From positions 28,303,535 through 28,367,534 of the forward strand of contig OZ020520.1 of NCBI GenBank assembly GCA_963971425.1: DNA of 64,000 nucleotides, read 5' to 3'. Below, one piece after another: positions 1 through 64,000 of this stretch. Within the stretch, counting starts at the first letter, position 1. Each line of letters opens with the position of its first letter. A model generated the notes under the pieces. It was given only the letters and a program-made list of their open reading frames with translations, was not told the origin of the DNA and did not search any database. A program made the translations under genes and the position numbers. Origin of the DNA: Bryoerythrophyllum caledonicum. Lineage: Eukaryota > Streptophyta > Bryopsida > Pottiales > Pottiaceae.

Positions 1-462
1 TATCACTAACATGTATTTTCTTAAGTAACCAAGCAACTCCACGAACTGAACGTGTTCATTCATGACGTTTCTATTTTTGGAAGTTGGTGAATCATCACTT
101 ATTTGGATAGGTCTTATCTACCCAGATCTTGCAATATCCTGCTGACATCATTTGTATGATGTAATTTACAAACCCAAACATCACAAGGTGTGGACTGTGA
201 GAATGCATGTCAGGTTACAAGACATATTGCCGGGGACTGTACATCGCTGCGTACTTTCTTCTGCACTCAGGCATTAGCAGCATCTCGAACAGGATCCGAA
301 GAAACCGCCCGGTTGCTACTCCGCTTTGTGGTGTCACCATCATGATTACTGCCGCTTTTTTCCACTTGGACATAGCAAGCGCTCCATGATACTAGGAAAA
401 TCCATACGAGCTCACCACTACAAGCGAAGGAACGGGAATGTGCATAAAAACGCAAAGCATTC

Positions 463-1534
463 TCACCTTGAATGTGCACCAGTAGTAGCACCCGAGCTGG
501 AAGAGTTCCTACTCAACCCAGACGCTCCCCTAGAGGTGGACGGCTGTGCATCTTCCCTCTCCTTCGCCTTTTTTGAGGCCACCGTTCCCACTTGTAGTAG
601 TGGCAACACACCAAAGGTCATCTCGTAGTCTTCTCTCTGCCGCCATGGCAGCAGCTTGTAAAGGACTCGGCTTGCTCTCATCATTTCACTATCTCCACCC
701 AAGCGCCTTGGACCACTCAGCATGAAGGACGCTGCCTTGGCACGTTTCTCAGCTGCTGCAAGCGCTACTGCGCGCAACTTCGTTAGAGGTGGATTGTGAG
801 TACAACCTCCAAGTTTTTGGCCTCTAGAATCAAATCCTTGGTCTGGTCCTGATATGCCTTTCGCCATGATCCTAACTCTCTCGACCTCCATCCATGTTCA
901 ATCCCACTAACCTTGGATTGCTAGGGCTGCATATTCACAAAAAAAATTGTCATTATTAAATCACCAAGCCATTCGTTCCCCCTCGAAAAAAAATCTTGTC
1001 CATCGTGCCTACACTAGACTATCAGTTAGTAGCATAAAATCAGGGCTTCTTTCTCAATGTTCAACATAGTCAGCTTCTTACCGGACTAGGGTTGCAAAAT
1101 TAAACCTAGCATCAAATCTCAGACAATCTGCGATAACTGAATACAATTTCTCACACCCATTACAGAACAGAGCGCTGTCAGTCGTAATCTTTCTCTTCCA
1201 AGACTAGTGATCCAATGTCCTTAAACTCAAGCTCATCCTTTCGCCATAAGCATTACTGACGTCTAACGCCAAACCATCGCACGTTCGGAGCTCAATCCCG
1301 ATAAACAACTTCTCCATCTCGACTCCTCCAAAACCAAAACCAAACACTAGGTCAGGTCACTCACCAAGACTCCAACAGCAACTTGACCTCCCATTTGCGC
1401 TTCCGCATGATCGACTGCACTTGCTTCGCCACCATCTCCAGCAACCTCCGCGCCTCATCGTCCCTCTCCTTCTTCAGGGTTTTAATCTCCCACACCTTGT
1501 CCAGGTCCCACGCGCGTATCGAAGATATCGGCAT
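463..1534 (-). pseudogene. WSS1A-like (WLM-domain) DNA-dependent metalloprotease, catalytic core lost
   Basis: Proteins of this family cleave DNA-protein crosslinks in the nucleus. Exon 1 (1365-1534) starts at the ATG whose product begins MPISSIRAWDLDKVWE and reads KTLKKERDDEARRLLEMV, matching the N-terminus of plant WSS1A; it ends at a GTGAGT donor. Exon 2 starts at 926 after TATGCAG and, spliced in phase, continues with CPSNPRLVGLNMDGG as the family does. The sequence then jumps to MAKGISGPDQGFDSRG and the two downstream short motifs (QKLGG, RRLGGDSEM). About 60 codons that should carry the zinc-binding HExxH are absent. There is a one-base frame change just before this junction, and another near 660, after which AAAMAAERRLRDDLWC is read in a second frame. 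No C-terminal zinc finger was found. Family identity is confident from memory; inactivity follows from the missing active site. Confidence 0.8.
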
Positions 1535-1997
1535 CTTCGCTCCTCTCTCCACTGAACCCTAACCAAAGCTTCAAACTCACGCCTCCAGAATGATCCAATT
1601 TTACAACTTTTTCAACTCCACCTGGCCTTTAATCAATCCCTCTCCAAGCATCCTATTCCCAAGCCCTAACCAAAAACTTCACAAACCTCTTAACTCTAGA
1701 ATTAAACTCCGAATTAAAACCACAAGACAATCCAACTTGACGGCCATCTCAAAGGAACTTCAAATTCACCTCGAAGCATTTCTCCAGCTCTCCTGACCTC
1801 CAAACATTCCATCACCAAACAGACTCCCATTTCCAAACGGTAACAAAAACTTCACTAACCTCCAAACTCTTCCATGTTAGGTACTCGCTGTCAACCGAAA
1901 CGAGCTAAGGAAGAAGTGCTCATGTTTGTCTGGTACTACCACAGAGAGCAACTTGAGCTGTGCTACAACACGTTGATAGAAACAAAAACTAAGTGAA
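1535..1997. other. spacer between two minus-strand genes
   Basis: A spacer of about 460 bases, 5' of the WSS1A-like remnant and 3' of the HET gene. I see nothing recognisable in it. It is CT- and AAC-rich, as expected of 5' leader or promoter sequence of the minus-strand pseudogene. Confidence 0.4.
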
Positions 1998-4737
1998 TTA
2001 AAGAACACACCATTGCTGATCCTCAACCCAGTCACCTACAAGAACATTGTTAATCCCTTTAAGCGGTTCAAGTTTAGCAGCTGTCACATGCCATATTCTC
2101 AGAAGTCCATTCTCACCTTTGCTGTCTAAAAGCCCTAGTATAGCTTGTGAGTGTAACATGCGTCTATATTTTTTACCTTTCTTTCTCAGACTCCTCAGGT
2201 TGGTACTCATATCAGAGTCCTCTGTATCATTTACCATCGTTACACTACTCGTCTTAGTTTTTGAAACAAGCCGTGGATCCAAGAGGCTTTGGCTGACAGA
2301 TTGATGGCCGCTGACGATGATTGCGTATTGCTTCGCCGAATCTGAATTACAACGCTTGGGGTTGAAATCTTTGGCAGGAAGTTGAAGTGTAATAGTATAG
2401 CCAACGGTGCAGTCATTACCCGGGATAACATTTATCATCACCTCCTCATTCCTCTTGAAATGTATCGGCTTTCCAGTTTCGAGTTTGATGCCTGAGAAGG
2501 TCACATGGAAGCCTATTGGGTAGTCTTTGTTCACGTGACCATACTCCTTACAGCCACCCTCAAAGACCCCAAGTTTTCCTACTTGACCGAGGAAAGATTT
2601 CGGCGCCCATCCATAACTGTCGTTCTGAAGGCGGGGCAAGTCGTTGAATAAAAAACGGCTCTCAATTCTCTCAACCAGACCCAGAAACCTTTGCATAAGC
2701 TCATATGCACTAGGCTTTACTTCAGCACCTCTCTCGTCTCTGTGCACAAGCTGTAGTGTTTTGACATCCATCCTATGCATCATCGTGGCCATGCAGATTG
2801 TCTCATCCTTCTTGTGGGTTGTTCTGCGGGTCATGACCGCACGTACCAAGGGTATAAAAGCCAAATGTGGCGAAGCATTCTCGTCTTTCAATACGTGTAG
2901 ACCATTCACAAGCATGGGGATCAGAGTCAATATTCTGTCCACGCTGCTTCTATAGAATGTTGGCATGAGTACAACACTTTCTACCTCTATCTTTTCCTGA
3001 GTGTAAATCTCTTGTATCGTCTGCTGTACATCTTTTAACGAAAAGAAGAGGTTCGATGCTAGCGCACCTTTTTGAAGTGTCCAGAGTCGATTCTGCCAGC
3101 TGCACAAATAAAGTCTTACCGCTTTTTCAAAGTTGCTAGTTCCTAGCGCAACTTTTTTGAGCCAATTGTTGAGGACAAGGACTTGATGGGCACTCCTATA
3201 AATGCGCAACAATTGAGAGATAGTCTGCTTGCGATAAGGCTTGATGGTTTCTCCATCTGGGAGGCAAAGAGTGTCCATCCAAAATCCCACAGGTAGTCTC
3301 TTCGAGTCATCTTCTTTTGATTTACGGCCCATCTCAGAATCACAAACACCAACTTCCTCCTCTCCAACTGTAGAGTAAAGATTCATCATTAAACCTTAAA
3401 TACGGGTGAGTTGACATGCACGGAGATCATTCTTGTTCAGGTTGCCCATCCCATTCCTCCATCTATTGGAATCTAAAAGTTAGAACCCTTAGCCTCTGAC
3501 ATAACATACAAAGTTACAAACAAGCACTCGTCATATCTACCTGTACATATGTAGAGCTGTAACCTTCTATATGAAGCAAAGCACCTGAACTTTGTTGCAC
3601 TACAGAGCTGATCCACAAAAAAAGTGAAATGCTTTGCTTGCATGATCAGAGTCCAAAACTAACATGAAATCGGAGCGCAGAAAGAAATGCATGATTCAGC
3701 TGAAGGACCTCAAAGCTCTTTGTTAGGAGAGCAACTTACACATGTGAAATCGCCAAGTAGTTCGACTTCCCATCAAACTCGATTACACAAATCTCTTTCC
3801 CATCCCAATTTACAAGTGGAATCCCATCATGTTGAATAATTTCGATGACCCTCTTGACGTTGACCTCCATTTCACAACAAGTACAGTCTGGTACATCATG
3901 CTTTGTTTCATATTCTCTTGTGTTAATATCCTTAGCAACACATGCCCGCTCCGTACAGTTGTCATGATTTTCATCACAACGAGGAGACTTCACAGAGCCA
4001 ACATAGTACAAAACATCGATGTCCATCTCTCTCACAAAATTGGCACACTCAGCTTTGCACCAGCCTCTCATCAGAATGCGCTCGCTCAAGATGTGACTAT
4101 ATCCCACCTTTTCAAAACGAAAGTCCTTAGGACCATAAATCCGACGCGCAGCCTGTTGGAGGGTATGAGCCAAAGCCATGATTAACAACCAAATCTTACA
4201 AGATACTGAGAGAGAAGGAAAACCGATCTCAGTGCAATATAAATGAACATATTTCTGAACAAGATAGATCATAGATTTGATTCGTCTTCTACGTTCAGAA
4301 TAATTTTCCCTTAACTCCAAACGAGTCTCCAACTCGCCCTTCTCAAACAATTCGGAGACGTTTGTAAGGTCAGACTCAATATCCCTCCATCGTTGTATAA
4401 ACGATGGTAGCATTTTAGTTGTCAAATTTTCTCCTTGACAAAAGTCGAGTGACTTAACCCTAATACCAACAACTTTGAACACCTCGATCAAGCACCCAAA
4501 AAGTAGCCAGGATTGGAAAAAGGCCTCACCACCTGTCTGCTTGTCAGAATTCAAAGATTCACGTAATGTGCGCTTAGTCCAACCGTTGCACAAGGGGAAT
4601 TCAAAAAAATCTCCACCATCGTAATCCTTAGTGCAGACGTAAGGGACATGGATTGGGAAATTAAACCCTACAGGAGTTGGCCAATGTTCCATAGGGTGTC
4701 CAAATAAAAATTGAGCTTTCAGCCGCTCATCCAACTT
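1998..4737 (-). CDS. HET-domain protein (one in-frame stop; possible pseudogene)
   Basis: HET domains are known from fungal heterokaryon incompatibility, where they trigger cell death; related proteins of unknown role occur in non-seed plants. The first visible exon (3740-4737) begins after a pyrimidine-rich acceptor ending CTCAG and ends at a GTGTAAGT donor. The 277-base intron ends CAATAG. Splicing joins the end of YLAISHV to WRNGMGNLNKNDLRACQLTRI in phase, the HET signature. The second exon carries FWMDTLCLPDG, IYRSAHQVLVL, a WTLQKGAL segment, and ends GDWVEDQQWCVL, about 820 codons in all. The only defect seen is TAA at 3396-3398 inside the conserved block, where glutamine (CAA) would fit. 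It could be a true mutation or a base-call error. The initiating exon upstream of 4737 was not identified. A fungal contaminant is unlikely given the plant neighbours. Confidence 0.75.
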
Positions 4738-5433
4738 CTGAGTAAAACAAGACAAAAGAAACCTTATGGAGTAGGAGATCGATTAGCAGAAAACTCAACC
4801 CCAATGAAGAAGGCAAAGAGAGAGAGAATCATAACCCATCGCCAGGGTTTCCAGCGCAGCAGATCCTAGGGTTTCGAGTAATGCGTCACTTCGAGGACTT
4901 TTCCAATTTTTTCTAAGTCACGGATCATGGCCTTGTTGCGCGCTGTCAAGCTTCACCATCACGTAGCTCCTCTCCGTCACCTGTAGAAACACACAAGCAC
5001 GCGCATCTCTGAACGTTCAGATAAGAAGAACAAAAAAACCTCTTTTCTGTTGCGTCCCCACATTGTACGACAGATTGTAGGAATCCCCTCGACCCAGGAA
5101 CCCTAAACCCAAAACGTAGGCTATCCATGGTTCATGGTAGGCAACCGTCTGCCCATTTGTTCCATCATCTGCTCATTTTTCTCCGTCATCTGCCCGATTT
5201 CTTTCATCCTCTGCCCGATTTATTTTCATTCATTGCGGCAGGGTTGTTTAGTCGCGGCAGTCTGCGGCATCCACATTCGTGATGTCCCACACAACGTGAG
5301 TTGTAGTTGCCAGCATGCATTCGGCTTTGATATGACGCTTGGGCTTGGAAGATACCCTCTCGTCAAATTTAGCCTTTAAAACATTTTGTACAACTGAAAC
5401 TGACTCCAAGCGAAGCCCGGTGACTACAGTCAA
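4738..5433. other. upstream flank of the HET gene
   Basis: This stretch should contain the 5' exon and promoter of the minus-strand HET gene. Several short ATG-started minus-strand frames exist (near 4827-4846), but none splices obviously to the acceptor at 4738-4740. From about 5130 onward the composition turns CG-rich and repeats short words such as GACTCCAAGCG, which suggests the start of transposon-derived sequence. Confidence 0.35.
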
Positions 5434-5439
5434 TCCAGG

Positions 5440-5480
5440 TTCGCGGTGTCAGGGCCCGGTTTTAGGCCTGACACCGCGAA
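5440..5480. repeat. 14-bp inverted repeat (hairpin) at the left edge of the MULE region
   Basis: Arms at 5440-5453 and 5467-5480 pair perfectly over 14 bp (TTCGCGGTGTCAGG with its complement) around a 13-base loop. It lies about 360 bp before the first transposon reading frame. It may mark or lie near the left end of the Mutator-like element; no target-site duplication was found there. Confidence 0.6.
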
Positions 5481-5800
5481 GTGTGGCCCTTCTTCCCAAG
5501 CGCCTTTTCGACTCCAAGCGCCCTTCTTCCCACGATAACGTTCACTTTCGCCCTCATTTTTTTTCGCACTGCCCGTATTCCTTATCGACATTCTCGCCGA
5601 TAGCCCCTTCTCCCCCCGCCTTCTTCAGATCACCGAAAGCCCCTTCTCGCCCCGCCACGTGTACTCCAGAATGACCCGTCCTTCTCGGCGGCTGCGGCGC
5701 AAAGTGTCATCCACATTGTTTGCGTTTGGCGCCGTCTTTCGCTCGATCTATTGTGCCGTGTAGTACCCTGCCGGAAGGGGAGTGCTTGTCTCCGCGTGAA

Positions 5801-6319
5801 TGGAGTTCCTCGATCTCAATCTCCCCATACAGGACAAGCCAAATGGGAATTCTGGCAAGACAACGCCACCAAGCGTTGCCGATAACGGGGCAGCAGGGAG
5901 GAAATGGAGGCGTCAAGGGAGAAAGATACCGGCTGGCATCCGAGAAGGGGGTGGAGGACCTTGATGCCGCGTTCCGGGAAGGCCCGCATGCAGACTACCT
6001 GAGAAAACACGGTGACAAGGTTCTTCCGATGCGCGATTCATTACAGAACCCTCGTCTAGGAATTTTGATATGGAAATGTCTTAGGTGGAATATGGAGGCC
6101 GAGAATGATACGAGGTTTGTAGAGGATCCGCAATCATCGAAGAGGAAGCAGTCCAAGCTTATCGCCTACATTCCCTGGGATATAATCTTGGATTTCGTAG
6201 AAGGTGAGCAGTCTGGCCGAAAGGATGTAGAGACTACCTTCATCCGCGACAAGAACAACCCCACAAACGTCGGCGAGAAGACGCACTATCGGTGGAATTG
6301 CCACATCGAGTACCAGCGG
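5801..6319 (+). pseudogene. N-terminal exon of the MULE transposase gene
   Basis: An ATG near 5801 opens a frame beginning MEFLDLNLPIQDKPNG that ends at a TGA near 5960. A second frame then continues with VEDLDAAFREGPHADYLRKHG and YIPWDIILDFVEG to HYRWNCHIEYQ, ending at a good donor (CAGCG|GTAAGTG at 6319). The change of frame suggests one frameshift. The segment precedes the transposase core and probably is its DNA-binding N-terminus. No standard domain is recognised in it. Confidence 0.5.
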
Positions 6320-6595
6320 TAAGTGAATCTTGACCTCTAATATCACGATTTGCACGGTAGATCTGCTTGTCGGCTGTGCCGTAATATCTCTTCAGTACTG
6401 CATGTATCTCTAATGGTCATAGCCGATAAGTAGATGGCGTTGTCAATATGGTCCCGAAGACAACAGGGACAAGATCCAAGCTATCACGCCCAAAATGACA
6501 CCAATGCCATCGAAATACAATCACAAAGGGAAAAAACTTACTTTCGGCGCTAGCCAGAAAGGCCCTCGTGCCACCGATGCGAAAGAGGGGGGTCT

Positions 6596-8813
6596 ATGAA
6601 AGTGGGCTGCCAATGTCGATTCTACGTAAAGAGGTATTATTTTCTCCTATGTATCGCCGAGATAGGGTACTTTTGCTCAGAACATGTTGACACACAAGGC
6701 CTCATCGTCCACGATAAGGACAATGTACAGAGGGGAAAGCTCCGCTTTCGGAAGTACATGTCAGAGGAAGTAAGGCTTTGGATTCTCGGGCAATTTGAGG
6801 AGCAAGTTCCGATGGCAGCTATAATACAGAAGCACTAGAAGCTGGTACTGAAGGCATGCAATGAGGGCACTCTTACGCCTTCTCGAGATTGTTTCCTTAG
6901 CATGGAGGACATCCGCAACGTATGCGGAGTCCGTACGCAGGAACTATACAAGAAACACGACAACGACGCTGAGAGTGTGAGAATGTGGGTAAGAGAAAAC
7001 CGAGGTACGGTTTCTTACTTCCAAGACCCGGGCAGCAAGGTTGACGGAGTACTGAATGCCGATAACGTACCTTTCGAAATTGGGATTCAAACCCCATTTC
7101 AGACGCACATGATGCTGAAATATAGTTACGAAAACATTATTGCTATAGACGGGAGATTCGCAACGAACAACAAAAAGATACACATACATATACCGTGGTC
7201 CATGTAGGGTCCGTCTAGAAATTATGAGCACTCACTCCCATACCGCTTAATTTCTTGCTTGCGTGTCCAGTATCCGCTCTTCACGATGATGGTATTCGAC
7301 GAGTGGAGAAACGGGGTTCCAGTGGCTTTCGTAATCACTGCCAAATCCAAACAAACAGATCTCGTGCCTTGGATGCGTGCTCTGAAGTAGAAGTTGGTGC
7401 AGATAAGGCTGGACTGGAGACCCACTACCTTTGTACTTGACGACGCCGATAATGAGATCAACTCTCTTCGGTAAGCAATTTAGTATTCTTACGTTATTGG
7501 GTGATGGGCCTTCGGCGAGTTGTACTTATCGGCTCGTTGGATTATCGCAGGGAGGTTTGGCCGCACTTGCATCTATTTCTATGACTCTGGCATGTTCGTC
7601 GAGCGTGGCAGAAGAATGCATGTGCTAAGTTGAAAGACATGGAGACGAGGGCCGGAGCCTTGCGAATTGTGGGTTCACTTCTGTACGTATCGGAGACACC
7701 AAGTGACTTCCAAGACCCTTCGACGAGAGCTCCCGGCGATAAGGTGTGGAATTTGGTAGAGTGGGTGTAGTACGTCTACGGCGAAGCTAAGGCTCTCTTG
7801 CCAGCCGCTGATGCATACTGGAAGTACTTCGACAAGGAATGGCTCTCGAAAATCAAAATGTGGGTTGTAGGAGATCGGAAAATCCCCCATGTTGGCCAGG
7901 ACACCACTGCAGCAATCGAATCATATCATTCTAACATGAAAGCAGTACTCCGGCAATCCAAAAGGAAGCTATTGGCCGAATGATGGACTGGCTTATTTAT
8001 GAGCTCATTGGAAATGTCATCGAGAAGTATGATTACAGTCATTGGTGTAAGATGAACGGTTTTATAAAGAACAAGAGGCAGCGGCATATCATGGTCAATG
8101 CAATCAACCAAGCAAATACAATTCCCGATAATGTGGTCACCTTGCCCGAGTGGTCGGGAGGTCCTACATACGTTAAATCCTCGAATAGGAGACACCTTAC
8201 GTATGCGGTATACAATCCATGCACCGAATGGGCCGTCTTCCAATGTGTTCATTCCGAGAAAGGTAACATCTGTAAGCACCAAGTTAAGGTCCTGAAAATG
8301 ACAAGACCTGACCTGGCGGAGGGAAAAATTGCTAGATATCTGGGCTCCCTTTGTGGCACAATCCAAGGTGGAATGACGAATCTCCTCCGCCAAGACAATG
8401 GTCGACACCCGAATACATAGGGCTTCCCCGATAATGATGTCCCCTCTGATATCGAAACCGGAGATGTGATCCTAGTGGCTACCAACCATCGAGAATTAGG
8501 CGAGACATGGGTATGCGACTTTGATCGTATGCATCAGCTTGTCCTGAAAATACTCGACAAGGCTTATCGGCAATTGTTGCAGGCAAGGCACTTGGATGCA
8601 GCTTTGGGCAACACCGACGCCACCCTCTCAAGGTTGGAGGCTGAAATCGAAGCCGGAATGCTTCATCGACTCCAGGAGATAGGTGCACCGCTCCCCACAA
8701 ATGAAGACGGTCTTGGAATGAGGCTCCAAAGGTTGCATGACTTCTTGGATTCCAGAGGTTTTCGGGTGAGATCCGTTCCAGCTTGCGAAAGACTAACTCA
8801 AGAAACGACTTAG
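6596..8813 (+). pseudogene. MULE transposase core with SWIM zinc finger
   Basis: Catalyses cut-and-paste transposition. In order: a zinc-knuckle-like stretch (KVGCQCRFYVKRY) with EHVDTQGLIVHDKDN; IIAIDGRFATNN with the first catalytic Asp near 7157; in another frame FTMMVFDEWRNGVPVAFVI and PTTFVLDDADNEINSLR with the second Asp; a probable intron (donor GGTAAGC at 7467, acceptor ATCGCAG near 7553); then HVRRAWQKN and VGQDTTAAIESYHSNMK; then a SWIM-like finger (FQCVHSEKGNICKHQVKV) near 8250. A tail frame (8466-8813) reads ARHLDAALGNTDATLSRLEAE. There is a stop after IIQKH at 6836, another after IPWSM at 7205, one near 7770 and a frame break near 7980, so this copy is dead. The domain order fits plant MULEs. 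Confidence 0.75.
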
Positions 8814-9187
8814 GTTATCGGCTCCGATGTGGTTGAGTATAAAGGGCAGAGGATTTTAGCTAGTTGTTTGCGCCGATAACCATTAGTAATCTCCTGAAGG
8901 AATACTGCCCATAAGATGCTTTTAGATTAAGTTCCATGCATCTCCTGAAATTTCCAGTGAAGTGATATTTCTTTAGTTATGAAGTTAAAACTCAACATTC
9001 AATATAATTGGCAAAGACTAGATTTTAAGTTCCGCTTATAGGCCTGAAGTGGGTCTCAAATTCCGTTTGTGTACGCTATCAAAAAATTTGTCATTTACAA
9101 TGAATGAAATGTACAACATCGGCATCCTATTAATCTATACAAATTCCTGGAGTCTATCGGCTCTGTACAGCACCCCCCCCTTATCGC
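8814..9187. other. spacer between transposase and protease genes of the MULE
   Basis: An AT-rich spacer between convergent genes, the transposase on plus and the protease gene on minus. It contains a CCGATAA copy near 8870 and a C-run at 9173-9180. No gene is seen. Confidence 0.4.
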
Positions 9188-9556
9188 CTACTTCTTCGTC
9201 TTGGTGGTGCCCTTCGGTTTTTTCAATTTCTTCGCTCCTTCTCGCAAAATTGCCTTCTTCACCCTTCCTCGAGTCACTGGTGGGTTAGTGAGCACGTTAA
9301 AGCCCTGAAGTTCACGTTTCCCCATTGTCTCCGAAATACCGAGAATTGGGACTTCCTTCTTCTTCGCTGTCCCTGTACCGGCTTCTACGAAAACAATGTC
9401 CGGGCTTTTGCTTCCAAACTCCACCGTATCTTGTCCACATAGATTGAGAGCATCGTGGAACGGAAGCGGTGCAACAATCTCCGTGTACAGTGCTTGCATG
9501 AACCATCGGTATGCCTTCTTCCCGTTCCAATCCAAATATTTTGACCCCATTGTCAT
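9188..9556 (-). pseudogene. C-terminal exon of the MULE-borne Ulp1-like gene
   Basis: A minus-strand frame reads MGSKYLDWNGKKAYRWFMQAL and ends in a lysine-rich tail (RVKKAILREGAKKLKKPKG), plausible as a nuclear-targeting end. It lies 49 bases downstream of the protease frame (9605-10291) in the same direction. The two are probably exons or broken parts of one gene. It is not recognised as a known domain. Confidence 0.4.
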
Positions 9557-9604
9557 GGTCTTCTCCTCCGCCTCTTTATGCCCACCACGTGCGATAAGGT
9601 ACTG

Positions 9605-10291
9605 CTAGAAGCCCAAACATGCCATGAAACCACACTCCCAACTTTCTCGCTGATTTGACAGAGACAAGCTTATCGGCGATCGACTCTGCCATTCTCGCCA
9701 ACTTCGAGATCCAATCTTCACGCCCTTCGCGTTTGCCCATCCCATGTTGACAAGGAAGACAAAGTTGTCCACTTCCCGACCCTTGTGCATACCTTTTGCT
9801 GGGTCCAGGTGATACGTTCGCCTTTGCTCTAGAACGAAAACGCTCCAGAGACCTTTATCATGGTAAGGGACGATAAGGGTATTCGGCAACTTGGTGGTAG
9901 TACGAAACGAGCGGCTGAGATAGCTCACGATGTCATTGTAGTCCTTCTCTTCATCCGCTAGATAGCATTGCAACGTCGTTGATAACCAGTTGTGTGTGTC
10001 ATGATATTGGATTCGAACATGCTCCTTCGCACGGTAGACGACATGCCTAAGGAGGAAATCGAGAGATGTGCCTTCCATTTCCCGCTTGTCCTTTAGCACG
10101 CAATGCCAGTCCTGTAGTGCAAGCGAGACATCCACAGCTTCCCGAAGGTGTGGATCAAAAAACCTCATACCTCCAGTCAGGTCCTTCGGGTGAATAAAAC
10201 GAGGCCTGTAATTCATAAGAAAGGCGATGTTAGACAACAAGTGCCGATAAACAACAGGTGTCAGAGAACACGATAACATAGACGACGACAC
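9605..10291 (-). pseudogene. Ulp1-like (C48) cysteine protease domain carried by the MULE
   Basis: C48 proteases remove SUMO-like modifiers. The frame reads PNTLIVPYHDKGLWSVFVL, then TYHLDPAKGMH, and ends QRESWECGFMACLGF. This resembles the C48 layout: the HW...V.L strand, the Asp of L/YDP, then a Q..S.DCG-type catalytic cysteine block. The position where the histidine normally precedes Trp reads GLW, so the catalytic His may be lost or displaced (the YHD just before is an alternative). The frame is open for 228 codons. The association with a MULE transposase is typical of Kaonashi-type elements. The role in transposition is unknown. Confidence 0.6.
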
Positions 10292-10622
10292 TCACTTGAG
10301 TTTTAGGACCTCCAGAATAATACCGAAGTTCTTCTCTATCGTGGATGCGTCATGCTCCTCGGCTTCATAACAAAGCGAGGGCTCTTTCTCCCAAGACACA
10401 CAGTCTGACGTACATACTCCGCGATTCTCTACCAACATGCACGTACACGCCGCCTTCTGTCCTTCCCTTCCGTTTTGAAGACGCTCTTCAAGTCCAAGCT
10501 AAACCCAAATATTGGTCAAGCGAGATTCCTATGCTTCCTTGATAAAGCGCAATGCCAGTCTGATCTCCTCGGGGTCCATTTCCTTTAGAGCAGGGCTATC
10601 GGGCTCTGGCCAAGGAGCAAGC

Positions 10623-10991
10623 TTAACGGGTTCTGGCGGAGGAGGAGGGTTTATCAGGCTCTAGCAGAGGAGCAAGGTTATAGGGCTCTGGCGGAGGAAC
10701 ATGGTTATTGGGCTCAGAAATCAGAGCAGGGCTATGAGGATCTGGCGGAGGAGCACGTTGTACCGGTTTTGGCAGAGGAGCATGGTTATGGGGCTGTGGC
10801 GGGCTAGCAGGGTTATCGGGCACTGGCGGAGGAGCAGGGTTATTGGGCTCTGGCGGAGAAGCGTAATCGGACTCCGAAGAGGGAGGATTCTCGGGGGTTG
10901 GATGATTTTCCAAGGGTGCCACGGAAGGCTCCTCGGGAACAATCGGGGGACCGTCAGTAGAGTCCAGGTTTTCAATACCTTGACTCGACAA
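10623..10991 (-). pseudogene. proline-rich repeat region upstream of the Ulp1-like domain
   Basis: The minus-strand frame is built of about ten imperfect repeats of roughly 10-12 residues of the type PPPEPNNPAP, PPVPDNPASP and PKPVQRAPP. In DNA this is a minisatellite of units like GGAGCAGGGTTATNGGGC (about 10,600-10,870). It is likely a disordered linker N-terminal to the protease domain of the same transposon gene. No known domain is present. Confidence 0.5.
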
Positions 10992-12095
10992 AGGGAACGA
11001 TAGACGCTGGGTTGTATGCTATGTTCCGTCTCCCCCATACCTCCAAACACAACATGAAGACATGGGGTGTCGAATTGAGTTAGCCCCACCGGCGACTGTG
11101 AAGACTCCGTAATGCCGAGGATAGGGTCATTCATTGCTTGTGTCCACGAAAACTCTATGAGAGATGGGTTATCAGCGGGACTCACCGGTGACTTCACCAC
11201 TGTAGTAGCGGGCTCTTCCTGGAATCTATTGGGAACACCTCCCTGAAGTATTTCATCACTAGGCCCCTCTTTTGCTTCCTCCGTAACTTCGTCTAGCGAC
11301 TTATTGGAGAATCCTTCGTCGTCGTTACTCCTCGGGTACCGATTCTAGACACATAATTCATTTGAGGTTCCCTCGTCCATGTGAAGAAGGGCATTTGTAC
11401 CCTTGAGGTCCCTTGTTCGGATAGATGTCTCCCGCCAAATTTCGTCATGTGAAGTCACTAGATGCCCTTCTCGTCAATCCCACTCTGTCGTCACCAGACG
11501 CGACACAACGTTCTTGCAATCTGCCTCTGCAAGTTCTCTTTCGCGTGCCTAGGTAGGATCTATAGTGCCTCCAAAAGGCTTATCGTTTAGTCACAGGGAA
11601 ATAACGGAGATACTAAGAATGAGGAAGAAAACAGTTAGATGAATGACGGGGTTATCGGATAAATCTAACGTGGAACGAAGCCGGCATACATGAAGTCCAG
11701 ATCCTCCCTCGCCAAACAGTTCTCATCCAGGGTATCTCAGTGTTCGTAGGTACCCTTATCGGCAGCACATCACTGTCGAACGAAATCCTTTAGGTGACTC
11801 CTTGCTGTGTCCACGACAGTACGAGCATGGACCATTGCGATGTAGCGTAACACCGAATCTCGCCTGCCGTGCTTATTCTCGCGGAGCCGCGAGAACGCCT
11901 GCGATATTGGGAGGTGATGTTCAGATGCGTTCCTTCCGAAGAGGAAGGGATTCAGGACTTCGTACATTTGAGACGGCCCATCTCAATTTGTCTCTGGAAC
12001 GTCCACGTACATTGCAATGCTGGTAGGCCCGGGGATTACGCTAGGGTTGCACATATTCCGCCCCCTGAAAAACAACGGAGTCACGTCAGCCGATA
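10992..12095. other. MULE interior, no clear gene
   Basis: GC-balanced sequence with short frames in all phases and further TTATCGG copies (near 11,650 and 11,757). It probably belongs to upstream exons of the minus-strand transposon gene, but I could not fix exons or a domain. Confidence 0.3.
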
Positions 12096-12185
12096 AGGGA
12101 TGATAAGAGACGATAAGAGACGATAAGGGACGATAAGGGACGATTAGAGACGATAAGGGACAAGAAGACACAATAAGGGACAAGT
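12096..12185. repeat. short tandem array of GACGATAAG-type units
   Basis: About nine consecutive 10-base units of the form GACGATAAGG or GACGATAAGA, decaying to ACAATAAGGGACAAG. The unit is closely related to the dispersed CCGATAA heptamer of the surrounding MULE, and the array starts with GCCGATAAGG. It lies about 175 bp left of the CACTA insertion. Confidence 0.75.
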
Positions 12186-12709
12186 GTGTGGCGAGAAGGA
12201 AAAACTTACACCCGAGAGAGCCCGTTGCAAACGAAGTAATACTTCAACAGCATAGTTGGAGCCGGCGAAGGGACACTCTCAATTTTGATCTGTGCTAGAC
12301 GGTGCACGACCTCTCGAGCCTCGTCAATGTTGTGCGTCCACGGCAGTGGGTGCAGCAATGCACTACGGGAAATCGAGGCATCAATGACTAGCGATTTTAG
12401 TCATTGTTGAGTCATAGATGACCTGTATTACTAGGGAATGACTAAATTTTTTTTTTGTTCGGGCACAGTAATAGTTTTGAGTAATAGATTTCTGTAGTCA
12501 TTCTTTTTGCCATGTAGACTTCTCATCCATCTGCCTATATGGCCCGTCATCCTTGAACATTGATGAGTTGGCTATTGACGTGGATTTGAGTGTGACATGG
12601 AATTTATGGTGGATGATGATGTGGATTTTTGTATGACGTGGAATTGAACGTGGCAGTTGACATGGACAATGACGTGGACAATGATGTGGACAATGATAGT
12701 TTTTTTGTG

Positions 12710-13200
12710 AACTGCCTAATTATTGTTTAGTCATTGTGCAGTGTTAGTTTAGTAATTCCTTAATTTTTCTAGTAGTGTAAATTTACCCATAATAGATATG
12801 CATGTACTAATTTTAGTTTCGGTCTAGTTATTGTTTGGTTACTGTATGGTTTGAATGCAGTCATTATATAGTTATTTGATAGTCTTTTGTTACACTTTCT
12901 AATTATTGTTTAGTCATTATGCAGTTTATGTGGAGTCACTATGCAGTGTTAGTTTAGTAATTTCTTAGTTATTCTGGTAGTGTAAATATCCCATAATAGA
13001 TATGCATGTACTAATTTTAGTTTTGGTCTAGTTATTGTTTGGTTACTGTATGGTTTGAATGCAGTCATTCTGCAGTTATTTGATAGTCTTTTTGTACACT
13101 GTCTAATTATTGTTTAGTCATTGTGTAGTGTTAGTTTAGTAATGCCTTAATTATTTCGATAGTGTAAATTTATCCATAATAGATATGCATGTACTACAAT
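12710..13200. repeat. left subterminal tandem repeat of the CACTA element
   Basis: Three head-to-tail copies start with CTAATTATTGTTTAGTCATT at 12,716, 12,899 and 13,103 (spacing 183 and 204 bp). Each contains GATATGCATGTACTA and repeated TAGTTATT/AGTCATT words. Such subterminal repeats are usual transposase-binding regions in CACTA elements; that role is inferred. Confidence 0.75.
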
Positions 13201-15320
13201 GATTACAACCATAATCTCACTATTAGAAACACATTACAAACACTCATATCTCACACCCTAACGTCATGTAGCCATAAAGTAAGATAGCTGCAAGAAAATA
13301 ACTTCAAGAATAGCACAAAGTAATCATCCTCATTCTTTCAAACAAGTTGAATACCTCGAATACCTAGGATTCCTCTCGGGAATAGCAAAAAACACAGTAT
13401 GTATAAGTCAATAAGAAACAGGAGCAGCAGATGTTGAAAACGGCACCACCTCCTATTCAGTTACATACATGAATTTATGCAACCAGACTGATTGCATCCA
13501 GGTGCAAATCCGAAAGTCTAGAAGTAAAGACACAAGACTTAGAGAGAATTGTTTCGTAATCCATATCAGACACATCATATCACATCATATCACATATACA
13601 AGCACTGCCATTTGCTAAGTAATTACCGGACGTCTGACACAATTTCAGTAGCTAATCTTCAACAATTTGCGTAGTTCCCCTCACACTTTCCCTTCAGTAG
13701 ACTTGAATTCTACAATCATCAAAGCAAGTTCAAGAATATCAGAGTTCAATGTCATCCTTCTCCATCAACAACAGCCGGAAAAATCACAGAAGCAACTAGA
13801 CTGCAGTTGGCTCCTTAAGATCATTCAATGACATGCATATGACGAGCTAGTGCCAGGTTGTAACAGTACATTGTAAGCAGTAGCTTCCACAATAAGTATG
13901 AAGGCACAAAATGAAGAACGCGATCGAGACATGTTCTTGCAACTCTAATTCTTGATTAGAGACAGCCCTAATTATACCACAGGCCAAGAGTACAATTGAA
14001 ACTCCTAATGCAATTCCTGTGAAGCTTGAAACATCGAATAGTAGACATAAAGGTATCAAACTTATGAACATGCAAGCACATTTGAAATTGCACTGACATG
14101 AATTCAGCCGCATAAACAACTGAATTTATGCTAACTACCGCAGGCCTGAACAAATGAATAGCATCGCAAAACCGAATTTGCATTTAGCGTTAGTGAGAAT
14201 CTAACAAATCCAACAGGCACAAAACACAAGAAAATCCTCACCCGATCATAAGCAGACGGTCCACTGATGAACTACCCACTGATGGTCCCCTACATCACCA
14301 CTATGTCTATCTGTATCGTCACCTTCCCTAGTAAGCCCTGCAAAGAGAAAGTACTGATCAAAACACATCGGTATCAAATGAGGTCCAGAGCCCTAGAACG
14401 AGTACCTTAGATAAGGTCAATCCCCAGGAGAATATCATCACCTCCTACACTTATCCGTCGAGTGGAAAGAGCATTAATGAGGTCGCTGTACTTGCAGTGA
14501 AGCAACGCTGCTGTTACTCCTACAGCTGCACACAAAAAGAATATGAATCTAAAAGAAAGAGCACGGTCCAACATTGAACACTTGAAATGGAGACTCTCAA
14601 AAACATAGAGTTAAAAGCATATATAGAAAAACCCTAGGTCACGAAGAGGCAAGCGTATGCTTGAGAAAAATAAGAGTTGGAATTCTGAGAGTTATACATT
14701 TGCTACAGCTACAAAGAGAAAGTATTGATCAAAGCACATCAATTTTAAATGAGGTCGAGAGCCCTAGAACGAGTACCTGAGATAGGTCAGTCTCTAGGAG
14801 AATATCATCACCTCCAGCACGTATCAGTCGAGTGGAAAGAGCGGCGCTGGACCAACGCACGTCCCCCTCGCAAACGCACACTTCAGAAGCATGTTGGGAA
14901 ACGTCACGAGCTTGATGACTGAGTGTCGCAGCCTCCAGGAGCTTTTGAGAAGAAGAAAACGCTGGTGGATAAGGTGGCGACTAAGTAGTGGGGTTCGCGA
15001 ACGCGGAAGCGAAGTCTGCAGAGCTTCGAGGAAATGTAAACCCTAGTCGGTGAAGGTGCCGACTATGCGTTGGCCGCCCTGGACGAACAGATGAACAACG
15101 AGGGAATATGTCGTTGCTACAGTCGGAATGTCGCCCACGACAAATATCTGCCTCAACGGGCCCTGGAGCTTGTCTGCGGCGGCCTGGAACTCCGGGTCCG
15201 CACGAAGTGCTTCTGGTTGTAGTCCGTCTTTCACATGGTCTTGTACTTGGTATGTCGGTGCCATCCCACACCTGTAAAGTCCAACCTCGGTCTCGTTCCT
15301 CGCCGTGACACAATCTCAAC
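13201..15320. other. CACTA interior, no gene identified
   Basis: Mostly AT-rich. Two related ~130-bp pieces near 14,340-14,480 and 14,710-14,840 share AAAGAGAAAGTA, GAGCCCTAGAACGAGTACCT and AGGAGAATATCATCACCTCC, so part is duplicated. From 14,850 the sequence is GC-rich and coding-like (a minus-strand frame 15,043-15,264 reads RADPEFQAAADKLQGPL), possibly other captured exon sequence; I do not recognise it. Confidence 0.35.
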
Positions 15321-15329
15321 ATGATGTGC

Positions 15330-15531
15330 AGGGGAGTCAAGACGGTTCGGTACACTAGGGCGAGGCGGCGTTCATAGAGATGTGGCTCCTGAGCTTCAGC
15401 GATGCGCTGGCCATCAGCGCGTACTCGACGTTCGGGTACATTGCGCAGGGGCTCGGGGCCGTGCACGACACGGTGTACCTGAACATCAAGAGGGAGCTGC
15501 AGGCGGCGCCCAACACGACGACGTGCTTTTA
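15330..15531 (+). pseudogene. xyloglucan fucosyltransferase (GT37) C-terminal fragment captured in the CACTA element
   Basis: The plus-strand frame reads EAAFIEMWLLSFSDALAI followed by SAYSTFGYIAQGLGAVHD and stops TGCTTTTAG at 15,532. The E-x-W/Y-L-L-S-x-x-D block followed by STFGY-AQGLG is the hallmark of plant GT37 alpha-1,2-fucosyltransferases, Golgi enzymes that fucosylate xyloglucan and arabinogalactan. Only the last part of the catalytic domain is present; the family's N-terminal two thirds are missing here. Codon use is GC-rich, unlike the AT-rich element around it, which supports capture of host sequence. Confidence 0.7.
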
Positions 15532-15532
15532 G

Positions 15533-17219
15533 CTTTACTTATCTGATCTGTTATCTCCACCTCTTGTTCCTTTGCTTGATCAATAAATGATATACTGGAG
15601 AGGTTCCTCATATCGAGGTACCATTTTGTCCTTATTCTTACATTCCAGTTACCGTAAAAATAGGTGCAAATGCGTTGAAATATTTCTCTATCGTAGCTGG
15701 CAGTTTCATTACCCAAAGGAACGGGTCCACTAGATATGCTTTTACAGTAAGAGAGTGCAGTCAATTGAGTTCGGGATAAATTATTTTACAGCATATGTCA
15801 CTGAACAACTCATCCTTGACTTGGAATGCCCAGATGCCTCTCCAGACCATCTTATAGAATCTTTGTTCGTTACCAAGATGGTTTGTTGTTTCTGGACAAT
15901 CAGTTGGATCTTGTGAAGGTTTTCTACAGAACCGACCATCTTTATGTTGTGGAGTTAGCAGCAATATGGGCCTCTTTTTACTCATGTTATTCATTGGTTA
16001 TGATTGCAGGTACAAAGTATGGTGAGTTTCCGTAGGACGTTTCTTCGCCCTTCGCCACCAGAAAAACTCCACTAGCAAACGTTGGGACGACTTATCTAAT
16101 CACGAGGACCATGGAATATGTGACATATCCAATGGTGATGCTACCGCACCGAAGTATTATCAAAACAGGCCCCTGCAGCCAGCTATAACAAGTGAGTCAA
16201 GGCATCTCCCCTATTTTCTTATCCTTGACATGATTTCATGTTACTAAGTCTTGCATCACTACTTGTCTATCATTGTTGCAATGCTGGAGCTCAAAATGTG
16301 GGTTGTGGCGCTTTGGGGATGGTTTTAGGATTTATGGCATGGTACTTAGAAAGTTCTTCACTTCTACTTTGTGCTCGTGTTCAATTTCTAATATCTATGT
16401 GATGGAGTGACGGTAGGATTCAATTAGAGTTAAAAAATGTGGTTCATGACGCTTTAGGGGTAATTTTTTGGATTATTCAGACCTTGTTTCTGATACATAG
16501 AATTCTTGCATGTTTTTTCCGTATTCGAAGTGCTAGTGATTGTTGAATGGCGCTTGGGGTGGTTTAGAATTTCAGCTTTTTAAGGGTTCATGTGCCCTTG
16601 TTTCTGAGGGTTTTTCAAGTTCTCATAGCATAGCACATGAAGAATTTGTCTTCCGTAATTGAAGTGCCAAAGATTGTTCAATGTAGAAGCAATGATTAGG
16701 TCCCTGAAACCCTAATGCCGCTTCTATTGTGGACCTGACAAGAGCTCCTACTTTCACCTTCAAAATGCGCTCTGCACCTTATAGAATCTGTACCCTCTAG
16801 AAGTGTAAGAAGTTGTTTTCTACATAAATCAGCCTCTAGGAGCTTTCCTAAGTGATTAATCCTATGGTGGAATTTTTTGCATAGAAGTCAAGGTTCCTCA
16901 AAGTCAGATGTTTATTATTTCGTAGAATATGTGTACAAGATCAGAGCCTGAGTATTTGATGTTGTATCTTGTAAGGGGTTTGTCATATGTGTGCAGAATT
17001 AAACCCTGATTTTCTAATGTTGCATCTGTGAAGCATTGGTGCTTTGAGTTTTTTTGTGGTTGTGTCTAAATTTAATTTGCGGTGGCTGTGTTTTCTATTA
17101 ATGTTATAGTATTTTTCATAATATTTGTATGAGACCGTTTGATGTTGATGGGATGTGATTTCTGAAGGATAGGTGGCATATATAAAGTTCATGGGACTTT
17201 GAGCTCACATGTTGCCAAT
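15533..17219. other. CACTA interior, no gene identified
   Basis: AT-rich sequence with short frames only. Two loosely similar stretches near 16,300 and 16,440 share TGTGG..GCTTTGGGG/GCTTTAGGG words. Nothing is recognised. Confidence 0.3.
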
Positions 17220-18160
17220 TATCTACTAGTTATATTTTCAGTTATAGAATATATTACTCTGCCAAGTTATTTCCTGGTGATGCAATAATTTAGTTCTAAC
17301 ATATATTACTCTAGTTAGTTATTTTCTAGTAAGACAGTAATTCTTTTCGAACGTATCACTAATGAATGACATAGACATAATCCAAGTCAGCAGTATCTGA
17401 CTATGTACATCCTCCACGTCAGCAAATTATCCAAAGTGCCAATGATGTGATTGGAAGTTATAAAAAATTATTCAGTAGTTATTTTTCAGTTATAGAATAT
17501 ATTACTCTGCCGAGTTATTTCTCGGTGATGCAGTAATTTGTCTGAAGGGCATTACAAAAGATTTACTGAAACACAATCCAAGTCACCACCTACTTGTCAC
17601 ATCAGCAATGTCAAACAAGTAGACATCCATCTATGTCATAATTTCTAAAAAATATCCTCAAGTTATTTTTTAGTTATAAAATATATTACTGCACCAAGTA
17701 ATATTTTAGTGACGCAGTGATTTGTGCCGAATGTATTACTAAGGAATTACTGGAATGCAATCCAAGTCATCACCTATTTGCCACATCAGCAATGTCAAAC
17801 AAGTAGACATCCATCTACGTCAGCAACTTTCTAAAAAGTATCCCGGAGTTATTTTATAGTTATAAAATATATCACTGCACCAAGTAATATTTTAGTGACG
17901 CAGTGATTTGTGCCGAATGTATTACTAAGGAATTACTGGAATACAATCCAAGTCATCGCCTATTTGCGACATCAGCAATGTCCAACAGAAGTAGACATCC
18001 ATCTACTTCAACAATTTTCTAAAAATACATATGAATTGTTTTTGAGTTCTAACATATATTACTGTAGCTAGTTATTTTTTAGTGAGAGAGAAATTCTTTT
18101 CAAACATATCACTAATGAATCACTAAGGCAACAACCCTAGTTAGTCACCTTTTTGCCACG
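17220..18160. repeat. right subterminal tandem repeat of the CACTA element
   Basis: About five copies of a unit near 185 bp (starts near 17,241, 17,489, 17,673, 17,859 and 18,045). Each contains GTTATA(G/A)AATATATTACT, a GTGA(T/C)GCAGTAATTTG block and a GACATCCATCTA block. The sequence differs from the left-end repeat, so the two ends are not simply inverted copies. It lies just inside the right terminus. Confidence 0.75.
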
Positions 18161-18502
18161 TCAACACTACGGGATGAAGCATGGATGAAAACTTTGCAAT
18201 GACAATATGAACGATGTTGGCCGTCACATGGTTTTCATCACCTCTTTGTCCGTGAAACTTAAATTACTGTAAAATGACTAGGGCAGCTAACTAGCTAGAT
18301 CCGGGCAGCGTCTGCAGATCCTGAGTAATTCTGTAGTAATTGTTTTCAAGCTAGTCATTTGTGTTGTAGTCATTTATAGGCCGATTTCCCGTAGTGCAAT
18401 AGCCGATGCCTTCAACAAAGACCAGGGGCCGATCCCGTTCGATGGTACAATGCGAATATTCACTCGGAGGATTCCGACACAGATGCCCTGGGGCCGGTCC
18501 CG

Positions 18503-19963
18503 GTGGGTGAACCTAATCGTGAATTTGATGTGTTGATAGCCGAGGAAGAAGAGGAGCACAATTCCGCAGCTCTCCGCTCTCCGCTAGAGTACCGAGGTCA
18601 CCCTAATCTTTGGGCGGAAGGCGCCGATCATCTTGAGGAAACAAGAAACTATTACGGACATGATGACGATGTGGAAGAAGAATTGGCTCAAGGTCGTTGG
18701 GGACCTTGGAATCAAAGTCCTCGTCGTAGTCCTTCGCCTCATCTTCCTCAAAATGAGAACATTAATGAAGTGCAACCTTTGTCTACTTCCTCAGAGAGCG
18801 ACATCCCAAATGTGACTAACCTTGAAGAGCCTGAAACGGGGGAGGGCAACATCGAGAATGTTCGCGACGATGACAATTCCCCATCAAACTATGGAGGTGG
18901 AAATGGAGATGCCGACAACAACAGAGCGGGAGAGAACGCAGTAAATACTGCGACTCGAAACAACCAAGGATCGGTTGAAAACCGGTATGGCCAAGAGAGC
19001 CCTATTGGAATGGGTGCATCATTTCACAGCACTGGAGTCGTTCAAGGAGACTCTAACGCAAATGTTGTAAACACAACAATTGTAGGGACGACTCAAAGAA
19101 ATGAAAGGGTTGTTAATCAACGAAAGCGTTTTGACCCGGAATATGTAGACCCCAATGATGCTTTTGCATTCACAAAGGACCTTGAGCCACAACCATCTCC
19201 GGTTGTGGTGTTGCCTACGGTTATCAATGACCAGAATGTACCAACGCCGCCTTTCCGGAATTCCTCTTCTCCTAGAACGGTGAATGCCATGTATGGACCT
19301 TTCCAACGAAGTGTAGGCGTTGAGGGGATGAGTCTAAATACTTCCGCAACTACTACGAGAAATGGCAGACCCCCTTTGGCCGCTACAAGGACGCCTCTTC
19401 ATCCAATAAGTCAATATATACAACCGAGTGGAAGGACTAATGCTCGTGGAGGGTCTAGAGGCCGTGGAGCGGCTAGAGGCCGTGAAGGAAGAAACAACGG
19501 CAAAGCATCCTCTTCAAGGCATCGTAGACATCCCCTCCTTGGAATAGGGGCACGAGATCTGAACGTGGTTGCACAACCGTTTTTGGACACGTATGTTCCA
19601 GGACGCTTTTCAACAACTCCGGCGTTTGTTGTTCCGAATCGAGCAGTTCGTCCTACCAGCTGCCCAACCATAAATTCCGAAGGCGATGATCCTCACGCAC
19701 ATCGACAAAAGAGATTCAGACGCTCGCGTTGCGATGGTGAAACAGTCGTAGAGCTTCGCAATGACAACTCTGAAATAGAGGGCTTTTGGACTACGGATGG
19801 TAGCAATGGAGAATTCTCAGATGAGAGCGATGAAGGAGCTGATGATGACAACCGTCCAGATTGCGATGAGGCACCAGATGATGATGATATCGTCCTTCGA
19901 GATGCGGTTATGGGTGGCCCGTCCACCGAAGGAGTGCGCAGATCGGGTCGTTTGAATAATTAA
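18503..19963 (+). CDS. disordered acidic, RG-rich protein of the MULE region
   Basis: An open frame of 486 codons, the longest intact one in the left 60 kb, begins at ATG 18,503, 106 bp after the CACTA right end. It has an acidic start (VLIAEEEEEHN), polar low-complexity sequence, an RG-type stretch (TNARGGSRGRGAARGREGR, about residues 313-331), a basic patch (QKRFRRSRC), an acidic stretch (SDESDEGADDD) and the end GVRRSGRLNN. RG boxes usually bind nucleic acid; the rest is predicted to be disordered. I do not recognise a family. It probably is an accessory protein of the MULE, or its C-terminal exon, with upstream coding sequence possibly cut off by the CACTA insertion. The intact frame contrasts with the broken transposase. 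Confidence 0.5.
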   Translation: MGEPNREFDVLIAEEEEEHNSAALRSPLEYRGHPNLWAEGADHLEETRNYYGHDDDVEEELAQGRWGPWNQSPRRSPSPHLPQNENINEVQPLSTSSESDIPNVTNLEEPETGEGNIENVRDDDNSPSNYGGGNGDADNNRAGENAVNTATRNNQGSVENRYGQESPIGMGASFHSTGVVQGDSNANVVNTTIVGTTQRNERVVNQRKRFDPEYVDPNDAFAFTKDLEPQPSPVVVLPTVINDQNVPTPPFRNSSSPRTVNAMYGPFQRSVGVEGMSLNTSATTTRNGRPPLAATRTPLHPISQYIQPSGRTNARGGSRGRGAARGREGRNNGKASSSRHRRHPLLGIGARDLNVVAQPFLDTYVPGRFSTTPAFVVPNRAVRPTSCPTINSEGDDPHAHRQKRFRRSRCDGETVVELRNDNSEIEGFWTTDGSNGEFSDESDEGADDDNRPDCDEAPDDDDIVLRDAVMGGPSTEGVRRSGRLNN

Positions 19964-20180
19964 AGGACAAGAAAAGTAACTACATATATGTATGCAAAAT
20001 CAAGAGAGTTGTGATAATTCATAGAAGAAGCTAGGAGAGAAAAAGGTTTCTTAGATAACTACAAGATATTACTTCGTTTGGAAGTATGAGATTAGGGAAT
20101 TGTTGTTTTATCGTGAAACTTTTTAATGTAATAAACATATTTTGCTCCCAGACATTAAGGTCTCTCCGCTCAATGATGCA

Positions 20181-20263
20181 AGGGCGGGGACGCCTACATG
20201 AGGGGCGTAGATGTCTCCGCCCCTCATGTAGACGTCCCCGCCCAGGGGAGGCGTCCCCGCCCT
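20181..20263. repeat. nested inverted repeats (strong hairpin) at the right edge of the MULE region
   Basis: AGGGCGGGGACGC at 20,181-20,193 pairs perfectly with 20,251-20,263. Directly inside it, CTACATGAGGGGCG at 20,194-20,207 pairs with 20,218-20,231. Together they can fold into an 83-base GC-rich hairpin with a side bulge of about 19 bases. It follows the 486-residue frame and may be part of the element's right end. Confidence 0.75.
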
Positions 20264-20349
20264 AGTGCCACTTTGGCGTGACACGTACGAATGTGACGTG
20301 GGAATCACAGTAAAAAAATTTTACTTACAAAAAATTACTGGACGCACTT

Positions 20350-20425
20350 CGGGCAATTCGTTCGAACCGTCCGTCCGTGCCGTCCGGACCGCCCGTCCGA
20401 TTGTCCCGTCCGATCACCCCAACCC
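20350..20425. repeat. CCGTCCG-rich short repeat cluster
   Basis: Within about 75 bases there are several overlapping CCGTCCG/CCGTCCGA words. The same heptamer dominates two GC-rich islands inside the hAT-like element (28.19-28.37 and 32.77-33.6 kb), so a shared repeat family is possible. Confidence 0.5.
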
Positions 20426-20761
20426 GTCCGTTATGACAACCGTGACACTATCTTTTGCATATTCAATTCTATCTAATCTATTTAAACATTTAGAACTAAA
20501 CTCTAAACTCTAAGCCTAAAATTTTATTTAAAAGCTTAACATCAACATTTAAGTCCTAAATAATCCAAAGACTTCAACTAATTTAACAAAAACGTACAAA
20601 ATAACCCTTTCATATCAACTTTCAAACTAATTTTCCAACTATTATAACATACTCCAAACTTATAAACATATTATCAATCGTGATTGATTTTTTACATATT
20701 TTGGGTAATCCTAATATAACAAAGTTTTTATATACTACTGAATGATATCTTTGCACATCAA

Positions 20762-20935
20762 TCATGGCTCAGCGGGCTGGGTGAGCGTTCCGCTACACTG
20801 AACTGGTTCAGGGTTCGATTCCCGTAGACTGCGTGAACGGTAGTGTGATGCGTGGTCCTAGGGACTGCTGAAACTTTAGCAGTGTAACAGCCGGTTGATG
20901 CTCTTCAACGCTGAGCTAGTGACAAGATGCAAGAA
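20762..20935 (+). mobile_element. tRNA-derived SINE
   Basis: TGGCTCAGCGG at 20,765-20,775 matches the polymerase III A box. GGTTCGATTCC at 20,812-20,822 is a perfect B box, with tRNA-like spacing. The sequence does not close into a tRNA cloverleaf with a 3' acceptor, so it is a SINE head rather than a tRNA gene. The right end is uncertain. It lies in the non-coding 3' end region of the Gypsy fossil. Confidence 0.65.
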
Positions 20936-21151
20936 TAATTTCTAAAATAAGCTTCGCCTTGGTAAAATATGACCGTGTGGATGAGGATGAATCCACTAAT
21001 CATATCTTCACTGTTGACCTAGACCATTCAATATCCCATATTTTTCTATATTAATATATATTTTCACATCATGTACACAATCACTTCACGACATTCACCC
21101 CCTCCAAACCTGCACATCCTCCAATATGTGCCAAAAAGTTGTCATTTTTAT

Positions 21152-22228
21152 TTATAATTTACTATGGATCATGTGCTGATCAATCCCCTTCTTGGTCATC
21201 GTTCTTCTGATAAGGTTGAAACCCTTCGATGTCTTGTGGATTGAATCTCCCATCCTTTTTTTGAAAACCTTCACTCGTTTTCTAGCCACTCGATTTCTGA
21301 TAGTAGTTCCATCTAGCTCTCGTAAAGAGTATGTGGCATTATCATGAACTTTGAGTACCACATAAGGTCCAAACCACTTCTTAGCAAATTTCTTTACAGT
21401 GCTATGCTGATGCATTAAACTGCTATCATGAATTAAAACCCAATCACCAATCTGGATTAGTTTTGGCCTTAGTCTATGAGTCTTATCAAATCTACCCTTG
21501 TTTGCCAACCTTGCAGCCTTCAACTTCTCAGTCGCTATCTGCAGATCCTCTGGTAACCTCCCCAACTGTTGAATTCGAAGTTCCAATAATGTCTGTCTAT
21601 CAATATTATCTTTCCATGTTAAAAACATCCATGTTGGAAAAGTTTCTTCAGCTGGCATCATAGGTTTTTGCCCCAACAATAACTCCACGAACATATAGCT
21701 AGTGACAGTACTACGAGTAGTTTTGTCAGCCCTCAAAGCAAATGGAAGCAACTTCGGCCGGTGAATTGATTTATTCTTACACGCCTTTACTAACGCCTGA
21801 ATAATTGGAGGATGTTCCCTCTCATTTTTTCCATTGGCTTTAAGATTACAAGAAGTAGTCAATTTCAGCTGAACTCCATATCTGTTGAAGGACTCTCGTA
21901 CTTCAGCTGCATCCAATTCTCCATTATCAGCTCTCATACTCCCGATGCTCCCATATCCGCTCAAGATGTCCTCAAGTATAAATCTGCATATGGCTTCAGT
22001 GGTCTTGGTCCGTAAAGCTCTTCTTTCTACAGAATTTGATAGCTCTTCTCTTGCCAATATCAAATATTTCATTCCCCACATTCCAAGTGGCATTGCTATC
22101 AAATCTATGACCGATTGAAAATGTATAGTCGGTGGATAAGTAAGATGTAACCCATCTCTATATCTGACTTTAGACTGTAGCTGACAGTCTATGCACGAAC
22201 TCACAAATTCCTTCACATCTTTATACAT
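21152..22228 (-). pseudogene. Gypsy fossil: integrase region
   Basis: Part of the Gypsy-type fossil. It contains the integrase zinc-finger end (SCIDCQLQSK), a catalytic-core-like stretch (IDLIAMPLG, ADNGELDAAEVRESF) and a C-terminal DNA-binding tail (GDWVLIHDSSL, KKWFGPYVVLKV). Given as a relic only. Confidence 0.75.
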
Positions 22229-22270
22229 GCCTTTCTACCAATATCTTTCCATGATCTTGATATAAGTAGC

Positions 22271-23768
22271 TCATACTCCTCTGTGTCCCGCCCAGAGTGT
22301 GTCATGAAACTCTGTCATAATCTTGGTTTTTGCGTCAAGGTCCCCCACCACTCTCAATGGAACCTTGTCACCCCTTTTTGGTCTCTTCCATAAGAATCCG
22401 TCCCTCAATAGATAGGCATATGATTGATGTCTGATATCCTTGTAGGTTTTATCCATCCAACCTTCTTGCCTTTTCATTGTGCTCAAATATATTTCAATAT
22501 CCTTCAATCTGCCTTCATACAAGTCTTCATGGAAAATTTGAAGATCAACTTCATCATCGACACCATCAGTAGCAAATGAATATCCAAGGCGTTTCTCTTC
22601 TACGTTGTCATCCTTCTCATATGCCATCATTTCTTCCTCAGAGGTATATCTAGCCGTGACAACATGTCTGCTACAAAGTTCTTCTTCCCGATTATGTGTA
22701 TCAAGACAAGATTCAAAGTCTTAATGTAGGCTATCCATCTCAGCATAATAATGACTGGAGTGGTATAATTACTTATCATTCTAAGTATAGGTAAATAACC
22801 TGTCTCCAGAACCACACTTGCTCCAATCAAATAATTTTTCTCTGCTTTCAGAGCAGTGAGTGCCCATCAAAATTCTCTTTTTACTTGTAGATAAGCCATT
22901 TGTCTTCATGTAAGAATACTTGCACCAAACCTTATAGCAAACTTCTTCCCTTCATGATCATCTTGTCCAACAGCCCATTCAATTGCTATAGCACTTGTAT
23001 CCACCGTTACAATTACCGGTCTACTACATTTATAGTCCACTTGTCTGAGAACAGGTGGAGAACTCAAGATTGTCTTAAGATTTTCCATGGCTATGTCTTG
23101 TTGCTCTACCCAAATAAACTTCTTGCCCTTCCTCAATAACTTGTATAGTAAATCTGAGATATGAACAAAGTAAGGCACCCAGATCTGATAGAATACACAT
23201 GCATCTAAAAATCTTCTGATTTCTGTAATACTTCTGCATGCTTTCATTCTGGATATAGCATCAACATTTTCTGGGTTTGGTTTTCTACCATGCCTCCCAC
23301 ATATGTGCCCCACAACTAGAATCTCACCAACTCCAAAGTTTGACTTTTCTATGGATAATGTCAAATTAACTGACTCAAGTTTGTTCAATATCTGAGCGAC
23401 ATCTTCAATATGTCTCTTGACAAAATCCTTGCGACCTTCAACATATATAGTCTCATCCTAGTCTTCTTCTCTGCAACCCTTCATAGGCATATCATCCAGA
23501 AATGGGATGGTCTTGTCACGCACAAACTCATTCAATATTTGGTTCATTGCATTTTGCATATGAGCTACGGAGTTAATTGCACCTTGAGGTAATGTATCTA
23601 TCCTCATTAAATCCAAAGGGGTTTTCATAGTGGTGAAGTCCCTACTTTCTTCTATTAGCTGGAATTGATCATATCCAGAATAGAGGTCTCTGATAGAATA
23701 GATTGCATGACCAGCAAATTGTTCAGCTATTTCATCCACTACAGGGCCTGACACCATATTTCGGATGG
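22271..23768 (-). pseudogene. Gypsy fossil: reverse transcriptase / RNase H region
   Basis: Part of the Gypsy-type fossil. Recognisable RT segments are RDLYSGYDQFQL and IPFLDDMPMKG, the latter at the catalytic YxDD-like position; RNase H and connection segments follow (VIVTVDTSAIAIEWAVGQ). The right edge at 23,768-23,772 is the duplicated target of the inserted gag-bearing element. Confidence 0.75.
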
Positions 23769-24301
23769 TCACTGTGGAACTCCGTTCCCACATGGTGCCG
23801 GAAGTTAACCTTAAATTCTGGCCAAAATAAAAAAATTAGTTAATTAGTTATGATAGTTCGCGCTAGGATACAGCCTACAGTCTTCATGTAAGAATATAGT
23901 TAGATAGACCTGAGTGCAAACCCTAATTAAGCCAAAAGTTGCTATAAGCAGAGCCGGAGGAGTTACCGGAATTCCGGGTCAGTCAATTATCCAGAACCGT
24001 CAGTCGGAACTGTCACCGTCAACTGTCATCATGATGCCGTACTAATGGCCAGACTACTTAAGGCTGGGGTTCCGTGGGAGACTCTTTCTTCTCACTTTGT
24101 CTTCGCCTGTCGAAGTTTTTGCTCAAGCTCTCTCTCTTTTTCTTTCTCTCTCTCTTTCTCTCTCACTCTTATGGTTTTTCGAACCGCTTGCTGTTAGGGT
24201 TTGAAACTTAGACAGTTAGAACGGACGTGCGTCCGTTAGGGAGAGTTTTTGTGAGGTTGGTGCGAGCAGGGACAACCTTGAGAGACGGTGAAGTGATAGG
24301 C

Positions 24302-26274
24302 AAGACTCATGAAGTCTGTGCCGATGGCAAAGAAGAAGAGGACGGATAGGGATAGGCGCGGCCGGAGAGACAAGGAGCCGGCAATTGCACTCCCTCCTTT
24401 AACTCGCGTTCTTCCGGAAATCCCAGAAGACACGAACGAACTCAGCATGCTGAAGGATAGCCTGAAATATATGGGTTGTGAGGGTTTGCTCAAAGTTCCC
24501 TGAGGCATTCGGGAGGAGGTCTACGTCCGAGAACTTGTAGGTACCCCGGACGAGAAGTACAAGGGGTTGATGAGAGCCCATTCGGAAATCTGGGGAGTCC
24601 CAGAATGGTCTCAGGCCTACGACTTCCGAGCCGGCCGCACCAAGGTGGTGGAAAGGCAGGACGGGTTTCTGGTTGAGGAATTCGGAGGACCAGCGGACCC
24701 AAAGGATGGCTACAACCTCCAAGACCTTTGGCACCTGGATGCCTAGCTTGTGCTAGAGTTTTTAAACCCTATCTTCCATCCGGAAAAGCCGAGACGGGTG
24801 GTGGCAAAGTGGGCCTGCACTTTCCTCGGAGCACTCCGGGGAAAGATCGTCGTCGACTGGGGAACGTTGATGACCGAGCTGATCAATCGGCTCGTGGCCA
24901 ATTTCTAGAAGGTGAAGAAATGAGCAGCACCTCTGGCCTCGTATGTGGTGTACCTCTATGCTCACCACCAGCAGCTAACTCAGGCGGAAATCCGGAAGTA
25001 TGACGAAGTCCTTAACTTCCAGAGGTATGAAAAGGACGAGTCGGAGGAAGGAGAGCCCCGAGGGAAGGAGCCTGTGCCGGAAGCAGCAACCACAGGCACT
25101 CCGGAAGGCCGGAAGGCTCCAAAGAGACCTCGGGGGAAGGAGCCTGTGGCGGAGAGTCCAGGCATCCGCAATTCCTCCGCATCATCCGGAGAAGACGAGT
25201 CCGGATCCTCAGGAGGGACCAGCCGGAAGAAGAGGAAGGTTGACCGGGACGACTGCAAGGGTGAGCTCAAACTGATGGATGAGCTCACACGCGATATTGG
25301 CTAGAGAGTTAGGCTCCTTAAAGAGACCAACTACATTATTATCACCACCAGTGTGAAGCAAATCTTCCGGAGTCTGGACGTCGACTGACTGGAGGATGCC
25401 ATCAACAGGGTGGAAGAACTCCGGAGCCGGGAGATGGACACGAAGGCGCTGCACAACCAGATCTCCTCCATGTACAAGGCCAGTACAGAGATGGAGAAGA
25501 ATGTGAAGCAATATCTCGCAGAGGCAGCTCTGGCGGTGACGGCCCGGAAGTTGGCTGAGGCAAAGGCCAACGCTTCCGCGGCTGCCTTGATAGAGGTCTG
25601 GGCAGCCCTGGAATTTCCAGGTAGTCAACCTGAGCCGGCTCTTCACCGAACTGGTGGAGAAGAAGGAGAAGGTCACCAAGGCCAACATCATCTGATTTCT
25701 CCTAGATCAAGCGGAGAAGATGGGTCGGACTTGGGAGCAGATGAAGCTGTTGGTCGATAACATCACCGAGGAGCTTCTGGAATACCCAACAACACTTGGA
25801 CCGGAAGTCACTCTGACCCCAACACGAACTACGGCCCCTCCAGAACCATCGACCAAGACCACTCCAGCTCCGAGCACCTCGGCGAATCTGGAGTCACTCG
25901 ACACTCCGTCACCTCGGACATCAACAGAGGGTATCTTACCTCCCAATCCGAGAACGAGTGAGATCCTGAAGACACTTCCGGATCTTCTGTCGCCACCCAA
26001 CATGCGTCTCCCAGATCCTCCGGCGGAAGGTGACCTCCCGGCTCCACCAAAGTCCGTGTCCCAGAGATTGGCGCCCGGACCAAGGAGTCCGTTCGGAAGC
26101 TACAGAGACTTGGTCCAAGAGACCAGGTCAGCTTCCGCAACGGAACTACCCGCACCTCCGATTCCGGAAGGATCAGCGGAACAACCCCCTCCACCGTTGG
26201 ACCATCGACCTGGAAGACCAACCTTTTGCCTGCAACATCGAAGAAGGCGAAGGGCAAGTAGCATGCTCCAGTAG
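24302..26274 (+). pseudogene. gag-like reading frames of the inserted element
   Basis: Fossil coding region of the insertion. Features seen: a basic start (MAKKKRTDRDRRGRRDK), a helical region (MLKDSLKYMGCEGLLKVP and LDAxLVLEFLNPIFHPEKP), a basic nuclear-localisation-like patch (RKKRKVDRDD), a coiled-coil stretch rich in Glu/Lys/Ala, and a proline-rich end. It resembles hypothetical proteins I associate with repeat families of non-seed plants, from memory only. It is broken into several frames. Confidence 0.5.
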
Positions 26275-27631
26275 AGATCTCCCCCTCCCGCAGGAGTGGG
26301 AGAAATCGGGGCCCAAGAGCTCCGACTTAGGTTAGTTAGGTTTTGTATTTTTTTTTGGTTTTAGATTTTGGATCAACAACGATTAAAGATAGGGCCCCAA
26401 GTGCACCCGGCTGTTGACGGAATCGACTGCCAATTTTGTAATTAGAGTAGGAATTCTGGAGACGGAATTGTTCCGTAATTTTTGGATCTGAGATCCGCTC
26501 TGATATTTTTCCGGATTTCTCGGATCTTTCAGATAAGATCTAGAGGACTTCCCGTAGGGTAGTTAGGAGGAAAGCTAAGTTTAGAAGGAACTTAGTTAGT
26601 ACTTAGTAGTGAGGTTTTTGACAAAAACCTTTCATCTTGTTCTTCTGACCTGGATATATACGTTACCTTTTTGCACTAGACTTGCTATCTTGTGTTTTTG
26701 GTGTGACGTGTTGAATTTGTGAGCGACGGATCCATTCTTGTGGGTGTGGTTGTATGAGTGGTTCTTCTGAAATAGTGTAACTCAATTGTTTTGCTAGAGG
26801 GGGAAACTATCTAGGTCAGTTTGAAGAGATCGCCTGGGAGAGTTGGAGAGAGCTATTACAGAGGTGTTCCTGGTAGTCTCCACGGTCTGGAAGTAGCCAG
26901 GAGGGGAAGAGATGAACTGCAGAGGTGTTCCTGGTAATCACTAGTTCACGGACGAATCCGTGTTAAACTGGATTCCGGTCAATACCAGAGTTCTCTCCTA
27001 AGATAGGAAAAAGCTTGATACCAAGATCTAGACGGAATAACCATAGCAAACGGTGAGCCTCTGTTTTAGAGAATTGCAACCGTATCCACCGGAATGTCGT
27101 TGTAGTTTGGACTTATCTCTGTGTGACCGCATCCGGAAGGCCTTCCGGATGTCGTTAGAGTCTAAGTCTAGGAGCAACAATCAAATCACCAGCTAGCAAT
27201 GTAGGGAGAGTGGTGTTCAGTCACTATAAGTTCCGGACAGTGGGTGGCTAGCCACTTTAAGTCACAGGGCAGTGGAAAATCCAGCCACTTACACAAAACA
27301 TGATCAGTGGACTCCAGCCACTCACTTAAAAACTCTAGGAGACTCTCTGAGGAGGAATAGAGACAAATCAAGCTACCCTCCAGACTTCTGGAAACTACTT
27401 TCCGGAAGCCATTGTACATAATCCGGACTCCGGAAGGATCCGGATCTACCCTACGTAAGTAAAGATTATAGCTAACTTATAAACGACTTGTTGTAATAAG
27501 TTAAGTAATTTAGAGTATTTGGAAAAGAACATCAGGTCTCTGTGGGAAGGAAACCGGAGCGGTTACTTTGGAAAGCACTTAGTGACGATTGGGTGCATTC
27601 CGGAGGGATATTGTCTCTACAAACTGCAACA
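26275..27631. other. 3' non-coding part of the gag-bearing insertion
   Basis: No frames of note. CCGGAA/TTCCGG words recur densely (near 26,510, 27,130, 27,380, 27,430 and 27,600). Short palindromes such as CCGGAAGGCCTTCCGG (near 27,131-27,146) are present. The block would include the 3' terminal repeat if the element has one. Confidence 0.4.
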
Positions 27632-27636
27632 GTCAC

Positions 27637-27990
27637 TTTGTTTGTAGGTTGCATATCCTGAATGAACTTCTATGCCCCTCATTTCTTAGGTACTCTAAAC
27701 CATCTGTTGGAATTAAGAGCGATTAAAGGCTCACGGATATCCATCTGTACCTTTTCTTTTAACAACTCCATCAGTTTAGGAAGCAAAACTCTTGGCACTG
27801 GTATAGGCTTTAAATCCCATGGAATATGTGGTACAGTGAATATAACCATAGGTGGTACAATACTGGGATCCATACATCCAATCTCATCAGAAGTTGAGGC
27901 AAATGCCTTACTATGTTTGATGAGCATTTCTTGAATCATCTTCTTCTCTAGAATTGTCAAAAAGCCACCCCCTCCAATCTTCAATTTAGC
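27637..27990 (-). pseudogene. Gypsy fossil: N-terminal reverse transcriptase piece
   Basis: Between the two insertions lies a 350-bp remnant of the same Gypsy-type element. It reads HSKAFASTSDEIGCMDPSIV and PIPVPRVLLPKLMELLKEKV, the usual N-terminal entry of RT. Its left edge is a duplicated GTCAC and its right edge the AATTTAGC target of the hAT-like element. Confidence 0.7.
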
Positions 27991-28372
27991 CAGGGTTACC
28001 AATCCGACGTCCTTGGGGGTCTGAGAGCGTCCTAGGACGTCCTAAGACGAGGACGTCCTGACGTCACGTCGGACGCAACGTCCGGGGGGGGTAAAATGCA
28101 TTTACGGAAGGCCCTAATAAGTTTTCTGGACCATCGGATTCTACAAAGTGCCACGCGGCCAGATCGCAGCCGTCAAATTGCGCTAGGCCGTCCAATCGGT
28201 CGTTGCCGTCGGGGCTATCGGACGGCACCTCGGTCGTCCGCCTGATAAGGCGGCCGCGATTTGATCGCGCGGGCGCGCGATGGCCGTCTGATCAGGTCGA
28301 CGCCCGCCCGGCCGTCGGAGTGGCCGTCCGATCCGCGGACGGCCCATCGGCAGACGGAGTGGCCGTCCGATC

Positions 28373-28572
28373 NNNNNNNNNNNNNNNNNNNNNNNNNNNN
28401 NNNNNNNNNNNNNNNNNNNNNNNNNNNNNNNNNNNNNNNNNNNNNNNNNNNNNNNNNNNNNNNNNNNNNNNNNNNNNNNNNNNNNNNNNNNNNNNNNNNN
28501 NNNNNNNNNNNNNNNNNNNNNNNNNNNNNNNNNNNNNNNNNNNNNNNNNNNNNNNNNNNNNNNNNNNNNNNN
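28373..28572. other. assembly gap (200 N)
   Basis: Exactly 200 N characters, a conventional placeholder length, so the true size is unknown. It falls inside a CCGTCCG/GGCCGTCC-rich island of the hAT-like element, where repeats may have blocked assembly. Confidence 0.99.
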
Positions 28573-31500
28573 GATCATGCAAGACCTTGGTCTAATTCTT
28601 GAAGGAACAAGTCACCCCCGGGGAGAAACTTTTCACTTGGTGCAGGTTCCTATGATTGTGATTTTAATTGGAATATTGCGGAATGTTAAACAGAGATTTC
28701 CATAATGCAAGCCTAGTGGAAACATTAATTTTGTCCCACCTTGGATTCCTAAAGAAAAAGCAATGCTCTTCTAATCACACATACTTTGACTCCGCGCAAC
28801 TCCAAACATTTTGCTAGAAGCTTCCATCGATTTTAAGAGTCTTTGTATTACTAGATCGTACCTAGGTTTCTTAAAAACGTCAATAAATATTTCATGCCTT
28901 CAATGAAAGATCTAATTTTCAAGCAAAGTAAAAAATGTTCACACATTTCTGGGTAGTGTAAAGAGAACCACTAATAATTTTGGACATTTTTACATCTTTG
29001 GGTTTAGATTTTTGTAAGGTTTAAAACAGGTCAACTCACAAAACACCAAGACTCACACATATTCTCCTTTTGATTCTAAACTCATTTCTCGGATGGTTTA
29101 GTGTCTACTGTATTTTAATTTAACTCTAATTTCTATACAAAAACTCTCTTCCATCAACAAAACTTAAGTTTAACCCAAACTCTTAAGAATTTAAGGTTGT
29201 TATGCATCCCTCTAAAGAAACAAAGTATTCATTAAATCCAAGGATTAAGTGCCTAGAAGGAACATTATTCCTTTATCAATTGTGCATGTGGTCAACTGTG
29301 AAGACTCTTAATCCATGCCTAGATAGACAGATGGAAGATTCCATTGAATTTCAATACAAATCATTAATTATGTTCTTCTTAGAAATCAAAACGAAATGCG
29401 ATTAATCCACCTTGAGGAATTGAGTGTAATGGAAATTGTAAATTCATTTGTCTTTACACTTGTCATAAAACACAAATGCGATTAATCTACCTTAAGGAGT
29501 CTCTCCTTTCTAGGTTAGACTTAATTCAACTTATTAACATGTACATAACACTCTTAACATGCTATGCATCAAGGAATGCATCTCTCTTGATAATTCTTTT
29601 ATCATTAGTATTAAAAATTACTCTTACTCTTATGCATTTTTAATTTTCAACACTCAAACTTAAATCTTTATAAAGTGGCAAGTGCCCATGCATTCCTGGA
29701 AGTATAGCATTAGGTCACTGATTACACATTAACACACACACATGAATATCCCATTCATGAAATTACTCCTTAAACATCTACAATGCCACTTAAAGCTTCA
29801 ATCAAATCATACTCTTACTTGCACTCAAGTTTTACATTAATTTAATTCAATCACACTCACATCTCATCACAATGTTTATAATTAATCTTCATACACACAA
29901 AATTGTATTAGTTAGACAAATTAGAGTATTTCTCTAATTTATAATGAAGTACTAATATTCAATGTATTACAAATGACTCAATTCACAAAATCAAGACAAT
30001 AATTACACAATGAATAATCACATATATCAATCATAAATCCAATACATATAGCAACAATTACTCTTACAAACTCAAGAGTTTCACAAATTACTAGCTTCCA
30101 AAGGTAGGACACACTCCAATCTTTAACATGGTAGTGGTGGAATTATTGTCTTTCCAATGCTAGTATGTATAATCTAAATTTTAGGGAAGACACCTCTTGA
30201 AAAGAGGTGTGTATTATAAGTACTTTAACTTCTACAACCGTTCATTAAATGGATGCACCTCTTCAAATCTTAACTAACTTTTAATGAACTCTTGGCTTAA
30301 TATGTATTTTAGCTATTTTAACCAATTGATATGAACTTTTAACACTAATTACTAATTTTTGAATATATACACAACCCTTACTACACTTAAAATTTTGAAA
30401 AGAGCTATTTTTAATGGTTCGGCTCTACGGTTTTATTTTACTATATGATGCGTTATATGTCATCCTTTTTACTGTTGGGATTCTCAGTTTATGGCAAATT
30501 AGGTACACCACAAAAATAAATAAATATATATATCATAATAGTATTTGAACCCCAATCCCTTCCACAATGTTTTTGAATATTTTGCACCCTTCATATTTCA
30601 CTTTGATTTTTCTTGCAAGGACCTAACATTGTATATCAAATTTTTGCACAAAATTTGATTCTAATCTAATGCATGAAATTTACATCACAAGAATTCAAAA
30701 GGAGATGATCCTTAAAATACATGGAAGTGAAAAAGAACCTTGTTTTTTGCTTCAAAATATATAATCTCTCAATCCATACCATCAACTTTCATGAAATTTT
30801 GAAAGCATGTTATTCTAAATGTGAGGGTTAAAGTAGAGCTTCAAGCTTTTTTTCCCCTCATTTCTTTTTGCACAAAGTAAATGTACATTCTAAAGTAAAC
30901 GTGCATTTTAATGACAAATACTGAGAATTTTAGGGGTTCACCTTGCAAAAAAAACTTAATGATAATGTATTGATAGGAAAGTTTTTCCAACTTATATGAG
31001 ATGATGTGGTCAAAATTTCGTGAAATTTACCATTTGAATTGAAAGATGATCGCAGTGAAGGTAAACATAATAAACCTTGTAAAGTACACTTAGGCTTACG
31101 GCGGTTAAACTTATATGATGCAAGAGTAAGATGAGTTTAGATTCTTTGTTACAGATGTTGCCAATAGTTTTTCCAACAATAACTATTATTGTGGTCTTTC
31201 TGAGGAAAACAATAAAAATAATTATTCTAAATAATCATTGTTTTTTCCTTGAACGCATCATCTATTTAAATCAATAGTAGTAGCATAATAGGTGCAAGAG
31301 TGATATTCCATACTACATGTTTATCGATATGCAATTCAAGCATGAATATATACAAATTTTGATGGTGGTTGGTTCTCGAAATATATCTTGCTTAATATGT
31401 AAATTTCGGAATACATGCCACTGCCATACCTAACTATGGAAGATCTAGCCATTACCTTTTGCCACTACGACTATATCCGTACATTTTAATAAAATGCGGG

Positions 31501-32760
31501 ACTATTAATTCTGTTATGGCATTTTAAGAATAAAAAAGTGGTCCACATGCAATGATTTAAGCTTATGAGCTCAACCTTGTAGTCTATTTCTAAGTTTTGA
31601 GATCTCTATCATAAGTGCTTTTGAGGTCTTTCACGCTATTATTTTGACATGTTCATTCCAAGATGGTATGGCAACACTCCATTGGATAACTAATGGATGC
31701 GTTAAATGCGGATGAACTCTTTCAATGGAGTACTTCATCCATTTAGAAGTCATTGGTTCTTTGTCGGATTCTCAGATGCCATACCATTCCAAAATTGGCA
31801 ATATAAATTATAATGTCAAGAGCATTGTGTATTAGAAATATGGACTTTCATATGAACAAAGAAGTCAAATTCTACCGGTCCAACACTTCATCTTTTAACT
31901 TCTACGCTCCTTTTTTTTTATTCCAAGTGTGTTTAGAAAGTTCAACCTTGGTTCAAACCCCCAACTTCCAATTCTATTTGGAACACAAATATTGCCACCC
32001 CAAAATCGTGTAGAGTTTGGGAATATTTTAAGACATTGCTAATGTAATTACATTGTTTGTAGAACATTATGGACATTATGATTTTGGAAAGTATCATTTA
32101 ACACTTGCACCTCTCTCCAAGTTCCAAATTTACTACATACATCCTTGCCAAAATAATTACTCCTTTCAAATTCTATGTTGGAAACGTTGGAATGTATAAA
32201 AATTTCTCATTCCACACATCCACTTATACTTAAAAATAAGCAATCAAGTTTATTTAGAAACAAGTAACATAAAATGTATACTTTTTGTTTACATTGACAT
32301 GGCCGCAATGTTGAAAAAAACATCCACTAGGAGATCTTAAAAAATGACCTTGATCAATCGACTCAAGGCCAATTGGTCGGCACTTGGTGGTCGACCGCCA
32401 TGCCGTCTGCTCCTAGAGCTTGGGGGACGGCCACCAAGCCACCAAGCCTCAAATTTCAGCAACTTCCTTCCCTCTCCTCCACTTCTCTCCACTCTTTGGC
32501 AACACGGAAGCGGTTTGGAACATTACTTTTTTGGGTAGATAGACATTGCATGTGCACTCTAAATTAGGAGAAAGAGTCAAGTGCATTATTAGTCAGAAGA
32601 ATGTCTCAAAGATATTATGCGAATATATATGAATATTCCATTTCAAATATCCTATGCACTTGGAAACAAATGAAGAATAGAACTTGTGAATAGTAGTTTC
32701 ACTTAAAATAGACTACACAAGAAATCTACATTCATTTTTCTCCTTTACTAACCACAAGCC
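28573..32760. other. AT-rich interior of the hAT-like element
   Basis: Over 4 kb of AT-rich sequence with only short, unconvincing frames. No coding signal, RNA gene or clear tandem array is seen. Two TGCGATTAATC(C/T)ACCTT(G/A)AGGA copies at 29,396 and 29,477 are a small local duplication. Confidence 0.45.
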
Positions 32761-32764
32761 TATT

Positions 32765-33620
32765 AGAATGGCCGTCCGCCCCGTCGTCCGTCTCTAGCAT
32801 TTGGGTGTTTCCCTCCGTTGTCCGCCTCTCCAACTGCCACTTGTCACTACACGAGGGTTCGCCCTCCGGACTCTATGGCCGACCGCCACTTGGTCGACTC
32901 TTGGCCGTCCGACCCACCGATTGCCTGGCCGTCCGCCCAGTGGTCGGCCATAGGCATCCGCGCGAGCGGCTGACTCCCTAGCCATCCGCACGGGTTTTTT
33001 GACCATAACTCCCTCATTTTTGGGAGTTTTTGAACGTGTAATATACCATTCAAAGCGTCTTAAAAATGCGCTTCCAACAGTATATAGTGCGCAGCAGACA
33101 CCCAAGGGCCGTCCGCACGGCGGTCGGCCCTCACCCGTCCGCGCAGTTGACTCTCTAGCCGTCCGCACGGGTTTTTTGGCCATAACTCCCTTAGTTTTGG
33201 GAGTTTTTGAACGTGTAATATACCATTCAAAGCGTCTTAAAAATGCGCTTTCAACGGTATATAGCGTGCAGCGGACGTTCAAGGGCTGTCCGCACAGCGG
33301 ACGGCCGAGCGCCAACCACCATTCGGACAACCAGGCGGACGGCTGATGGCCGACCGCCATTCGGACGGCCGGGCGGACGGCTGTCGAATGGCCAACCCCT
33401 GACTGCCATTTGGACGGTTGGGCGGACGGCCAACTGTCGACCGCCATTCGGACAGCCGAGCGCCGACTACAATTCGGACGACCTAGCGGTCGGCGCCGAC
33501 CGACCACCGAGCGGTCATGGCGGGTGGACGCCACTGACCGACCACCGGGCGGTCACGACGAGCGGACGGAGGGAGGTCGCATCTAACGGCCGAGCAGTCG
33601 GCCGAGGCTGTAGACGGCTA
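32765..33620. repeat. GC-rich GGCCGTCC island with a 177-bp tandem duplication
   Basis: The island is dense in CCGTCCG, CGGACGGCC and GACCGCC words. Inside it, a unit beginning CCGCACGGGTTTTTTG (32,986 and 33,163; period 177 bp) is repeated almost exactly, including TTGAACGTGTAATATACCA and AAAATGCGCTT. It sits near the right end of the hAT-like element, mirroring the smaller island at 28.19-28.37 kb near the left end. Confidence 0.7.
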
Positions 33621-33737
33621 TTTATCCCCGGGTAAATTGACAAAACTCGTTATGTCACCGGACGTCCTGATAGGCCCGAGGACGTCCTTCGTCCTGATGT
33701 CCGGACGTCAGGGACGTCGAGCATCCTGATAACCCTG

Positions 33738-36250
33738 AATTTAGCTAGTGATTCATCTGTAAATTGATGTCCAATTTTGCGCTTTTCTCGTTATCCTGGC
33801 TCTTTGACTCTTGCTTGATATGTTCTATAGAATCAGATGGTAGCTGGGTAGCCACTGGTTTAACTTTCTTCGCCACAGTCTTATACTTAGTCTGAACAAT
33901 GGCTTCATGTTTTAATTGATAACTTGTAGCAAATCCAACATTTGTTACTACCTTCTCCAACTCATCATAAGTTGCTCTTGAATGTATCTCCACTGTAACA
34001 TCTTCATCCACCTTTGTAGGTAAGTTCTCTAATACTTGTATCAATTCATTCTCCAATCATGCTTCTTCAAATACTCCATTTATAACTTCATCACTTGAAA
34101 CCAAACCCACTCTTCTTAGGATTTTCTCTTGTTTCTTCACCTTTCTCCTATTTATATGGTCCATCTCCTCAGTCTTTTGAAAACTCACAAATCCATCACC
34201 AACCGAATCCAAACAACCATAACTCAATTTATCTACATTGGGGATTGCAGATAATCTACTTGCACCTATGTACCCCTACTCGCCACAGGTGCTCTTTAGA
34301 AATCCAAAAACCTGGTCATTGAGGGCTCCAAAGTCATCTCCCTCAATTGCTCTTTATGTCTTTCATGAACAGGTTTCACAGTGAGAAATTGCACAGCCTC
34401 CATTTTATCACAACTGCGAACCCTGCCATAATGTGAACCATCATCCAACACTCTTGTCTCCATCCTTGAAGCTGTAATATAAGGTTGACAAAGAATCACT
34501 GGAGACGTGACACAATTTTGCACAAAGAAGTTTTGCTCCACTTCCACATCTCCGATCTTAGTCTTCACAGCAAGACAAGCTCCATAGAGATTGCCTTGCT
34601 CATTATTTGCACCTCTAATCACCCAACCATGGTTGATGTTAATTGGCCATTTGTTCTTCTCATACACTCGCCTAGACGTGAGGTTGATCTCTGATCCGTG
34701 ATCAATCAAGGCCAAGATTGGATCCTTAAAATCTCCAAGCCTCACTTGAGTCTCTGTAGTAGCTCTGGCCCAATAAGAAACATAATAATTTCTCATTTCA
34801 TCATCACCCTTTGAGGAACTAACAACATTTGCTTCCTGTACAATCTTCTTTTTTATACCAGATTCCACAAAAGCACACTCAGGCAGATACCCCTTTGCTT
34901 TCTCAGAATGATTCATTTGAGCACCATCCTCCATATCAACCTTATTCCCAAAGCTTGGGAATGCAGATTGGGCAAATACTTGTCCAATCTCCTCCTCATC
35001 ATCCTTAGATACATGTGTATCTAGTGCCTCCACCATAATAGCCTGGGCCGTCATTTGTCTTTTCCTCTTTATCACATCAATAATCAGCTCATGAAAATCC
35101 CTCTTTGTAATACCAAGGGCCCCTCTCAGAGTAAATTCGATTTTGGCATCCAAAATCTTTTCCTCCAAGATACTCTTCATGTCTGTGGATGACTCAATGT
35201 CAGATTGAAGCTTATAGGCAGGATTTTTACCTCTAAGCTTGCTTGGTTCATCCTTCTCTTTCTCTTTATTCTTCTCCCACCACTCCTTTGATAATGGTAT
35301 ATCACCAAGATGACTAGGAGATGGCCTCTTTTCTTCCTTTAGACCTTGAGAAGCCTCTTTGTTTCTTTGAGATCTTCTCTTGTTTGATGGCTCAGCAACA
35401 TCATCCTCTTGAGCAGTTCTGCCCCTCTTCTCTTCAACCGTAGCATCATGCAAGTCATCAGCCTGTTGATCCCTATCCAAAAATATTTTGATGTTGATAG
35501 CATCAACCGGATCATCCCATCTAGTCATCTTCCTGATGACTTCAGCTCCTCTCTTCATAGCCTCCGTGGCAAGTGAAGAAGCAATCTTGATTTCCTTCGC
35601 TTTGATTGAAACAGAGTAAGACTCTACTCCAATATCATGCTTGACACCACTTTTGTGTGTCTCCTCTTTCACTAGCTTCTTCATACCTCCCTTTCCAAAG
35701 TTGATCTTCAAAGGCTCATCAGAACCTGTAAGTCTGATCCTACCTTCTTTGAAATGCACAATATTGTCTTTGATTGCAGCTTTATAGCTGTCACCATCAC
35801 CACGTCTGTGCTCTAAACTGTCACACCACATACATCTTTCGACATACCCTTATCAGATGTCTTCGATGAGTTTCTCCCATGAGACTTCTTCAATTCCATC
35901 ATCTCCACCTTAAGATCGCATATGCCCTTGATCAACTGCTCCAAAGTGTCATCCTCGACAGTCTTGGACAGCTTCTGAGGCATCTGAAGAGATCTTGAAG
36001 TCTGGGAGGTTGGCATTGGCTCTAATTGTGGTGATAAGCCACGAGTCTTGATCCTTTGTTGTTTGGTAACAAGTCCCACTGTCTCCTTCACCAGCCTCCA
36101 GGTTGTTTCAAGTTTGTAATCCCACTCTCCAAAGTCCTATCGGCTAAATGGAAGAGCAGCTTGTCTTCTAGGCCTTCGTCAGTTGTCTGTAGGAATAACT
36201 CAGTCTTCCTAGGATCCAATAACTGCCTCTCATGTCGTGGTAGTTGACCG
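33738..36250 (-). pseudogene. Gypsy fossil: gag and protease region
   Basis: Relic of the 5' part of the Gypsy-type element. A long frame (34,296-35,831) carries a retropepsin-like motif (LALIDHGSEINLTSRRVY) followed by VILCQPYITASRMETRV. Upstream are charged gag-like segments (WWEKNKEKEKDEPSKLRG, PRKTELFLQTTDEG). It meets unrelated sequence near 36,250. Confidence 0.7.
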
Positions 36251-36295
36251 GACGAGGCTATCGTGTAAGCGGTGAGCGATGAACGGTGAGTAGTT
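36244..36295 (+). repeat. solitary GCTATC(TT)GTGAGCGG-type end sequence
   Basis: GAGGCTATCGTGTAAGCGGTGAGCG-like sequence, the same type as the terminal repeats of the 39,910-47,203 element, abuts the gag end of the Gypsy fossil. It may be an end of another, mostly lost, member of that TIR family. Confidence 0.5.
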
Positions 36296-36584
36296 AGATT
36301 TGGATATTTTAGATAAAAAAAATAGTTCATACGTAGATGAAGATTTAGAAAATAAAAAAATTCCAAAATATTTTACTACATATAGTACAATTTGGGACCT
36401 ATAACTGTGGAATATTACTTCATAGAAACTACTGAAAATTCGTTCTGAAGATATATTTCGTCATGGGGTAAGTTAGAAAAATGAATAAAATTGCAATTAC
36501 TCTCGTAGATTCTGTGAAACAAAATTTGTTGTCTTTTATATTCTGTTAGCGCGATGCACATATAGTGGAGTTCAGGTAGTTAGA

Positions 36585-37214
36585 TTATGAAGAGTACTTT
36601 GATGTCTTCGGAAGGCATGCGATGTGCCATTCAGAAGGGTCGCATGCAGTCTCCTCCACAACAGTGACGTGGTGGCGATTGATTTGATGAGTGGGTCGGT
36701 GTGGTTCAAAGACTGGCTCCTCCCGATCAGAAGGTGTAGGAGAATCAAGGAGTGGAAGGTTGTGGTGGTTGTCATTGAGCACTGATCTAGTTTGGATGCG
36801 TGGTTTTGACATGCAAATCTTGTCAGGCCTGTGAGACTCATATTCAGAACCAAAAGTTGTATCTGGCTTTCGTTTAAGAGAAATAAATACCTCTTTTCCT
36901 TCAAGGTGAGGCGTTCTGGTGCACAACACGTTGGCGCCAGGCATCTTTAAGAGTGGAGTGGTTTCGAGTTCAAGCCGATAACCTCTGAGCAATTCTGAGC
37001 TAGAGCTCTTCCTTTGACGGACCAGTACCACGGCCCTCTCTTTTGAGGAACTGGTAATATGCTACGCACAACATAATGCCTCGAACAAAGCCGTCCGCGG
37101 TTGCCACGTACAGGTCGCTCCCCCAATCGCCGGATTGTTGTTTCCACTTGTTATAGATCGATTCCGCAAGGTTACATGATGGCATTTCTGCAAGTTCGTC
37201 TTCAGTGAGATCCT
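36585..37214 (-). pseudogene. repeat-associated hypothetical protein fragment
   Basis: After an acceptor (CAACTGCAG) the minus strand reads DLTEDELAEMPSCNLAESIY, NKWKQQSGDWGSDLYVAT, DGFVRGIMLCVAYYQFL and GRGTGPSKEEL. In a second frame it continues PGANVLCTRTPHLEGKEVF and YESHRPDKICMSKPRIQTR. It looks like real but broken coding sequence. I recall similar frames among repeat-associated hypothetical proteins of non-seed plants but cannot name a family or function. It lies next to the truncated 5' end of the Gypsy fossil; a link is not shown. Confidence 0.45.
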
Positions 37215-37479
37215 GCAGTTGTAAAATGGTGTCAAATTAGCCTTATCAGAGGATTTAAGTAATGATTGGCGGCGAAGTAGATTATGAAGAATAGGTAGAG
37301 GAAGGTAGAGGAATTACTAGCTACATGAAGCCACCTCACTGCCGGTTACAAAAGTGCGAGAAGGCAAGCCAATGCTTCGTTCCTGCATTCATGCGACTCT
37401 GATTTCCATCCTTTTGTCCTTCATTTGTTGGGTCTAGGGTTACATGTGTTGGGTTTCTGATTTTTGTCTTTGGTTTGCA

Positions 37480-37745
37480 GCCTGGGCGGCGGCAGAGGAT
37501 ATGTGATACGTTGAGCTCATCAAAATCAAATATTAGCGCTCAACAGGTATGTCCAATTGAGTTGTCGTTGAACCGATCTCGTTGGTTTTTTTGGTATCTT
37601 GAAATCCCAACATATTTTGTTTGCATTCCCTGAATTGCAGACTTGAGTCCCAACTATGATTGGGGACGAGATGGAGCTTGAGTTGGGTAGCTTGAATCCT
37701 GAAAGTAAAGGAATGGAGATCAACGACCAGAACTCGCCAGAAGAG
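37480..37745 (+). CDS. possible 5' exons of a plus-strand gene
   Basis: A small exon-like segment runs from after GGTTTGCAG (about 37,480) to CAACAG|GTATGT (37,545). A second lies between GAATTGCAG (37,640) and GAAGAG|GTAAGA (37,745). The second holds an ATG opening MIGDEMELELGSLNPESKGM, an acidic start. Both have good splice sites and may be the leader and first coding exon of a gene whose remainder is missing; the sequence beyond 37,800 is AT-rich with no continuation seen. No family is recognised. Confidence 0.3.
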
Positions 37746-37759
37746 GTAAGATCCAAAGA

Positions 37760-38850
37760 CCAGCGATGACGAACTTGAATTGTGATTTTTTAGGGCACGG
37801 GTGAGGGCATGTGTGTAGCATTCATCAGGAAAATCCCAGACCCTCGCATTAATTTGAAATATATATATTCTTCATATGAAAAGAATCATATACAACTTGC
37901 ATATGATGATTATACACAACGTGTAAAAAATCTAAGTGCAAATGATATAATCTTGATACCTCTCGAATTCATATCATAAAATTGCAATATGAAATTTATA
38001 TGTTTTGACATTTGATACAAATTTTATATAAATATGATATGCATTTAAAGTATTTCATATACATAAATGATATAAATACTAAATAAAGTATTTTGTATAC
38101 AAAAACAATATGGGAAATATATAGATTTCATATACAAGTACAATATTTACATAAGAATGGAACCATAATATGTTACAATGTATTTTGAAGCCTTCAACGT
38201 CTTTGTCCTACCAATAACATCATTTCTTTTTATGTGTGAAAAAGAAAATTATGTGGATCATAATCAATTGTGAGTAACTAATTTTTTCCTCACCATTTTA
38301 TAAATTCTCAATCAACTCTTTTATCAGCTTTAGCCTTTTTTGACCAAATTTTACTGTCAAGAGTCCAAAACATCAAGAAAATCCTTAATGGTTAAATTGA
38401 TGTAAAAACCATCTCGAGTGTACTTTTTGGTGGTGGGTAGCGATGAAGGAAAGTTCTTGGCAACCTTCATCATTTTTACTTGAAAACGCATAGATATTAA
38501 GGTTTCATTATTCATGATTTTTTTTTTCTGTTGATGGAATAATGTATGATACTTCTATCCACCATTCGGATTTTAGATCCAGATATATTTTTCTATTTAG
38601 AGAATAAACTTATTTTCCTAAGAAATTGGCTAGTTTCTATTATCTTTGCCATTGCAAGTTTTTTTCTTTATCCAAAAGACCTCCATTACTTGTGATAATT
38701 TGTGTGCAATGACCTAACACAAGGTAGAACATATATCCATAAATTTTATGCAATGTGTAATGGAAAAGTATGCAAATATCTTGAGTCAAAGTATGTTGAC
38801 CCTGTTCCAGCCGGGAAGAGAAAACCACACTGCACTTTTCAAATGCATGT
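37760..38850. other. AT-rich sequence without genes
   Basis: Very AT-rich; the words TCATAT(A/G), ATATGAT and ACAATAT recur between 37,850 and 38,150. No coding or structural feature is seen. Confidence 0.4.
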
Positions 38851-38859
38851 ATCTTACAA

Positions 38860-39909
38860 TCCGTATGGTCAAAGTTTATGAAATTTTTTGAGTGTCACTT
38901 TGTAGTAGTTAAGCTGCAAGGAATTTTAGGGGTTAGTTGAGATCTTATCATTAAAATTGGAAATAAAAAGTTTTGTTTTCTTTCATACTCATTACACTAA
39001 ATTCAGTGACTTTGAAATGTTTTTGGTGTGAAATTATGATGGTCCTGTAGGAGTTAACCTCTAAAAGCCCAAGTGTCACAAAATGGGCCATGGCAATTTG
39101 AAAATTCGATTAGGTTCCTATGGTGTGAACTTCTAACATTCTTCTTCAAAAATTTTAGTGTAGAAGGACATTATTAAAACCTATGTGGGAAAATGATTTT
39201 TTTCTAAATCCGAAATCATATGAAAAAATTATAGCAATTTGAATTTTGAACGAGGAAAGCGGGCACATTGGGCACCTCCAAAAACTTTTGCTAAAATAGT
39301 CTATTGAATGTGAGATTTTCAATACTAGCAAGTAGTATTGTTTCCTTAAGGCACCACAGCCTTGGTGTAGTGGTTTGAGTCATGGCACACTGGTGAGGTG
39401 GTTGTGAGTTCAAGTCCTATTGCCGGCAAGGTGCCTACCACCATAATCCACCCAATTGTGGTGGGGGGTCCCAAGGCCTCGTTGTATGGGGACCCACAAA
39501 GCCCTTGGGGGAGATGACATGTCGGTTGTCTCTAAGGCAATTAGTGTAGGGAAGCACTTAGTGTAGAAAAGTGTTTACCCTCGAGAGGGGGAAGTAGTTC
39601 TATTACACTAGCCTATGTCCCGTGGCCATATGCTTAGTGAAGAGAATGAACAAACTCTATATTCACGCCGGTCCCCTTCGGAGATTGGAGTTCTTCTTTC
39701 TTTTTTTCTTTTTTTAAAAATTATTTCCTTTCATATTCTCAAAAAAAAATCTTGTCTTTAGTGGAAAATAGCGCATGAACCCAAGTCAAATATTTTCACA
39801 TACTGCCACACATTGTTGGGCAAGGTACCAAAAAAAACTTTTTTCCACATAAAACTTAGAGATTTTAAATTTTTTAACTTTTGATTTTTTCCACAACAAT
39901 ATGTGGTGT
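38860..39909 (+). repeat. dispersed AT-rich repeat, copy 1 left part (split by a SINE and a TIR element)
   Basis: It shares ordered blocks with 57.7-58.6 kb: CTCTAAAAGCCCAA, TAGGTTCCTATG(G/A)TGT, GGGCA(C/A)..CCAAAAA, GAGATTTTCAATA, TTATTTCCTTTCA, ACCCAAGTCAAA(T/C)ATTTTCACA and ATGTGGTGT. A SINE (39,348-39,719) interrupts it, and at 39,909 it stops at the 7.3-kb TIR element. It resumes at 47,204. Its nature is unknown; it is non-coding. Confidence 0.7.
39348..39719 (+). mobile_element. tRNA-derived SINE, copy 1 (full length)
   Basis: TGGTGTAGTGG (A box) and AGTTCAAGTCC (B-box-like) lie near the 5' end, and the 3' end is a T/C-rich tail (TTCTTCTTTCTTTTTTTC). It is flanked by near-identical 11-bp repeats ATTGTTTCCTT (39,337-39,347) and ATTATTTCCTT (39,720-39,730). 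The related repeat at 58.23 kb reads straight through this point, so the insertion is clean. Copies of the same family lie at 56.1 and 58.6 kb. Confidence 0.8.
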
Positions 39910-40569
39910 CAGGATTGCTATCTTGTGAGCGGCGAGCGGGGAGCGTAGAGCACTGAATTTTTGAAATTTTTTTGGTAGTGTTTTTTGATGAATTTGGAAA
40001 GGGTCGCCTATGGCCGTGGATTCTATTTAAACTGTGTTGACATATGAAAAATAAACAGAAATTTACGACGACAATGGGCTTGGACATATGGAATTATAAG
40101 TAGTTTAGGATTGATTGCAATAATTCAATTGAAATTGGAAGGGACGCTTACGGGTGAGGATTTAGAGTTTAGGGTACTGCGACAAGGTAATAGACTAGGA
40201 AATACAATGGAAAAAACCGAATTTATATGGTTTAGGGTGGCAGGCAGTATCCATGTGATACGTAGTTCATACCCTTATAATACCTTGATGATATCCATGT
40301 AATACCTAGGGGATAAAAAGTAGATACCATGGAGATATCCGTTGTGTACGAACCACTCTAAATTGAAACATTCCAATTCTTCGACTACGGTTGTTTAAAA
40401 AAAAGCAATGCCTAAGATTCAAAGCATGTAAACTTAGAAGACATGCAGCTTGGTTACAAAGGATATTTATAATTAATCATATATTTAATAGTAGATAGAA
40501 CGAAATCTTCTCATCCCGCAGCATGACATACGATGTTTTTTGATAGACATACATGAAAAGAATGGGATT

Positions 40570-43041
40570 TTGACATGAATGAAGATGACTCACGATGGGA
40601 CAGGTAGAAGGTCGGTTGCTAGTTGAGGGTGAAACGCCCATCGTCAGTGTCACCGCTGGAGGGACTGCAAATCTTCCAAATCCCCCTAGTTGAGTAAACA
40701 ACTTTTGAGGCCCCTCCTTCGCCACCAAGGCCGCGAACTCCATGTACCTCTCCTTCGTCTCTTTCTTCTCCTTCTTTGAACTCTCCTTCTCTAGCCTAGC
40801 AGCCTCCCTCTCATGTTCCTTAATTACTGCCGTAGCCGCTTTCTCAACAGCCTTGGCTTTGGCCTTCTCGAATTGCTCCTCAGACGCTGCCAACGGAGCC
40901 GCCAACAAGGGAAGTATGCTGCTGGAAATAGGAGGGACCGCAATGGATTCGCAGGCCACTTGTAGCTGAACCTCGTCTCCAAGGGTGGGATTCACCTCCC
41001 GCATCTCCAAGTACCACGGGCATTGGAGGAGGTGGTGCACAAAAAATCGACGCCTCTAAGTATAGATCTGTGAAGATACACTTGGAGCAAAAGTATCTAT
41101 CCACTTTGTGAAACGGATGGGTAGATCTCCGACTAACAAGGCTCTATGGGCTACGAGCACTCTCCAAAAATATCGCATCACTGCTCGCTTCATGACCTTC
41201 TCGCAATCGTCATGCGCCATAAACTCCTCGTTCTTCGTGTAGGAGCCTCCCTTTCCGATGTGAGTAGAAAACACTTTAGTCCACAACGTCATGCTCTTTG
41301 CCTCAATCCATTTTCCAATGGAGGGGATGGAATTCGGAAGCCCTTCACTCTTAAGGACAATGTTGTCCTCAAGAAGAATCTCTGCGTAGAGCTTCTCAGA
41401 CTCTTCTTCTAGCTGTACAACGAAATCCACATAGTTAGGAAATGATCATAGAACAATCATACAAAAAAGATGTGAATGTCAAGAAAGATTGGATCTTACC
41501 CGAGCCCAGAACGTTGCCTTGTCAATCCAGCCACGAAGAACCTTATCCGATGCTCGCGACGCGGGGAAGTTATACTCCATTATGCTGCCCTTGCTCATGT
41601 TCCACCACCTGCACCAGCGCGACTTGAACTTTGCAGCTACCCAAGCCGTGGCGATGAGCTGGAGTTTTTTGGGAGTCATCTTGGGCCGCACCTGGTAAAC
41701 ATCAGAGTGACAATTCACCTACATCACAATATCAAGAATTAGAGTGGAATTTACAAGGGCAGAAGTTAGAAATCCAATATGAAAAGGAATGGAAAAAAAC
41801 ATTTATCCTATCTCTTTGAAGAAATCCTCCCCGTTAGCCGGATTGGCAATTGCCAACATCCGAGTGAGCACGGTCTGGCAAGTCGTTTTCTTCTTTTACA
41901 CAGCTTCAGTGCAACGGCTGACCAACTGTGCAGCACTTCCACGCCGATCTTCACTAACACCCGTGACCAAGTTGTCCTTAAATTTTTGGATTTTCTCCTC
42001 TTGAACAGCAATCAGGTCCCGCTGTGGACAACATAAGGTCGTGATCAGTTTTAATATTTTGAATTGGAATATTAAAATGAGAGGAATGACAAGTGCTACC
42101 TGGACAAAGGGATCATTATGTACCTCATACATGAGCTTCACAAATGCTTCGAGAGTCATATGATACCACTTTCGTTGTCCCTTCTTTGACCACTCAAGGA
42201 CACTCAGTTCGTAATCTTCATCGCTGATGAGCCCCTTCAACCGCTCAAACTCTAAGAGGCCAAAATGCTGAACACGCTTTATGTCGTGTGTGAGGTGTTG
42301 CACAACTTGATCTGATTATTTTTGCCTACGACAAAAGAATATTTCAGTGTCATTAAATGAAGTACAATAGTAAAAGCAACTGAAACAAACAAAGTTCAGA
42401 GTATCTAAGTTCGAGCGTACATGTTCAAGTCGGTCATTACGGTGAGCAAGATGTGTCGGTTCTCGATAGTCGGCTCGATAACCACGGCTCTAACGTGCAC
42501 GTGAAAGGTGACATCGGATGGGTGTAGTTGGGAAATCACCTCGGTCCAAGCCATATGGCGATGATTGCCATATGGCTCGAAGAAGAACTTCTCTGAAAAC
42601 GCCGAGTACTCCGGTCGAGTCTTCAACAACTCCTCGAACTTCTGGTCCTCTTCAATCCAAAGCTTAGACCACGTTGACCTGTCTAGTGGTTGCACCCGCT
42701 TCTCGACAAGGGAGAAATTCTTCACTGGCACATAAAAACATGCAGAACCAGGCCGATACCCATTGACGAACTCCCCCTTCAATTTCTCGACATCACTTCT
42801 AAGAGGTAACCTCACCTCATTCATGGGCACCATCCGGCAGAGAGGAATTGGGAGATCACCAGCAAAAGAGCAGATGCTGCTCTGTAGGATGTCGTATGAG
42901 GTCCCACGGATGGACCTCCGCAAAGATTGAAGTGTAGGAGCCAGCCCATGCTCATCAACAAGTTCAGTGACGCGTGCTTTGTCCTCCATAATTTCAAGGT
43001 CCTCACGTGAAGAAGTTGATGTAGGTCCCAAACTCTCAACC
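40570..43041 (-). CDS. ParB/sulfiredoxin-like domain protein encoded by the TIR element
   Basis: At least five minus-strand exons with good splice sites. Exon 42,412-43,041 (acceptor ATTGCAG, donor AACAT|GTACG) reads MVPMNEVRLPLRSDVEKLKG, then PEYSAFSEKFFFEPYGNHRH-MAWTEV, then VRAVVIEPTIENRHILLTVM. Exon about 42,108-42,330 reads KWYHMTLEAFVKLMYEVHND. Exon about 41,850-42,017 begins RDLIAVQEEKIQKFKD. Exon about 41,508-41,692 has WVAAKFKSRWCRWWNMSKG. Exon about 40,570-41,420 has RYFWRVLVAHRALLVGDLP and ends in a Lys/Glu/Ala coiled coil (EKAATAVIKEHEREAARLEK). A 'do-not-exceed' set of residues before GNHRxxAW resembles the ParB/Srx fold, whose GxxRxxA loop binds nucleotide; this is by eye. Two in-frame stops suggest decay or missed introns. 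Function is unknown. Confidence 0.5.
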
Positions 43042-43189
43042 TGCAATAAGTATGCATGAGAAACCGAAGCAACAAATTGTATCCACCTGAACTAGAAACT
43101 TGAAATGAATTAAGAATTAAATCTAGAACGGACGAGTAAACTAAATTCCTGCTCATGCAATCCAACAAGTATGGCCAAAATGGTCATGA

Positions 43190-44260
43190 AAAAAACTTCG
43201 GGCGACATAAAGCAATGTCCCTCCCCCACCCCAGCCTAGCCTTCTCAAGCCACTCACTCACTACTTCCCACCCCCACCCACTCTCCCTAGCCTCCCACCC
43301 ACACTCCCCACCGTCACCACCTCTCGCATGTGGACTCCCTCAGCACTCTCACGAGGATCAGGCAGAGAGAAATATAGAAATCGTGAACACGATCTCCTGA
43401 TCGTGACCGTCAAAGGAAGAAGAAATATGCGCGCACGTCAAAGAACTCTCTATCTGGGAGAGGATTCTCAATTTTTTATCAAAATCAATGACCTCTGAAA
43501 ATGGCTTTCGGATCCGAAAGCCAAAATTAGGGGTCACTGATTTTGGAAAAATTCACGATTCTCCCCCCTGCTGGATGAGATCCTTCGCGCGCGCTCTCTT
43601 AACAACAAGACTTACATACTTCTAAGCAATCAAGGCAGAGCATATATCACATCGTACCCCCTCCTCACCCCAGCCTAGACCTCACATATTACTCACTCAC
43701 TACAGAATAACTCCCGTGGACCTCCCCACACACACTCACGTCCCACCCCACCCACACTCTCCAGCCTCCCACTCACGCTCCCCAGCCTACCATGCACACT
43801 CCCCACCCTCCCCTCACACACTCACCACCCTCCCACCCACACTCCCCACCCTCACCACCTCTCGCATCTGCACTCCCTCAACACTCTCACGAGGATCAGG
43901 TAGAGCAAAATATAGAAATCGTGAACACGATCTCATGATCATGACCGTCAAAGAAAGAAGAATTATACACGCGCGTCAAAGAACTCTCTAGCTCGGAGAG
44001 GATTCTCAATTTTTTATCAAAATGAGTGACCTCTGAAAATGGCTTTCGGATCCGAAAGCCAAAATCAGGGGTCACTGATTTTGGTAAAAATTCACGATTC
44101 TCCCCCCCTCTGGATGAGCTCCTTGAATTTTTACCAAAATGAGTGACCCTTGAAAATGGCTTTCGGATCCGAAAGCCAAAATCATGGGTCACTCATTTTG
44201 GTAAAAATTCACGATTCTCCCCCCCTCTCGATGAGATCCTTGAATTTTTACCAAAAATCA
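43190..44260. repeat. about 540-bp tandem duplication with C-rich minisatellite
   Basis: CTCTCGCAT(G/C)TG(G/C)ACTCCCT occurs at 43,321 and again at 43,861 (period 540 bp). Each copy is followed by an ACGAGGATCAGG block, an AGAACTCTCTA block and a palindrome around TTTCGGATCCGAAA. Each is preceded by CCCACCC/CACTCCCCA minisatellite sequence (43,225-43,330 and 43,730-43,860). A third, partial copy of the palindrome block follows at 44,112-44,250. Confidence 0.8.
44125..44210. repeat. 86-bp palindrome
   Basis: Perfect 25-bp arms (44,125-44,149 and 44,186-44,210, starting GAATTTTTACCAAAATG) enclose a perfect 22-bp palindrome (44,157-44,178) centred on TTTCGGATCCGAAA. Both share the same centre, with only 7 bases of imperfect symmetry between them. 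Related but less perfect copies are centred near 43,512, 44,050 and 44,626. Confidence 0.9.
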
Positions 44261-44265
44261 GTTAC

Positions 44266-44950
44266 AAGGTAAGAAAGTAAGGATGAATATTGTTTTTGAA
44301 GAATTTTTTGGATCTATTTTCATATTCATTTTTGTTTATCAAACAATGTTTCTAAAATTTCCAAGTTTTTCACTAGCTCAAAGGGGAGTTTTGGGCCACT
44401 CAAAATTTTGAAAAGAGTTGAAAATACATGTATGCTCATATGGAAAAATACCATATTCAAAAAATAAAATTATGAGGTTTACTTATTTACTTGAAAAGAA
44501 ACAACAACAGAAGCAAGACAAACTCTATGTTTTCTATTTTCTATTTTTTTAAATTATTTTTTGGAAATCAAGGCATGATTTTTAACTTTTGAGATCATTT
44601 GGAGTGCCCCAAATATGGCTTTCGGATCCGAAAGCCATTTTGGAGGCCCTCAAAAGTTCACAAAAAACTTGAAAGATCTCAATCTAGCAACAAAAGAAAA
44701 TCCCAAAATATAATTTATATTTTACAAAGAAAATTTACTCGATGGTTGAAGGTAAGAAAGTGAAGATGAATATTATTTTTGAAGAATTTTTTGGATTTAT
44801 TTTCATATTCATCTTTGTTTATCAAACAATGTTTCTAAAATTTTCAAGTTTTTCACTAGCTCAAAGGAGAGTTTTGGATCCAAAGGCTTTCTTTGGGCCA
44901 CTCAAAATTTTGAAAAGAGTTGAAAATACATGTATGCTCATTTGGGAAAA
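44266..44950. repeat. 483-bp-period duplication
   Basis: AAGGTAAGAAAGT(A/G)A(G)GATG starts at 44,266 and 44,749. Both copies continue for about 200 bp with TTGAAGAATTTTTTGGAT, TTTATCAAACAATGTTTCTA and GTTTTTCACTAGCTCAAAGG. A decayed third copy is visible near 45,045-45,100. Confidence 0.75.
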
Positions 44951-45249
44951 AAAATTCAAAAAATGGAATTGATAAATTGACTCAGATTATCTGAAGAGAG
45001 CAACAACAGAGGCAAACAAATTTTGTGTCTTGATGATAACTAAGATAGTTAATATTTTTGAATAAATTTTTGGGTTTAATTTCATATTTAAGGCTTCTTA
45101 TCTAGCACGCCATCTAGCAGTTTGATGGTAGTAGCAATAAGGACGTGCCTATAGAATATAAAAAATGGACATTTTTATTCCATTGAACTATATGCCTGCA
45201 ACAAGGCACCAACAATAACATTCTCTCTCATGTACCCAGGGTCAACACA

Positions 45250-46361
45250 TTCCCATGTGCAAGGTATGGAAAGAGTCCAAGACACAAGAGGAGGCTGAAG
45301 CACAATACTAAGTTATAAAAAAGTGGTGGTTATCTTTGGGTGCTACTGCCGAGAGCAAGCGTCTTGCTCTTGAGGATTGGATGGCAATATAGACAATGGG
45401 AGTGCACAATGCAACTTGTAAGTACTCTTAATGCCTTGTACATTTTGGAATTAAAAACTATTTAGAAATGTAATTAGAATTTACATAAGAATTATTGTGT
45501 CCTGGCAAGATCTCACGCTTGATGAAAGAGCAGGCATGCCATCTTTCAGCCTTTTAGATACATTCTATTATCATTGCCTCGTAAAATTTGAAACCACCAT
45601 GAGGTGTTTGTATGCGGCTACCATGGACAATATCATCCGAGCTTTCACAAAAATCACTTCATATTGAGCCTGGTTAAAACGTGGCACGATGAAAAAGATC
45701 ACAACATAGGTACGCTTTGATAGCGATCCATACAATGTTCAGGTGACTCTAGATTTATTGCAAAAGTTGTTCAACACTTTCCTAGGCCCTTCCAAGACTT
45801 GCAGACTAAAACGTGCGGAGATCTTTAAGTCTACCAAAACCAAGCTTGACATGCCACTCATGTCAGGCCACAATTTTTATTAATTGCATATGGTGAATTT
45901 CTCTAATCCACAAGATGGAACAAGAGTGACTCGAACGAGTACAGAAGAGGCCTTCAATGGACTAGATTCAACAGTTCTATATACAACTTCAGTGTGGAAT
46001 TGGTATGTGATCCATCAAAGTGGTTTATTGTTCGTGTGCTGAAGAAATTGACGCAAATATGCCAAACATTGTATGTCACATTGATGAGAAATGTGCCACT
46101 CGCCACTTGCCGCTCACCGTTCACGAGATAGCGTCGCTCCCATCACAGACTACTCCGCATGTAGTGCCCAGATTTCTTGAAGATGTCAGCAGAGGCGTTG
46201 GGAAAGAAGGGGCAATGGAAATATTGTAAGCATGTGTACTACATCTTACGTTACTTGTATAAACTGGACTACAAAAAAGACTTGTTCATGCATGCTCCAA
46301 GCTGTAGCTTCAATGAAGTTATACGCATACTAGAGCTTGCTAATATTGCAGAAATCGCATG
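45250..46361 (+). pseudogene. plus-strand coding remnant in the TIR element
   Basis: Three coding-like stretches in one direction. 45,255-45,420 reads KVWKESKTQEEAEAQY then WWLSLGATAESKRLALEDW, ending at GTAAGT. 45,590-46,010 reads HHEVFVCGYHGQYHPSFHKN and HFILSLVKTWHDEKDHN, then VVQHFPRPFQDL. 46,180-46,361 reads SAEALGKKGQWKYCKHVYYI and LHAP-like FMHAPSCSFNEVIRILELAN. A TIR-like sequence (46,091-46,145) interrupts it. Stops in each part mark it as decayed. I recognise no domain. It is divergent from the ParB-like gene and may be its partner in the intact element. Confidence 0.4.
46091..46145 (-). repeat. internal GCTATCT(C/T)GTGA..GCGG end-like sequence
   Basis: The complement reads GAGCGACGCTATCTCGTGAA followed by CGGTGAGCGGCAAG, the same type as the element's terminal repeats, in the orientation of a right end, 1.06 kb inside the real right end. 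It may be the end of a second, nested or older copy. Confidence 0.6.
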
Positions 46362-47203
46362 ATGATGTGCGTCTCGGCATAAATTTTAATACTCTTTCTA
46401 TATCTAGATAGCTGATGTGGTGTCAATATTCCAACTGCGTGATTGTAGGTGGTAGTTTATTTATTTTTGTTTTTTTTTCAAACCGCAGAGGAGTTGTATT
46501 GTTGGCAACTTCCAACAGTTCCGTTAGATAGAGCCAACATACCACAACGGGGATTTGAACCCTACACCTTTCCATTTGGAGAAGTTGGAAAACTCTCACC
46601 ATCACCCAGTAGTTTAAGGTTTTCATAGACTATTGATATTTCTATAGAAACATCTTATGTTATTGCTTCAAAAAATAAATTATCTTACTCCACATCTAGT
46701 ACTCTAGCACTTCATTAGAAGGTTATGTTTTATAAATTGCCATCCTATATAAAAGTACAAATGTAATCCTCAAAAGAAAAAAAAGCACAAAGATTAAAAT
46801 TCCATAACATGCATAAGAACATGGGAAAAAAACTATCAATTGTCAATGTATCCACAACTATAGGGTACTTTCTTAATTTAGTAAATTTTGTAACATTCAA
46901 GGCCAAATTTCACAGTTGTACCACTTATCGAAAAAAAATGTGACACACCTTTAAACTAAAAGAGGAACTCTAAAAGACCGAAATAAAGGAAAAACACACA
47001 ATTTTGCAGTATACCATGGTTGTAGGGTATTTTCTAAAATTAGAATTTTTTGAAAAATATGTCACCAAAATTTGATGATCTGCTGAAAAAACCTCGAATT
47101 TCACTTTTTTCCCAAAAAAATGACAAAAAAATTCAAGATTTTAGGATTTTTTATGCTCACTGCTCGCCGCTCGCTGCTCACCGCTCACAAGATAGCGTCG
47201 CTG

Positions 47204-47990
47204 TATATGGTGTAGACCTTCATATTGACCGTTTGGATCATGAATCTAAAACATATTAAGTTTCTAAAAAACATATTAAGTTTCTGAAAAACTAGAACGT
47301 GATTTGGCAATTTTTGAACCTCCACTACTAGCACAATTGACTTGAATAAGCTACACCTTTTTTCTACCTCTAAGAATTGGAGTATAAGGAACTAACATCA
47401 TCCTTTAAACACAATGGTAATAGGTTTAGACCTTATGAAGTGCAAAAATTTGATACCTAGTGAAGTCAAAGTCTGCTAATCTACCAAACGCAGAACACCA
47501 TATTCATTATATTGGGAGATTGTGAGCCTCCCAAAATATTATATGAAGCTTAAGTCGACCTAAACATGCAAATATTTACTGAATTTACATTATGAAATTT
47601 GTCCTATATGTACAATATGGTTACATATTCAGCTCGAGTTGAGCTGAATGTGCACAAACAATTTCTATTGGGAAAACCATTCATACCTTTCAAAGTCCTG
47701 AAAATCTCCCAATAGAATGAATATGGTGTTGCACGGAAGAAAATGTACCATTTGCTTGACTTCAAACACTATAATCTTTCAATCTGTGCGGTCAAAGTTT
47801 ATGAAATTTTGTAGGGACATCAATAAAGAAGTCTCTATTGAGATCCTACAGTTAGATGTAGAAATATATAGTTTTGTCTCTCTTCTTAGGCAATATACTA
47901 GAACGGAGCAGTTTTGAAGTGTTTTTGGTGCGAAACTGCCTTGGGCCTTTAGGGGTTAAGTAGAGAATCCTCATTTTGGGAATCATGTAT
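47204..47990 (+). repeat. dispersed AT-rich repeat, copy 1 right part
   Basis: Continues the repeat interrupted at 39,909: TGACCGTTTGGAT, ATCTAAAACATATTAAGTT and GAACGTGATTTGGCAATTTTTGAA match 58.43-58.51 kb. The end (47,755-47,960) has the CTATAATCTTTCAATC and GTTTTTGGTG(C)GAAA..GCC(T)TTGGGCC blocks seen also at 58.8-59.05 kb. Confidence 0.65.
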
Positions 47991-48539
47991 TAGGCGTGCA
48001 GTTGGTCCATGTCCCGATGTAGAATGGAATCTGCCCATGGGCATGCAACGACAATGATGGTGGATTGAGGCCAGATTTGTAGGTATGGGGAGGAGTTGAG
48101 TTCGAGTCTCAACTCTGATTGTGGGGGACCGTACACAGTGGAGGGACCGTATACAGTCATTTGTTATATGAAATCTTTTGCAATTTCATTGATTTTAATC
48201 GTGCCTTCAAAAATTTCATATCAGATTTTTATAAAATTATTTTCATATGGATTTGAGATATCATTTGTTTAAATCTTGAATTGAAACTTTGTGATACAAT
48301 TTTTTTATAGTAACAATATAAATTTTTTCAAAAGATTCAAACGATATCATTTCGACATGCAGAAAATATTAGACCCAAGGGCCCCTTGGAACGATATGGT
48401 TTTCACATGCGAACAATTTCATTCAAAGACCCTCGGATATTTGTGATGTTGTTCAGGAGAAATGTCTCGGTTCCGACAGTAGTCTCACCGGTAGCGTTGC
48501 TTAATGCATTTGTCATTGTTTCGATGGTGTCGAATCTGA

Positions 48540-50640
48540 ACACCATGGTTGTTTAGAGGCGGTTTGAAGAGCCGTGAATAGATAGGGTCGGGCCCGATAC
48601 GTAAATTGATGGCAGTTGAAGTTGATCGACATCGTAAACAGTAGGCCCACGCACATGCGCAGATTTGGCTGGCGACGCCGGCTCACATGGATGGGGTCTG
48701 TTCACCAAAACAGACCTCTATTGAGAGTGCGCCTCAACCTCAGCCAAAGTTAGGCAGGCACAAAAAAAAATGAGCCGCCTCTCTCAGCCTCAGCCGCCCA
48801 CTTTTGTTTTACCCTTATCAACCTTCTGACACTTAAAATTAGAGTAAGTAACTCCAGCACAGTGTGAACACACGATGTGATGGGGTTTGAGGTGTTTTTC
48901 TTACTCAATGCGGCGTACGCCGGCGCACATGCAAGCGGCCTGCTCCCTGGCGTACGCCGGCTGACTTTCAAATACCTCGAACTCCTTCACACCGCGCGGT
49001 GTGAACGGGGTCGGAGCAGCTGATCCAGGCGCCAGCTTCTGACGCATGTGCGTCAGCCTAGTAGGTTCGGGAATTTCAGCCTCAGAGCTTTTGGTTCAAG
49101 TATCGGATCCGATACGTAAATTCCATCAACCAGTTTCTGGTCAACTACGGAGCCTCAGTCGAGGATCTCGGGCCCGATAATAGTATAGGTTGACCAGTTC
49201 CTGGTCTACTAATGGATCATGCGCATTAGTTTATTCACATGGTTCTAAGGTGCACTCAGTGGGACCAAAGGAATAGTTGTGGTATTCACGAACCACCTCA
49301 TCACGAAACGCGCAGACTTCTATCAGTTTCGAAACCTAAGGAATAGGTGTCGGGGCCGAAACCTGCTGCTCAGACTGCCGGAGTTGATCGATGTAGTTAG
49401 ATGGCAGGAAGCAGATTCGGGGCCTTAGTGTATGATGTCGGGCCCGATACAAGAATTCGGGGTACAGTTCCTGATGTAATCGAGAACATCAGTTAGTAGT
49501 GGTATTCACGAACCACCTGAACACGAATCGCGAAGTCTTGTATCAGTCGTGGGACGCAGGGGGGTGGTTAATCATGATTATGAATCATGATTCAGAGCCG
49601 TGAGAAGATAGGGTCGGGCCCGAGACAGGCCTTAGTGCAGCCAAAGTCGATCGACATCTTCAACAGTAGATTCGAGTATCGCATTGTCGGAGCCTGTGGT
49701 TTAAGTATCGGGCCCGATACGAGAATTCGAAGACCAGTTCCTGGTCTTGTACTGGAGACTGCGGTTTTATCGTGCACTCACTGGGACCAGATTATGAGAG
49801 AGTGTAGTTCCAACATGCACTCACTAGGACCACATTATGAGCACTGTCGCATGGCAATGACTTGGAGCAGTTCAAAGAGCAATCATCACATAGGTTGTGA
49901 TGCGGTGTTTAGAGGTTGGCATCGAGCACCGAAACTGGTTCCAAGGTAGATCCTAACGCGGTTAGTAGTGGTATTCACGATCCACCTGATATTTTTGTGC
50001 AAAGTCTTGTATCAGTCGTGGGGCGAAGGGGGGTGGTTAACCGTGATTATGAACCTTAGGCATTGGTTCTCAGAGCCGTGAGTAGATAGGGTTGGGCCAG
50101 AGACGTGCCTGAGGGCAGCTGAAGTTAATCGACATCTTCAACAGTAGGTTCGAGTATCTCAGGGTCGGAGCCTGTGGCTCGAGTATCGGGCCCGATACGA
50201 AAATTCGTGGACCAGTTCCTGGTCTTGTACTGGAGACTGCGGATCTCACTTGCACTCACTGGGACCATATTATGTGAGACTGCTGTTCTAACGTGCACTA
50301 TCTTGAGCACTGTCGCTTGTTAATGACTAGGAGCAGTTTATAGATCTATCATTACAAAGGTTGTGATGCGGTGTTTAGAGATTTGCCACGAGCACCGTAA
50401 TTGGTTCCAAGCGAGATTTTTACGCTGTTAGTAATGGTATTCACGAACCACCTGATCACGAAGCGCGAAGTCTTGTTACAGTCGTGGGGCGAAGAGGGGT
50501 GGTTGATCATGATTGAGAATCTTAGGCATTGGTGTCGGGGCCGATACCTGCGCACGGGCAGCAATAGTTAATCGAAACCGTTTGATGGGAGGTTCTAGAA
50601 TCGGAGCCTCAGTCGATGATGGCGGGGACCAGTTCCTAGT
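48540..50640. repeat. satellite with a period near 467 bp
   Basis: GGTATTCACGA(A/T)CCACCT occurs at 49,501, 49,970 and 50,436 (spacing 469 and 466 bp) and in a shortened copy at 49,281. Each unit carries GAGCCGTGA(A/G)(T/A)AGATAGGG, GACCAGTTCCTGGTC and the palindrome GTATCGGGCCCGATAC (49,705-49,720 and 50,183-50,198; variants near 48,590 and 49,440). Three main copies plus degenerate flanks. It ends where the helicase remnant begins. Confidence 0.8.
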
Positions 50641-50689
50641 CCAATTTTGGAACGCGGAGCTTTTGTAGTGCTGTAGCACAGTGTCTGCA

Positions 50690-53563
50690 GGCCTCTCCTT
50701 TGTTTGGTGATTCTGCTAGAATCTTGTTACTGCCTCTACACTCGCTGGTGCCTTCAAGTGAGCAGAGGAAAGTGTTCCAGTCTCCACCGAGCGGAGTTTG
50801 TAAAATCGTGCTGGCCACCAACATTGCTGAGACTGCAATCACCATCGATGATGTTACGTATGTGATGGATAGCGGGAGAATAAAAGAGAAAAGCATGAAT
50901 GAGAGCATGAAGTAGCTTTTCTCCTTCATTCTCATGCTCTCCCTGAGTTTCAGCTCCCTAAAATTTTACTCATGCTCTCCCTGAGTTTCAGCTCCCTAAA
51001 ATCAAGCGAGCTCCTCTCGAAGAACTTTGTCTGCAGGTAAGCATGCAATTGAGCATAAGAGGCGCTGGTCATACTATATCAAGTTTTCTCTTGTTTGAGT
51101 AATAATTTTTTGGCCAATGCAAGCAGTTTGTTAGCGCTCAATAAGGTATATATATTTTGTGCGTTATAGCCTTGTGGTATGTTGTTTGAAGAGAGTAGGA
51201 GACATACATCTTTTAGACAAATGGTTTTGTTCTCTAGGGAATTGATGTTCACTTTGCATTGGATCAGGTGAAACTGTACGAGCTTCACGGACGAATTGCG
51301 GATTTTATCTTGAAGGCACTGGATCCACCTTTAGAATTAACAGTAAGAAACACAGTAACACTGCTCCAAGACATTGGTGCTCTCACCTCAGATGAGTTGC
51401 TTACGGTCATGGGGAAGCAGCTGGGCTCACTCCCGGTGCATCCCTCCACAAGCAGGATGATTCTCCTGGCTATTCTGCTCATTGTCTAGATCCGGCTCTG
51501 ACTGTTGCTTGTGCTGCGGGGTTCCGAGAGCCCTTCGTTCTTCCGCTTCATCCCTATCAGAAGAAGCAGGCTCAGGCTGCGCGGCAAGAGCTCGCTGCGA
51601 TGTATGGTGGCTATAGCGACCATTTGTCCATTGTCGCAGCCTTTGATAGATGGCAGACTGCCCGAGCTAATAACCAGGAGCATCAATTCTGCTCCTGGTT
51701 CTTTGTGTCAGGTAAATTCGAAGGATTCAACTAGAGAACATTGTGGACTTTGTGGCTATGCATACTGTGGTTGCGTTCTTAGCCCCATAATTGAACTATG
51801 ACCTAGCTCATTAACCCTAAGTGTGTAGAGGTGAATAGTTCACCAATGAAGAAAGTTTGCCCTTTGACTTGGTCACTTAGAGTTAAAATTAGATGAAGAT
51901 TGTTACGAAAGAGTAGAATGTGTTCATTTAGAAACAAAACTTATCAAATCGTGTCATGTTGTTTCAAGTGGGACTATGTTCCAACTTGCTGGCATGAGAC
52001 AACAATTGCAAGGCGAGCTTGCACAGAAGGGCTTCATTAGGATGGAGGCACATCCATATAGCTTGAATGCTCGGGATCCTGGCATTGTGAGAGCAATCCT
52101 GGCGGCTGCAATGTATTCAATAGTTGGTAATTTATTACCTCCCGTGTCTAGTAGCCATTTGACAGGAAACCCCCCACGCTCAGACTTACCAGGTGGGGGA
52201 GGAGGTGGTGGGGCCAAAACCTGGCCCCTATTTTGTTTTTGGATGGGGCCCTAAATTTAGCCAGAGGGGGACCATTAGACTAAATCGGGGCCGTAGGCCC
52301 CACTTTCGTTAAAAAAAAGCCAAAAAAAGCCTCTGACCCCCCCAAAATGGGAGGGCCAGAAAAATGAGCCCATGCAATTAAGACGGGGCCCCACCTCGAG
52401 TAAGCCCGAGCTTGGAGGGTTTCCTGTCCACGCCGTCTAGTAGTAGAGGTCTCAACAAAAAGATCCATTCCTCACTCAAACATTTCCCACATATTCAATT
52501 TTCACCAACTTTGAAAGCTAAGGAAAGGGGACAAAAGGTAAGGAAAGGGGACAAAAGGTATCAAAATTTGAGGTGTATCATGTTGCTCTACCATGTCTTT
52601 AATTACAATCAAGGGACAACTATGCACCTATTATTCTAATGAGTAGGTTGTACTCATCAACACTTTTTTGGCTATAGTTGCTTTCTGTATCTTGAAAGGT
52701 CCTAAACTCAAAGCAAGCATTTACACATTGAGAATGGATTGATGATAATTGGTGGTACATCAATGGGGGACTTGTTGATAAACTTTTAGAGTTCTTTAAG
52801 TGTAAATTGTTGTAATTTACTTTTTAAAATTTTTCTCTTATTACTTTTCCTTTTTGATTTACTTGAATCTAAACATCTTATATTTCACTTTCTTCGCTTT
52901 GAGAATATATGATTAGTTTTTTAATTTGATATAAAATTGAATCTCAAATAGTGAGAAGCAATGAAGAATGGATCTTTTTGTCTTCACCTCTACAAAAGCT
53001 ATTGTGCAAACAGCAAGGGGCGCGAAAGTACCCATTCATCCTCATTCAACAAGTATCCGGCCAGACGAGCTCTCTCGGCTGGACCAAATCACGCTGAACC
53101 AGCTACTTGTTGTCTTCGACGAAGTCACTCGCGGAGAAGCTCAGGCCAGCGACTCCTGTTTTTGTTTTGTCTCTGTTATCTAATTGGTGGGGATCATAGA
53201 TCTCTACAGAGGCGCATGGACTTCGAACATGCATATACATTTCTTTTGTAATAGGTGTTCCCTGTTGTAAGGTTACACGAAATATCTTGAGTTATTTCTC
53301 AAGCCACTTAAAGCTTCAATAAGATTACTCCTCGTTTGATTTATTGCACAGTAACATGCCCTTTATTACTGTGCTGACGTTGGGCTAATGTTTGGTCATG
53401 TGTTCAGGTTTATATCAGGAAGTGCACACTTATAACTCCACATCCGTTGGTTCTTTTGTCCACGGAGATGGTCGTGGCTCCTCCCGAGGGCGAACCAAGC
53501 ACCACTGCAGGTGAAGACATATATAGTGATGATGATGTGGGCAGTGGTGAAGATGAGGTCGAG
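50690..53563 (+). pseudogene. DExH-box RNA helicase (NIH/HVT1, DExH2/6-like), 5'-truncated and decayed
   Basis: Exon 50,69x-51,036 reads LPLHSLVPSSEQRKVF and KIVLATNIAETAITIDD (motif V), then breaks off at DSGRIKEKS and resumes QLPKIKRAPLEELCLQ before GTAAGC. The ~45 codons between, with motif VI (QRAGRAGR), are gone, and a 37-bp piece is duplicated (50,931-51,001). Exon 51,268-51,711 carries LKALDPPLELTVRNTVTLLQ and GKQLGSLPVHPSTSRM; a one-base loss after AILL shifts the frame into CLDPALTVACAAGFREPF. Exon about 51,969-52,448 has MRQQLQGELAQKGFIRMEAH and LNARDPGIVRAILAAAMY. Exon 52,999-53,14x has VQTARGAKVPIHPHSTSIRP and NQLLVVFDEVTRGEA. Exon 53,408-53,563 has VYIRKCTLITPHPLVLLSTE and ends acidic at GAG|GTACGT. 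Motifs I-III (Walker A, DEAH) and the C-terminus are absent. Confidence 0.85.
52155..52434. mobile_element. 280-bp MITE (Mutator-type) at an exon end of the helicase remnant
   Basis: Inverted ends share GACAGGAAACCC(C/T)CCA.GCTC followed by CTTAC and AGGTGGGG over about 40 bp. They are flanked by a perfect 9-bp repeat GTCTAGTAG (52,146-52,154 and 52,435-52,443). A 9-bp duplication is the Mutator signature. Without the insert the exon reads LLPPVSSSR and reaches a GT splice site in phase with the next exon. Confidence 0.85.
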
Positions 53564-54754
53564 GTACGTCAACATCTCTACACAATTGCTCGCGTCATGT
53601 AATATAGCAACGCATTAACAAACATAGCCCGAAACATCCATTTTCAATCACCGTGACAAACCTGCGACAGCGGGCCTGAAGGAAACTCTTCGAAATCGTC
53701 GTACTCTTCCTTAATCGCAAATAGCCCACCTGATCTCATCATGACGAAAACCTCTTCCTGCTTATTGCAGCCGGTGCATCAAAACGAAACCCTGCAACAG
53801 TCGGTGTCAAGGGAGACACTATTTGCTCTACTATCCTCCCTCCTGCATGTGCATGCTACATCTCGGTCTGCACCTGCAATCCAAATAAAAAACAGGTTTA
53901 CTCTGCAATTCTATTCTTCAGGTGGAAAAAAACATGTTCACAATCTCAATTTCGAAAATGAGCTCCTGATGAGGGTTACGAAACCAAAAATAGTAGGAAC
54001 TGTAAACTTGTAAAGAAGAAGAGTCCACGTTCATTGTCAGAGAAATCTCGGGAAATAGGGGTGACTAACTCACTCTTAACCGGCTCAGTCGTGTTAATAG
54101 GGGATCCTCAAGCATGTTCTTCAGCGGCATCCTCTCCATGGACGCATCCAAATTGAAGCTATCCTGTTCCAAAAACTGCTTTCCTAGCACCAAAATCCTT
54201 TTCGTGTGGAGGACAGGAGTACCACCTTGCGAGGCACTTGCTCTTCTCATTAATACTTTGTCTAGGTGAGTATTATTTTTTTCCAATATTAGGTTTGATG
54301 AGGCTATGTTTCATACTCCATCGTCCTCTTACATCTTTGTACAACATTTCAAGAATTTTATATATATATATATGTATATAATATATATTGCACCATGGAA
54401 ATGGAGCCATGATTTGCAAAAGCCCACCTTGGGACTTTTGTCATTTAGGTAATAACAGTTGGATCTCTACTTGGATCCAAATAGAGGATGAAATCATCAT
54501 GTCTTCTTCTATTAGGGGAGAAAAAATATATATTTTAAAATAAAATCCTGAATTTCTATGCATTTTTTTTTTAAACGTTGAAAGTTGCCAAAATCACTTG
54601 TTCATTGTTGCTCGCCTAAAAAAATTACAACATGAATCTCTACGCTTGTTTTCGCCTCCCCATACAATTTCCTTGGAGGCCAAAACTGCTGACAGTGCCC
54701 TGCTGCCCAAGTCTTGCAATCCCAACAAAATGCAAAAATAATGGTTGAATCTTA
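53564..54754. other. downstream of the helicase remnant, no gene identified
   Basis: The intron after the last recognised helicase exon would start here. I find no further helicase exons. An AT dinucleotide run lies at 54,360-54,390. Short frames near 53,741-54,013 and, on minus, 54,065-54,286 show no recognisable domain. Confidence 0.35.
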
Positions 54755-55115
54755 GGGCCGCTTTACATCGGGCCAAGTCGAGAGGCCAACCATAAAAATT
54801 TCAGCCAAAATAATGGCCAGAGACCAAACTCTTGGGCTAAAAAAATACATTAAATAATATAAATTGAAAGAAGTTGATGCCTCTCAAAGGAAGTTTGGGT
54901 CCGCTGAAAACGGCAACCTAAGTTTGCACTTGAGAGGCTGTCAATTAGGCGCCAAAAGTCTCTAAAAGTGTTGCAATGTAGGTACAATGGAGGGCGATGG
55001 CCTTTGGACTTTGGCCTTTGGTGTGAATGCCAAGAGGCTAAACTTTGGCCATTCTCGCAATCTCATGGTAGAAATAAACGGCCTCTCGACCTCGGTCTTG
55101 GAGTGAAGCGGCTCC
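54755..55115. mobile_element. MITE-like element with imperfect TIRs
   Basis: The left end GGGCCGCTTTAC...TCGAGAGGCC and the complement of the right end GGAGCCGCTTCAC...TCGAGAGGCC agree over about 33 bp with a few mismatches. It is flanked by TA on both sides, so a TA or 3-bp duplication is possible. Length 361 bp, no coding sequence. The superfamily is not settled. Confidence 0.55.
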
Positions 55116-57690
55116 TATCCATTTCTAGTGAGAACATGAGTTTCCATACAATCTAACTTCTTTAATATGACAAGTTGGGAAACCAAAAAAGTGTTGCTAT
55201 AGCGAGGTGTCACAGAATTGTTAATATGACATTTTGAACCTAAATGTCATTATTATTGAGGTTTTATGAAAATGCATAAGAATAGATGTCTTAAGGTTGC
55301 CAAAATGTATCTACGAGAGAAAAAGTTGCCAAAAAGTATCTATGAGAAAGAAGAACCCTAACCTATCATGCACATGTTCCCATCGTTCCCAACGTTCACA
55401 ACTTGTTCCTGACATGAAAACATGTTCTTAATGCATTTATTTCCTCTGTAATATGACAAAGTGGGGATCTCAAAGTGTCAAAATATGGAGTGTCATAGTC
55501 GTATTATAGAGGGAGTTGAAGACTACAAAATTTGGTCATACGAAAATGTGTCATATAATCGTCGTGACCAAACCTTGGTGACTCTTTTTCGCATTCCCGC
55601 CTCCAAGTGGGAATGGGCCATTATACTCTATCTGTTTGTGATCAGTAAATTAGGGAACTCCAATCCATACAAACTGAATGATTCAATGAGGCTGACGTGG
55701 ACATTCATCGTCAATGACAATTTTTTCCATGAATATAAAAGAGGTGATCCCACAAGAATCATGCTGACCTTCAAAAAATGCATGGCTTTAATTTAAAAAG
55801 AGGTGAGGGTCGGAGGGTTTCTCGTCAACCGAGACTCACGTGCACAGCCTCCTACCACAACCGGTGGCCTATAACCCTTAAAGGACGGAGCCTATGACCG
55901 TGAAATCAACCGCAATTTCCATTCTACCGTGCGATGTGATTTTTCATCAAATATAAGTGGAATTTTTTTTTAAATTTTTTAGAGATGGTATTACATGTTT
56001 TGTAAATGTCACCAGAATCACAAAAAAAATTGGGAAATTTTGAATTTATTCTGATTTTTAGACGAAAAAGTGAAGAAAATTCACATCAAATTCAAAGTAT
56101 GCTTAAAAAATTTGAAAATTTCATCAGAGAAGAAGAAGATCTCCGGTCTCCAATAAGGGGGCCTGAGTGAATAAAGTGTCTATTTGTTTCACCACTAAAT
56201 CCATGTCCACCGGACATAAGTTTAGTAGTATGGAACTACTTCCCCCTCACGAAGGTAGACACCATGTAACCAGGGAACTAGTAACCGAGAACCAAAAACC
56301 AACCAAAGCTACAGGGCTTAGTTTGAAGATTAGTTAGTATTGAATGAGTGTTTTCGAGAGGATTTATGGGGTGCTATTATGTAATTCAGGGAGAGGTTGG
56401 TTGTTTTCAAGTTTTTGTTTGTGCAGAAGTATGGACAAATTTCACCAAAGGTGTACAATGTAGGGACAAAACTTGTGGTGTAAATGAAACTTCCATGTTC
56501 AGCTAAAGTTAGAAAATTGGTTATAGGCCCAAAGTTCAAATCGCAGTAACTTATCCAATTTTAAGTATTTTTCAAAATTTCGAACTAGAATGGAAACTAG
56601 ACTTCATGAACCTCATTTCATTAGTTGGACTCAAAATCAAGAAATATCATTTGAATGACTCAAATTGAGATTTAGAGCTAGAGCGAAGATTTCTAAAATA
56701 CACTACTTTGAGATCCATGTCACAAACTTTTTCTTCTTTAGATATAACATGATTACCTCAATGAGGCAAGTTTCATCAGCATCTAATACTTACACATTCA
56801 ATGAACTCTCCGCAAAAATAATTGGATGAAAAACGAGTAATTATAGCGATAATCACCCTGAAAATGTAATCCGAGTAGCCACTTTTTGGCTACACCGGCG
56901 TTTAAAGGTTAACGACAAGGCCTTGCACAAGCGCCTTGAAATTCTACGAATGTAACAGATCAGTCATGAAAAAAGTGAACAACATCTACAGGAAGTGATC
57001 TACATTTCACTATTGATTTTTTTCACAAAAATCATTGTTGTTTGTTAGTGTCCCAGCCGATTGGAGATTAGGAAGATGGATTATATGGAGGAAAGCAAAG
57101 CACATCGGTGCTCCAATTGGTGCAAATCAATCCAACGGTTCAATGAACCCTGGCTCCCTAAAAATCGGTCTCATCAACTACTTTTTTGTTTCTTTGTTGT
57201 TGAAGGGTTGAATTGAGATAACTAACATTTTTGGACACGGTTTGGACAAATCCTACCCCTTTTTATTTATTTATTGGATGATGTCTTTTTCAAGATCAAA
57301 AACTCTCTATTGGAGTTTACGCTTCAACATCTACGAGGTAGGGTCAACTTTGGTGCCTTTACTCTTCTAACTCTTTCCACAAATGGCAAGTGCCTATGCT
57401 ATCCTCTAAACGCATTCCAAGCTGCATGTCAACTTTCCAACGGATCTTTCCAATTTGCATTCCATGTAAGCAAGCATTAGTACACTACAATGATTTCCGT
57501 GAAGTGGGACCATGTTGAAATGTACCCAAAGTAAAGCAGTTGTTATTAGGATTTTTTTCATGTATCCAAAATATAACATCATGAATTTTATAAATTTTCC
57601 AAGGTTTTAACTTCCATTATTGTAATAATAGAAATTTACAAAAGCATAAAGTAAGCTGCGATCCATTCTTTGTCATAGAATTTATCCTAT
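55116..57690. other. AT-rich sequence without genes, with a SINE piece
   Basis: Only short frames. A 112-codon plus-strand frame at 55,461 (KWEWAIILYLFVISKLGN) shows no domain and is probably chance. Apart from the SINE tail at 56,129-56,266 nothing is recognised. Confidence 0.4.
56129..56266 (-). mobile_element. SINE 3' fragment, copy 3
   Basis: The complement reads GTGTCTACC..CGTGAGGGGGAAGTAGTTC, ..TATGTCC.GTGG, ..TTTATTCAC and ..GGAGA(C)CGGAGATCTTCTTCT. This matches the 3' half of the full SINE at 39,348-39,719. The tRNA-like head is missing, so it is 5'-truncated or only shares the tail. Confidence 0.65.
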
Positions 57691-57699
57691 GTCCATTAC

Positions 57700-58603
57700 A
57701 AATTGTGCCAATATTAATCCCTTAAGGACCAATGTCCCACAACGGGCATTTCCTGGACATATGTAGGTTCCTACAGTGTCAATTTTCAACAATTCTATTT
57801 TAATTTTTACTGTACATCAACACTTCTAAAAGCTTTACAGGAGTACAATTTTTGTCTATGTCCAACATTGATAAAAAGTACAATTTTTGTTTAAATCCAA
57901 TCCAAAGAAAATTTGGTGGATGAACAGGCAATTTGGGAATGTTTGCAAAGTTATCACGATTTTTAATCTCTAAAAGCCCAAAAATCCCCTAGGGTCACTC
58001 TTGAAGTTTGGGTAGGTTCCTATGATGTCAATTTATAACATTTCTCTTTGGAATTTCTCCCGTAAATGGTTTTTACTAAAAGCTTCGTGTGAGTACAATT
58101 TTTTTTTTAAAATCCAACATTTAATGAAAAAGTTATAGAATTTTGAAATTCAAATGGGGAGAGCAGGCACGTCGGGCAACCAAAAAACCTCTGTTAGAAC
58201 ACTCTATCAAATTTGAGATTTTCAATAATAGAAAGTAAAATTATTTCCTTTCAAATTGTCAAAATAACAATTCTTGTCTTTAGCAAAAAATAACACATTC
58301 ACCCAAGTCAAACATTTTCACACATTGTCAAGCAAGGTGCCAAAATTCATTTTTCTTTTCCACATAAAAACTTAAAGATCTTTGTATTTTTTACATTCTG
58401 TTTAATCTACTACAAGATGTGGTGTAAACCATCTTGTTGACCGTTTGGATTATCATTCTAAAACGTATCAAGTTCCACAAAAAAAAAACGTGAATTGGCA
58501 ATTTTTGAATTTCCACTCGTTGCACAATTGTTTTTGAATATGCTACACTACTTTTTTACCTCTGTAAATTAGTTTACAAGGAAACAACATCATGATCAAC
58601 ATG
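57700..58603 (+). repeat. dispersed AT-rich repeat, copy 2 (uninterrupted)
   Basis: Contains the same ordered blocks as the split copy at 38.86-39.91 and 47.20-47.99 kb. ATGTGGTGT at 58,417-58,425 corresponds to the target site of the 7.3-kb TIR element, and TTATTTCCTTTCA near 58,241 to the target of SINE copy 1, both unoccupied here. Confidence 0.7.
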
Positions 58604-59345
58604 AAGGCACCAAGGCCTTGGTGCGGTGGTTTGGGTCATGGCACACCGGTGAGGTGGTTGTGAGTTCAAGTCTTATTGCCAGCATGGTATCTACCACCAT
58701 AGTCCACCCAATTATGGTCGGCCTTCCCAAGGCCTTGTTGAATGGGGACCCACAAAGCCCTTGGGGGAGATCAACCCAGGCCTCACTTGAGTTGCCCGGC
58801 ATAATCTTTCAATCCGTGCACTCATTTTAATCTTTCAATCAGTTTTGAAGTATTTTTGGAGTGAAAATGCCTTGGGCCTTCAGGGCTTAAGAGAATTTAG
58901 CTTGCCCCAGGCACCATGTTAAGCACTATAATCTTTCAATTTGCCTCACTTGAGTTGCCCGGCATAATCTTTCAATCTGTGCACTCATTTCAATCTTTCA
59001 ATTAGTTTTGATGTATTTTTAGAGTAAAAATGCCTTGGGCCTTTAGGGTTTAAGAGAATTTAGCTTGCCCCACGCACCATGTCAAGCACAAAAGGGTTGA
59101 TTTTGGCCACGTCTTTGTTGTGTGCCATAAAGATAGTGCTACTACTGAAAAAGTTCCTTCCACTGCAACCATTCGCACTTTATAGGTATATTACATCTAT
59201 CAAGTCCCTCTAAGGCAATACCATATTTGGTGGACAATGGTTATAATCATCCTCAACAATGCCGAGTTGCCCTTCTCCAATAACTACAGACACTTTATTC
59301 ACGCCAGCCTCCTTTGGGACCGGAATTCTTCTTCTTCTTCTACTA
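58604..59345 (+). mobile_element. SINE copy 2, interrupted
   Basis: The head (58,604-58,780) matches SINE copy 1: AAGGCACCA.AGCCTTGGTG, TGTGAGTTCAAGTC, GGGGACCCACAAAGCCCTTG. The tail (about 59,225-59,345) matches its 3' end: TTATTCACGCC.G.C.CCTTTGG and TTCTTCTTCTTCT. Between them lies a 163-bp tandem duplication derived from the neighbouring AT-rich repeat, so the copy was split after insertion or is a rearranged chimera. Confidence 0.65.
58781..59106. repeat. 163-bp tandem duplication inside SINE copy 2
   Basis: CCTCACTTGAGTTGCCCGGC starts at 58,781 and again at 58,944. Both copies run through ATAATCTTTCAATC, AATGCCTTGGGCCTT and GAATTTAGCTTGCCCCA(G/C)GC with a few substitutions. Confidence 0.85.
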
Positions 59346-60069
59346 CATTAGATGTTACAAAATTGACAAGTTTTTGGATGCGGATGAAGTGGAGTCTTCA
59401 TCCCCATGCTAGACAGACAGGAAAGCTACTAGCATGTAGGGTATTAGGCCAAATCGCCATAACAACATAAGGCTACAATCTAAACTCCTTATATGTTATC
59501 TCTTTAAGTGTTATAACCTCATATGAAAATTACGCTCCCTAAAAATTTACACTATTAAGTGTTATAACATGTCTCGATCCCTACTTTGATAATTTCACTT
59601 TCATAAGTTTGAAAGTTGGAAAAATCGGATAAATTATGGGGCAATACATAGGAGTAGAGACAGTAAACCATACAACAGGGAAGTAAAATTGGCTTGGTAA
59701 AACACAATTTAGGGTTTGGGGTGCTTACCTTATATTCAGTGTTTGGTGTAGTGTTATGTTTTTCTTGCCTTCGACCTGTAACATATAAAGTTTTAGATGG
59801 TAAGGCTAGTAGGTGTAGCTGTGAGGAGACGAGACGTACCATAGGTTGCGTCACGCCGTCCAATTACTCGCTTCCATTTTAAGCTCCTTCCATCAAGTCC
59901 CGTACGTCCACCACGTTCCGAAGCAGCTGCGAGTGGGTACCATGAACCACCAAACTCCCGATCCTTCGCTGCTGCAGTCTTTTGTATGATCAGGACGCCC
60001 TAGTATTCTTCGCATTCATGAATGTATCTCCACCTCGCAGGTGCGCTTTACCTTTGTCCCACATGATGA
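59107..60069. other. upstream intergenic sequence
   Basis: Apart from the SINE tail at about 59,225-59,345 I see no gene. From about 59,900 the sequence becomes more GC-balanced and approaches the genic segment at the right end. Confidence 0.4.
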
Positions 60070-60655
60070 GTGCCGCAACCAACACCAAGTTGCTATTCCC
60101 GGGTTGGGATCACGAGCACACTGGTGGCTGGATGTGGAGGCAGGCTTGCAATTATAGTACTCCCAAGTCACCATGATCCAGACTCTGTGCAAAGAAATAC
60201 TACTGTAGCCTTTTCGAAAGGAGCAAATGTGGCAGAAAGTACTGGTTTCGGGTCGACCCGCGTCCAGCTTCGTCTGCTTTACCGGCCCAGATTGCGCTCG
60301 CGATCGCGGTTTGTTGACGTCGATGGAGAGGACTTTGTGTCTGCAGCTGCAGTCCAGAGCGTGAAGGTGTGGGGTGGCTACAGGGAGTTGTTAGTGCGTA
60401 CCAGATATGGGCGCCGCAATGTGGCATCTTTGGCCTGCCTGGTGACCACTCGCGGGAGAGATCTTTTGTAGTCTGGTTAGGCCCCACATAGCGCTTTCGG
60501 CTGTGCTGCAGAATGCCTCCACTCTTGGTACCTTGTTTTCCAGGTTCAAGGTGCCTCTGGAAACGTACACAAGTGACAGAAATGAGTTGTTAATGGTTAC
60601 GCAACAATGCAGGAAAATGGAAGATGCAGCGAGGGACAAGCTCCAACGTGTCTGA
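60070..60655 (+). CDS. possible small two-exon gene, unrecognised
   Basis: An open frame up to 60,467 reads KGANVAESTGFGSTRVQLRL, VDVDGEDFVSAAAVQSVKV and RRNVASLACLVTTRGRDL. It meets a GT at 60,468. After a 76-base gap and TTGTTTTCCAG, a frame continues in phase with FKVPLETYTSDRNELLMVTQ and QCRKMEDAARDKLQRV and stops TGA at 60,653. The join is in phase and the last part looks like a real C-terminus. The start codon is unknown; GTG opens the frame at 60,070 and no ATG was chosen. It could be the 3' end of a gene or a fragment. No domain is recognised. Confidence 0.3.
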
Positions 60656-60841
60656 AACATCTAAGGCGAGTATGAGGTCAGGCATTGGGAATTGGCCGAC
60701 GTGATGTTTGTGAGATATCAACATGGCTGCTTATGACTGCTGTAGACGAGGTTGAAGAGCAGGGGCCACAGATGAGCAGGTTTTATTCTCGGCGTGTGTA
60801 TTTTTCACAGCCGGGTAGGATCTCGTAGAGGATTAGTAGAG

Positions 60842-63800
60842 ATGGAGATGAGCGTCAGGCGAATAGGGAGGGTTCGTCTTCTGTGCTTACTGGTGTGTAC
60901 TATCACGCTGCTTCAATGTGGGCTCGCACTCAATGAAGAAGGCGGGCTGTTGCTGGAATGGAAGCAGGGCCTTCAAGACACAGACAATCTCTTGGGCAAC
61001 TGGAATCCCGCGGACGCTACTCCTTGTGTGTGGGCTGGTGTAAAGTGCACTGACGGGTCCATATCTGCAATCGACTTCTCCAATTTCGACACTCTGACAG
61101 GCCCTATCACGGACAACACGTTTGGTAATTAAATTCTTCACTTGCTGATCACTATGATTTGCTTCAAAACTCTTCGCCATATATGGAGTCTGGTTTCCAG
61201 AGGTGTTCTAAGGCTTAACCTGTGACCAATTGTAGGGAAACTCGCCAACCTCTCGAGCTTCGATGTTGCCTACTCCAATCTCAGCGGTAGTTTTCCTGCC
61301 GACATCGTCAACTGCTCCAAACTTGTAAATCTCAACATGAGTTGGACCTGGATTGGGGGGCAAGTGCCGGACGAGATCTCGAACCTGAAAGACCTGCAGC
61401 AATTGGATCTCAGCCTCGCTTTCTTCAACGGGACCTTGTCGGACGCCATATTCCAGGAGCTCCAGGGGCTGAGAATTCTGAGCCTTCATGCCAACTACTT
61501 TTCCGGATCTGTCCCAGCGTCCATCGCTGCCCTGAAGAATCTGCAAAGGCTGACACTGAGCGTCAATTCATGGACTGGGAAGCTCCCCCTTGGCATCCTC
61601 CAGCTGCGGAATCTCAGGGTGTTTTGGTTCGGAGACGACAACATGGATATGATGCCGATGCTGGATTTCGCTGCGTGGGTGAACATGGAAGAGCTTCGGT
61701 TCCATAATGTGAGGTTCGAGCAAGGCCCGTTTCCGGCGGCGGTGGAGAAGATGACCAAGCTGAAGATCCTGCAGCTATCACTGTGCAACCTGACGGGCCC
61801 CGTGCCTGCGTTTATGCAGAACTTGACTGATCTGGAGCTCATCAACCTCGACAACAACTCGCTGAGCGGGGCCATTCCGGACATGTTCGGGGGAATGGCG
61901 AACCTGGTGGACTTCTCAGTGCAGTTAAACACGCTGACCGGCCCCCTTCCGCCCTCACTCTGGCAGTGCAAAAAGCTCCAAATCCTCTTCCTGTACCGGA
62001 ATAAATTCGAGGGCGATATTGCAGGAATCGGCAACTTCAGCGACTTGGTCACAGCGGACTTGTCGCAGAACACATTCACGGGGCCGATCCCGGCCGCGCT
62101 GGGAGCCCTCATGCGCCTGCAGCAGCTCAATCTCTCCTTCAACAACCTCAGCGGCGTGATTCCCCGGGGCCTCGCCGACTCAGAGGAAATTTTCGTAATC
62201 CGCCTCAACAACAACCATCTCATCGACGAGATTCCCTACAGCCTCGGCACGAAGTCGGTTCTTCAGGTTGTGGACTTCAGTACAAACAACCTCTATGGCC
62301 TCATCCCCCCGAACCTCTGCCGCGGCGACATGCTCCACTACCTCAACCTGATGAACAACAGCCTCACAGGCGGGATCCCGGAATCGTTCGGCAGCTGCAC
62401 CAACTTGGACATCGTCTTTTTGTCCAACAACGAGCTCGAGGGCCCCGTGCCGGAAGGCCTGTGGGCGGGACCGAGGATGACGAAGCTGAAGCTCAACAAC
62501 AACAACCTCAACGGGAGCATCGGCCACTCCATCGGCCGCGCGGGAGTTCTCTCCGTGCTCTTCGTCGAGGAAAACCAATTCTCCGGTCCGATCCCGGCCG
62601 AGATCGGGCAGACGATCTTGAGCAAGTTTCGCGCGTACTCAAACCGCCTCGACGGCGCTCTCCCGGAGCAGCTGGGAAACCTGTCCACGGTCACGGAGCT
62701 GTCCCTGCACGCGAACGCCTTCAGTGGCGCCATCCCGCCCGCCATCAGCCGGTGCCGGGAGCTCGTGCAGCTCAACCTCGCCAAGAACGACCTCCAGGGC
62801 GCCATCCCCGACGAGCTGGCCGACCTCCCGAACATCGCCATCATCGACCTGTCGGAGAACTTGCTCTCGGGCGCCATCCCAAAGCGGTTCTTCGGCCTGG
62901 TGCAGCTGCAGAGCCTAAACGTTGCGTACAACAACCTCTCGGGCGTGCTCCCCAAGCAGAACAACGGCCAGGCGTACGTGTTTGTCAACTTCACCGGCAA
63001 CTCGCACCTCTGCGTCGAGGGCGCCTGCCCTTACACGGACGCTGACGGCATCGCGCAGATGACCTCTCCCGGGTCGGGAATCGCCGATTCCTACAAAGTG
63101 AAGCTCCTCGCGTGCGGACTCGCTGCGGCCGTGGTGCTCCTGGTCGCGACGTCGTGTCTCTGCGCGCGGAGATGCAAGGGCAGAGTGCAGCATAGGGACA
63201 CGGAGCTCGGCGAGCTCACGGACGCCGAGGACTCGTGGATCCTGACGTCGTTCCAGACCAAGACCTACCACGAGTACGAGGTCACGGAGCTAGACGAGGA
63301 TAAACTCATCGGCGCGGGCGGCTCGGGCAAGGTGTACCGCGCCACGCTCACCAACGGCGAGTCCGTGGCCGTCAAGAAGCTCTGGGGCGTGAAGAAGGAC
63401 GGCGACGGCTCGCAACAGGGCGGCGGCCATGACCACGGCTTCCGCACTGAGGTACATGCCCCTAGCATCTAATGATGTTTTCTGCGCCAAGAATTGCGCA
63501 CTGATTGCACTCACTGATGCGCAGGTGAAGACGTTGGCCACCATCCGGCACCGCCACATCGTGAAGCTGCTGTGCTGCTGCACGAAGCGCGACAGCAACC
63601 TGCTGGTGTACGAGTACATGCCGAACGGCAGCTTGGGCGACCTGCTGCACGGCACGAAGGCGGCCACTCTCACCTGGGAGATACGCTACAAGATCGCCAT
63701 GGGCGCCGCCATGGTACCAAATCAAACCCCGGCATCGCATTGATCACTCACATTACCTTGTACCACCATGCTTGCACGTCGTGTCTTCTTGATCAGCCCA

Positions 63801-64000
63801 TGGATCTCCAAAACCTAAGCTATGGCATTTCATGATTCGACTGCATGATGCAGGGGCTCCAGTACCTGCACCACGACTGCGTGCCGCAGATTCTGCACCG
63901 CGACATCAAGTCCAACAACATCCTGCTGGACATGGACTACGAGGCGCACCTGGCGGACTTCGGTATCGCCAAGGTGGTGGAGACGGCGGTATCGCGCGAC
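60842..64000 (+). CDS. LRR receptor-like kinase, subfamily XI type (HAESA/CEPR-like), 3' end beyond window
   Basis: A plasma-membrane receptor kinase; relatives perceive small peptides (IDA, CEP, CLE). Exons: 60,842-61,124, 61,236-63,451, 63,525-63,713, 63,854 onward, all with GT-AG borders and in phase. The start was chosen at [17 protein letters not shown] because a signal peptide follows; an in-frame ATG also lies at 60,794. The N-terminal cap carries [16 protein letters not shown]. About 20 leucine-rich repeats of the L..L.L..N.L.G.IP type follow (residues about 95-640). A membrane segment follows (about 712-735, [20 protein letters not shown]). The kinase shows [40 protein letters not shown] and DFGIAK, so catalytic residues are present. 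No breaks are seen. Exons are clearly GC-rich compared with the surroundings. The C-lobe end lies outside. Subfamily placement is by resemblance only. Confidence 0.9.

Follow-up and report, generated by a model that had tools for sequence, protein, structure and literature searches.

Accessory proteins that combine a ParB domain with a DNA methyltransferase have already been reported in algal transposons. One is encoded by the 21.5-kb Sola1-1_Ec32 transposon of Ectocarpus, and the accessible part of the same source cites similar proteins for transposons of green and red algae, along with giant EnSpm elements of red algae (PMC12477816). Fusions of ParB with N6_N4 methyltransferases are also found in phages and are enriched on mobile elements, according to the available part of PMC12704722. 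In the case of the MuDR/MULE superfamily, the available text gives target duplications of 8 to 11 bp, terminal inverted repeats (TIRs) of 14 to 500 bp, a SWIM finger, and often a second ORF, with FAR1, SET, PMD, DUF, an ovarian tumour gene, MutB, and unknown ORFs as the extras in its Table 1 (PMC6446971).

The locus analyzed here lies in a 64,000-nucleotide window from the moss Bryoerythrophyllum caledonicum (assembly GCA_963971425.1, contig OZ020520.1, positions 28,303,535 to 28,367,534). Like Sola1-1_Ec32, the family to which it belongs is a giant DNA transposon with an accessory gene encoded on the other strand from the transposase, carrying ParB-like and N4/N6 methyltransferase-like domains; unlike that element with its Sola transposase, it is Mutator-type with 10-bp duplications, and it has a noncanonical motif IV and a palindrome array between the genes, the likeness being one of published description rather than protein sequence (PMC12477816, in the part available). 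As in the VANDAL elements of Arabidopsis, a Mutator-superfamily element is accompanied by a further protein, and noncoding tandem repeats with short motifs differ from one related copy to the next. However, VANC contains DUF1985/DUF287 domains, none of which appeared in a Pfam scan of three intact moss exons, and DNA binding and loss of methylation have both been demonstrated for VANC, whereas binding by the moss protein is a prediction (PMC5735166, in part). The family shares duplication length, TIRs, a second gene, and, as read by eye, a possible SWIM-like end with MuDR/MULE elements, but the extras in Table 1 of that source include neither ParB nor a DNA methyltransferase (PMC6446971, in part). 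The phage fusions likewise unite both kinds of domain in a single protein; they are prokaryotic, the accessible text lacks the words “plant” and “transpos...,” and the ParB_N profile does not match the moss exon (PMC12704722). Among the papers surfacing in searches of the open-licence literature, none described a plant Mutator element with a ParB-methyltransferase gene. We read the moss family as a new Mutator-type variant with a ParB-methyltransferase-like gene.

Table. Features of the moss element, in coordinates of the 64,000-nucleotide window
Feature	Position	Strand	Remarks
Whole element	39910..47203	.	7294-bp deletion derivative of ~15-kb family
Left target-site duplication	39900..39909	.	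tatgtggtgt, 10 bp
Right target-site duplication	47204..47213	.	tatatggtgt, one mismatch to left copy
Left TIR	39910..39956	+	Starts CAGGATTGCTATCTTGTGAGCGG
Right TIR	47157..47203	-	Minus strand reads CAGCGACGCTATCTTGTGAGCGG
Internal right-TIR copy	46096..46138	-	Nested or rearranged end
Deletion junction	40602..40603	.	1577 bp of 15-kb copies absent, including methyltransferase-like part
Accessory-gene long exon, N-terminal part	40603..41436	-	tblastn 82% identity; residues 11-287 of 564 of intact copy
ParB-like exon	42408..43178	-	Motif GNHRHMAW; 85% identity to intact copy
Core repeat array	43219..44950	.	Between the two divergent genes
Perfect palindrome TGGCTTTCGGATCCGAAAGCCA, copy 1	43502..43523	.
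Palindrome TGGCTTTCGGATCCGAAAGCCA, copy 2	44040..44061	.
Palindrome TGGCTTTCGGATCCGAAAGCCA, copy 3	44157..44178	.
Palindrome TGGCTTTCGGATCCGAAAGCCA, copy 4	44616..44637	.
Transposase ORF A remnant	45106..45441	+	Broken pieces; residues 597-712 of 713 of 15-kb copy
Transposase ORF B remnant	45506..46071	+	Residues 21-213 of 476 of 15-kb copy
Transposase ORF B end	46165..46359	+	Residues 412-476; part of SWIM-like segment CPDFL...WKYCKH; 83% identity

The element is confirmed as a real TIR transposon insertion, and the three lines of support on which the original prediction had based its boundaries, namely, inverted ends, a target duplication of 9 to 10 bp with a single mismatch, and a host repeat that continues across the insert, were all borne out. 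The TIRs are imperfect, with 85% complementarity between the arms at 39917-39956 and 47157-47196, and the TIR 16-mer, with up to three mismatches, occurs four times in the window against 0.41 expected, a count reached in 0 of 100 shuffles. The two flanks of the element, joined with one duplication copy into a 286-base query, match 40 scored genome places (gapped alignment, 79 to 99% identity), showing an empty host site elsewhere in the genome; all 286 bases are covered in 27 and the junction is crossed in 39, the exception being this insertion's own right flank.

The insertion has many relatives. Exact matches to the 16-bp TIR core number 804 in the genome (reversed control, 0), and the core is found at 2,366 places with up to two mismatches (control, 89). 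A 9- to 10-bp duplication with at most one mismatch flanks all 10 long copies examined, the window copy included; among five TIR pairs of about 200 bp, two have a target duplication and three have none. Full-length members are about 15 kb long and consist of a transposase gene and a divergent accessory gene with a repeat array between them; in copies other than that of the window, the two genes occur as a pair free of stops. Two copies of 14,963 bp are 99.6% identical. The interiors are likewise shared, with the same genes in the same place in the 15-kb copies and not unrelated host sequence. On both points named beforehand as refuting, a lack of other copies and unrelated interiors, the outcome thus favored the original prediction.

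The window copy is a nonautonomous, mosaic deletion derivative of this high-copy family. For most of its length it matches a 6.7-kb copy at 95 to 96% identity, and its deletion junction recurs in copies E730 and E2_7414. It has lost the methyltransferase part of the accessory gene and most of the transposase, and the ORF A remnant lacks the stretch in which both presumed catalytic Asp regions lie. The multiexon ParB-like gene and the divergent coding remnant that had been noted on the minus and plus strands, respectively, are both present, the latter being the C-terminal part of the transposase. The accompanying view that the element contains no transposase does not stand, as that remnant aligns to both transposase ORFs of the 15-kb copy, SWIM-like end included; nor was the transposase of a MULE exchanged for other genes, since the ParB-like gene is the family's own accessory gene and occurs together with the transposase in the 15-kb copies.

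The transposase of the ~15-kb copies comprises two long ORFs that are very divergent from the known Mutator type. It has at least 64 matches in the genome, and among the 29 listed with 96% or more over residues 1-712/713, 21 are free of stops. A DD-CxxH arrangement with a SWIM-like C terminus is readable by eye (FMADSAGANW, CLFHW, and CSCPDFL...WKYCKH); the SWIM profile found no match to the transposase in the Pfam scan, and a PDB sequence search with the transposase found nothing. Unlike the case of MuDR/MULE elements, the MULE model PF10551 does not match the intact transposase, and all 138 of its genome places are more than 15 kb away from the 65 family places used in the comparison. Profile comparisons with five MULEs of the same genome, a set with too little diversity, gave an E of 0.17 over 11 columns in hhalign and of 0.07 to 0.18 in one direction and 0.45 to 0.55 in the other in hmmsearch, the latter with tiny databases; blastp of one transposase copy gave 0.004 and 0.007 to two of the five, again with a tiny database. 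The Transposase_mut model (PF00872) detects four places in the genome, of which the only one above the curated cutoff (28.2 bits, E of 1.2e-4) is a family copy 79% identical to the intact transposase ORF over 144 residues; a second family copy (E of 0.0065, below cutoff) aligns to the same stretch of the model. Because one family copy exceeds this cutoff, the Mutator superfamily appears, narrowly, to be a better filing than a new class.

The accessory gene is transcribed divergently from the transposase and has a ParB-like N-terminal region and a C-terminal methyltransferase-like domain. The ParB label is at motif level only, being suggested by GNHRHMAW. The ParB_N model (PF02195) detects no place in the genome at an E of up to 1, a PDB profile search with the ParB-like alignment returned a ribosomal protein only (E of 0.035) and nothing credible, a phage search with the exon gave four chance-level matches (E of 3 to 8), and the single-sequence structure prediction of the window exon has a mean pLDDT of 32.8. 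An N4/N6 DNA-methyltransferase-like identity of the C-terminal domain is supported by sequence comparison through a sister family, to which the intact domain is 28% identical over 254 residues (85.5 bits). This sister scores above the PF01555 cutoff (E of 3.7e-7), matches phage DNA methyltransferase families (best E, 1.6e-8), and hits 394 phage records (best E, 6e-5 among the 12 matches listed); PF01555 against the family itself gives E values of 0.13 and 0.024, both below cutoff. A phage search with the family's own methyltransferase exon gave no match, the viral contigs searched with the sister methyltransferase held no relative, and a PDB sequence search with the exon returned nothing credible. 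Among the matches listed, 21 methyltransferase-like matches can be compared with listed TIRs, and five of these are located no more than 3 kb inward of an exact TIR and read towards it, a number reached in 0 of 20,000 random placements. Between lineages, where dS is near saturation and two comparisons gave no finite dS, dN/dS is low for both genes, at 0.05 to 0.13 for transposase pieces and, against a 65 to 74% identical lineage, 0.07 for the ParB-like exon and 0.12 to 0.17 for the methyltransferase-gene exons.

The array that separates the two divergent genes is built of ~525-bp units, and every unit contains a perfect palindrome. The repeat and palindrome core proposed earlier for this position thus holds, with four palindromes in the window that are identical over 22 bp. 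The palindrome 20-mer has 319 exact matches genome-wide (control, 0). The 50 matches listed form 14 clusters, and for 13 of these a listed ParB-like exon is found no more than 3.5 kb away, with the cluster on the 5' side of the exon, which ties the palindromes to this family; the remaining cluster, C3:12285173, is without a listed exon nearby. Other lineages have GTCCCTCGGATCCGAGGGAC (six copies) and GACCCTCGGATCCGAGGGTC (one copy), and copy E2_17944 has no palindrome. The core TCGGATCCGA, with GGATCC at its center, is common to the palindromes of all lineages having one, and the arms are lineage specific.

Several other explanations bear on the origin of these elements. A new cut-and-paste superfamily that converged on the 10-bp duplication without any kinship to Mutator would account for the intact transposase lacking a Pfam MULE match, for a Pfam scan of four transposase ORFs or pieces showing Transposase_mut in only one of them (the intact copy being negative), and for termini that start with CAG, which is unusual for a MULE. 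We consider this improbable, given that two family copies, one above and one below the cutoff, align to the same stretch of Transposase_mut, that the DD-CxxH and SWIM-like arrangement can be read, and that the duplications and TIRs fall within the published MULE ranges of 8 to 11 bp and 14 to 500 bp (PMC6446971, in part). The original interpretation is partly supported: the Mutator-type duplications stand, and the alternative of a new class of plant DNA transposon loses ground, with PF10551 still negative. The recognizable transposase to be sought by profile emerged above the cutoff in a single copy, narrowly against a new class, with PF10551 blind to the family. A Pack-MULE-like chance capture of host genes that play no part in the element might be imagined for the window copy taken alone, which carries coding exons without a complete transposase. 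It is contradicted, the exons belonging to a gene found in the same place in 15-kb, transposase-bearing members and kept with low dN/dS in lineages of 65 to 76% protein identity, and we regard it as very improbable.

As to function, the accessory protein could be catalytically active and place methyl groups on adenine or cytosine within the transposon that encodes it, with the GGATCC-centered palindromes as its target. The domain order and the motif I/II region resemble a beta-class N4/N6 enzyme, and the sister family, above the Pfam cutoff and matching phage families, also matches NCBIfam methyltransferase models including CcrM, below their cutoffs. However, motif IV, canonically [DNS]PP[YFW] in N4/N6 methyltransferases, reads DVPE in each of the five copies inspected (E19179, E5814, E2_997, L065, and E61057) and DQPF in the sister family, and motif I departs from the usual glycine pattern (DLTASTG); these changes are expected to weaken catalysis. 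Self-modification is proposed for the Sola1-1_Ec32 ParB-methyltransferase in the available part of PMC12477816; for the moss protein, we find activity of this kind unlikely. Because of DVPE in those five copies, a cofactor role is favored over an ordinary methyltransferase: by analogy with VANC in VANDAL elements, the protein would most likely be an anti-silencing or transposition cofactor. For the array only, and compatible with our reading of the element, one further possibility, tentative at best, is that the palindromes arose as a structural by-product and are no protein target. Conversion would keep these hairpin-prone repeats symmetrical, and they might give rise to hairpin RNA and so trigger silencing. 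Perfect symmetry far longer than any protein site, reaching 142 bp in one unit, and arms that vary between lineages yet remain complementary suit this, and gene conversion without any protein can also keep palindrome arms alike. Against it, the 10-bp core is constant in the palindrome-bearing lineages while the arms are not, and the position upstream of the ParB-like gene is retained.

Taking these findings together, we consider it probable that the element is a nonautonomous deletion derivative of a high-copy Mutator-superfamily family with a divergent transposase, a ParB/methyltransferase-like accessory gene, and a palindrome array, in which the accessory protein would bind the palindromes and mark the element as self. 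The family transposase would act in trans on the TIRs, and may have moved the window copy in this way. A more specific version, which we put forward only as a doubtful possibility, is that a prokaryote-like ParB-methyltransferase fusion was acquired by a Mutator-type transposon, lost its chemistry there, and now serves in sequence-specific self-recognition, with the protein loading at parS-like palindromes of fixed core and lineage-variable arms between the genes and keeping the element expressed or joining its ends.

The near-identical family copies suggest recent activity. If the proposed reading is true, a ParB-methyltransferase accessory module would have been joined to another transposase superfamily, and palindromes with a fixed core and lineage-variable arms would provide a candidate target sequence for such accessory proteins, whose function would be directly testable by binding, loss of silencing, and methylation. 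It would also point to a second, VANC-independent system of self-recognition in Mutator elements.

The element at 39910-47203 is a member of a transposon family, probably Mutator-type, that carries an accessory gene resembling a ParB-methyltransferase and, in addition, an array of palindromes. The boundaries of the original prediction proved exact, being supported by the terminal inverted repeat (TIR) ends and by a flanking duplication (tatgtggtgt on the left, tatatggtgt on the right); the TIR arms, 39917-39956 versus 47157-47196, are 85% complementary. The two flanks, joined with one copy of the duplication into a query of 286 bases, scored at 40 places in the genome; 27 of these cover all 286 bases and 39 cross the junction, the single place that does not being the window's own right flank. 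Therefore, the element was inserted into a dispersed host repeat.

The 16-bp TIR core occurs at 804 exact places in the 437-Mb genome (none for the reversed control) and, with two mismatches allowed, at 2,366 places versus 89 for the control. Fourteen TIR pairs were retrieved: nine long ones and five spanning about 200 bp. All 10 long copies (the nine retrieved and the window copy) are bordered by duplications of 9-10 bp that differ at no more than one position, and they end in CAG...CTG in nine cases and CAG...GTG in the tenth; a duplication borders two of the five short pairs and is absent from the other three. Two copies of 14,963 bp are 99.6% identical to each other. Against the 6,685-bp copy E730, the window copy shows 95-96% identity along most of its extent, with lower values in the repeats; against the copy E2_7414, identity is 89-94%. 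The same deletion junction, relative to the 15-kb copies, is common to all three; therefore, the deletion form itself moved or was copied.

Positions of features in the window
Feature	Position	Strand	Remark
Left end of element	39910		begins with C of CAGGATTGCTATC
Right end of element	47203		closes with G of GATAGCGTCGCTG
Deletion junction	40602/40603		1,577 bp absent, methyltransferase part gone
Transposase remnants of window copy	45106-46359		C-terminal pieces only
TIR-like 16-mer, 2 mismatches	36257	+	part of second relative
Transposase ORF B remnants	36600-37215	-	part of second relative
Palindrome GTATCGGATCCGATAC	49100		in array 48467-50535
Palindrome GTATCGGGCCCGATAC	49705 and 50183		in array 48467-50535
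DUF4100 open frame	34299-35849		E 1.9e-8
Long leucine-rich-repeat open frame	61226-63469		E 5.7e-41

The intact 15-kb copy E19179 has plus-strand ORFs of 713 and 476 residues, which read FMADSAGANW, then CLFHW and, C-terminally, CSCPDFL...WKYCKH, a pattern that we take to be that of a DDE transposase with a CxxH motif and a SWIM finger. Neither ORF had a fitting match in Pfam at E values up to 1, and a diverged family copy matched Transposase_mut (PF00872) at E 0.0065, under the cut-off. In the genome, the Transposase_mut profile found four places, one of them over the cut-off (28.2 bits); this place is a family copy, sharing 79% identity with the intact ORF across 144 residues. The MULE profile (PF10551) found 138 places, none closer than 15 kb to any of the 65 family places used in the comparison, namely, 64 among the transposase matches listed and the above-cut-off Transposase_mut place. 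The original observation was upheld; the suggestion of a new class of transposon was not borne out, the family being probably Mutator-type. Among the matches listed, the first ORF is free of stops in 21 of 29 full-ORF copies at at least 96% identity; the segment bearing the two presumed catalytic Asp regions is absent from the window copy.

The accessory gene of intact copies has several exons on the strand opposite to the transposase. Its 259-residue open frame contains FFFVWDGNHRHMAW...VPVRAVVIEP, presumably resembling a ParB or sulfiredoxin core. The ParB_N profile (PF02195) had zero matches in the genome at E values up to 1, a PDB search with a six-row alignment of the region returned a ribosomal protein alone (E 0.035), and structure prediction for the window exon yielded no usable fold. 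A separate lineage, L065 (host genome contig C1, 130700-134300), carries the exon as a 194-residue frame; 17 of its 18 copies among the matches listed are stop-free and eight have identical scores, probably reflecting a recent burst. No exact TIR core among those listed lies within 10 kb of the two L065 places compared (C1:130776 and C1:49272988).

The C-terminal part of the gene presents a motif IV position followed by NLMEALIDLCTQQEDIVLDLTASTG and, beyond an intron, by ASIKACKALKRHILALEED, an order that we assume to be that of a beta-class N4/N6 methyltransferase. Alone, this domain matched PF01555 at E 0.13 and 0.024 only. The PF01555 search of the genome (E up to 1; 84 places, eight over the cut-off) yielded a sister gene family, L064 (contig C9, 14278600-14281500), which has 28% identity to the domain over 254 residues (85.5 bits) and itself matches PF01555 (E 3.7e-7), a phage DNA methyltransferase family (E 1.6e-8), and, under its cut-off, an NCBIfam DNA methyltransferase model (E 4.9e-5). 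Motif IV is DVPE in E19179, L065, and the copies E5814, E2_997, and E61057; the sister family has DQPF instead. That family has 151 matches, eight at 97-100% identity and the others weaker, and some matches of this type sit just inside TIRs of the window element's family. With two matches on C2 beyond the listed TIR places excluded from the 23 listed on C1 and C2, five of the remaining 21 sit inward of an exact TIR by at most 3 kb and are oriented towards it, and none of the 21 is wrong-sided; in 20,000 random placements, none reached five (mean, 0.036). These may partly be the family's own gene and not the sister's, as one sits in the copy E7196.

Both genes gave low dN/dS values, with the caveat that dS is high to saturated for distant pairs and that no finite dS was obtained for two comparisons: for E19179 versus the L065 lineage, 0.07 in the ParB-like exon, compared with 0.17 and 0.12 in two parts of the methyltransferase-gene exons; for a methyltransferase piece versus E61057, 0.13; for the transposase, 0.05-0.13 versus E61057 and the copy E2_17944 and 0.07 versus the Transposase_mut place; for E19179 versus E5814, 0.15-0.25 across all four pieces; and for the ParB-like exon of E19179 versus the window copy, 0.24.

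Between the two genes, the 15-kb copies have an array of approximately 525-bp units, one of which has a longest perfect symmetry of 142 bp. Exact TGGCTTTCGGATCCGAAAGCCA occurs 7, 7, 7, and 6 times in four copies of 14.4-15 kb, four times in the window copy, and twice in E730. E7196 has six copies of GTCCCTCGGATCCGAGGGAC, E61057 one of GACCCTCGGATCCGAGGGTC, and E2_7414 imperfect forms; no palindrome occurs in E2_17944. Every copy having a palindrome shares the 10-bp core TCGGATCCGA. A constant core with complementary changes in the arms is as expected of a candidate dyad-symmetric binding site; arm-to-arm conversion could also be the source of this pattern. The 20-mer GGCTTTCGGATCCGAAAGCC occurs at 319 places genome-wide and its control at none. 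Among the matches listed, 50 fall in 14 clusters on C1-C3, of which 13 are at most 3.5 kb from a listed ParB-like exon and, in each case, on the 5' side of that exon; cluster C3:12285173 has no such exon nearby among the matches listed.

Outside the element, 48467-50535 holds a further array, repeating every 470 bp or so, whose palindromes are centred on TCGGGCCCGA or TCGGATCCGA, and 36257-37215 holds a second, more diverged relative with zero DNA-level matches to the seven retrieved copies compared. Nested within a 12.5-kb copy (L015; C1:7196100-7206000, local 4887-5916) are open frames that look to us like a Tc1/mariner transposase. A script check found no transposase-family or PF10551 place on contigs C5 and C13 among the matches listed, and none was seen there among the listed ParB-like, PF01555, sister-methyltransferase, or joined-flank matches, the other C1-C15 contigs being represented; these two large contigs may be different in kind.

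An accessory protein combining ParB-like and N4/N6 methyltransferase domains is described for the 21.5-kb Sola1-1_Ec32 transposon of Ectocarpus (PMC12477816), which also cites similar proteins in transposons of green and red algae. ParB-N6_N4 methyltransferase fusions are described from phages (PMC12704722). No case of a ParB-methyltransferase gene in a land-plant or Mutator transposon was found among the open-licence papers listed, and Table 1 of PMC6446971, the source of the MULE ranges applied here, includes neither ParB nor a DNA methyltransferase among the additional MULE ORFs. In VANDAL elements, the targets of VANC are described as often arranged in tandem repeats that differ from one related copy to another, and VANC as removing methylation (PMC5735166). 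Taking this precedent together with the anatomy of the element and the selection on its genes, we propose that the accessory protein is likely a palindrome-bound anti-silencing or transposition factor, which, on binding its own palindromes, would keep the element from being silenced or help its transposition.
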